Source of the DNA: a virus
IMG/VR virus record: IMGVR_UViG_3300007725_000013
Coordinates: 1 to 33,060 of that record
DNA: 33,060 bases
Strand: one strand, 5' to 3'
Below, piece after piece: positions 1-33,060 of the stretch. The notes below the pieces were generated by a model. The model did not search any database. It was not told where the DNA came from and worked only from the letters and a program-made list of their open reading frames with translations. Positions within the stretch are counted from its first letter, which is position 1; every line of letters begins with the position of its first letter. A program made the position numbers and the translations under genes.

Positions 1-444
1 AAAGAATCTATTCCCAAATTGAGTGACACGCAGAAGGGCAATGAAGGATCCTACGTAACAAATATGATGGTGTATCAAAAGAACTTTGAAGGTACACAAG
101 ACACATCTACGTATGTACTGTACAATGCATTTCCAACTGCGGTATCATCTGTTACACTAGATGCAGAATCTGTTGGAACTATTACTGAATTCACTGTTAC
201 TTTTGCGTATAGCCACTATCAATCATTTGTTGTAAAAGGACCAAATGGAAACTTTGTTGACGATTTAGTAGACAAATTTAAATCTGGAGTATCTAGCGCA
301 ATCAGTGAAGTTAAATCATCTGTATCAGATTTCTTTGATAACGGAAATATTTTAGATGATATTACTAAGAGTGCAAAAGAGTTAGAAAAACAGTTCACTC
401 TAAGCATAGATGATATGGCAGACAGTATTGATGATTGGTTTTAA
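1..444 (+). CDS. Tail tube protein gp19-like paralog 1 (5' end outside window)
   Basis: The reading frame is open from base 1, so this is the C-terminal part of a longer gene; the TTG at 19 is not needed as a start. The segment with YVLYNAFPTAVSSVTLDAES followed by ITEFTVTFAYSHY matches the equivalent stretch of the next two genes (YKLQNAFPSALGIVTL, LSEFSVTFTFSEF). This is the typical C-terminal beta-strand pattern of T4 gp19-type tail tube proteins. Beyond that core there is an extra C-terminal tail of about 60 residues, predicted helical and acidic (FKSGVSSAISEVKSSVSDFF, ending in DDMADSIDDWF), which classical gp19 lacks. The next gene begins 10 bases after the stop, so the two are likely co-transcribed. 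The fold assignment is by similarity to its neighbours; whether it builds the main tube or a specialised ring is unknown. Confidence 0.75.
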   Translation, partial: KESIPKLSDTQKGNEGSYVTNMMVYQKNFEGTQDTSTYVLYNAFPTAVSSVTLDAESVGTITEFTVTFAYSHYQSFVVKGPNGNFVDDLVDKFKSGVSSAISEVKSSVSDFFDNGNILDDITKSAKELEKQFTLSIDDMADSIDDWF

Positions 445-454
445 GGAGCAGTAA

Positions 455-1210
455 ATGGCTAATTTTACTATAACAGATTTAAAGAAACATTTAGGGCCAG
501 GATTAGGCCTTAGAAAAAATAAGTATCTTATTGAAATTCCTGTACCAGGGATTGAGGGAAGAACTTTAAACATTTTATGTAGAAGTGCAGGATTGCCGGA
601 ACGAAACATTACTACGACGACACTTTGGCATAAAGGAAGAAAATACAACGTAAGAGGAGAAACCGATTATGTTGGAACATATGAAGTATCGATTGTTGAT
701 GACTCAAGTATGCAAGTTCGCCAAGTATTCGATAAATGGCTGAAAAATGTCGATAATACTAAACCACCGTCTGAAGGTCTGCTTGGTGGATCTTTCGAAA
801 GTGGATTGGGTGATGTACTTGACACAATAGGATCAGCAGTCGATGTTGCAAATACTGTTAAAAATGCTATAGAGAACCCTCAGCAGATCGCTGATTTCTT
901 TTTAGGGTTTATTGACGAGGGTAATGGTGCAACATCAGTAAAGTATCAAACAGACATTAACATCTGGCAGCTCAGCGGTAGAGGCGAGAAGGTTTATGGC
1001 TATAAATTACAGAACGCATTCCCGAGCGCATTGGGCATTGTTACACTAGAAGATGGCGATGAAAACACTTTATCAGAATTCAGTGTAACCTTTACTTTTA
1101 GTGAGTTTATTCCCTTAGAAAACCGTTCTATTCTTGGACAAGTAGCAGATGCTATTATTGGAGATACTGGTGTAGAAGTTCTAAATGGTATTGAATCATT
1201 ATTTGATTAA
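455..1210 (+). CDS. Tail tube protein gp19-like paralog 2 with internal insertion
   Basis: 251 aa, against about 163 for T4 gp19. The N-terminal part (LGLRKNKYLIEIPVPG, CRSAGLPERNITTTTLWHKG, YEVSIVDDSSMQVRQVFDKW) follows the gp19 tail tube pattern of beta strands with an R-NKY start. The C-terminal part has YGYKLQNAFPSALGIVTL and LSEFSVTFTF. Between them, roughly residues 105-165, lies an inserted segment rich in Gly and hydrophobic helix (GLLGGSFESGLGDVLDTIG, NAIENPQQIADFFLGFID). The start ATG follows a clear AAGGAG 6 bases upstream. It probably forms hexameric rings in the tail tube or at its end; the insertion could line the lumen or contact the terminator or baseplate. The fold call is by family pattern and the role of the insertion is unknown. 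Confidence 0.8.
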   Translation: MANFTITDLKKHLGPGLGLRKNKYLIEIPVPGIEGRTLNILCRSAGLPERNITTTTLWHKGRKYNVRGETDYVGTYEVSIVDDSSMQVRQVFDKWLKNVDNTKPPSEGLLGGSFESGLGDVLDTIGSAVDVANTVKNAIENPQQIADFFLGFIDEGNGATSVKYQTDINIWQLSGRGEKVYGYKLQNAFPSALGIVTLEDGDENTLSEFSVTFTFSEFIPLENRSILGQVADAIIGDTGVEVLNGIESLFD

Positions 1211-1218
1211 TATAAATA
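1211..1218 (+). promoter_or_regulatory. T4-type late promoter box TATAAATA before tail tube gene 3
   Basis: Perfect TATAAATA directly after the preceding stop codon and 47 bases before the ATG of the third tube gene. This is the -10 box recognised by the T4 gp55 late sigma factor with the sliding clamp. It implies separate late transcription of the third, probably most abundant, tube protein. Confidence 0.75.
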
Positions 1219-1265
1219 AAAGAAAGCACAAAATATTAAAAAAATTATTATAGGAGACAAAAACA

Positions 1266-1847
1266 ATGGCAAATAAACTAGCAGAGCTAAAAAGTGCCTT
1301 AGGATCTGGTGCTCGTGCAAATAAATACAGAGTTAACTTCTCTGTTCCTGCAGCCGTAGCAACAAGTTCTAATTTACAAAATGTCGACGCACTTTGTAAA
1401 GCTGCAAACTTCCCAGCAATGACGCTTGGAAAAATCGAAGTTTTTAATCAAGGTCGTAAGCTTATCATCCCTGGTGACACTGCATACGAAAATGCTTGGA
1501 CATTAACTTTTTACAATACAGAAGATCACGCACTACGTAAAGATATGATTGCATGGATGAGAGCGGCAGACCACTTCCAGAATAACTCTCATTCAGGTAA
1601 TCCTACTGCGTTAATGGGTGAACTATCGGTTGAACAGTTAGATTCAGCTGGCAACCCAACAGCTAAATACACTTTCCACAACGTATTCGTTGAAGGTGTT
1701 GGTGAATTGGCTGTAGGTGACGACACTGCTGATACAATTCAGGAATTTGATGTTACATTCTCATTCACTGATTGGGTAGTTGGCGATGGCGAGTTTAACA
1801 CGCCTGAAGCTGGTAACGCAGCAACGTTGAACGACGTAGCTGAATAA
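1266..1847 (+). CDS. gp19: Tail tube protein gp19 (paralog 3)
   Basis: 193 aa, the closest of the three to the size of classical gp19. The N-terminus GSGARANKYRVNFSVPAAV, the segment CKAANFPAMTLGKIEVFNQG, GRKLIIPGDTAYENAWTLTF and the C-terminal FDVTFSFTDW are typical of the contractile-phage tail tube family. Many copies of this protein stack as hexameric rings around the measuring protein, inside the sheath. It has its own late promoter box 47 bases upstream and a strong AGGAGA ribosome site, and it is followed at once by a hairpin terminator. A short, independently expressed unit like this fits a protein needed in high copy, so this is my choice for the main tube subunit. The two upstream paralogs are then candidates for special positions. 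Confidence 0.85.
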   Translation: MANKLAELKSALGSGARANKYRVNFSVPAAVATSSNLQNVDALCKAANFPAMTLGKIEVFNQGRKLIIPGDTAYENAWTLTFYNTEDHALRKDMIAWMRAADHFQNNSHSGNPTALMGELSVEQLDSAGNPTAKYTFHNVFVEGVGELAVGDDTADTIQEFDVTFSFTDWVVGDGEFNTPEAGNAATLNDVAE

Positions 1848-1859
1848 TTTAATTGAAAT

Positions 1860-1881
1860 AATCCCCCTTCACCGGGGGATT
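1860..1881 (+). terminator. Rho-independent-type hairpin after tail tube genes
   Basis: An 8-bp perfect stem (AATCCCCC / GGGGGATT) with a 6-base loop begins 12 bases after the tube gene stop. Only TTTAT-like sequence follows, so the U-tract is weak and some read-through into the next gene is likely. Confidence 0.6.
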
Positions 1882-1900
1882 TATCGATAAAGTTGACCTA

Positions 1901-2428
1901 ATGGCTAAGAAAAAAGAAAAAGAACTTTCACCAAAAGAATCTATCGCAATGGTGAAGGAATTGATCTTTCATAAATCAAAGGCTCTCAGTGTTTCTGACT
2001 TAAAGCCGGGTACATTGTTGATGTATTCGTACAATGCAAAGAACAAAGAAGAGACATTTGACCGTACACCATTAGTTCTAGTTTTACGCAAATCTCGTGG
2101 ATACACATTGGGTTTAAACTTTCATTGGTTACCAGTGAGAATGCGGACGCAACTAATAGATATTATTCTTAAAAAGAACAAGAAGAATATTGAAAAGAAC
2201 AAACCTTTACAATTTTCATACGAAGAATTTAAACCATTGCTTAAGAAATTTGGCTATGCGCCATGCATACGCTTATATATCAATAAGCGCATTTCGAAGA
2301 AAGGCGTAATCATTCCTCCCTTCGAATTAAAAAATGCAGCCAAACTAAGAGCTGAGACCTTTACTAAAGGTAGAGTGTCAGCTGAGCAATTATATAAAAT
2401 AGCGAGACAGCGTGCAAGAAAGAAATAA
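1901..2428 (+). CDS. Conserved-looking basic phage protein, function unknown
   Basis: 175 aa, strongly basic, with lysine-rich ends. The most distinctive part is LKPGTLLMYSYNAKNKEETF followed by DRTPLVLVL and YTLGLNFHWLPVRMR, near residues 34-85. This is a small beta-barrel-like PG...Y...P.VLVL pattern ending in a G-L/I-N-x-H-x-L-P signature that I associate with uncharacterised genes in the structural regions of other large phages. The C-terminal 60 residues are helical and basic, ending QLYKIARQRARKK, compatible with nucleic-acid binding. The ATG lies 20 bases past a hairpin terminator and has only a weak ribosome site. It sits where T4 has the portal gene 20, but its size and sequence are wrong for a portal. 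I do not recognise a function; a DNA-packaging or head-assembly role is only a guess from position. Confidence 0.7.
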   Translation: MAKKKEKELSPKESIAMVKELIFHKSKALSVSDLKPGTLLMYSYNAKNKEETFDRTPLVLVLRKSRGYTLGLNFHWLPVRMRTQLIDIILKKNKKNIEKNKPLQFSYEEFKPLLKKFGYAPCIRLYINKRISKKGVIIPPFELKNAAKLRAETFTKGRVSAEQLYKIARQRARKK

Positions 2429-2443
2429 TTCTTGTCTTATTAA

Positions 2444-2451
2444 TATAAATA
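2444..2451 (+). promoter_or_regulatory. T4-type late promoter box TATAAATA before the head cassette
   Basis: Perfect TATAAATA 21 bases before the ATG of the 69-aa gene, in a 44-base intergenic region that also holds the ribosome site AGAGG. It would start late transcription of the small gene and the overlapping protease. Confidence 0.75.
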
Positions 2452-2472
2452 ATATAAAAAGAGGTATATAAA

Positions 2473-2682
2473 ATGGCTTTAGATGGAACAGTAATTGACA
2501 GCGCAATTGAGAAAAGATACACTGATTTTTCTAAATCAATTAAAGCTGAACTGCATAGAAAGCTTGCTAGCCATGAGACCGTAAAAAATTACGTAACCGA
2601 TTTTGACAAGATACAGAACATGAAGTCATCTTTTGCAAATATTGGTTCGGCTGAGGAGCAATCTTATGAAACTGATGTATGA
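2473..2682 (+). CDS. Small prohead-region protein, unknown
   Basis: 69 aa, mostly charged and predicted helical (KRYTDFSKSIKAELHRKLAS). The ATG is preceded by AGAGG and a late promoter box. The last 17 bases overlap the start of the protease gene in another frame, a translational-coupling arrangement. In T4 the small core proteins gp67 and gp68 stand between the portal and gene 21, so position suggests a prohead core component. However, the sequence lacks the long acidic tail of gp67, and I cannot assign it by homology. Confidence 0.65.
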   Translation: MALDGTVIDSAIEKRYTDFSKSIKAELHRKLASHETVKNYVTDFDKIQNMKSSFANIGSAEEQSYETDV

Positions 2683-3361
2683 CATTGATGCTAAACCGGA
2701 ATTTATCGTTGAAGAAGAAATCAACGAAGCAACCGGCTCATCATCTAAGAAATATAAAATTAGGGGTGTTTTTAGTACCATTGGCGAAAAAAATCGAAAT
2801 GGACGTATCTACCCTAGAAGCCTTTGGGAAACCGAAGTAGCAAAATACCAAGAAAATTTTAATTCTGGTTCTATAAACACCCTAATGGAGTGGGAACATC
2901 CAGCGCGCACAACCGTTGATCCAATGGAAGCTGTTGCTAAAATTACTGAATTAAAAATCAAAGATAAATACGTTATGGGTGAAGCAGTTCTGCTTGACAA
3001 TTCAAAAGCGAATCAATTAAAATCATTAATTGATAACGGAGTTAATATCTCAGTATCTAGTCGTGGCGTTGGTTCAGTTAAAAACGGCGTAGTAGAAAAT
3101 TTCAAATTAGTAACATATGATATTGTTGCGGCACCATCAGATTACAACGCGTCAATGAATGGTGTTGTTGAAAGTTTCCAACTCAATGAAGGTATTATTG
3201 AAGATATGAATTTCGGGTTTGATGATTTTGGAAATATTGTCGCTATGAATGAGTCGCAGTGCAGTGGAACTTGTGAAATGTTCGATAAAGAAGACATTGA
3301 TAAGGCTTTTAAACAGAAGTTCAATGACGTTCTTACACAAATTATAAATAATAAGAAATAA
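2666..3361 (+). CDS. gp21: Prohead core protease gp21-like
   Basis: 231 aa. The start chosen is the ATG at 2666, which has GAGGAG 7 bases upstream; the frame can be extended to a TTG at 2633 but with no support. The sequence carries the phage prohead protease pattern: NRNGRIYPRSLW near residues 43-54, the catalytic-type histidine in MEWEHP (H78), and the serine in ISVSSRG (S131/S132), followed by YDIVAAPSDYNA. In T4 the gp21 protease is packaged in the prohead, cleaves itself, the scaffold and the capsid protein after (L/I)-x-E-like sites, and degrades the core before DNA entry. The neighbours fit exactly: a small core-type gene upstream, scaffold and capsid downstream. The C-terminal part after about residue 170 is acidic and probably removed on activation, which is inference. 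Confidence 0.92.
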   Translation: MKLMYDIDAKPEFIVEEEINEATGSSSKKYKIRGVFSTIGEKNRNGRIYPRSLWETEVAKYQENFNSGSINTLMEWEHPARTTVDPMEAVAKITELKIKDKYVMGEAVLLDNSKANQLKSLIDNGVNISVSSRGVGSVKNGVVENFKLVTYDIVAAPSDYNASMNGVVESFQLNEGIIEDMNFGFDDFGNIVAMNESQCSGTCEMFDKEDIDKAFKQKFNDVLTQIINNKK

Positions 3362-3398
3362 AAAAGTAATAGATCATTTCTATTTTATTTTTAAAAAA

Positions 3399-3406
3399 TA
3401 TAAATA
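3399..3406 (+). promoter_or_regulatory. T4-type late promoter box TATAAATA before scaffold gene
   Basis: Perfect TATAAATA 26 bases before the scaffold ATG, within an AT-rich 71-base intergenic stretch. It gives the scaffold gene its own late start. Confidence 0.75.
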
Positions 3407-3432
3407 ATTACAATTAACAAAGGAGTAATAAC

Positions 3433-4158
3433 ATGCTAGAGAAACTATTTGAATCCCTAGATGAAAAAGTTTTTACTGCCGAATTAAGAGAGTCATTAGA
3501 AGCTCAGTTTAATGAAGCCGTAGAAATTAAAGCAATGACAATTGCTGAATCTAGAATTGAAGAAGAAGTTGAAACTCTAAATGAAAAATCCGAGCAGCAC
3601 ATCGAATTCTTGAATGAGAAAGCCGATGAGTATGTTGCGATGAAACAAGCTGAGATGGTTGAATCATTGGATAAATATTTAGATAGAATCGTTGAAGAAT
3701 TCGTTACTGAAGCTAAAGAAACTTTGGATGAATCAGTAAAATCTGAAAAAGCAGATATGATTATTGAAGCATTCGAATCTATGCTAGTTGCCGGTGGCGT
3801 TGAAGTTTCAAGAATCGTTGAAGCTAAAGACAACACAGAAGTTGAAAAAGAACTCGCTGAATCGGTTTCTAAATACGATACTTTAGTTGAAGAAAACATC
3901 AACCTTAAAGAAGAAAATGACAAACTACTTAAAGCCGGTATCATTGCTGAAATGAAAGAAGGCATGTCATTAGTTGAGTCTGAAAAGTTTGAGAAATTGG
4001 CTGAAATCATTGATTTTACACGCGATGAATCTTTCACTATTAAGTTAGAGACAATTAAAGAGTCTGTGAAAGGAACTATTGAAGCAGAAGTTGAAGAAGT
4101 TGTTTCTGAATCTGCTGAAGAGACAATTGCCAAGCCAGTTTGGGCACATTTAGTTTAA
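3433..4158 (+). CDS. gp22: Prohead core scaffolding protein gp22-like
   Basis: 241 aa, extremely rich in Glu with Lys, Ser and Ala, and predicted to be almost wholly helical/coiled coil, as expected for the T4 gp22 main core protein (about 270 aa). Examples are EEEVETLNEKSEQHIEFLNE and the long acidic stretch before the C-terminal KPVWAHLV. Scaffold molecules polymerise inside the prohead, set capsid size and shape, and are then cut to peptides by the gp21 protease; many L-x-E-like sites are present. Position between protease and major capsid protein is the T4 order. It has its own late promoter box and an AAAGGAG ribosome site. The opposite strand is also open for 209 codons (3504-4133), an effect of the skewed composition rather than a gene. 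Confidence 0.88.
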   Translation: MLEKLFESLDEKVFTAELRESLEAQFNEAVEIKAMTIAESRIEEEVETLNEKSEQHIEFLNEKADEYVAMKQAEMVESLDKYLDRIVEEFVTEAKETLDESVKSEKADMIIEAFESMLVAGGVEVSRIVEAKDNTEVEKELAESVSKYDTLVEENINLKEENDKLLKAGIIAEMKEGMSLVESEKFEKLAEIIDFTRDESFTIKLETIKESVKGTIEAEVEEVVSESAEETIAKPVWAHLV

Positions 4159-4164
4159 CAAAAA

Positions 4165-4172
4165 TATAAATA
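4165..4172 (+). promoter_or_regulatory. T4-type late promoter box TATAAATA before major capsid gene
   Basis: Perfect TATAAATA 29 bases before the gp23 ATG, immediately after the scaffold stop. Together with a strong AGGAG ribosome site it explains high late expression. Confidence 0.8.
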
Positions 4173-4201
4173 ATTTAAAATTTCTAATAGGAGAAAATAA
4201 A

Positions 4202-5452
4202 ATGGAAAATATCCAAGCACTACTTGAGAGTTCTAAATTTGCTCCATTAACTGCGTCTGATTCTGCAGCAATGAAGCTTATGTTAGAAAACACTGAAAAA
4301 GAACACGCACGTCTAGTATCTGAAGGTACTTTGTCTGGTGATGTTGCTCAGTTTACACCGATCCTTATGCCTATGGTTCGTCGTGTATACCCTAACCTAA
4401 TTGCAAACGAGATCCTTGGTGTTCAGCCAATGACTATGCCTACAGGTTTCATCTACGCTTTAACTAACGAATACACTGGCACAGGTGCTGCATCTGCTAA
4501 AGGTGGTAAGATTGTTGAGTCTACTGATGATCTTTCTGGCGACGCAATTTATTCTGAAGGTAACATGTACTTGTTGGCTGCTGCTGATGTTGCTGCTGCT
4601 GAAGCAGGTGCAGGCTATGTTGCTACTTACTCTAACGAAGCTGCTTTCGGTAAAATCTTAAAAGGTTACACTGGTGCAGTTGCTACAGCTGCTGCTGAAG
4701 CACTTGGTACCGACATGAAAGAAGTTGGTTTCTCAATTGCTAAGAAGTCTGTTGAAGCTAAATCACGTGCACTTAAAGGTCAGTACACTGTTGAAATGTA
4801 TCAGGATCTTAAAGCACAGCACGGTCTACTTGCTGATGAAGAAATCATGTCTTTGATGTCTTACGAAATGCAGGCTGAAATCGATCGTGAAGTTGTTGAT
4901 TTTGTTAACGGTAACGCTACTCAGTTGGCTGATACTGCTATCAACACCGATGCTGGTCGTTGGGACATTGAGAAAATGCGTGCACACGCTGTTCGTATCT
5001 CTGCTGAAGCAGCTCAGATCGGTCTTGACACTAAGCGTGGTCAGGGTAACACACTTCTAGTATCTCCAAAAGTTGCTACTATGCTTGAGCAGATCGGTAC
5101 TTTCAAAACTGCTGAACAGGCTTCTGGCGTTAAAGCTCCAGTTTCTGGCGGTGTTGCTGGTACATTCGACGGTCGCTTCAAAGTTATCGTTGATCAGTAC
5201 GCTACTTCTGATTATGCAACTGTTGTTTACAAAGGTGCTGACCGTCGTGATGCTATGGGCTTCTTTGCTCCATACGTTCCAATGTCATTCACTAAAGTAA
5301 CTAACGCTGATTCTGGTCAGCCAGCAGTAATTGCTAAAACTAGATACGCTTTAGATACTATCCCAGGTGTTTCTTCTGCAACTTCTGGCGATCGTGCAGC
5401 TACTTACGCTAGATCTTTCGGTGTTGACTTCACTGGTACTGTATTAGCATAA
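4202..5452 (+). CDS. gp23: Major capsid protein gp23-like
   Basis: 416 aa, shorter than T4 gp23 (521). The segment VAQFTPILMPMVRRVYPNLI followed by LGVQPMTMPTGFIYALTNEY (about residues 48-88) is the hallmark of T4-type capsid proteins. YVPMSFTKVTN and AVIAKTRYALDTIPGV near the end are also typical. The N-terminal 40 or so residues should be a propeptide removed by the gp21 protease; LVSE at 38-41 is a plausible cleavage point (inference). Codon use differs from its neighbours: long runs of GCT, GTT, CGT and GGT codons, as in very highly expressed genes. It is preceded by a late promoter and followed by a strong terminator. It assembles as hexamers in the head shell; a vertex paralog (gp24) is not seen in this window. 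Confidence 0.96.
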   Translation: MENIQALLESSKFAPLTASDSAAMKLMLENTEKEHARLVSEGTLSGDVAQFTPILMPMVRRVYPNLIANEILGVQPMTMPTGFIYALTNEYTGTGAASAKGGKIVESTDDLSGDAIYSEGNMYLLAAADVAAAEAGAGYVATYSNEAAFGKILKGYTGAVATAAAEALGTDMKEVGFSIAKKSVEAKSRALKGQYTVEMYQDLKAQHGLLADEEIMSLMSYEMQAEIDREVVDFVNGNATQLADTAINTDAGRWDIEKMRAHAVRISAEAAQIGLDTKRGQGNTLLVSPKVATMLEQIGTFKTAEQASGVKAPVSGGVAGTFDGRFKVIVDQYATSDYATVVYKGADRRDAMGFFAPYVPMSFTKVTNADSGQPAVIAKTRYALDTIPGVSSATSGDRAATYARSFGVDFTGTVLA

Positions 5453-5472
5453 TCTAACGATTATTTGATACT

Positions 5473-5500
5473 AAAAAGGACTTCTTCGGAAGTCCTTTTT
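5473..5500. terminator. Bidirectional UUCG-loop terminator between convergent blocks
   Basis: A perfect 12-bp stem (AAAAAGGACTTC / GAAGTCCTTTTT) closed by a TTCG tetraloop. The A-run on one side and T-run on the other give a U-tract in both directions. It lies 20 bases after the capsid stop and 17 bases beyond the end of the leftmost - strand gene, so it can end both convergent transcripts. Confidence 0.93.
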
Positions 5501-5517
5501 TAATAACTTGTGAAAGT

Positions 5518-5739
5518 TCATGATCGTTTGCTTATACGACTCCACCAATCTTGATAAACATTAATGCAATCTATCATATCTGTTACTAATAGCATTTCTG
5601 CTCCTTCTAATTCGGCGTCAATACCATATCCAATTAATTCATATTCAGTTGCATAAAAATCGCCAACCCATACATCATGTTGATCGATGTAGACACCAGC
5701 AATATAATAATCAGGTAAGTGCGGCACAAACTGACTCAC
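5518..5739 (-). CDS. Small unknown protein, GTG start
   Basis: 73 aa, acidic and rich in aromatic residues (YYIAGVYIDQHDVWVGDFYA, VYQDWWSRISKRS). The start is a GTG with AAGGAG 8 bases upstream; no ATG lies nearby in frame. It begins 3 bases after the stop of the preceding small gene, so the two form one unit read from the repeated promoter at 5971-6015 and ended by the hairpin at 5473-5500. Size, promoter type and neighbours suggest an early or host-directed protein. I do not recognise a family. Confidence 0.6.
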   Translation of the reverse strand: MSQFVPHLPDYYIAGVYIDQHDVWVGDFYATEYELIGYGIDAELEGAEMLLVTDMIDCINVYQDWWSRISKRS

Positions 5740-5742
5740 GTT

Positions 5743-5949
5743 TTAAACTCCTTTATAAAACTTTGTTACGTCCTTAAATTTGCGACCTTTCTTATTAAAC
5801 AGTTTCATTGGATTTTTGAACCAAAGAACTTCAGTTGTACCAGCCTTGATATAACCAAGCAACCAACCGTTATCGGCAACTGCATAAATGTGCGCAGGAA
5901 TATTGTAATCAATATCTTCCCAAGCAGTGGTTTCTTGTAAATATTTCAT
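5743..5949 (-). CDS. Small unknown protein
   Basis: 68 aa counted from the ATG at 5949, which has GAGG at a good distance upstream. The frame extends two codons further to a TTG, but that would leave no room for a ribosome site. The sequence is mixed charged and aromatic (YAVADNGWLLGYIKAGTTEV, WFKNPMKLFNKKGRKFKDV), with a basic C-terminal third. It is the first gene after one copy of the 45-bp promoter repeat, about 22 bases downstream of it, and is probably strongly and early expressed. No family recognised. Confidence 0.6.
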   Translation of the reverse strand: MKYLQETTAWEDIDYNIPAHIYAVADNGWLLGYIKAGTTEVLWFKNPMKLFNKKGRKFKDVTKFYKGV

Positions 5950-5970
5950 AATCAAATCCTCAATTCATTA

Positions 5971-6015
5971 TATAGAACAATTATAACACACTGGCAAGAG
6001 AAGTAAACCTTTTTT
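5971..6015 (-). promoter_or_regulatory. Sigma70-type promoter within 45-bp repeat, copy 1
   Basis: Read on the - strand: an A-rich tract, -35-like TTTACT (6002-6007), 16-bp spacer, then TGT-TATAAT with the -10 at 5980-5985, an extended -10. The whole 45 bases are identical to 6659-6703. It lies just upstream of the 68-aa gene and its A-tract ends two bases short of the stop codon of the preceding gene. Confidence 0.8.
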
Positions 6016-6017
6016 TA

Positions 6018-6431
6018 CTACTTTGCGAAAAAAAGTTCAACTATCTCGTTGCGTTTAGCGTGACCGATACCCAAACTCCAGAGGAAGTATTCGACGTTGT
6101 CTTCTTCGGTTTCTTCCATCATCCATTTAAGAGCAGTCTTCCAATCACCTGCACCTGATGCCATAAGATTTTGAAGATCAGCTTTGAATGATTCAAGAGC
6201 TTCGGCTTCACGCACTCCCTCAGCCTTTTGGCTTTCATCCATAATACGGAACATGTTGTCCACGCAGAAGATCAGTGTATCCACTGGCATGTTAACGAAA
6301 CGATCCCATGTTTCACCACGAGGACGAAAACCGTACACATCTTTGTGGAAATCTGAGAAGCAGAAATCTTCCAGTTCCATGATACGAGCGTGTGAACCAG
6401 CAGCAGAAGTGAAGTTGTTAAATGCTTTCAT
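6018..6431 (-). CDS. Phage protein with FHKDVYGFRPRG motif, unknown function
   Basis: 137 aa, acidic. Near residues 27-40 it has FCFSDFHKDVYGFRPRGETW, a short motif I have seen in many small proteins of unknown function from unrelated large phages. The rest is helical (WDRFVNMPVDTLIFCVDNM, LESFKADLQNLMASGAG) and ends in a segment typical of small regulatory proteins, WSLGIGHAKRNEIVELFFAK. The ATG is preceded by AAGGAG. It follows a 64-aa gene by 10 bases, and both are read from promoter repeat copy 2. Its last codons touch promoter repeat copy 1. Function is unknown; an early role in the host cell is inferred from its place in the genome. Confidence 0.75.
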   Translation of the reverse strand: MKAFNNFTSAAGSHARIMELEDFCFSDFHKDVYGFRPRGETWDRFVNMPVDTLIFCVDNMFRIMDESQKAEGVREAEALESFKADLQNLMASGAGDWKTALKWMMEETEEDNVEYFLWSLGIGHAKRNEIVELFFAK

Positions 6432-6441
6432 GGGTATCTCC

Positions 6442-6636
6442 TTAAGAACACATCATAGTTTCAACAGAATCAATCAGCTTGTACAGATCACGTACTAACT
6501 TCTTATCATTCTCCATTTCTGGGAAGGCGAAGAACATGTCCCACATCACAGTGTCCCAACATACTTCATCACCTTTGCGTACATCATCCACTGAAGCCCA
6601 GAACTGATCGATCATTTCGTTAGTAAAAGTAGACAT
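6442..6636 (-). CDS. Small unknown acidic protein
   Basis: 64 aa, acidic, rich in Met, Trp and Phe (WDTVMWDMFFAFPEMENDKK). The ATG has GAGGA upstream. It is the first gene after promoter repeat copy 2 (6659-6703), 22 bases away, and is followed 10 bases later by the FHKDVYG-motif gene. No recognised family; a probable early gene. Confidence 0.6.
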   Translation of the reverse strand: MSTFTNEMIDQFWASVDDVRKGDEVCWDTVMWDMFFAFPEMENDKKLVRDLYKLIDSVETMMCS

Positions 6637-6658
6637 ATCATGTATTCCTCTATTTGAT

Positions 6659-6703
6659 TATAGAACAATTATAACACACTGGCAAGAGAAGTAAACCTTT
6701 TTT
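6659..6703 (-). promoter_or_regulatory. Sigma70-type promoter within 45-bp repeat, copy 2
   Basis: Identical over 45 bases to 5971-6015. The -35-like TTTACT is at 6690-6695, the extended TGT-TATAAT has its -10 at 6668-6673, and the spacer is 16 bp. The A-tract overlaps the last bases of the upstream 76-aa gene. Confidence 0.8.
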
Positions 6704-6932
6704 AGCCAAATTTTCTGTTTTTTACCAGCATCGTCATTTCACGTTGAATTTGTTCATAACGCTTCATTCCGAATCGCTCTAACGCTTCCATTTGATATTC
6801 GTCAAATTTGTGCTGACGACTGATAGCCATAATGTTATCGACTGCTTTTTCAAGACTTTTGAGTGTTCGACAATCGTCTAGAAGGTAGCGACAGTATGAG
6901 TATGCTTCTTTTGCTTTGTCTACGTTTTTCAT
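6702..6932 (-). CDS. Small helical protein, unknown
   Basis: 76 aa, basic, predicted all-helical (AKEAYSYCRYLLDDCRTLKS, YEQIQREMTMLVKNRKFG). The ATG follows AAGGAAAATATT. A well-formed sigma70 promoter at 7024-7052 lies upstream, leaving a leader of about 85 bases. No recognised family. Its stop is 1 base inside the next promoter repeat, showing how tightly the early cluster is packed. Confidence 0.6.
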   Translation of the reverse strand: MKNVDKAKEAYSYCRYLLDDCRTLKSLEKAVDNIMAISRQHKFDEYQMEALERFGMKRYEQIQREMTMLVKNRKFG

Positions 6933-7023
6933 AATATTTTCCTTTGTGTCTATTTTATTTACAGCATTCGATAAGTGTACGAGTAAAGTTGTTTAGTGTA
7001 TCTCCTTTCTTGATTATAGTGCT

Positions 7024-7052
7024 ATTCTATCAAAAGTTTTTGTTAATGTAAA
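7024..7052 (-). promoter_or_regulatory. Sigma70 promoter for the 76-aa gene
   Basis: On the - strand: TTTACA (7047-7052), 17-bp spacer, TAGAAT (7024-7029), one mismatch from consensus in each box. Transcription would start near 7017. The leader carries an AAAGGAG at about 7002-7008 with no open frame after it. Confidence 0.65.
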
Positions 7053-7088
7053 CAGTTTTTTTAACTTTTTTTCAGTTTTTTTGAAAAT

Positions 7089-7126
7089 AATCTCTAGAAT
7101 ACGGAATCAACCGAACTCTAGAGATT
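7089..7126 (-). terminator. Hairpin after glyA
   Basis: A perfect 10-bp stem (AATCTCTAGA / TCTAGAGATT) with an 18-base loop that itself can pair CGG with CCG. It lies 8 bases beyond the glyA stop. On the - strand only ATTTTC follows, so it may terminate weakly or instead protect the 3' end of the message. Confidence 0.55.
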
Positions 7127-7133
7127 TTGAGGA

Positions 7134-8276
7134 TTATTCTGAAAGAATATCGCAGATTTTCTGAGCTAGGTTTTGTGCTGCTATTACGTCCATTCCGCGA
7201 GTAGTTTCAGCTGCTGTTCCGATACGAATACCACTTGTTTCTACAAAGGAACGAGGATCATTAGGGACACCGTTTTTGTTAACTGTTATACCATGTTCTT
7301 CAAGTTTATCTGCAGCTGCGCGACCAGAGATATTCTTTTTACTTAGATCCATTAAAATGATATGAGAATCTGTTCCGCCAGTTTGTACTGGGAATCCGTT
7401 TTCTTCAAAGACTTCACACATTGCTTTTGCGTTTGCAACTACATTTTTAGCGTACTCTTTAAAGGAAGGTTCAGATGCTTCAAGGAAACACTGCGCTTTA
7501 GCCGCAATGATATGCATCAAAGGTCCGCCTTGAGTGCCGGGGAAAATAGCGCTGTTCAGCTTGGCAGTATAATCCGGGTTATTCCACAGGATGATTCCAC
7601 CACGTGGTCCACGAAGAGTCTTATGCGTAGTAGAAGTTACAACGTCAGCGTATTGCATAGGATTAGGGTAAGCACCACCTGCAACTAGACCTGCATAGTG
7701 TGCCATATCAACAAGCAAGTACGCACCAACTGAATCGGCAATACTTCTGAACTTAGCCCAATTAATTTCACGAGGATACGCACTTGCACCTGCAACAATA
7801 ATCTTAGGCTTAATATCTTCAGCCATTTCGCGAATTTCTACATAATCAAGGTAACCATGCCTATCAACACCATACGAATAAGACATATAGTTTTTACCAG
7901 AGATGTTCACCTTTGCGCCATGTGACAAATGGCCGCCACTTGCTAAGTCCATACCTAGGATACGGTCACCTGGTTTAATCAAAGCTTGGTATACCGCCGT
8001 ATTAGCATTCGCACCACAGTGAGGCTGTACGTTAGCAAAGTTAGCACCGTATAGTTCACAAAGCGTATCAATAGCCAGTTTTTCAATTTCATCCATGTGT
8101 TCACAGCCGTTGTAATAGCGCTTGCCGGGATAACCTTCTGCATACTTGTTAGTAAACACAGAGCCTGCAAGTTCCATAACTGCATCACTTGCAAAGTTTT
8201 CACTTGCAATAAGTTCGATCGTTTCTTGTTGACGTAATGTTTCTTTTTCTAAAATATCTTTAATTATTTCGTACAT
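7134..8276 (-). CDS. glyA: Serine hydroxymethyltransferase
   Basis: 380 aa. A PLP enzyme that converts serine and tetrahydrofolate to glycine and methylene-tetrahydrofolate. Visible family motifs: [11 protein letters not shown] (20-30), [15 protein letters not shown] (43-57), [10 protein letters not shown] (83-92), [13 protein letters not shown] (189-201, with the PLP-contacting Asp190 and His193), and [12 protein letters not shown] (216-227), in which K219 is the Schiff-base lysine. The enzyme is about 35 residues shorter than E. coli GlyA (417) and ends soon after [13 protein letters not shown], so the last C-terminal helices are missing. It is the last gene of folA-thyA-glyA, starting 9 bases after thyA with a strong AAGGAAGG site. 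The product supplies methylene-THF for the adjacent thymidylate synthase. All core catalytic motifs are intact, so activity is likely. Confidence 0.96.
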
Positions 8277-8285
8277 TTTCCTTCC

Positions 8286-9146
8286 TTAAACCGCCATTGG
8301 TGCTTTAATTGAATCCATAGGATTATATCCTTCGAGAATGTAATCAGATGGACGTGTTAATAGTAATTCGGCTAGATTGCTAAATTTTGGCATTTTTAAC
8401 TTCGGCTCAATCTTAGGGCTCCTTTTTAGTTGTTCTTCTACTTGATCGAAGTGATTTTGATAGATGTGACAATCCCCGCCAGTCCAAATAAATTCTCCTA
8501 CTTCTAACTCGCAGATTTGTGCCAACATATGTGTAAGCAAACTGTAACTTGCTATATTAAAGGGTACACCTAAAAACATGTCAGCACTTCGTTGATACAT
8601 TTGGCAACTAAGTTTGCCGTTAATAACTTTAAACTGACTAAGTGTATGACAGGGTGGAAGTGCCATATCTTCTAGTTGATTAGGATTCCATGCGCTTAGA
8701 ATAATACGACGACTATCTGGTTCTGTAGTTAGCTGACGAATAATATAGCGAATCTGATCAAAACCTTCGCCATTGAAATCACGCCATTGACTTCCGTATA
8801 CAGGTCCTAGTTCTTTATATAAATCATCATTACGATAACCTAGTGCTACACCTTGTGCATTAGCGTTAGCAGTCCAAATCGTTTTCTTGTCTACAAGTTC
8901 TTCACGTGACTTTTCAAATGTAGTTTCAGCAAGTCTACGCTCGTCTGTACTACCTTCAAGGAACCATAATAATTCTCCTACAACAGCGCGCCAAGCAAGT
9001 TTCTTTGTGGTAACTGCCGGGAAGCCTTCTTGTAGGTTAAAGCGCATTTGATAGCCAAAAACTGTTTGGGTGCCCACCCCTGTTCTATCGTTAACATGTT
9101 CGCCATTTTTGCGAATATATTTAAGCGCGTCAATATACTGTCTCAA
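8286..9146 (-). CDS. thyA: Thymidylate synthase
   Basis: 286 aa, the length of T4 td. It methylates dUMP to dTMP using methylene-THF, releasing dihydrofolate. Motifs: DRTGVGT (20-26), FPAVTTKKLAWRAVVGELLW (42-61), YGSQWRDF (117-124), DSRRIILSAWNP (144-155) and LPPCHTLSQF, with the nucleophile at C166. The start is a TTG that overlaps the folA stop (TTGA). It has AGGAGA at the right distance, and the N-terminus MRQYIDALKYI aligns with the usual start of the family, so no upstream ATG is needed. It lies between folA, which reduces the dihydrofolate it makes, and glyA, which regenerates its cofactor. Confidence 0.97.
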   Translation of the reverse strand: MRQYIDALKYIRKNGEHVNDRTGVGTQTVFGYQMRFNLQEGFPAVTTKKLAWRAVVGELLWFLEGSTDERRLAETTFEKSREELVDKKTIWTANANAQGVALGYRNDDLYKELGPVYGSQWRDFNGEGFDQIRYIIRQLTTEPDSRRIILSAWNPNQLEDMALPPCHTLSQFKVINGKLSCQMYQRSADMFLGVPFNIASYSLLTHMLAQICELEVGEFIWTGGDCHIYQNHFDQVEEQLKRSPKIEPKLKMPKFSNLAELLLTRPSDYILEGYNPMDSIKAPMAV

Positions 9147-9637
9147 ATCTTTCTCCTGTAAACTCTGTACTCGTTATTGGTTTCGCCCGTTGTACTTTTC
9201 CATCCTAAGGTTTGTTCAAATTCTTCAAATGGAAAATCTAAAAATGTGTCGCAATCATAATCTCCATCGATGACAGTTAGTTGAAGTTCTTGAATCAAAT
9301 GACTGCATTCTTTAATAATAGTAGGACCACCAATTATCCATACATCTCTTTCGTCGTTTTCGTCAAGACGTTGAACAAGAGGCGCATAATCGCCACCTAT
9401 GCAATCATCTGCATCTGGGTAGTAACTTAAAGGTTTAGAAGTAACGACGACATTTTTGCGGTTTTTCAACGGTGCAGGAAAGCATGGATCATCCCATGTC
9501 TTTGAACCCATAACAACAATGTGTCCGTCTGTTTGATTTTTGAAGTGACGTAAGTCTTCTTTATTAGCCGGCCATGGGAGTGTGCCGGATTTACCAACAC
9601 CACCCATGCAGTCAATGGCCATAATAGCTTTTATCAT
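9143..9637 (-). CDS. folA: Dihydrofolate reductase
   Basis: 164 aa, normal for bacterial and phage DHFR. It reduces dihydrofolate to tetrahydrofolate with NADPH. Motifs: MIKAIMAID at the start, GVGKSGTLPWP (13-23), the substrate-binding acidic residue in KEDLRHFK (D28), VVMGSKTWDD (41-50), VVTSKP, and the NADPH-binding DVWIIGGPTI (98-107). First gene of the thymidylate cassette; its TGA overlaps the TTG of thyA. An AGGAC ribosome site and an extended -10 promoter stand upstream. Confidence 0.96.
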   Translation of the reverse strand: MIKAIMAIDCMGGVGKSGTLPWPANKEDLRHFKNQTDGHIVVMGSKTWDDPCFPAPLKNRKNVVVTSKPLSYYPDADDCIGGDYAPLVQRLDENDERDVWIIGGPTIIKECSHLIQELQLTVIDGDYDCDTFLDFPFEEFEQTLGWKSTTGETNNEYRVYRRKI

Positions 9638-9667
9638 GTTTGTGTCCTGTTATAAAATTTTATATAA

Positions 9668-9697
9668 TAATTATAACAAGAACTTACTTAATTTGCT
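9668..9697 (-). promoter_or_regulatory. Putative extended -10 promoter for folA-thyA-glyA
   Basis: On the - strand, TGTTATAAT with the -10 hexamer at 9668-9673, the same nine bases as in the two 45-bp promoter repeats. The best -35 is a weak TTAGCA (9692-9697) 18 bases away, so recognition may depend on the extended -10 or on a phage activator. Confidence 0.45.
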
Positions 9698-10389
9698 AAA
9701 GGATTATCCAAAGCTTTTTGCAATTTTTCGCCAAGAGTTTTCTCAAGATCTTTAAGATCTCTTTCTACCTTATCTTCGAGATCAGTCATTCGTTGGTCAT
9801 TAGATTCACGTAGTCTATTTGCCTTATTATCATAATCGTTCTGTAGCGCATCACGCTTGTTCTCAAAACGTTCTTCGGCATTTTGGACTATTTCACGGAT
9901 ATCTACTTCCTGTTGACGGAATCTATCTTCCATAAGATCAACTTGTTTTTCGATTCCTAGAATGTCGTCTCTTAAACCAGATTTTATGTCTCTCGTGTAG
10001 TCGATTGCTTCGTCCAACTTTGTTTCTATAACAGCATTTCTTGCTTCTATTGCACCAACATCGATGTTTTGCACAACTTCTCGCATATCCATATAGTCTT
10101 TATAGAATTCAAAACCTGCCCAAGACCCACCACCAAGAGTTGACAAAGCAGTAAGTAATGCGAACATCTTTCCGCCTTTGAATGTCATACCAGCAAATTC
10201 GATTTCTGTCTGAGTTTGCTTGCGTCTATCTTCTCCAGATCTACGTTCTTCTATTCCCTCTGGTGGACCAGTATCTTCTTTTCGTCTTTCTTCTTTACGG
10301 CGTTCAAACGCAGCTTCAAGTTCTTCTTGCTTAGCCAATCGTTCTAACTCTACTAATTCTTCGAGTTCTTGTTTACCCCAGTCAGCCAT
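9688..10389 (-). CDS. Membrane-anchored coiled-coil protein, unknown (spanin-like topology)
   Basis: 233 aa. Residues 1-60 are highly charged, with repeated EERR/DRR (ERRKEERRKEDTG, GIEERRSGEDRRKQ), and likely cytoplasmic. One membrane segment follows at about 74-96 (MFALLTALSTLGGGSWAGF). The rest, about 135 residues, is a charged coiled coil (REIVQNAEERFENKRDALQN, MTDLEDKVERDLKDLEKTLG). A cytoplasmic N-terminus, one TM and a long periplasmic coiled coil resemble inner-membrane spanins, but spanins have a much shorter N-terminal part, and no outer-membrane lipoprotein partner was found here. Its ATG follows directly on the stop of the DUF1353 gene. It is the last of four genes likely expressed together. 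Function unknown. Confidence 0.75.
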   Translation of the reverse strand: MADWGKQELEELVELERLAKQEELEAAFERRKEERRKEDTGPPEGIEERRSGEDRRKQTQTEIEFAGMTFKGGKMFALLTALSTLGGGSWAGFEFYKDYMDMREVVQNIDVGAIEARNAVIETKLDEAIDYTRDIKSGLRDDILGIEKQVDLMEDRFRQQEVDIREIVQNAEERFENKRDALQNDYDNKANRLRESNDQRMTDLEDKVERDLKDLEKTLGEKLQKALDNPLAN

Positions 10390-10989
10390 TTAGCTCTCCT
10401 CGTGATTGCAGTTTCTTTTTCTATGACCATTCCAAGCCACAAAACCGCCTAAGCGAAGAGCATAATAAGCAGCCCAATTTAACACGTGAATTCCGTTTTG
10501 CTCAATATTAATATCACGAAATAGTTGATCTGCTTCCTTTTGAGTGAACTTTTCAGAAGTTTTTCGTTTGCCTTTATGCAAAAGTACTTCATATTTGTAT
10601 ACATAGTCATGTACAAGACCGCCAATTAAAAGAATTCCAATTGGAGATAACCAAGAACCAAGAAACTTAGGAACAGACGCGCCATCAAATATGAATCCTT
10701 TAGGAATGACATAATTAGTACCGTTTACAGTGTAATGCCAATCTTTAGCAATTTCCCAATGGCGGACTTCAATAAACCAGCACCAAACAGATTTAAAAAA
10801 ACCACGACCATTTGTTGGAATTACGATTGGTTTCATCATTGGCATTTCGTTATATTTAAAACCAACGATTTCCTCTTTTTGATCAATACCAAAAAGATTC
10901 ATGATAAAGCCAATTATAATAATAGAAATGACGGATAATGTTATTGGGTCAGAAACTAATCCGAGTAAAAAATCTGCTATACTATCCAT
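10390..10989 (-). CDS. DUF1353-type protein with N-terminal membrane segment
   Basis: 199 aa. A hydrophobic segment at about 15-34 (PITLSVISIIIIGFIMNLFG) anchors it to the membrane. The core, VIPKGFIFDGASVPKFLGSW (94-113) followed by LIGGLVHDYVYK (121-132) and QKEADQLFRDI (150-160), matches the DUF1353 family. That family has a conserved FxxDGAS.P stretch and an H-D pair, is common in phages and prophages, and has no established function. Conserved His and Asp in a compact domain suggest a hydrolase, possibly acting on the cell envelope, but this is inference. The ATG overlaps the stop of the SNase gene (TAATG), and its own stop abuts the coiled-coil gene, so the set is translated together. 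Confidence 0.8.
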   Translation of the reverse strand: MDSIADFLLGLVSDPITLSVISIIIIGFIMNLFGIDQKEEIVGFKYNEMPMMKPIVIPTNGRGFFKSVWCWFIEVRHWEIAKDWHYTVNGTNYVIPKGFIFDGASVPKFLGSWLSPIGILLIGGLVHDYVYKYEVLLHKGKRKTSEKFTQKEADQLFRDINIEQNGIHVLNWAAYYALRLGGFVAWNGHRKRNCNHEES

Positions 10990-11471
10990 TATTTTTTCTC
11001 CTTAGCTTCAGCAATAACCATCTTATCATATTCAGCACGATCAACTACACCTTCATTAAGTAATCTTTGACGATTAACTTCGTGCTGTGCTTTAACATCT
11101 TCTTTTGAACCGCCAAAGTATGGTACACAGTGACCTTCTTCAATCATGATATCAGTTACACGACGTCCATCAACCTCGAAATCGCCAAGGATCCTACCGA
11201 ACTTACCCTTCATATCTTCACCGGATTTATCTTCAGTCGTGATAAGGAGAGCATCTTTTTCGATTAATTGCTTGAGGCGATTCTTAGCAGCAATACCGAA
11301 TAGTTTTTCGACTTTGTCAGATGTACGCGATTCAGGAGTATCGATACCCATGATGCGCACACGCTCATCTTTTAGCCAAATGCCAAAACCTAGATCGATG
11401 TCTACGTCTACAGTATCGCCATCTACTACTTTAATTAGATGGACATTATATTTGTTTTCAATTACACTCAT
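10989..11471 (-). CDS. Staphylococcal-nuclease-like (SNase) endonuclease
   Basis: 160 aa. Family motifs are complete: VVDGDTVDVDIDLG (15-28, metal ligands D17/D19), R39 in RVRIMGIDTPESR with D44 and E47, and KFGRILGDFEVDG with R93. These match the catalytic D19/D21, R35, D40, E43 and R87 of the S. aureus enzyme, a Ca2+-dependent nuclease of DNA and RNA. No signal peptide is visible, so it would act in the cytoplasm unless released. It begins 2 bases after the EF-hand membrane protein gene and overlaps the DUF1353 gene by one base. Possible jobs are host DNA breakdown for nucleotide salvage (compare the nearby thymidylate genes) or degradation of competing DNA. Confidence 0.93.
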   Translation of the reverse strand: MSVIENKYNVHLIKVVDGDTVDVDIDLGFGIWLKDERVRIMGIDTPESRTSDKVEKLFGIAAKNRLKQLIEKDALLITTEDKSGEDMKGKFGRILGDFEVDGRRVTDIMIEEGHCVPYFGGSKEDVKAQHEVNRQRLLNEGVVDRAEYDKMVIAEAKEKK

Positions 11472-11473
11472 CG

Positions 11474-12028
11474 TTATTTCCTCTTAGCAGTGCCTTTATT
11501 GGTGAATGCTTGTCCACCAAAGAATGCCGCTACAATCGCTGCTACTGATACGAAATAGGTTGCTGCCATGTCACCTAATATTTTTGCCGCACTGTCCAAT
11601 CCCAAAAGTACTGCTAAAACTACAGCAAATGGATATAACAACATACCGAATAATGCGAACCATGCCATATTACGTTGTGCATCTCGCATTGCATCTGCGT
11701 CTTCAAGTTCTTTTCGTTTGAATTCTAAGTACATTGCTTCCTCTTCAGCCGTTACGATCCCATCACCATTTGTATCGGCAGGATGAAATGCGGCACTATT
11801 AGAAACAGTTGTTGAGGGTTGCGGTTGGCTGGCTGGGGCTGTAGGTGCCGTGGGTGCAATAGGTGCAATAGGTGCAGTATTAGTACTTTCCATAGAACTA
11901 ACATGTCTTTTTCTTTTTTCTACTGTTTTTTCTTGGTTTAAAACTGGCTCAGAAGGGCTAACTACAGATTCCGTTGTCTCTGGCTTTCTAGGTCTTCTTT
12001 CGCGTCTAACCTTTACTTCTCGACTCAT
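11474..12028 (-). CDS. EF-hand protein with two membrane segments (holin-like), unknown
   Basis: 184 aa. The N-terminal 45 residues are very basic, followed by an Ala-Pro-Thr linker with a short IAP/TAP repeat (52-66). A canonical EF-hand calcium loop DTNGDGIVTAEE (85-96) has Asp/Asn/Asp at positions 1, 3 and 5 and Glu at 12. An amphipathic stretch LEFKRKELEDADAMRDAQR leads into TM1 (about 121-143) and TM2 (about 151-172), with a short basic tail. Two TMs with charged ends are compatible with a class II holin, but the large soluble domain with a calcium site is unusual. It is first of a four-gene unit with an SNase, which itself needs calcium in the best-known member. The ATG is preceded by AAGGAG. 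Role unknown; calcium-controlled pore or sensor is a hypothesis. Confidence 0.8.
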   Translation of the reverse strand: MSREVKVRRERRPRKPETTESVVSPSEPVLNQEKTVEKRKRHVSSMESTNTAPIAPIAPTAPTAPASQPQPSTTVSNSAAFHPADTNGDGIVTAEEEAMYLEFKRKELEDADAMRDAQRNMAWFALFGMLLYPFAVVLAVLLGLDSAAKILGDMAATYFVSVAAIVAAFFGGQAFTNKGTAKRK

Positions 12029-12091
12029 TGAGTACTCCTTTATAATATAATCCTTTCTCTCCTTATTTTCCTTCGTTTTTAATAAAATTTC

Positions 12092-14107
12092 TTAATTTTC
12101 AACATCATATTGCATTTCAATCATTTGTTTATGCAATAACTGTTGTGCTAAACCATTCCTTAAACCATTTTTATTCTCAGGTAAATTTACGACATATATG
12201 TCTTTTGAATCATAAAAATCTATTTCTGGAATGCTATTATTGGTGTAAGTTTCAAACTCGCCATTAGAATTCATTTCTTGTACGACTTCAGTTTGACTTA
12301 CATCATTAACTGATAATGCGTCAGCTTCAGAATAACTTTCTTCAGTTATTGCTTGAACGATTTTTTCGTCTTCTTCAGCACTATTATTCTTATTATTTAT
12401 CTCAGTTATGCGTTTTTTAAGCATTCTCTTGGCGAATGTTTCGTGTCGGACACTTTCTTCACTGTCTATATATAGCCCGTTAAGATTATCTTCTATAGAT
12501 TCAACACCTCCAAAAACTGAATGTAAATCCTTTTGAGGATCGCCACCAGTTTCACTTGGATTTTGCGAAGATTCTTCAATTGTTACCATGAATACTGATC
12601 CATCAATTTCAGCAAGCATATTATATGAACCGTCCGCTTGCTGGCCTAAATCATTAGTAGATATATTATCGGGAATACCGTTATTTGGCAAATCGGATGC
12701 TGATGTAAAGGAAGTAGTCATTTCAGATGAATTAAAAGAACTCAGCGAACTAGAAGTTGATGAAATAGAAGTTGACTCTTCGATTGCACCTGTGCTATTA
12801 TCAGAAGTGCCGTCTAATGACAATTGTTCGCCTGAAATGCTTGAAACACCATCTACAGTATCTCTTCCAAGACCTGTTGGATCACCCGTACCGTTTGTAG
12901 TAGAATTTCCTAAAATACCCAGTTTACTCAGCGCCCCAATAACTTCTCTAGGCGACATTTTGTCTAATTCTAATGAATTTGCCTCCTCTAAAGCGTCTTG
13001 TTGAGGATCTTCCGCTACTATTTCATCAATTATAGCTACTTCTTCAAATGTAACTACTTCTTCGATAGTCACTGGTTCACTTGTTAGTTCAGCAACATTT
13101 TGCACACCGGTTGGGTCAACGAAAGTATTTTCGCTAGTTGTGACCTCTACATTTTCAACGAAAGTATTTTCGCTAAACGTTTCATTAGGTGTTCCATCGT
13201 TTATAGCGTCATTAACAATGGCTGTTTCGTCAATTACACCAGTATTAGAAATTCCAGTGCCGCCAGTAGTATCTACACCGCTATTATTGTCAGTGCTACT
13301 TGCTTCTTCTGTTATATTAGCAAGAGCATACGCTTCAGTGTAACCTGGGCATGTCCTGTCATACAAAGCGTCAGCCGTACACATCATATTCAGATATGCA
13401 TCCGCGTAACCCGGACAGTTCGTATCTGACAGAGGATCTGAAATACAAGCATCAACAGAATACAAAAGACTTAGTGAATATTCAGAAAGCTCAGGACCGT
13501 ACCAACCCTTCCAGAATCCGGCGTCATCGCCTTCTGCGAATACACTAACAGAACTTAGTTCATCTGCGAGATATGATGATTTAAACCATTCAGTTCCACT
13601 AAACCAAGTCCATGCGTCGATATGATAACTGTAATCATATGTATTGGTTTCTACTACTCGGTTATTATTATCGTAAAACTCTACAGTAATAATAAGTGGG
13701 TCTTGCCCACCCGCACCATTTGTGGATTCTCTGTTCGCATCTGCGTTTTTGAGTCGCCAAGAGTACCGATATCCTTCAACAGATATACCGGTGTTAGAAG
13801 CAAGAATTGACGCAATAGCAATGTTCTGTTCTAATGTTCCACCACCATAACCCCAACGAATAACACCAGACGCGTTAAAGGATGGAGACTCACCGCCCGT
13901 TGTGCCAGCCCAACAATCTGAAGAAACACATTGCGTCTTAGTGCCTGACCAATCGCTTGAGGAGTTACCGAGAATGTCACCCGTCTCTTCTACGACTGGC
14001 GCGGCAACAGTATCTTGCGTTAGTGCTATCGCCTGCGCTTGATTAAAGAAGAAGCAATAATAAAGCAGCGCTGCCCATACCCATGAACCAACCACTAAGT
14101 GTGTCAT
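12092..14107 (-). CDS. Large exported protein with CPGY repeats, unknown
   Basis: 671 aa. The N-terminus (MTHLVVGSWVWAALLYYCFF, then FNQAQA) looks like a signal peptide with cleavage after A26. Residues about 55-217 form a domain with an early Cys pair (KTQCVSSDCW), many aromatics and beta-strand character (VIRWGYGGGTLEQNIAIASI). Next are two copies of a 20-residue Cys repeat, C-x2-D-x-L-x-D-x2-CPGY-x2-AY (221-260). From about 265 the protein is acidic, Ser/Thr/Glu-rich and low-complexity, with a 13-residue duplication around SENTFV. The ATG has AGAGG upstream and overlaps the preceding gene by 65 bases. It is probably secreted or virion-exposed. I do not recognise a function. Confidence 0.8.
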   Translation of the reverse strand: MTHLVVGSWVWAALLYYCFFFNQAQAIALTQDTVAAPVVEETGDILGNSSSDWSGTKTQCVSSDCWAGTTGGESPSFNASGVIRWGYGGGTLEQNIAIASILASNTGISVEGYRYSWRLKNADANRESTNGAGGQDPLIITVEFYDNNNRVVETNTYDYSYHIDAWTWFSGTEWFKSSYLADELSSVSVFAEGDDAGFWKGWYGPELSEYSLSLLYSVDACISDPLSDTNCPGYADAYLNMMCTADALYDRTCPGYTEAYALANITEEASSTDNNSGVDTTGGTGISNTGVIDETAIVNDAINDGTPNETFSENTFVENVEVTTSENTFVDPTGVQNVAELTSEPVTIEEVVTFEEVAIIDEIVAEDPQQDALEEANSLELDKMSPREVIGALSKLGILGNSTTNGTGDPTGLGRDTVDGVSSISGEQLSLDGTSDNSTGAIEESTSISSTSSSLSSFNSSEMTTSFTSASDLPNNGIPDNISTNDLGQQADGSYNMLAEIDGSVFMVTIEESSQNPSETGGDPQKDLHSVFGGVESIEDNLNGLYIDSEESVRHETFAKRMLKKRITEINNKNNSAEEDEKIVQAITEESYSEADALSVNDVSQTEVVQEMNSNGEFETYTNNSIPEIDFYDSKDIYVVNLPENKNGLRNGLAQQLLHKQMIEMQYDVEN
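13116..13175. repeat. Two 21-bp direct copies inside the exported protein gene
   Basis: Bases 13116-13136 and 13155-13175 are identical, spaced 39 bases (13 codons), and encode the repeated SENTFV peptide. Each copy holds a short inverted repeat CGAAA/TTTCG. Most simply a small in-frame duplication. Confidence 0.8.
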
Positions 14108-15107
14108 TACGTTTTTCCTCTTCTGCTTTGGCTATAGGTGATTCTTCAGGATTTTCTTCCCATAATTTAGATGCTTCTGCACCAATAGCGCCCTCATAAG
14201 GGCAAGGTGTGCCAGCCATTTTCATAGCATTAAAAACTCTTTCGTCTTGACATAACGTTGATACGGCAGCAACTTTCATACCCATATCATATAATGTTTT
14301 AGACAGTTTAAGTCTTTCACAATTCATATCTCTATAAGTAGCACCACCTGCAATACCTAAGATTTGGCTCTGTACTGCGCCACTTACACCAACTGCACAA
14401 ATGTCACTATTGCTAGTGTTGATGCTAGGAGCAATCGCTGACGGTGGAGGCGACTCAATTCTTTGTGTTACCGTACTTTCGTTTCTGTTGATGTTGGTGT
14501 TAGTATTATCTGATGTAGAATTATTAACATTAGTGTTAGTATTCGTGTTAACATTATTGTTATTGCTGTTAATGTTAGAATTATTTGTATTCGAACTGTT
14601 AACTGTCTGATTTATAACACTGTTTTCGTTAACGGTAGTATTATTAGTATTAACGTTATTGTTTGTATTATCACTTGTGATAGTACTCGTGTTATTATTA
14701 GTGTTTACATTCGTATTATTACTAGTCGAAGTATTAACATTCGTGTTAGTGTTTACGTTCGTATTATCGCTTGTAATAGTACTTGTATTCACATTAGTGT
14801 TATTTGTGCCGCCGCTTAATATGTTATTATTAGTATTAACATTTGTACTTGTTGATGTATTTGTGTTAGTATTAATATTTGTATTATTCGTCGTACTGTC
14901 TAATGTCGTCGTATTAACGTTCGTATTAGTGTTTGTTGCCGTGCTTGTACTAGTACTCATATTAGTATTAGTAGATGTGTTCGTGTTATTCGTAGTACTA
15001 TTCACTGTTGTCGTATTAGTGTTAGTATTATTAGTTTCTATTACTTCGGCATTGCCTTGTATAGAAAACCCCAATAACATCACTATTGGTATAGTTCTAA
15101 ACTTCAT
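14043..15107 (-). CDS. Exported Asn/Thr-rich protein with C-terminal membrane anchor, unknown
   Basis: 354 aa from the ATG at 15107, which has AGGAGGG 6 bases upstream; an in-frame TTG six codons earlier is rejected because the ribosome site would lie inside the gene. Residues 1-20 (MKFRTIPIVMLLGFSIQGNA) are a good signal peptide. Residues about 25-212 are almost only Asn, Thr, Ser and Val in degenerate N-T-N-T units. The C-terminal domain (about 230-325) is compact, with four cysteines (237, 263, 286, 302), including CERLKLSKTLYDMGMKVAAV and MAGTPCPYEGAIGAEASKLW. The end SGWFMGMGSAALLLLLL is a membrane segment. It has its own late promoter box. Likely anchored in the host envelope or carried by the virion; function unknown. 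Confidence 0.8.
   Translation of the reverse strand: MKFRTIPIVMLLGFSIQGNAEVIETNNTNTNTTTVNSTTNNTNTSTNTNMSTSTSTATNTNTNVNTTTLDSTTNNTNINTNTNTSTSTNVNTNNNILSGGTNNTNVNTSTITSDNTNVNTNTNVNTSTSNNTNVNTNNNTSTITSDNTNNNVNTNNTTVNENSVINQTVNSSNTNNSNINSNNNNVNTNTNTNVNNSTSDNTNTNINRNESTVTQRIESPPPSAIAPSINTSNSDICAVGVSGAVQSQILGIAGGATYRDMNCERLKLSKTLYDMGMKVAAVSTLCQDERVFNAMKMAGTPCPYEGAIGAEASKLWEENPEESPIAKAEEEKRNDTLSGWFMGMGSAALLLLLL
14472..15035. repeat. Degenerate short tandem repeats encoding the Asn/Thr-rich region
   Basis: About 560 bases made of repeating AAT/AAC and ACN codons, with larger units such as the one encoding TSDNTN recurring several times at uneven spacing. Units are imperfect and in frame, so this is a coding low-complexity region. 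Slippage or recombination should make its length variable. Confidence 0.8.
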
Positions 15108-15170
15108 TTTTGCCCTCCTAACCAAATGGCCAAGTTCATCCCACTTGAATTATTACTCAATATCCAAATG

Positions 15171-15178
15171 TATTTATA
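15171..15178 (-). promoter_or_regulatory. T4-type late promoter box before the Asn/Thr-rich gene
   Basis: TATAAATA on the - strand, 63 bases before the ATG, in the intergenic region after the carbamoyltransferase terminator. It makes the two exported-protein genes a late unit. Confidence 0.75.
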
Positions 15179-15237
15179 AAAGTGTGCAAAAATTAAGTAT
15201 TATTTGACATTTTTGTCACAATTATCATATTTGTAAC

Positions 15238-15264
15238 AAAAAAACCCCGGTAAAAACCGGGGTT
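15238..15264 (-). terminator. Rho-independent terminator after the carbamoyltransferase gene
   Basis: An 8-bp stem (AACCCCGG / CCGGGGTT) with a 6-base loop is followed on the - strand by a run of T. It lies 20 bases past the stop of the carbamoyltransferase. Confidence 0.92.
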
Positions 15265-15284
15265 AAGTAGGGGAGGTGATTTTA

Positions 15285-17087
15285 TTATTTTTGTGTGTTA
15301 GGTATTTTTACCAATTTCTTATATTCTGGGAAGTAGCAATATTCAAGGTCTGATTGGTCAAGAGTCCAGAACGCATCTTCCAATGTTTCAACTAGGGGTT
15401 CACCACCAAGGTTGAATGACGTATTGAAAAGAAGTGGAACACCAGTTTCTTTCTTAAATTCTGAAATAAGTTCATAATAAACTTTATTTTCTTCTTTAGA
15501 AACTGTTTGAATACGACAAGTTCCATCTTCATGGATTACTGAAGGAACCTTTTCAGCAACACCTTCTTGGCAATTTACTGCGTACATCATATGCGGTGTT
15601 TTGTCCATTCCTCGCAAATCAAACCATTCTTTAGCATCTTCTTCAAGAACTGAAGCTGCAAATGGACGGAAATACTCACGGCGTTTAACCATATTGACAT
15701 AATCTTTACCATCTTTGAACGTTGGATCAAATAGAATTGAACGGTTGCCTAATGCGCGCGGACCATTTTCACAACGACCTTGATACATTGTAACGATATT
15801 TTTAGATCTTAGAAGTTTAATAATATCGGCATATTCTACGTTATCAGTGATTTCAGCATTTTTATATTTTTCGTTTGCTTTAACGAAATCGTCGTTTGTG
15901 TAATCATATTTTGGTCCTAGGTACAATGAACCTTGACGCTGGCGAGGAGTTGTGTCTTTACTTGTTTCGTAGTAATAAAGAAGTGCCGCACCTATAGCAG
16001 TACCACCATCATTAGAAATAGGTTCAACATACAATTCAATACCACGTTTATTCAATTCAGTCAAATACCAGTAGTTAGCTACACAGTTTAGACCATATCC
16101 GCCAGAAAGAACAACTTTCTTTTTACCGGTCATTTCACATGCAGTTAAAATGTAGTTTAGCATTGCTTGTTGAGTTTCTTGTTGAATCCAATAAGCGGCA
16201 TCACGACGATTTTCCATTAATGTCAAGTCTTGACCCGGTTGTGGAAGAGTATCGAAATAATCATAAATTCCGGCGTTAAAGATTGCACTATTTGGATAAG
16301 TGGGAACGATAGTATTACGATTAGTCAACATAAACTTCGAATCAGTATCCATAAGTGATGGAAGCTTATTACTTGGCTTTCCGTATGGAAATAGACCCAT
16401 TGTTTTACCAGCTTCAATGGCACTAAATCCGCAATATTCAGTAACCGCTTCGTATGATTTAGTAATACCTGCATGATCTGAAACTAGGTTCATAAAAGGT
16501 TTTTCTTGATCAATCAAACCACCGGGTGCATCTGGTTGAAGACCAGTTGGAATTGGATGCCTTGAACCCATATGCTTAAACACGGCAGTAATACCGTCCT
16601 TGTATGAACAATCATAGATCGATTCAACTTCCCAAACATCTTCGCCACTATTTAAAAAGAAGCAAGAGCCAGCACCATCTGCCACGACAGCTACTGCATC
16701 TTCAAAACCTGAATGATAAAATGCTAGTGCAGCATGCGCAGTATGATGGCGTTTGCTAAAATCGTGTACTTGATAGTGATTTCTCAGATCTGTCTTTCTA
16801 TCAATAAGACCGAGTTTACGAGCGTAACCCGTGTACATGTCGTCGCCAGTGTATTCTATTTTAGCAGCCATACCATCAATAGATTGTGTATGAACAACGA
16901 CCATAGCATCAACTTTATTAGTATAATCTAATACCTTTTTCATTGCAGCTAATGGCGAACCATCATATTTTTGACGACTTAGACGTTCTTCTTCGATAGC
17001 GAAAACAATTTCGCCATCCTTTAGAAGACATACACCTGAGTTATGTCCTCTAGAAATACCTAATATATATCCTGTTTTATTTTGCAT
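15285..17087 (-). CDS. NodU/TobZ-type O-carbamoyltransferase
   Basis: 600 aa, normal for the family. These enzymes make carbamoyl-adenylate from carbamoyl phosphate and ATP and pass the carbamoyl group to a hydroxyl, usually on a sugar or antibiotic. N-terminal Kae1-like domain: GYILGISRGHNSGVCLLKDG (6-25), EEERLSRQK (32-40), the metal-binding HHTAH (114-118) and VVADGAG (134-140), then VVLSGGYGLNCVANYW. C-terminal YrdC-like domain: YQGRCENGPRALGNRSILFD and VPLLFNTSFNLGGEPLVET. The ATG has GAAGGA upstream. It follows a GT9-like glycosyltransferase by 39 bases, so the likely acceptor is a glycan made by that enzyme, on DNA, virion protein or host envelope. Carbamoyltransferases also occur in other marine T4-like phages. 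The acceptor is unknown. Confidence 0.93.
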   Translation of the reverse strand: MQNKTGYILGISRGHNSGVCLLKDGEIVFAIEEERLSRQKYDGSPLAAMKKVLDYTNKVDAMVVVHTQSIDGMAAKIEYTGDDMYTGYARKLGLIDRKTDLRNHYQVHDFSKRHHTAHAALAFYHSGFEDAVAVVADGAGSCFFLNSGEDVWEVESIYDCSYKDGITAVFKHMGSRHPIPTGLQPDAPGGLIDQEKPFMNLVSDHAGITKSYEAVTEYCGFSAIEAGKTMGLFPYGKPSNKLPSLMDTDSKFMLTNRNTIVPTYPNSAIFNAGIYDYFDTLPQPGQDLTLMENRRDAAYWIQQETQQAMLNYILTACEMTGKKKVVLSGGYGLNCVANYWYLTELNKRGIELYVEPISNDGGTAIGAALLYYYETSKDTTPRQRQGSLYLGPKYDYTNDDFVKANEKYKNAEITDNVEYADIIKLLRSKNIVTMYQGRCENGPRALGNRSILFDPTFKDGKDYVNMVKRREYFRPFAASVLEEDAKEWFDLRGMDKTPHMMYAVNCQEGVAEKVPSVIHEDGTCRIQTVSKEENKVYYELISEFKKETGVPLLFNTSFNLGGEPLVETLEDAFWTLDQSDLEYCYFPEYKKLVKIPNTQK

Positions 17088-17112
17088 GTTTTTCCTTCAC
17101 CTCTAAAAGAAT

Positions 17113-17121
17113 ATTATAACA
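17113..17121 (-). promoter_or_regulatory. Putative extended -10 promoter before the carbamoyltransferase
   Basis: TGTTATAAT on the - strand (17113-17121), in the 39-base gap before the carbamoyltransferase ATG. It is the same nine bases as in the repeated early promoters and before folA. No convincing -35 is visible. Confidence 0.4.
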
Positions 17122-17126
17122 AAGTC

Positions 17127-18287
17127 TTATTTAACTTTTTTATCCGGAACTTTAGCACCTACCGTTTGTTGTGCCTTTTTATCTTTTTTCGCAACAGTTG
17201 CTTTAATTGCGTTTGTCAATTTACTTTCGCTCACTGGTGGTGCAGATACTGTGGTTGTCTGCGTTGGTTCTGGACCGCATCCGCAACCATCTAAACTACA
17301 TGTACCAGCTTGTGCAGCTTTTTCTTGCTCTTCTTTAGCCCTTTTAGCAAAATAACCTGTATTTTTACCTAGTTTCTTATATATACCATTCACGATATCC
17401 GCGATTGTTTGTTGTTCAAGATACATAAGTGTTTCGTTATTTCTTTCAATTGCCATATCCCAACCTACACGAATTGGCGAATATTTTCGTTTACCTTTGC
17501 CGTTGTCAATAATAATAAAATCTTTATTGCTTGGGTATGAAATATTCTCAGGGAATGTACTACCTATAACAACTGTAGCTGGTTTACCAAGTGCATTCGC
17601 CATGTGTTGACCAACTGAGTCACATCCTAAGAAGTAATCAGCGTTTTGAATAACACCCATCCATTGCAGCAACGAAAGATTCTGGGGAACGATAGCTGGA
17701 ATTGGTTCCTTTACGGGTGGCATAAATTCAGACATTAAAATAACTGCGTATTCTCTAGATAGAGCTTTAACGATTGTGATAATATCTGCTAGTTCAAAAG
17801 ATCTTCCAGATTCGTCTAGAACTAATTCACCTTCCATTCTAGTACCGCGCCCAAACGGTTGGAATACTATCACTCTATCACGACCAGTTTGTTTGCGAAT
17901 GTCGTTGATTAAATTAAAACCTTTAATTTGATCTGCTTTTCCAACTGTAAATGCATATTCTTTAGATTCCGGAATTTCTTCTGGTGGTGTATCATAATTG
18001 ATAAGCATATCAAATGCCTGAATTAGATTACATTTCTGATTAAAATACGCATTTAAACGATAAGGTTCTGGAGAAATAATCTCGCGATCTTTAATGATTT
18101 CAAAAATATTTTTGTGTTCTGGCGAATACACGTTTGATGCAATTTCAGGACTTGCAAGATACAATTCTTGCCAACCTTCTGCAATGATTGGTGCTGTTGG
18201 GTCTATATTTTTGATATGATGCTCTAATGCTGGTAGAGCACAAAGAATGCGGCCGGCGCCGCCATTGAGTACAAAAGCTTTTTTCAT
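17127..18287 (-). CDS. GT9-like (heptosyltransferase-type) glycosyltransferase with Cys-rich tail
   Basis: 386 aa from the ATG at 18287; the ATG two codons upstream is too close to the AAGGA site. The N-terminal nucleotide-fold start KKAFVLNGGAGRILCALPAL resembles the glycine-rich loop of ADP-heptose:LPS heptosyltransferases. The C-terminal half has RVIVFQPFGRGTRMEG, then NADYFLGCDSVGQHMANALG and KPATVVIGSTFPENISYP, the donor-binding region of the GT9 family. After the enzyme core there is an unusual tail: CSLDGCGCGPEP (330-341), then a Ser/Thr/Lys-rich stretch ending in KKVK. It probably moves a sugar onto a glycan that the next gene carbamoylates. A late promoter box lies upstream, so this pair may be made late, although the carbamoyltransferase may also have its own promoter. 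Confidence 0.82.
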   Translation of the reverse strand: MKKAFVLNGGAGRILCALPALEHHIKNIDPTAPIIAEGWQELYLASPEIASNVYSPEHKNIFEIIKDREIISPEPYRLNAYFNQKCNLIQAFDMLINYDTPPEEIPESKEYAFTVGKADQIKGFNLINDIRKQTGRDRVIVFQPFGRGTRMEGELVLDESGRSFELADIITIVKALSREYAVILMSEFMPPVKEPIPAIVPQNLSLLQWMGVIQNADYFLGCDSVGQHMANALGKPATVVIGSTFPENISYPSNKDFIIIDNGKGKRKYSPIRVGWDMAIERNNETLMYLEQQTIADIVNGIYKKLGKNTGYFAKRAKEEQEKAAQAGTCSLDGCGCGPEPTQTTTVSAPPVSESKLTNAIKATVAKKDKKAQQTVGAKVPDKKVK

Positions 18288-18317
18288 GTTCATCCTTCAG
18301 GTTTGTTTATATGAAAT

Positions 18318-18325
18318 TATTTATA
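18318..18325 (-). promoter_or_regulatory. T4-type late promoter box before the glycosyltransferase
   Basis: TATAAATA on the - strand, 30 bases before the chosen ATG and just downstream of the terminator at 18357-18381. Confidence 0.72.
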
Positions 18326-18356
18326 ATTATAAAATAGTGTTATTTAATTTTTGCGC

Positions 18357-18381
18357 AAAAAAAGGAGCACTTACGTGCCCC
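18357..18381 (-). terminator. Rho-independent terminator after the fibre/partner modules
   Basis: On the - strand a 7-bp stem GGGGCAC / GTGCTCC (one G-U pair) with a GTAA tetraloop is followed by seven T. It closes the transcription unit that ends with the 146-aa partner gene. Confidence 0.88.
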
Positions 18382-18390
18382 AAACGTATA

Positions 18391-18410
18391 ATATATATAT
18401 ATATATATAT
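18391..18410. repeat. (AT)10 dinucleotide repeat
   Basis: Twenty bases of perfect AT repeat between the last partner gene stop and the terminator hairpin. Non-coding; likely prone to length change. Confidence 0.9.
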
Positions 18411-18422
18411 GTTTTTTTGTTA

Positions 18423-18863
18423 TTATGAATTTTCAACCACTGCAATCATAGCAGCTTTAGCATCTTCACTAATATTTAATGCATTGATAGCATCGAGTGC
18501 GTCTTGTTTAGGGTCAGTTGAAGGGAATACTCTTTGAACCAATTTATATGGTACATTGCCAAGAGAAGGATCGTATTCAGCACTTAGACCTTCTGCTAAA
18601 TATACATTATCATCTTCGCCATCTGGCATTACATTAGTATCTCTATCCCAGAACCATGCCATAACTTCCTTGTTAGTATCATTAACGTGGATAGTTTTAA
18701 ACGTATAAACGTTTCTGTCGTCATTCTGAAATTCAGAGTCATCATCAGAAATCTTGATCCACTCACCAGTGCGCTTTTCGATTTTAACAAAAAGATAGCT
18801 AGGAAGACTAACAGTTTTGCTAGTCTCTCCTAATATTGTGTTAAATGTTATTTGTGCGTGCAT
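18423..18863 (-). CDS. Fibre partner protein 3 (small acidic), unknown
   Basis: 146 aa from the ATG at 18863, with AAGGA six bases upstream; a TTG two codons earlier would be too close to that site. Acidic. N-terminal beta pattern (AQITFNTILGETSKTVSLPS), a middle part with FQNDDRNVYTFKTIHVND, and a C-terminal helical segment (DALDAINALNISEDAKAAMI) that resembles the C-terminus of partner 1 (SAANIDSTTKQALLDVIAAI). It begins 9 bases after the stop of a Cys-rich fibre gene, like the other two partners. The most diverged of the three. It may be a fibre assembly chaperone or a capping subunit; this is inferred from gene order only. Confidence 0.7.
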   Translation of the reverse strand: MHAQITFNTILGETSKTVSLPSYLFVKIEKRTGEWIKISDDDSEFQNDDRNVYTFKTIHVNDTNKEVMAWFWDRDTNVMPDGEDDNVYLAEGLSAEYDPSLGNVPYKLVQRVFPSTDPKQDALDAINALNISEDAKAAMIAVVENS

Positions 18864-18872
18864 AATCAATCC

Positions 18873-19964
18873 TTATTTAAAAGTTAGCAATACTTCGCCA
18901 GAATTACCAAATGCGCCGTGACAAGGATAACAGTTGGCATTATGCCAAGCACCCCAGCCACCTCGGCCAGGTCCTCTGTCTGACGTATAAGCGCAACAAC
19001 CATTCACACCGCTAAGATCACATACCATTCCGCCGTAGCATCTAGATACAATATGATTGCAATCAATGTGTGCAGTAGAAACAGCATGTATATAACAACA
19101 GTTGCAACTGTTACCAGACCAAGGTCCTTTTCTTGCTCTAACTTGCGATTGCAAATAGATATCATTACTTGTTGTTATTTGACCGCCGTCTGTTCGTGCC
19201 CATGCTTCTGAGAAGCCGATCTGAGTAGATTCACTGACGTAAGTGTTTAAACTAACACAGTATTGAGTACCGATCGTGTTATTAAATCCAATGTAACAAG
19301 AATCATATGCCGGTGCGCCACATGATAGTATCGTTGTTGCTGAGTCGCCGGAACAAACAAATGAGTTACACCCAGAACATGCGTAATTTCCATTATAGAT
19401 GCCAGTAGCACATGCACCACCAGAACACATGCAATATATTTCGCCTTCAGAAACAGCCATTTGAACAAACGAATAAGCACCATCACCACCGTTAGAACCG
19501 AATGTACAACATTGGAGCTGACTCGCCCCTGGCGCACCAGACCCCCAAACTTGGAATTGAGCTTGTGTTACACCAGCTGGCACTGTCCAATTACAAGAAG
19601 CACCAGCATCACCACCACAATAGTATGTTGTTCCGTCATTTACTCTAATAGTTGTTGTAGCACCATCCAAAAATGCATCGGTTGATACTAAATTGATTGG
19701 TAATGTTGACGGGATTACTGAAGACGAATATGCTGTGTTTTCATGGTTCGTATATTGAGTACCGGGCTTTAGTGTTGCGGCAATTTCATTTACTGTTAGT
19801 ACTGCAGCAGCGATTGGACTAAAGTCAGGTTGAGCAAAGGTTAAATTACCATCAGCATCAACTGCTAGGAAGTCACCCTCAACAGGTGCCGGAGCAGTGC
19901 TTGGTGGTAGTGATAACACTGGTCCACCAGATTTTTGAATTTGATCTACTACTATTTTAGACAT
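18873..19964 (-). CDS. Cysteine-rich tail fibre/adhesin 3
   Basis: 363 aa. The N-terminus MSKIVVDQIQKSGGP, then GDFLAVDADGNLTFAQPDFS, is shared with two downstream-numbered paralogs and is probably the attachment part. From about residue 113 it is very rich in Gly and holds 23 cysteines. It includes NWTVPAGVTQAQFQVWGSGA, a beta-strand motif common in phage receptor-binding tips, and CSGCNSFVCSGDS. It ends in a Gly/Arg-rich DRGPGRGGWGAW and a final hydrophobic strand, EVLLTFK. It has its own late promoter box and an AGGAA site. Compared with its paralogs it has lost part of the central Cys core (SGDSATTILSCGAP replaces GSNNTCIMACGG). It probably binds a host receptor; metal or disulfide use of the cysteines is unknown. 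Confidence 0.82.
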   Translation of the reverse strand: MSKIVVDQIQKSGGPVLSLPPSTAPAPVEGDFLAVDADGNLTFAQPDFSPIAAAVLTVNEIAATLKPGTQYTNHENTAYSSSVIPSTLPINLVSTDAFLDGATTTIRVNDGTTYYCGGDAGASCNWTVPAGVTQAQFQVWGSGAPGASQLQCCTFGSNGGDGAYSFVQMAVSEGEIYCMCSGGACATGIYNGNYACSGCNSFVCSGDSATTILSCGAPAYDSCYIGFNNTIGTQYCVSLNTYVSESTQIGFSEAWARTDGGQITTSNDIYLQSQVRARKGPWSGNSCNCCYIHAVSTAHIDCNHIVSRCYGGMVCDLSGVNGCCAYTSDRGPGRGGWGAWHNANCYPCHGAFGNSGEVLLTFK

Positions 19965-19988
19965 ATTTTAAATTCCTATATTTTTTAA

Positions 19989-19996
19989 TATTTATA
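19989..19996 (-). promoter_or_regulatory. T4-type late promoter box before Cys-rich fibre 3
   Basis: TATAAATA on the - strand, 24 bases before the ATG, overlapping the stop codon of partner gene 2. Confidence 0.75.
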
Positions 19997-20372
19997 CTGT
20001 TGGATCCACAGGATCTTCGTCAACAGCTGGTTCAGGAATGCCATCGTAGTTAGTTTCAAAAATTGCGTTTCCATCTTCATCAATTCTCGTACTGAACGAA
20101 TAGGCTTCAGCGATTTCGTCAAACTGTGTAGAAAATTCTTCAATAAATTCAATATGTTTCATATATAAGTAAAATGATAAGATTTTAAAATTTCCGCACG
20201 CAATTGAACTATAATGATACATGTCCTTTGGGTCGTTTTCGAAATCGTAGCTTCTTAATGCACTAAACAATATTTGTTTTGTGTTCCAGTCTAATCTTAA
20301 ATGAAGAGTAGGAGGAAGATCAAAAGAAAAACTCTTTTGATCCGCGTATTGATAATTAATTTCTGTTAACAT
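19992..20372 (-). CDS. Fibre partner protein 2 (small acidic), unknown
   Basis: 126 aa, acidic. Paralogous to partner 1: DLPPTLHLRLDWN and NDPKDMYHYSSIACG here against DLPEKLYLRHDWN and DDPANQHHYSTITTA there. It ends in an acidic proline tail (PAVDEDPVDPTV) and lacks the C-terminal helix of the other two. It starts 12 bases after the stop of fibre 2, with AAGGA 9 bases before the ATG, so it is probably translated from the same message as that fibre. A dedicated chaperone or tip subunit is the simplest explanation of the strict fibre-partner order. Confidence 0.75.
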   Translation of the reverse strand: MLTEINYQYADQKSFSFDLPPTLHLRLDWNTKQILFSALRSYDFENDPKDMYHYSSIACGNFKILSFYLYMKHIEFIEEFSTQFDEIAEAYSFSTRIDEDGNAIFETNYDGIPEPAVDEDPVDPTV

Positions 20373-20384
20373 CTCTTTAATTCC

Positions 20385-21524
20385 TTACTTGTATTTCACA
20401 CAGATCATACCACCGCGACCGCGATCAGCATAACATGGTGCACTACTATAGTTACATTGCATATTAAAACCAGAACCACCCATCCCAGGATAATTATAGT
20501 TCGCAGAAGTCCAGCAGCAACAACCACCCAGATATGCTAGCCAAGCACCGTATTCATAGAGTTTGTGATCTATAGTTACTACCGGTCCGGTTTTTTGACA
20601 AACATACCCAGTGTTACAAGTTGTACATTTTCGCATAGAACCAACGTATGATGGGACTTTAGCTTCTGAGACTATTTCATTAGAACTTGTAGTACACCCA
20701 AAACCACAAATACCGTTAAATCTAGGTACTGCGTTGGCCAACGTACTAGTACATAAGTATGCTGTGCAGTACATACCACCTTCTAGCCACGAACAGTCTT
20801 GTGATTGATAAGAACCAGGGAAGTATGTTCTCAAACCGAAACCACATCCAATTGTGTGTCCAGTTGTTCCACCACATGCCATGATACATGTATTGTTTGA
20901 ACCACATACATAAGAATTACAACCGTGACAAGCCTGATAACTATAACATGGTGCAGCATCAGCGTATGCACATCCTGCGCATAGTGTATAAGTATCACCT
21001 TCGGTAACTTTCATCCAAACGTAATTATATTCACCATTAGAACCCATCATACCTGTTCTACAACAAGCAGAAACGTTACATCCTGTACCATTACCACCGG
21101 CTCCCCAAATTTGGAATTGAGCTTGAGTCACACCTGCAGGTACAGTCCAAATGCACGAACAACCCGTGTGGCAATACCCATTAGAGCCACCATCGCCGAC
21201 CATTATATCTCCAACTGGATCTAAAAGAGTAGCAGACAAGGCCGGAACTTGTATGCCGTACGAGTTTGCTTGAATAGCTGATGGCGGAGTGGCAGAAACA
21301 GATGCAATCGCAGCATCAACACCATCCGCGATATCTTGAATATCAGATAAAGGCTGAACGAGTGCCGCGGCGACTCTTGCTTCAACGTTTGGGTTTTCAA
21401 AAGTCAATTGCCCGTTTGCGTCAACCGCAAGATAATCACCTTCTGCTGGTGTATTACCTACTGGCGGTAGGTTTAAAGTCGGACCGCCAGATTTTTGAAT
21501 TTGATCTACTACTATCTTAGACAT
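20385..21524 (-). CDS. Cysteine-rich tail fibre/adhesin 2
   Basis: 379 aa. Shares MSKIVVDQIQKSGGP and GDYLAVDANGQLTFENP with its paralogs. The receptor-type part begins near residue 125 with IWTVPAGVTQAQFQIWGAGG and contains 29 cysteines. Among them is the core HGCNSYVCGSNNTCIMACGG, identical in fibre 1, plus clusters such as GGCCCW. It ends RGRGGMICVKYK, close to the end of fibre 1 (GKVCVNYK). Conserved ends with variable middle segments (for example FGLRTYFPGSYQSQDCSWLE here) suggest exchange of specificity loops. Own late promoter box and AGGAGA ribosome site; followed by partner 2. Confidence 0.83.
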   Translation of the reverse strand: MSKIVVDQIQKSGGPTLNLPPVGNTPAEGDYLAVDANGQLTFENPNVEARVAAALVQPLSDIQDIADGVDAAIASVSATPPSAIQANSYGIQVPALSATLLDPVGDIMVGDGGSNGYCHTGCSCIWTVPAGVTQAQFQIWGAGGNGTGCNVSACCRTGMMGSNGEYNYVWMKVTEGDTYTLCAGCAYADAAPCYSYQACHGCNSYVCGSNNTCIMACGGTTGHTIGCGFGLRTYFPGSYQSQDCSWLEGGMYCTAYLCTSTLANAVPRFNGICGFGCTTSSNEIVSEAKVPSYVGSMRKCTTCNTGYVCQKTGPVVTIDHKLYEYGAWLAYLGGCCCWTSANYNYPGMGGSGFNMQCNYSSAPCYADRGRGGMICVKYK

Positions 21525-21546
21525 AATTTCTCCTAATTTCTATTAT

Positions 21547-21554
21547 TATTTATA
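21547..21554 (-). promoter_or_regulatory. T4-type late promoter box before Cys-rich fibre 2
   Basis: TATAAATA on the - strand, 22 bases before the ATG, directly after the stop of partner gene 1. Confidence 0.75.
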
Positions 21555-22016
21555 TTAGCTTTGCTGTGCCTTAATGGCTGCAATTACGTCCAATAGTGCT
21601 TGTTTAGTTGTAGAATCTATATTAGCTGCAGAAATTTCTGATTCAACATTATCTAAAGAATTATCAGCAGGTGCTTCAGACAGTGGACCAGCTTTTAAGG
21701 TAAATGTAATATTACCGTCTTCGCCCATCTCATATTCTGCATTATATACCGCTGCAATTTCTTCAATTGTTTCATCTTCAGCATCCATTTCGTTAATGTA
21801 TTTTTCCCAAACCCAACCTGCCTTGAGAATATCATCTGCTGTGGTGATTGTGCTGTAATGATGCTGATTAGCTGGGTCATCTTGATAAGCGAACTTATCA
21901 AATGACGCTTTGTTGATTGAATAATTGTTCCAATCGTGTCTTAGATACAACTTTTCAGGAAGATCATAATCAATTGTTTTTTCAACACCTTTATAAGTAT
22001 AAGTAATTTCCATCAT
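21555..22016 (-). CDS. Fibre partner protein 1 (small acidic), unknown
   Basis: 153 aa, acidic. N-terminal beta pattern ITYTYKGVEKTIDYDLPEKL, then YLRHDWNNYS, then DDPANQHHYSTITT, a segment DEDGN/EMGEDGNITFTLKAGP-type strand pair near 110-125, and a C-terminal helix TTKQALLDVIAAIKAQQS. Similar to partner 2 over its first 120 residues and to partner 3 at the C-terminus. Two adjacent ATG codons (22016 and 22013) both fit the AAAGGA site. It starts 8 bases after the stop of fibre 1. No known family recognised; gene order suggests a fibre chaperone or accessory subunit. Confidence 0.75.
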   Translation of the reverse strand: MMEITYTYKGVEKTIDYDLPEKLYLRHDWNNYSINKASFDKFAYQDDPANQHHYSTITTADDILKAGWVWEKYINEMDAEDETIEEIAAVYNAEYEMGEDGNITFTLKAGPLSEAPADNSLDNVESEISAANIDSTTKQALLDVIAAIKAQQS

Positions 22017-22024
22017 AATTTCCT

Positions 22025-23191
22025 TTATTTGTAGTTAACACAAACTTTACCAACGCGACCATGTGAACCATAATCTACACAACAACAACCCGTATTCACG
22101 GTACCCCAGCCACCCAGACCGAAGCATCCAGAATTGGTACATAGACATCCGCCACCACAATAGGCCCAACCTATAGTATTTCTGCAGAAAGAATGTGTAG
22201 AGTTTGGAAGTGGAGCTTGGTCATGGTGAATAGCGCAGTTCATACAACCACAGCTGCGAATTGTTCCAACCGCTGATGGAATTTTTGCACATTTAATAAA
22301 ATCATAACTGGAAGTGCTACAACCAAATCCGCTGAGACCGTTATTACGTATTGATTCTTCACCATGAACGTCATTACATATACCCATTGACATTGTACAA
22401 TAATTGCCCACACTACCAGACGATGTAGCAAAAAATTGACCAAACCTATTAGCTTTTGGATAGTTATAACCGTATTGAACTTCGCAATAACCGTATCCGC
22501 CACATGCCATTATACATGTATTATTGGAACCACAAACGTATGAATTACAACCGTGACAAGAATATGCACCGTTACATCCGCCACCTTGGCACGCTCCGCC
22601 ACCACATAGAGTAAATACATCACCCTCAGTAACGTTCATCCAAACGTAATTATATTCGCCGTTTGCGCCCATTGAACCAAAGCTACAGCAACCGTTCCTT
22701 CCACCACCACCATTACCGCCAGCTCCCCAAATTTGGAATTGGGCTTCAGTTACACCGGCAGGAACTGTCCAGCTGGTGCTGCCGCCACTGCTACCACAAT
22801 AGGTACCTGTTGCGCACCCCGCTTCAGCAGTACCAATAGATCCGTTCGATTGCATTAAATCTGTGCTGGGCGGAAGATAAAAACGCAATTCACTGCCGAA
22901 GGTGCCATTTAGCGTAATTTTATCATGACCAAATCTATTACTAAAATCGTCTGTATTAATATCTCCTAAAGCCAGCACTGCTGCATCTACTTGTGCTAAT
23001 GCAGTATCAATCTGTCCTTGAACACCTGCAACAGCATCGTCAATTGGACTAAAGTCGGGTTGAGCAAAGGTTAATTGGCCGTCGGGAGCGACTGCTAAGA
23101 AGTCGCCCTCAACTGGTACGTTACCTACTGGAGGCAACGATAACGTTGGCCCTCCAGATTTTTCTATTTGATCTACTACTATTTTAGACAT
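22025..23191 (-). CDS. Cysteine-rich tail fibre/adhesin 1
   Basis: 388 aa. N-terminus MSKIVVDQIEKSGGP, then GDFLAVAPDGQLTFAQPDFS, as in fibre 3. Receptor-type region from about residue 120: SWTVPAGVTEAQFQIWGAGG, a Gly-rich loop (NGGGGRNGCC), the core HGCNSYVCGSNNTCIMACGG shared exactly with fibre 2, and CGGGCLCTNSGC near the end; 29 cysteines in all. The end GRVGKVCVNYK matches fibre 2. Unlike the other two it has no late box of its own: it starts 15 bases after the 909-aa structural gene and is probably read with it. Likely a receptor-binding fibre or fibre tip. Confidence 0.83.
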   Translation of the reverse strand: MSKIVVDQIEKSGGPTLSLPPVGNVPVEGDFLAVAPDGQLTFAQPDFSPIDDAVAGVQGQIDTALAQVDAAVLALGDINTDDFSNRFGHDKITLNGTFGSELRFYLPPSTDLMQSNGSIGTAEAGCATGTYCGSSGGSTSWTVPAGVTEAQFQIWGAGGNGGGGRNGCCSFGSMGANGEYNYVWMNVTEGDVFTLCGGGACQGGGCNGAYSCHGCNSYVCGSNNTCIMACGGYGYCEVQYGYNYPKANRFGQFFATSSGSVGNYCTMSMGICNDVHGEESIRNNGLSGFGCSTSSYDFIKCAKIPSAVGTIRSCGCMNCAIHHDQAPLPNSTHSFCRNTIGWAYCGGGCLCTNSGCFGLGGWGTVNTGCCCVDYGSHGRVGKVCVNYK

Positions 23192-23206
23192 TTATTTTAT
23201 CCTTTA

Positions 23207-25936
23207 TTATTCTGTATCTGACCAAGTTCTTAATCCGTTATTACCAAGAACGTAATGAATTGCATCGGATGGTATTGTGTAAACAGTAGAACCTTGAATG
23301 GTTAGTAAATCTTTACTAAATGTCATTGCATTATTCACTGCAGTTTGATTACCTTCGATTTCGTTTCTAAATGTAAGATCGCGAACACCGTTTGCTACCC
23401 AATCTGAAACTTGGTTGTATTGGATTTCATCCATATGGTAGTATTTATTCTGAGAAGAAGAACCACCGTCAAGACCAGCAAGGTCGTTGTGGAGTGCTAC
23501 ACCAGAAGATACGAATTTCTCAAGGAATGGAGATTCAGCATTTTCGAACGAAGTACCACCACGTGTAAATGTCATTTTACCGACAAGTGTCGAGTAAGCT
23601 GCTAGCAAACCGGGCAATGGTGTTGGTAAAGCAGCAAGTTTAGCTTGTTCGTTGGTGTAATAATCTTGTCCATAAACAACATGACATGTGTTATCATGAA
23701 CCATATAGATCCAAGCTACACCGTAATATCCAATTGGAATATATTTAAGTGTATTAGTCGTTGTATTGTTGTATCTTAATGGATCAACACCGTCTTGTTT
23801 ATAGAAACGTAACCAGCCGTTTCTTTCAACATAACCTTCAACCTGCTTCCAACCTTCATCACCAATTACACCAGAATATTCATAGTGTTCGGTATTTTCG
23901 TCAACATCCGCGATGACGTTGATTACGCCGGTGTAACCGTTCGGCCATTCAGCATTCATACCAGCAACGTTACCAATAAATGCTACTGTTACATAGTTGT
24001 GAGCGGTTGTCTTATCACCAAAGAATCTCCATCTGTCACCAGCCGGGAAAGCTGCATCATAGCGATAAAACGCGTCGGTTGCCTGAAGCTGTAGAACAAC
24101 ATAGTCAATTCCATCAGAAAGGTTTCTAAAACCTGTTGGATGAGCAGTTGCTAAATCACTTAATGTAGGGAAACTATTAGTGATATGCTTTTTCGAATTA
24201 ATGTAATCGTCAACTTCAACCCATTGGCTAATGTGATTTGCTTCAAATGTTTCATGGTATACATTTATAGGACCATCGCCCATATCAATCGTAACATTAA
24301 TTTCACTGATTGTAGAATTTTCTTTAGATTCCATCCAAATAAATGTAACGTCTGAAGTAGCAGTGAAAGTGATAGAAATTTCGTTGTTGAAAACACCGAG
24401 ATCAGTTCCAGTATATACTGCGTCATGAATGCTATTACCCTGATATTCATCGCCAACTTTTAATGCAAAATCAGCAACAGAATTAACACTGCTAAACGTC
24501 ATTACATATTCGTTTCCTGGGACTGTATCAAAGAACGATTCAGCAATAGGGTATGATTCATGTTTAATGTCCCATGCGCCTGTGCCGCCGATAAGATCAA
24601 TTTGAACAAGTGATTGAACATCACCAACTGAACCTATCGTAACGGGTGTACCGTCGGCGGGTAAATCCCAAACAGCAGTATCAAAGGTAGTTGTAACGGT
24701 ATTTCCGTACGATGCTTCAACATACGTTAACTGTACATCTTCATTACTATCAGAACCTTCAAGCCTGATGTATTTTGGATTTCCATCAGTAGACGCTAGA
24801 TCCACAGATCCAGTTCCAGAATTCCATGTAATTGAGACACCGTTATCTGCTAAGTCTTGTACTGAAAAATGAGTCGTATAAACATCACCAATAATACTAT
24901 TAAGAATTTTAGGACCAAAATCTAATAATCCATTGCCAACGTCAATTGTTGGGCCAATAACGTTCCAACCTTTAATGAATCTGTAGTACTTATTATCTAC
25001 AGTTGATTGTAGCATCGCAAACTCTTCACCATCTAGACCAAGAGGATATGTTGTGTTGATTTCATCTATACTCAATGGTGTTTCGGTTGCACTGTGTCTG
25101 TACCATGCAAAGAATGTATCGCCGACTTCCATGTTAAATTCGCGTACTGTGAAACGGTTAATCATTTCCGCCCACATAACACCTTCAGTTACGTTAAATT
25201 TAAGAGTTCCGGCGATAGGTTCAATACCAAGACCTCGTGCACGAATTACTGGGAAGAATTCTTCACCAAATAACTGTAGACGTTTGTTAAAGTTCCAACC
25301 GTTAGTACCACATACACGAATTGTTATTTCGTTGTCCATTTTATAAACACGACCAAGGGTGAATGCGTGCAAGTTACCAGAACGTCTTGCTGGGAGATTT
25401 AACTCTGGGTGAGAATCTCTGAAGTCGTAATACGCTGGATCGTTTTCCCAGTCAGCTAGATAAAAGTTGGTGTTAGCATACACAATCGGTTTACCGTATG
25501 TACCATCACCATTATCAAATGTATGATCCCAAACTACGAAGATGTAGTTGTATGCGTTGTTAGTTAGTTCTAAGTTTGGTGTACCTTCGAATTCAGAATA
25601 GAATAATTTTCCGCCTTGAGCACCGTTAAGTGTCATAGGCTCACATTCACCAATTGGTACACCTTCTACAGAAGAAGCTTCCCTCTTCCACATCCCGCCA
25701 CCATTTGCTACACGTACGGTACCATCACCATTATCCTGAATGATACCGCCGAACAGACGAACAGCGGAGTTGATGTTTGCCCAATAGCGCTCTTTATCGA
25801 CGAGGTCATCTAAAAGAACAAATTTGTCGTCGGCAAAATCTTCGTGTTCGAAAAAACGATCATCACGAAAGTCAAATTCGTTTTCAATTAAGTCTTCTAA
25901 GTACGGTTTTGAACCGACATATATTTCTCTACCCAT
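23207..25936 (-). CDS. Large tail fibre/baseplate structural protein
   Basis: 909 aa, no signal peptide. The N-terminus MGREIYVGSKPYLEDLIENE and FADDKFVLLDDLVDKERYWA looks like an attachment domain. The body is beta-rich with several modules. A module with INTTYPLGLDGEEFAMLQST, KYYRFIKGW (about 289-325) is repeated in diverged form as LATAHPTGFRNLSDGIDYVV, FYRYD further on, and between them lies a carbohydrate-binding-like segment with paired beta strands (IYHE-type NVYHETFEANHISQWVEVDD). The ATG follows AGGGGAG; 16 bases separate it from the preceding structural gene. Position among fibre genes and late transcription suggest a long fibre or baseplate-periphery protein. Exact role unknown. 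Confidence 0.75.
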   Translation of the reverse strand: MGREIYVGSKPYLEDLIENEFDFRDDRFFEHEDFADDKFVLLDDLVDKERYWANINSAVRLFGGIIQDNGDGTVRVANGGGMWKREASSVEGVPIGECEPMTLNGAQGGKLFYSEFEGTPNLELTNNAYNYIFVVWDHTFDNGDGTYGKPIVYANTNFYLADWENDPAYYDFRDSHPELNLPARRSGNLHAFTLGRVYKMDNEITIRVCGTNGWNFNKRLQLFGEEFFPVIRARGLGIEPIAGTLKFNVTEGVMWAEMINRFTVREFNMEVGDTFFAWYRHSATETPLSIDEINTTYPLGLDGEEFAMLQSTVDNKYYRFIKGWNVIGPTIDVGNGLLDFGPKILNSIIGDVYTTHFSVQDLADNGVSITWNSGTGSVDLASTDGNPKYIRLEGSDSNEDVQLTYVEASYGNTVTTTFDTAVWDLPADGTPVTIGSVGDVQSLVQIDLIGGTGAWDIKHESYPIAESFFDTVPGNEYVMTFSSVNSVADFALKVGDEYQGNSIHDAVYTGTDLGVFNNEISITFTATSDVTFIWMESKENSTISEINVTIDMGDGPINVYHETFEANHISQWVEVDDYINSKKHITNSFPTLSDLATAHPTGFRNLSDGIDYVVLQLQATDAFYRYDAAFPAGDRWRFFGDKTTAHNYVTVAFIGNVAGMNAEWPNGYTGVINVIADVDENTEHYEYSGVIGDEGWKQVEGYVERNGWLRFYKQDGVDPLRYNNTTTNTLKYIPIGYYGVAWIYMVHDNTCHVVYGQDYYTNEQAKLAALPTPLPGLLAAYSTLVGKMTFTRGGTSFENAESPFLEKFVSSGVALHNDLAGLDGGSSSQNKYYHMDEIQYNQVSDWVANGVRDLTFRNEIEGNQTAVNNAMTFSKDLLTIQGSTVYTIPSDAIHYVLGNNGLRTWSDTE

Positions 25937-25952
25937 GATTTACTCCCCTTAA

Positions 25953-26768
25953 TTATGCGATTTCTTCAACGCCGAAAACAATCACGTTTAGCGAGTCAAG
26001 AGTATCTGACTTAACGTATAATGCGTCACCTGCACCTAAAACAATTGGACTTCTTTCTAATGTACCTTCCAATGGAATTGGAACGTTATAATCGATTGCA
26101 TCATATTTTGAAACATCGTCAGATGTCATCGCAGCAACGATTGAGGCGTTTCCGATTGAAACTGAAACGGTTGGTGTTACTAGGTAATCATCACCGGGTT
26201 CATCGACTTGAACTTCTTTAATTCCATATAGAAGTGTGCTTTGATCGATTGCAGCGCCTGTACCGTCACCGCCGGTGAAAGTAACATTATCTCCACTGCC
26301 AATAACATCCTGATAGCGGCCGCCATCATTAATTGTAAATCCAGTAATTACGCCATCAACGTCTACAGTATCTACTGTGATTTCAAGGTTAGTGTCACCG
26401 TTTTGCTTGTTAATTGCATCATCTGCTGAAAGTACATCGCCAACGTTGTAACCGATTGATCCATTCACTAAATCAAAGGATTTTACTTCCATAGATACGA
26501 CTGACGCTGAAGCCTGAACTGGTACATCGCCTGTAGCGTTTTCGATAGCCAGATTTGGCACAGTATTATAGTTATTGCCACCGTCAATAATGGTCAATGA
26601 GGCAACCTGAAGATCTGTTGCTTCTCTAATACTAATAGTAGTTCTGATTTCTTGAGCGACAGTATTGATATTAGCAATGTTCAATGTAGCAACCGCTCTG
26701 CGGTTTGCTGGACAAGTATATACCAATGTGTCAGCAGTAGAAGCGAGAACCTTTCCTAAAATGCTCAT
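25953..26768 (-). CDS. Beta-rich structural protein, probable tail/fibre component
   Basis: 271 aa. The start MSILGKVLASTADTLVYTCP, followed by ANRRAVATLNIANINTVAQE, is a pattern I associate with structural proteins near fibres in marine myoviruses. Residues about 55-200 contain repeated Y-x-V-x-x-x-x-V and INDGG/IDGGNNY turns (TIIDGGNNYNTVPNLAIENA, FTINDGGRYQDVIGSGDN, VDEPGDDYLVTPTVSVSIGN). These are three copies of one beta unit, as in repeat-built fibre shafts. The C-terminus returns to the N-terminal style (IVLGAGDALYVKSDTLDSLN). It has a late box upstream and starts the unit that continues through the 909-aa gene and fibre 1. Assignment as virion structural is moderate; the exact place is unknown. 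Confidence 0.7.
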   Translation of the reverse strand: MSILGKVLASTADTLVYTCPANRRAVATLNIANINTVAQEIRTTISIREATDLQVASLTIIDGGNNYNTVPNLAIENATGDVPVQASASVVSMEVKSFDLVNGSIGYNVGDVLSADDAINKQNGDTNLEITVDTVDVDGVITGFTINDGGRYQDVIGSGDNVTFTGGDGTGAAIDQSTLLYGIKEVQVDEPGDDYLVTPTVSVSIGNASIVAAMTSDDVSKYDAIDYNVPIPLEGTLERSPIVLGAGDALYVKSDTLDSLNVIVFGVEEIA

Positions 26769-26796
26769 TTTATTCTCCTGTTAATTATTTTAATTG

Positions 26797-26804
26797 TATT
26801 TATA
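26797..26804 (-). promoter_or_regulatory. T4-type late promoter box before the 271-aa structural gene
   Basis: TATAAATA on the - strand, 28 bases before the ATG, just after the stop of the 167-aa gene. It probably drives four genes down to partner 1. Confidence 0.75.
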
Positions 26805-26806
26805 TT

Positions 26807-27310
26807 CTATTTAAAGAGCGATGCGTAGAGCATTAGATTAAACTGCGAACCGTTCATTGCTTGTTGATTTGCAACCGCTGCCGCATCTGTTAATGCTGCT
26901 GAAGCACTATCGACACTGGCAGTTGCTGCTTCTGCACTCGCTGTTAAATTATCTGTTGCGTCCTGAACCGAACTTTCTGCTGCTGAAACATATCCATTAA
27001 TATTTGATTGTGCCGCAGATGCAGCCGTATTGATATTAACTGTTGCTGTATCAACGATCGATTGAATGTCACTATTAAAATCGCTTTCTATTGTCGACAA
27101 GTCTGTATTGATATTGGCAATTGCAGTGTTACCTGCTTGCTCAATTTCAGCAATTTTGTCATCGCCTGCTTCCATTACATCGTAAACAGTTGCGCGGCCA
27201 CCGATTTTCTCTAATGACGTACTTAAATAAGCCAATTCTTCAGGAGTTGCTGTAGTAAGATCCGTTTGAACCTTATTATAGACCGCCTGTACTGCTTCTT
27301 TTAATGCCAT
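26807..27310 (-). CDS. Ala-rich helical fibre-region protein
   Basis: 167 aa. After an N-terminal segment (MALKEAVQAVYNKVQTDLTT, EELAYLSTSLEKIGGRATVY) the protein is a long Ala/Ser/Asn-rich helix with repeated S-A-A-x-S-x-x-x-A patterns (ASAAQSNINGYVSAAESSVQ, ASAEAATASVDSASAALTDA), as in trimeric coiled-coil parts of tail fibres. It ends with a hydrophobic NGSQFNLMLYASLFK. It follows the 554-aa fibre gene by 24 bases in the same late unit, with GGAGAAA before the ATG. Probably a fibre linker or a baseplate-fibre connector; inferred from composition. Confidence 0.7.
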   Translation of the reverse strand: MALKEAVQAVYNKVQTDLTTATPEELAYLSTSLEKIGGRATVYDVMEAGDDKIAEIEQAGNTAIANINTDLSTIESDFNSDIQSIVDTATVNINTAASAAQSNINGYVSAAESSVQDATDNLTASAEAATASVDSASAALTDAAAVANQQAMNGSQFNLMLYASLFK

Positions 27311-27334
27311 TGTGGGTTTTCTCCTTTAAATTTT

Positions 27335-28999
27335 TTAAATCTTACCTAGTAGATTGAGGCCAAAAAAGTAATTCTTCTTCATTTTGGCAATATCATCTAA
27401 TGCTAATTGGAACTCTTCTCCGGTTACGTCACCACCAGAACCTGATGTTCCTGCATTGTCAAGAATTAACTGGAATGTTTCATCTTTACTGTAAACGTCC
27501 AAATTAGTTCTTGCTAATAACGTACTAGATAAGTCACTTAAGTTGTTCGAACTCTTTAAATTATCTACATTTGTATTATTTATATAAGCTTTTACCGCGA
27601 AGGAACTTGGAATGTCTGTAAAAGAAGCATTGTCGAGTGTTAAACTAGTATTAAGCTCATCATTTTGTACAACTTTATCAAGATCAATCGGTGAAGTTAC
27701 TGATAATTGTGAAACCTTAAACTGTTCATCATCAGTATATGCATTTGTGTTGTCATTACTTTCGTACGTTGTTTTAATTGTTTCTTTCGAAATAGCGTTC
27801 AGGTATATATCCTGATCCATAATTTTTTCGAAAGATGATGTACTTCCATTGCCGTCTGTGACAGCTGTTACTTTATAGATAGCCCATTTGGCGTCGCCAT
27901 CATCAACAACGAATACATTGTCGCCAACTGTTAAATCCGCTAGTGCGTCTTTAGCGGTATGATCATCTACAGTGAAACTACTTCCAAGATTAATCTCTGC
28001 GACTCTAATTAAACTTTCGACTTCAGATCTATTGTAAACATCTAGGTTAATGCGTGCTGTTGCAGCCGAAACCAAACTAGCTAAGTTGTCGTCTTTTCTT
28101 AATAAGTCATTATCTTGCACATCTTGCAATGAATCAACTTGTGCATGAATTTCGTTAATAGCACCGATTAGAGTAGGATTGTTAGTATCTAATGTGTTAT
28201 TGCCAATATTTGTTAATGTTTCTAAAGCAATAATACGATTTTCTTGGTCATCGGTTTGTGCGTGGATTTCATTAATAGCTGAAATGATGTCAGTGGCAGT
28301 AGTATCTAATGGAATTCCTAAACCAGATAATGTCTCAAGAACAGATGCTCTGTCTGTATTACTATCAATTTGCGTATGTAATTCGTTTATAGCGTGAGCT
28401 AAATCAACCGCGGCAGTGTCTAGTGTTGTACCCAGGCCAGTGAAAACTTCTACTGTATAAACTCTCGAGGTATTACTATCAATCTGAGTATGTAATTCGT
28501 TTATACTTCCAATCAAAGTTTGATCGGATGTATCTAAAGTATTATTGCCTATATCAGTTAAAATTTCTAATGCAATAATTCTCGCTGTACTATCATCGGC
28601 CTGTGTATGAAGTTCGTTAATTGCCGGAGCCAATGCAGTGGCGTTAGTATCTAATACGATTCCTTGGCCGGTGAACCCAATTAAACCATTTATTTCGTAA
28701 TGGTGTTCATCAATGTGTTGGTAATTTAAATCGATAGCTTCAACGACTGTCGTTGCACCATTACTAAACTCGGCATTTAAAAGACCAGAAGAAACTTCAA
28801 TATAATGTAATCTATCGTCAATGTTATTCGAATTAGCTTCGATCTCGTTAATAGCGACAACAAGATTATCATGCAACGTAGTTTCTAAATCGTTAAGTGA
28901 ACCAATTTGCGATTGAAGACCGTTATCGACTGATACTAGGTCAGCGAGATCTTGTATTAAATTCTCTATGGAACTTTGTTTTCTTAATATTTTAGCCAC
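27335..28999 (-). CDS. Repeat-built tail fibre protein
   Basis: 554 aa. N-terminal coiled-coil pattern (residues 1-70). Residues about 110-295 consist of five 37-39-residue repeats whose marks are (T/S)LDT near the middle and AINEIHAQ/INELHTQ at 127, 166, 205, 242 and 281; INEIEAN at 50 is a relic of the same unit. Each unit looks like a trimeric coiled-coil segment of a fibre shaft. Two copies of the common fibre motif NL..L...ATARINLDVYNRSE / NLSDLSSTLLARTNLDVYSK follow near 305-325 and 500-520, with a beta domain between (VGDNVFVVDDGDAKWAIYKV). A late box stands 22 bases upstream. Probably a tail fibre or collar fibre; the attachment site is unknown. Confidence 0.8.
   Translation of the reverse strand: MAKILRKQSSIENLIQDLADLVSVDNGLQSQIGSLNDLETTLHDNLVVAINEIEANSNNIDDRLHYIEVSSGLLNAEFSNGATTVVEAIDLNYQHIDEHHYEINGLIGFTGQGIVLDTNATALAPAINELHTQADDSTARIIALEILTDIGNNTLDTSDQTLIGSINELHTQIDSNTSRVYTVEVFTGLGTTLDTAAVDLAHAINELHTQIDSNTDRASVLETLSGLGIPLDTTATDIISAINEIHAQTDDQENRIIALETLTNIGNNTLDTNNPTLIGAINEIHAQVDSLQDVQDNDLLRKDDNLASLVSAATARINLDVYNRSEVESLIRVAEINLGSSFTVDDHTAKDALADLTVGDNVFVVDDGDAKWAIYKVTAVTDGNGSTSSFEKIMDQDIYLNAISKETIKTTYESNDNTNAYTDDEQFKVSQLSVTSPIDLDKVVQNDELNTSLTLDNASFTDIPSSFAVKAYINNTNVDNLKSSNNLSDLSSTLLARTNLDVYSKDETFQLILDNAGTSGSGGDVTGEEFQLALDDIAKMKKNYFFGLNLLGKI
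28115..28672. repeat. Five in-frame repeats of about 111-117 bases in the fibre gene
   Basis: DNA encoding the five INELHTQ-type units. Short stretches are nearly identical between copies, for example around the two copies encoding ELHTQIDSNT. The array is imperfect, in phase with the protein, and could change copy number by recombination. Confidence 0.8.
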
Positions 29000-29021
29000 T
29001 ATTAAACTCCGATTTTTTAAC

Positions 29022-29029
29022 TATTTATA
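29022..29029 (-). promoter_or_regulatory. T4-type late promoter box before the repeat fibre gene
   Basis: TATAAATA on the - strand, 22 bases before the ATG; it overlaps the stop codon of the 303-aa gene. Confidence 0.75.
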
Positions 29030-29936
29030 TCTTAATTGTTAAGTAAGATACTTTAGCGTATTTCCCATCAAGATAATCTGCACCATCAAAAACTAAGAAA
29101 TTACCATTCACTGAACACGTGTAATCTTCACAAACATTGGTTGAAGAATCGTCGAAAACCATTGCCATGTCATTTACTATTGTTCCAACTGGAATTCTTG
29201 GCAATGTCGCGTAATCGTTGTTGATTAATAATCTTGGCGAGGTATACATTTCAGTATAAAGAATTGACCAAATTTCGTCCAAAGCATCTTGAACGTTTGA
29301 TGACGAAACATTTGAGACTGTTCTATCATATTCAATTTGGCGCGACTTTTCAATTTGACCGTCAAAGTTAAGTACAATTGCACCATGCGTTTCGTTCACT
29401 GCCGCAATAACACCAACTTGCTGCTCTAAACCTGCTGTTGGTTTAACATTTGTAAATTCACCAGTAGGTCCCATGAATAAAATATCGCCTTTTTGGAACA
29501 TAGACGTATTAACAGGATGAGCATCGTCAAAGTTGTCATAAATACCACTAATAATGATAGTAGCTTGTTCTGTCGCTAATACATCTTCTTTAACTATACC
29601 CAGAGCCGTACCCTGGCCGTCATGTTTTTTAACAGACGCTTCGTTTGGATTCAAGTTATTATCTTGAATCATTACTATATCGCCACGTACTAAATCTTCG
29701 TCGGCAATAACATTATATTGAAGTGTGTTAGCGTGAATTAAGTTACTTGGACTCGTGAGTACTTTATTGAACATTTCGAAACGTTCATTTCCCCAAAGAC
29801 CAGTCATCATGTCCTTTAATGTTTCAACAGATACCCTATAAGAAGTATCATCTCGAGTCAATAACATATAATCATGATAAGACTCGGCATCTTGTGCTAA
29901 CAACTCTTCTAAATCGTGTATCGTTGCATATGCCAT
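29025..29936 (-). CDS. Tail/fibre structural protein
   Basis: 303 aa. Residues about 65-195 form a beta barrel-like region with VRGDIVMIQDNN, GQGTALGIVKEDVLATEQAT, FQKGDILFMGPTGEFTNVKP and QVGVIAAVNETHGAIVLNFD, a pattern frequent in phage capsid- or fibre-associated proteins that mediate attachment. IEYDRTVSNVSSSNVQDALD near 200-222 is the common tail-fibre motif (Y-D-x-T-x-S-x-x-x-x-x-N-V-Q-x-A-L-D-E). A C-terminal beta domain with two Cys (VCEDYTCSVNGNFLVFDGAD) follows. It begins 26 bases after the sheath-like gene, with AGGAGAA before the ATG. Probably a virion protein linked to fibres or neck; place uncertain. Confidence 0.75.
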   Translation of the reverse strand: MAYATIHDLEELLAQDAESYHDYMLLTRDDTSYRVSVETLKDMMTGLWGNERFEMFNKVLTSPSNLIHANTLQYNVIADEDLVRGDIVMIQDNNLNPNEASVKKHDGQGTALGIVKEDVLATEQATIIISGIYDNFDDAHPVNTSMFQKGDILFMGPTGEFTNVKPTAGLEQQVGVIAAVNETHGAIVLNFDGQIEKSRQIEYDRTVSNVSSSNVQDALDEIWSILYTEMYTSPRLLINNDYATLPRIPVGTIVNDMAMVFDDSSTNVCEDYTCSVNGNFLVFDGADYLDGKYAKVSYLTIKI

Positions 29937-29962
29937 TTTATTCTCCTAAAAACTTTTTAGTA

Positions 29963-31735
29963 CTACAATGTACTACTTAATATATTTGAAACTGTATCAG
30001 TGCCAACATTCTTCATTCTTAACTGAATGTATTCAGCTACGTAAATTGGTTTAATATAAACATCGACAACAATTGCGTTTGGATCATTTTTATCAGGGTG
30101 AACTTCAACTCTACCCCAATCAATGCCGCGACTAGCTTTTACATTTTCTAAGAAACGTTTAACTTCTGATGTAATCATGCCGCGTAAATCCACAGTGTTC
30201 TCTTTAAATAGGTGTAATCTTAAATTTCTAGCTACTATTTTTTCGACATGGTTAAATAATGCTCGAACATTTACCCTATTAAACGATGTTGGAATAGTCG
30301 TATATGTCTTCTGAGTCATAAGTGCACCGTCTTCAACAAAGTTAAGACCATTCCTGTAATAAATTTTCTTACGTCTATCGTCAACTTGAATAAGCATTTT
30401 ATACATATTTTTAATGATGCCACGTTCTAGACCAGCTGCGACTGTCCATGGCGAATCATAACTCGATTTCGCCTTTAGTCCAGCAATATCGCCAGCTATA
30501 TTAATTGCTCTATACTTATTAGTGAATGGATCAAGCTGTTGTTTAGCATTCATTGTAAAGTGTACATATTGACTAAACGGAATACTATCAAGATATTTGT
30601 CAATCTCAACATAAACATCTTCAGATTTATTAAAACCGAAAAATTGTTGTTTAATTAATAATTCTCTATGATCTTCAAGATGGAAAATCTTTTTAATGCC
30701 AAATTGGAATATCTCTAAGAACGTTAAATAAATCGCAGGGATGCCAATAAATGCAATGCAATCTTTTCGTGTTTCTGCAATATCTACTGCTAGAGCATTA
30801 TCTATGTCATTACCGATGATAATATCAATATCATAATTATCGACATGTTTTAATATTTCGTGTGATTCTTTAAATAATATAGATGAAGGTACGCTATTAG
30901 CTCCACCATTCAATTTAATGATATTATCACCGTAGTACGAACGTACCAATTGAACACCGGAATTTCCGTCGACTAATGCATAATTACCATCAATTAAAAA
31001 TATGTCGCCATCAGCGCTGATATCATAGTTGCCATTATAGAGATATTCATTCCCGTTAAAATAATCAAAATTCCCATTAAAATGCATATAATTTTCGTCG
31101 TAAAACGCATTACTATATGCACTTAAACGTGACTTAACGTAAATGTAATTAGATTCGTCGTTTATTTGATCGATATTTGTTGATGTTTTAAAGAAACTTT
31201 CTACAACCTGATCTTTTCTGAAAATAACGAAACCATAATAATCTTCTTTAAAACTTGGAAAAACGTCTCTTGCTTTCGTATTACCTTTTAATGGAACGTT
31301 TAAGTCCCAATCAACCTTTGTAATAACTGCTACTGATAATAGGTTTCCCCATTCACCAGCTGTTTGTGCGACAAATGTAAAATACTCGTTTGAGGGAACA
31401 ACGATTGTCGATTCCTTTTCCCTAAATTCGTCATCGTCATTAATGACGTCGATAGGGCCTATCGATGATGCATTAAATGTATAGTCACCAGAGGATCTAT
31501 TAACCCATATACCATTAGCATATTGTAGATAATTATATACCTGATACCAGTCGTTGTAATTAGAGTTTGTAGCCCTACCAAATGTAAGTTTAAACTGATT
31601 GGCAGTCTTAATGAAAACTGGTTTATTAATCGGACCTTTTTCGAACATCCCAACGAACGCGGCAATGTCGCCGCTTTCACGATAATATATCGGTTGAACA
31701 TTATCTGCGGTTGTTGTAATTACATCAGGAGTCAT
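29963..31735 (-). CDS. gp18: Tail sheath protein gp18-like
   Basis: 590 aa (T4 gp18 is 659). The N-terminus (YYRESGDIAAFVGMFEKGPI, then FKLTFGRATNSNY) and TAGEWGNLLSVAV are typical of contractile sheaths. So is the C-terminal core: RGIIKNMYKMLIQVDDRRKK, FVEDGALMTQKTYTTIPTSF, NRVNVRALFNHVEKIVARNL and DLRGMITSEVKRFLENVKAS. Between residues about 217 and 258 there is an unusual run of seven-residue NGN/DGN units (FNGNFDYFNGNEYLYNGN), probably a surface extension. The sheath contracts around the tube at infection. Here the gene is on the strand opposite the tube genes and about 28 kb away, unlike T4, where 18 and 19 are adjacent. A second sheath gene outside the window is possible. Late promoter 24 bases upstream; ribosome site weak. 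Confidence 0.9.
   Translation of the reverse strand: MTPDVITTTADNVQPIYYRESGDIAAFVGMFEKGPINKPVFIKTANQFKLTFGRATNSNYNDWYQVYNYLQYANGIWVNRSSGDYTFNASSIGPIDVINDDDEFREKESTIVVPSNEYFTFVAQTAGEWGNLLSVAVITKVDWDLNVPLKGNTKARDVFPSFKEDYYGFVIFRKDQVVESFFKTSTNIDQINDESNYIYVKSRLSAYSNAFYDENYMHFNGNFDYFNGNEYLYNGNYDISADGDIFLIDGNYALVDGNSGVQLVRSYYGDNIIKLNGGANSVPSSILFKESHEILKHVDNYDIDIIIGNDIDNALAVDIAETRKDCIAFIGIPAIYLTFLEIFQFGIKKIFHLEDHRELLIKQQFFGFNKSEDVYVEIDKYLDSIPFSQYVHFTMNAKQQLDPFTNKYRAINIAGDIAGLKAKSSYDSPWTVAAGLERGIIKNMYKMLIQVDDRRKKIYYRNGLNFVEDGALMTQKTYTTIPTSFNRVNVRALFNHVEKIVARNLRLHLFKENTVDLRGMITSEVKRFLENVKASRGIDWGRVEVHPDKNDPNAIVVDVYIKPIYVAEYIQLRMKNVGTDTVSNILSSTL
30962..31087. repeat. Seven-codon NGN/DGN repeats in the sheath gene
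   Basis: About six degenerate units of 21-24 bases encode (F/Y/L)-x-(N/D)-G-N-x-x. They lie in the middle of the sheath gene, outside the conserved core. Confidence 0.7.
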
Positions 31736-31758
31736 CAGCTCTTTTACCTTGTTTTATA

Positions 31759-32043
31759 CTATTTATAAGCAGGTAAAAGTGCTACGAAGTCTTTTGGAAT
31801 ACTCCTATTGGCATATTTTATTTCATTGATGATGTCATATGTAGTCTTCCATACGTCACCGATCCATATAGAAAGTGCTTTACACTCATCGTAATAATGA
31901 TTTCCAGTAACTAAATATTTAGCGATAGAATCTTCGGTTTTGTATCCTAAACTTTTAACAGTTTTTGTAATGTGCTCCTGCGCTAGTTTTTCTAGCACAG
32001 GGATAGCAACTATTTTTTCTAATTCTTCTTTTGATCTTCTCAT
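31759..32043 (-). CDS. Small protein of the tail region, unknown
   Basis: 94 aa, slightly basic, helical. VAIPVLEKLAQEHITKTVKS, then NHYYDECKALSIWIGDVWKT, TYDIINEI and SIPKDFVALLPAYK. The YYDECKALSIWIGDVW segment, with Cys and several aromatics in an amphipathic helix, is the most distinctive part and recalls small tail-assembly proteins of other phages, but I cannot name a family with confidence. Its ATG overlaps the stop of the upstream gene by one base (TAATG), so it is translationally coupled to it. It lies just before the sheath gene; a tail or fibre assembly role is inferred from position. Confidence 0.65.
   Translation of the reverse strand: MRRSKEELEKIVAIPVLEKLAQEHITKTVKSLGYKTEDSIAKYLVTGNHYYDECKALSIWIGDVWKTTYDIINEIKYANRSIPKDFVALLPAYK
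31760..31767 (-). promoter_or_regulatory. T4-type late promoter box before the sheath gene
   Basis: TATAAATA on the - strand, 24 bases before the ATG and at the 3' end of the 94-aa gene. It is flanked by the inverted repeat CTTTTACC (31741-31748) / GGTAAAAG (31772-31779), which could fold in read-through RNA. Confidence 0.72.
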
Positions 32044-33060
32044 TATGATACCCTTATTGTAAAGTTTCCATCAATCAGTGCAGTAAACCTAATAATTCTA
32101 TCTTCGAATTGTTCAACGTTGAATTCTTCACCAATGTGTGCATATTGATGAGTTACGTTACCGTCATAACTAATTACCGTTCCAGAATATACCGGTGTTT
32201 GTGTTTCTTGTGAAGTCTTAAAGATAACAGCTAAATCCAACTCTGTTGCAAGAGTATAAGTTTCTTGCGACCAATCTTTAATAGCTTCTGCCTGAATTGA
32301 ATCCATTCTATTGATTTCGATTGACATCGCCTCAGTTAATGCTTCAAATTCGTTGTTATTTGTACAAGTTACCCAATTCTCATTTGTATTAAACCCGGAT
32401 ATTTGAACTTTATTGCCATCTACGTTGTAGGAATCAATAACTGGATAATTGCTGTTTTCAAAGTCGTTATAAATGAATACAATATCCCCATCATCCATTT
32501 GCTTCAAGATAATATTGTTTGTATCCCAAACGTTGATTACTGTATCAGTTAAAACATCAACGAAATCTTCATCTACAATCTTAATATAGGCTGAACCAGT
32601 ATCAATGTTTTTGTACGTAATCATTGTATTTCCATTGCTCATTGACCAAGCACTAATATAATCTACACCGTATGTTGTCCAAGGAGTGGTCGCTGTAACT
32701 TGAGACCCGGCTGAATTATATATTGCGTATGACGCATAATTGTTGTTTGAGCCATCTGAAAATACGAATAAAATATTATCGTTGTTTAGCGTTTTAACAT
32801 GTTGACTAATTGTCTGTGAAGCATTGAATGTAGTTTCTGGTACAATGATTGAACCTGCTGTATTCATCACGACAAATTTGCCATGCCCAGTTACACCGTC
32901 AGTCCAAGAAATAACACCGTTTGTACTGCTTAGTTGTGTCATATCAATCTTACTTGGAAGGTAGGCGAATGTTTTCTTAGTAACTACAATCGATGTTGAT
33001 TCGTTTATAATTAGGAATTTACCGTTATCATCTGAATCTCTAAATGCTAACGCAACATTT
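32043..33060 (-). CDS. Beta-propeller-like structural protein, 5' end outside window
   Basis: The frame runs open through the right edge; the ATG at 32942 is internal, because codons upstream of it continue the same repeat style (GKFLIINESTSIVV before, GKFVVMNTAGSIIV after). At least 339 residues are visible. About every 45-55 residues there is a unit with a small-aromatic strand, N/D-G turn and IYNSAGSQV-like strand: FVVMNTAGSIIVPETTF, YASYAIYNSAGSQVTATTPW, YIKIVDEDFVDVLTDTVI, VIDSYNVDGNKVQISGF. This is consistent with the blades of a beta-propeller. The C-terminal 100 residues are different, with an EEFNVEQFEDRIIRFTALID strand region and a possible baseplate-attachment domain. Probably a fibre or baseplate-associated protein of late expression. 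Confidence 0.72.
   Translation of the reverse strand, partial: NVALAFRDSDDNGKFLIINESTSIVVTKKTFAYLPSKIDMTQLSSTNGVISWTDGVTGHGKFVVMNTAGSIIVPETTFNASQTISQHVKTLNNDNILFVFSDGSNNNYASYAIYNSAGSQVTATTPWTTYGVDYISAWSMSNGNTMITYKNIDTGSAYIKIVDEDFVDVLTDTVINVWDTNNIILKQMDDGDIVFIYNDFENSNYPVIDSYNVDGNKVQISGFNTNENWVTCTNNNEFEALTEAMSIEINRMDSIQAEAIKDWSQETYTLATELDLAVIFKTSQETQTPVYSGTVISYDGNVTHQYAHIGEEFNVEQFEDRIIRFTALIDGNFTIRVS

Follow-up and report, generated by a model that had tools for sequence, protein, structure and literature searches.

Three cysteine-rich fibre genes, each followed by the gene of a putative dedicated chaperone, in a T4-type phage contig

The DNA analysed here, an IMG/VR record of 33,060 bases that is called the window in its whole length, comes from a marine T4-like phage; its genes include one for the T4-type major capsid protein Gp23 (PF07068, E 3.5e-104) and one with a contractile-tail sheath domain (PF17482). 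On its minus strand, from 23191 to 18423, three fibre genes alternate strictly with three small acidic genes. It is quite probable that these are three adhesin-chaperone cassettes, in which each partner is the dedicated assembly chaperone of its fibre. The association of fibres and partners is real and old. A fibre with a cognate chaperone encoded downstream is already known from Mu, Pam3, V22 and A5; what is new is the cysteine-rich head, which makes these fibres an unannotated but widespread version of the Pam3-type adhesin, as well as the partner that almost always accompanies it and the alternation of three fibres with three probably reduced partners, one to each.

Organisation of the locus

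All six genes are open reading frames on the minus strand. Fibre A, a cysteine-rich tail-fibre adhesin of 388 residues (22025..23191), is followed by partner A (21555..22016), a small acidic protein of 153 residues that is proposed to be the dedicated chaperone of this fibre. Fibre B, with 379 residues (20385..21524), precedes partner B, with 126 residues (19992..20372), and fibre C, with 363 residues (18873..19964), precedes partner C, which has 146 residues (18423..18863) if translated from the ATG at 18863. This ATG stands behind AAGGA and is more likely the start than the TTG at 18869, and the gaps between fibre and partner genes thus are 8 (A), 12 (B) and 9 (C) bases. Each partner is encoded directly downstream of its fibre, as is typical of tail-fibre assembly chaperones. 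Apart from the refined start of partner C, this agrees with the sequence-only reading of the DNA, which had described gaps of 8-12 bases, this gene order, a shared fibre start, cysteine-rich fibres and acidic, mutually related partners; open reading frames, alignments and composition all bear this out.

The window contains 13 copies of the late promoter box TATAAATA, where 3.9 are expected and none of 100 shuffles reaches 13. Eight of the copies are on the minus strand, and for seven of these a start codon follows at a distance of 23-46 bases. Among the seven are the boxes 23 bases before fibre B (21547..21554, minus strand) and 25 bases before fibre C (19989..19996, minus strand, overlapping the end of partner B), so that two of the three pairs have a late box of their own, as had been noticed before. 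Fibre A has no such box and would be transcribed by read-through from upstream. The cassettes are followed on the same strand by two syntenic neighbours, a glycosyltransferase family 9-like gene (17127..18293; PF01075, E 4.7e-5), known as T4-GC302 in cyanophages, and a carbamoyltransferase gene (T4-GC303; 15285..17087; PF16861, E 7e-57).

The identical 3+3 order is found in IMGVR_UViG_3300026123_000009, a 99.9%-identical contig that differs from the window by 6 mismatches and 4 gap positions over 13,140 bases in all. Downstream of partner C there is a TA-repeat tract (18391-18412), at which the near-identical contig appears to differ by a small change in length. Elsewhere in the window, two adjacent Asn/Thr/Ser-rich proteins of 671 and about 354-360 residues are encoded at 12092-15125, which have no Pfam match and one of which shows NTNTNVNT-type low complexity and a signal-like N-terminus, and at 7134-9637 a serine hydroxymethyltransferase gene (PF00464) adjoins what by eye appear to be thymidylate synthase and dihydrofolate reductase genes.

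Cysteine-rich fibre heads

The three fibres align end to end (E 2e-69 and 2e-47 against fibre A), beginning with the common N-terminus MSKIVVDQI(Q/E)KSGGP, and belong by profile match to the uncharacterised families phrog_4205 and phrog_35878, with respective E values of 7e-18 and 9.5e-19 for fibre B, 1e-10 and 7e-12 for fibre C, and 3.5e-11 and 8e-6 for fibre A. Cysteines make up 7.5, 7.7 and 6.3% of fibres A, B and C, as opposed to no more than 3% in any of the 30 further genes listed, and all of them lie C-terminal of about residue 110-125. The heads, which comprise the C-terminal 253-269 residues, contain 23-29 cysteines each (9-11%) and 15.4-20.2% glycine; the medians of the heads of 173 distinct relatives are 11.3% cysteine and 18% glycine.

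A search of solved structures by sequence with the fibre and partner profiles gave nothing convincing. An AlphaFold2 model of fibre B, calculated with 52 relatives as input, reached a pLDDT of 70.5, with values below 50 in the distal loops 224-274, and matched the fibre Pam3 gp24 (Foldseek E 4.6e-5; Z 13.8, rmsd 2.8 Å over 177 residues). The next matches were a Bxb1 tail-tip chain and then the glycine-rich domain of ALK/LTK receptors, and unrelated folds scored Z 3.2 at most. From about residue 102 on, the fibres are thus predicted to form a TNF-like plus glycine-rich-type head, which in the fibre B model spans residues 102-379. The very high distal glycine content that goes with this fold in Pam3 (39%) is not found in the window fibres, and as cysteine takes its place in part, they are to be regarded as a variant that works like the Pam3 gp24 type and not as a member of it.

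As to the role of the cysteines, complete pairing within each chain finds no support, because even numbers would then be expected and just 57% of the 173 fibres have one. A rather doubtful idea is that the cysteines, by disulphides or bound metal, link the head into a counterpart of the polyglycine lattice, with the partner keeping the cysteine-rich head unlinked and covered in the reducing cell, and the head locking after lysis in seawater. If true, cysteine-linked heads would be a redox-set family of adhesins that is widespread in marine T4-like phages.

Probably reduced partners

The partners have isoelectric points of 4.20 (A), 4.17 (B) and 4.35 (C) and are related to each other with E values of 2e-18 (A-B), 9e-8 (A-C) and 0.002 (B-C). 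The AlphaFold2 model of partner A (pLDDT 82) consists of N-terminal beta strands and a short C-terminal helical hairpin; the C-terminal extension of partner C resembles that of A, and partner B has none. No solved structure, Pam3 gp25 included, matched this model, and Foldseek found nothing in PDB or BFVD. None of the window partners matched PF16778, the phage tail assembly chaperone domain, or any other family above the curated cut-off, the weak DUF7300 match of partner C (E 0.0012) being below it.

Relatives of the fibres are mostly accompanied by larger partners, and among 46 of these that were tested, phrog_9740 was matched by 40 and PF16778 by 20; their best match among solved structures, 2kz6, is weak (E 0.03) and covers the chaperone-like C-terminus. 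In profile comparisons of small and large partners, the probability was 2% with few sequences and 58% and 84% with deeper alignments, the last being an hhalign match of the window-type partners to the N-terminal part of the phrog_9740-type partners that is remote and has an E value of 8e-6 for that single comparison. We infer from these sequence comparisons that the window-type partners are reduced homologues of the large ones, and as they are devoid of the usual C-terminal trimerisation domain, it is the fibre-binding part that would have been kept.

Distribution of fibres and partners

A pattern scan of IMG/VR gave 312 relatives, the best 80 of which were retained, and cysteine-rich fibre relatives occur in at least 84 sequence-distinct phage loci, some of which are near-identical to each other. 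A recognised partner gene is present in 81 of the 84. The three loci counted without one are L139, which is truncated by the contig end, L138, in which a partner is present that was missed in counting, and L135/L136, which has a different small gene. With F for a fibre, p for a large partner and s for a window-type partner, 36 loci have the order FFFp and 34 FpF, and the rest are Fp, FFp, FFs, Fs, FpFFp and, in the window, FsFsFs. The arrangement in the window is therefore the extreme of a general association, and the check that had been proposed, a search for the fibre-partner order in other phage genomes, found a partner beside cysteine-rich fibres in nearly every locus. The surroundings are conserved as well, the order being a long fibre, the cysteine-rich fibres with their partner, the T4-GC302 glycosyltransferase-like gene and the T4-GC303 carbamoyltransferase gene.

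Relatives in the annotated phages P-SSM2, P-SSM5, S-SSM7, S-SSM6a and Sf-FS3 are called hypothetical proteins. With fibre B as the query, ten records of annotated phages were found, which are cyanophages and marine single-cell viruses; direct searches of annotated phages with fibre A and with the partner of locus L006 gave no match, a search of IMG/VR with a partner alignment returned only the near-identical contig, and no paper that joins cyanophage tail fibres and cysteine-rich was found in the literature that was searched. Cysteine-rich fibre clusters were also seen in four contigs of metagenome-assembled genomes labelled Actinomycetota, Neomarinimicrobiota and Rhodobacteraceae (L142, L143, L144 and L145; order F-p-F-F-p in L143 and L145), which are probably phage contigs mis-binned with hosts. 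In two loci (L043:7677-8773 and L135:7073-8175), the site expected for a second fibre is occupied by the gene of a different cysteine-rich protein of 232-238 residues and a subsequent gene for 124 residues, which in L135 matches phrog_2504; this is possibly another fibre-partner type.

Do the partners belong to individual fibres?

Window-type partners are also encoded in loci L006, L040, L041 and L133, and across the six contigs the ratio of window-type fibres to partners is 3:3, 3:3, 1:1, 1:1, 1:1 and 1:1, with the second 3:3 contig being the near-identical one and thus not independent. Fibre-head distances and partner distances are correlated in a test on only six pairs (A, B, C and those of L006, L040 and L041; Mantel r 0.67, reached by 8 of 720 permutations), and as three of the pairs share a genome, the correlation is more than a reflection of phage phylogeny. 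The suspicion that the pairing is a chance order is thus not borne out, given the partner in 81 of 84 loci, the one-to-one ratio of the window type and the co-divergence.

It would also be conceivable, though unlikely, that one chaperone function is spread over three redundant paralogues, so that any partner serves any fibre. Most relatives indeed have a single partner for two or three fibres, as in the orders FpF and FFFp, and the pairs of L006 and L133 are preceded by an extra fibre of another clade, so that a single partner follows two fibres; as the L006 record showed no large partner, this partner may serve both. Strict privacy of the partners is therefore not general, but the equal numbers of partners and window-type fibres in 6 of 6 contigs, as well as the divergence of partners along with their fibres, argue against redundancy. 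Alternatively, the partners could be permanent virion parts on the fibre tip, such as co-adhesins or caps, which we consider improbable. One partner is made per fibre, some fibre chaperones do stay bound, as Mu Tfa according to what is cited of it in PMC7289586, and the chaperone of phage A5 forms a fairly stable complex with its fibre, with such chaperones having been proposed as caps (PMC10579305). The nearest structural analogue, Pam3 gp25, however is absent from virions, despite its stable 3:3 complex with gp24 (PMC9608196). That the partners have nothing to do with fibre assembly and are, for instance, host take-over proteins placed there by operon order only would suit their lack of a family match above the curated cut-off but is highly improbable, considering their presence in nearly all loci, the co-divergence and the PF16778 domain of relatives at the same position.

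With partners as dedicated chaperones, each fibre would form a tail-fibre tip that is attached to the tail by the common N-terminal anchor, and this anchor may dock all three fibres at the same kind of site. A linker follows, and the cysteine-rich domain, with its predicted TNF-like/glycine-rich-type fold, would face the receptor. The small acidic protein, made right after its fibre, would bind the distal domain while the fibre folds and trimerises, and then is probably shed or acts as a transient cap only, judging from Pam3 gp25 and from Alteromonas phage V22 gp27, which is required for fibre function and not found in the mature complex (PMC7289586). As such a chaperone must fit its fibre, both genes would travel and diverge as one unit, and three units behind a shared anchor could provide three adhesins and three specificities in one phage.

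History of the three units

By its body, fibre C clusters with the L041 fibre (98/94), and partner C clusters with the L041 partner (90/85, with long branches), both apart from A, B, L006 and L040. The GC302 protein of L041 is 41% identical to that of the window, compared with 53% for L006 and L040. Unit C, fibre and partner together, is thus either older than the divergence of these phages or an import. All three window fibres have the N-terminal anchor in common, which L006, L040 and L041 lack and which is also present on other marine-phage fibres. Within the anchor, 29 informative sites join A with C against 13, and in the head, 159 join A with B against 99 (Fisher p 0.0003, with sites that are not fully independent), a mosaic that fits heads being plugged in with their partners behind a resident anchor. 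Tandem duplication of a two-gene unit with subsequent divergence had been suggested at first, which is supported only partly, as fibre C and partner C group with L041 and the anchor is shared by A, B and C. A recent duplication was rejected because the codons differ at between roughly a quarter and more than half of the identical anchor residues. The pairs are old or imported units behind a shared anchor and not the product of a simple recent triplication. In L133 (7413-7702), the partner is immediately followed by a truncated second copy of the fibre 3' end, which is nearly identical for some 150 bases before it diverges. This is likely the scar of a recombination between tandem fibre copies, or possibly a silent tip copy.

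Comparison with known systems

The analysis provides a likely function for a widespread unannotated gene family of marine phages, which has members in P-SSM2 and S-SSM7 and occurs in no fewer than 84 loci of distinct sequence, nearly all with a partner. Little is known of the proteins by which cyanophages and their relatives bind receptors, and the cysteine-rich fibres are candidates for this role. Three different pairs in one genome moreover are a natural experiment on fibre-chaperone specificity, with cognate and non-cognate combinations.

The sequence-only reading knew no named system with this pairing, which does not hold in this form, as a fibre with a downstream cognate chaperone is well known from Mu Tfa, Pam3 gp24-gp25 and V22 gp26-gp27. 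Among the closest is the fibre and chaperone of cyanophage Pam3 (PDB 7YPX; PMC9608196), with the same fibre fold and a small chaperone gene downstream. Pam3 gp25 binds the fibre by a variable N-terminal beta-sandwich and trimerises by conserved C-terminal helices (PMC9608196), whereas the window partners have no recognisable C-terminal chaperone domain; Pam3 also has a glycine-rich domain with 39% glycine (PMC9608196) in place of heads with 9-11% cysteine and 15-20% glycine, and one unit in place of three. V22 gp26-gp27 and A5 gp8-gp9 likewise are fibres with cognate chaperones that move together between phages (PMC7289586, PMC10579305), a transfer that is known for such pairs (PMC10579305), but their chaperones are of the DUF4376 type, the fibres are different, and there is a single pair. 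P-SSM2 (PSSM2_304-306) and S-SSM7 (SSSM7_114-118) share with the window the cysteine-rich fibre family, a partner and the subsequent GC302 and carbamoyltransferase genes; they differ in the orders F-p-F and FFFp and in larger partners of 225-267 residues, with PF16778 in that of S-SSM7, and all are annotated as hypothetical. A second F-p-F-p-F-p locus is L140 (IMGVR_UViG_3300020205_000624), in which Cys/Gly-rich fibres and small genes take turns, three of each, before GC302 and the carbamoyltransferase. Its small genes are of the PF16778 type in two of three cases (E 3.3e-5, just under the curated cut-off, and 2.1e-10), the middle one being assigned by position and not by profile, and its fibres have 232-247 residues and no MSKIVVDQ anchor, but the threefold alternation of fibres and small genes is the same as in the window.
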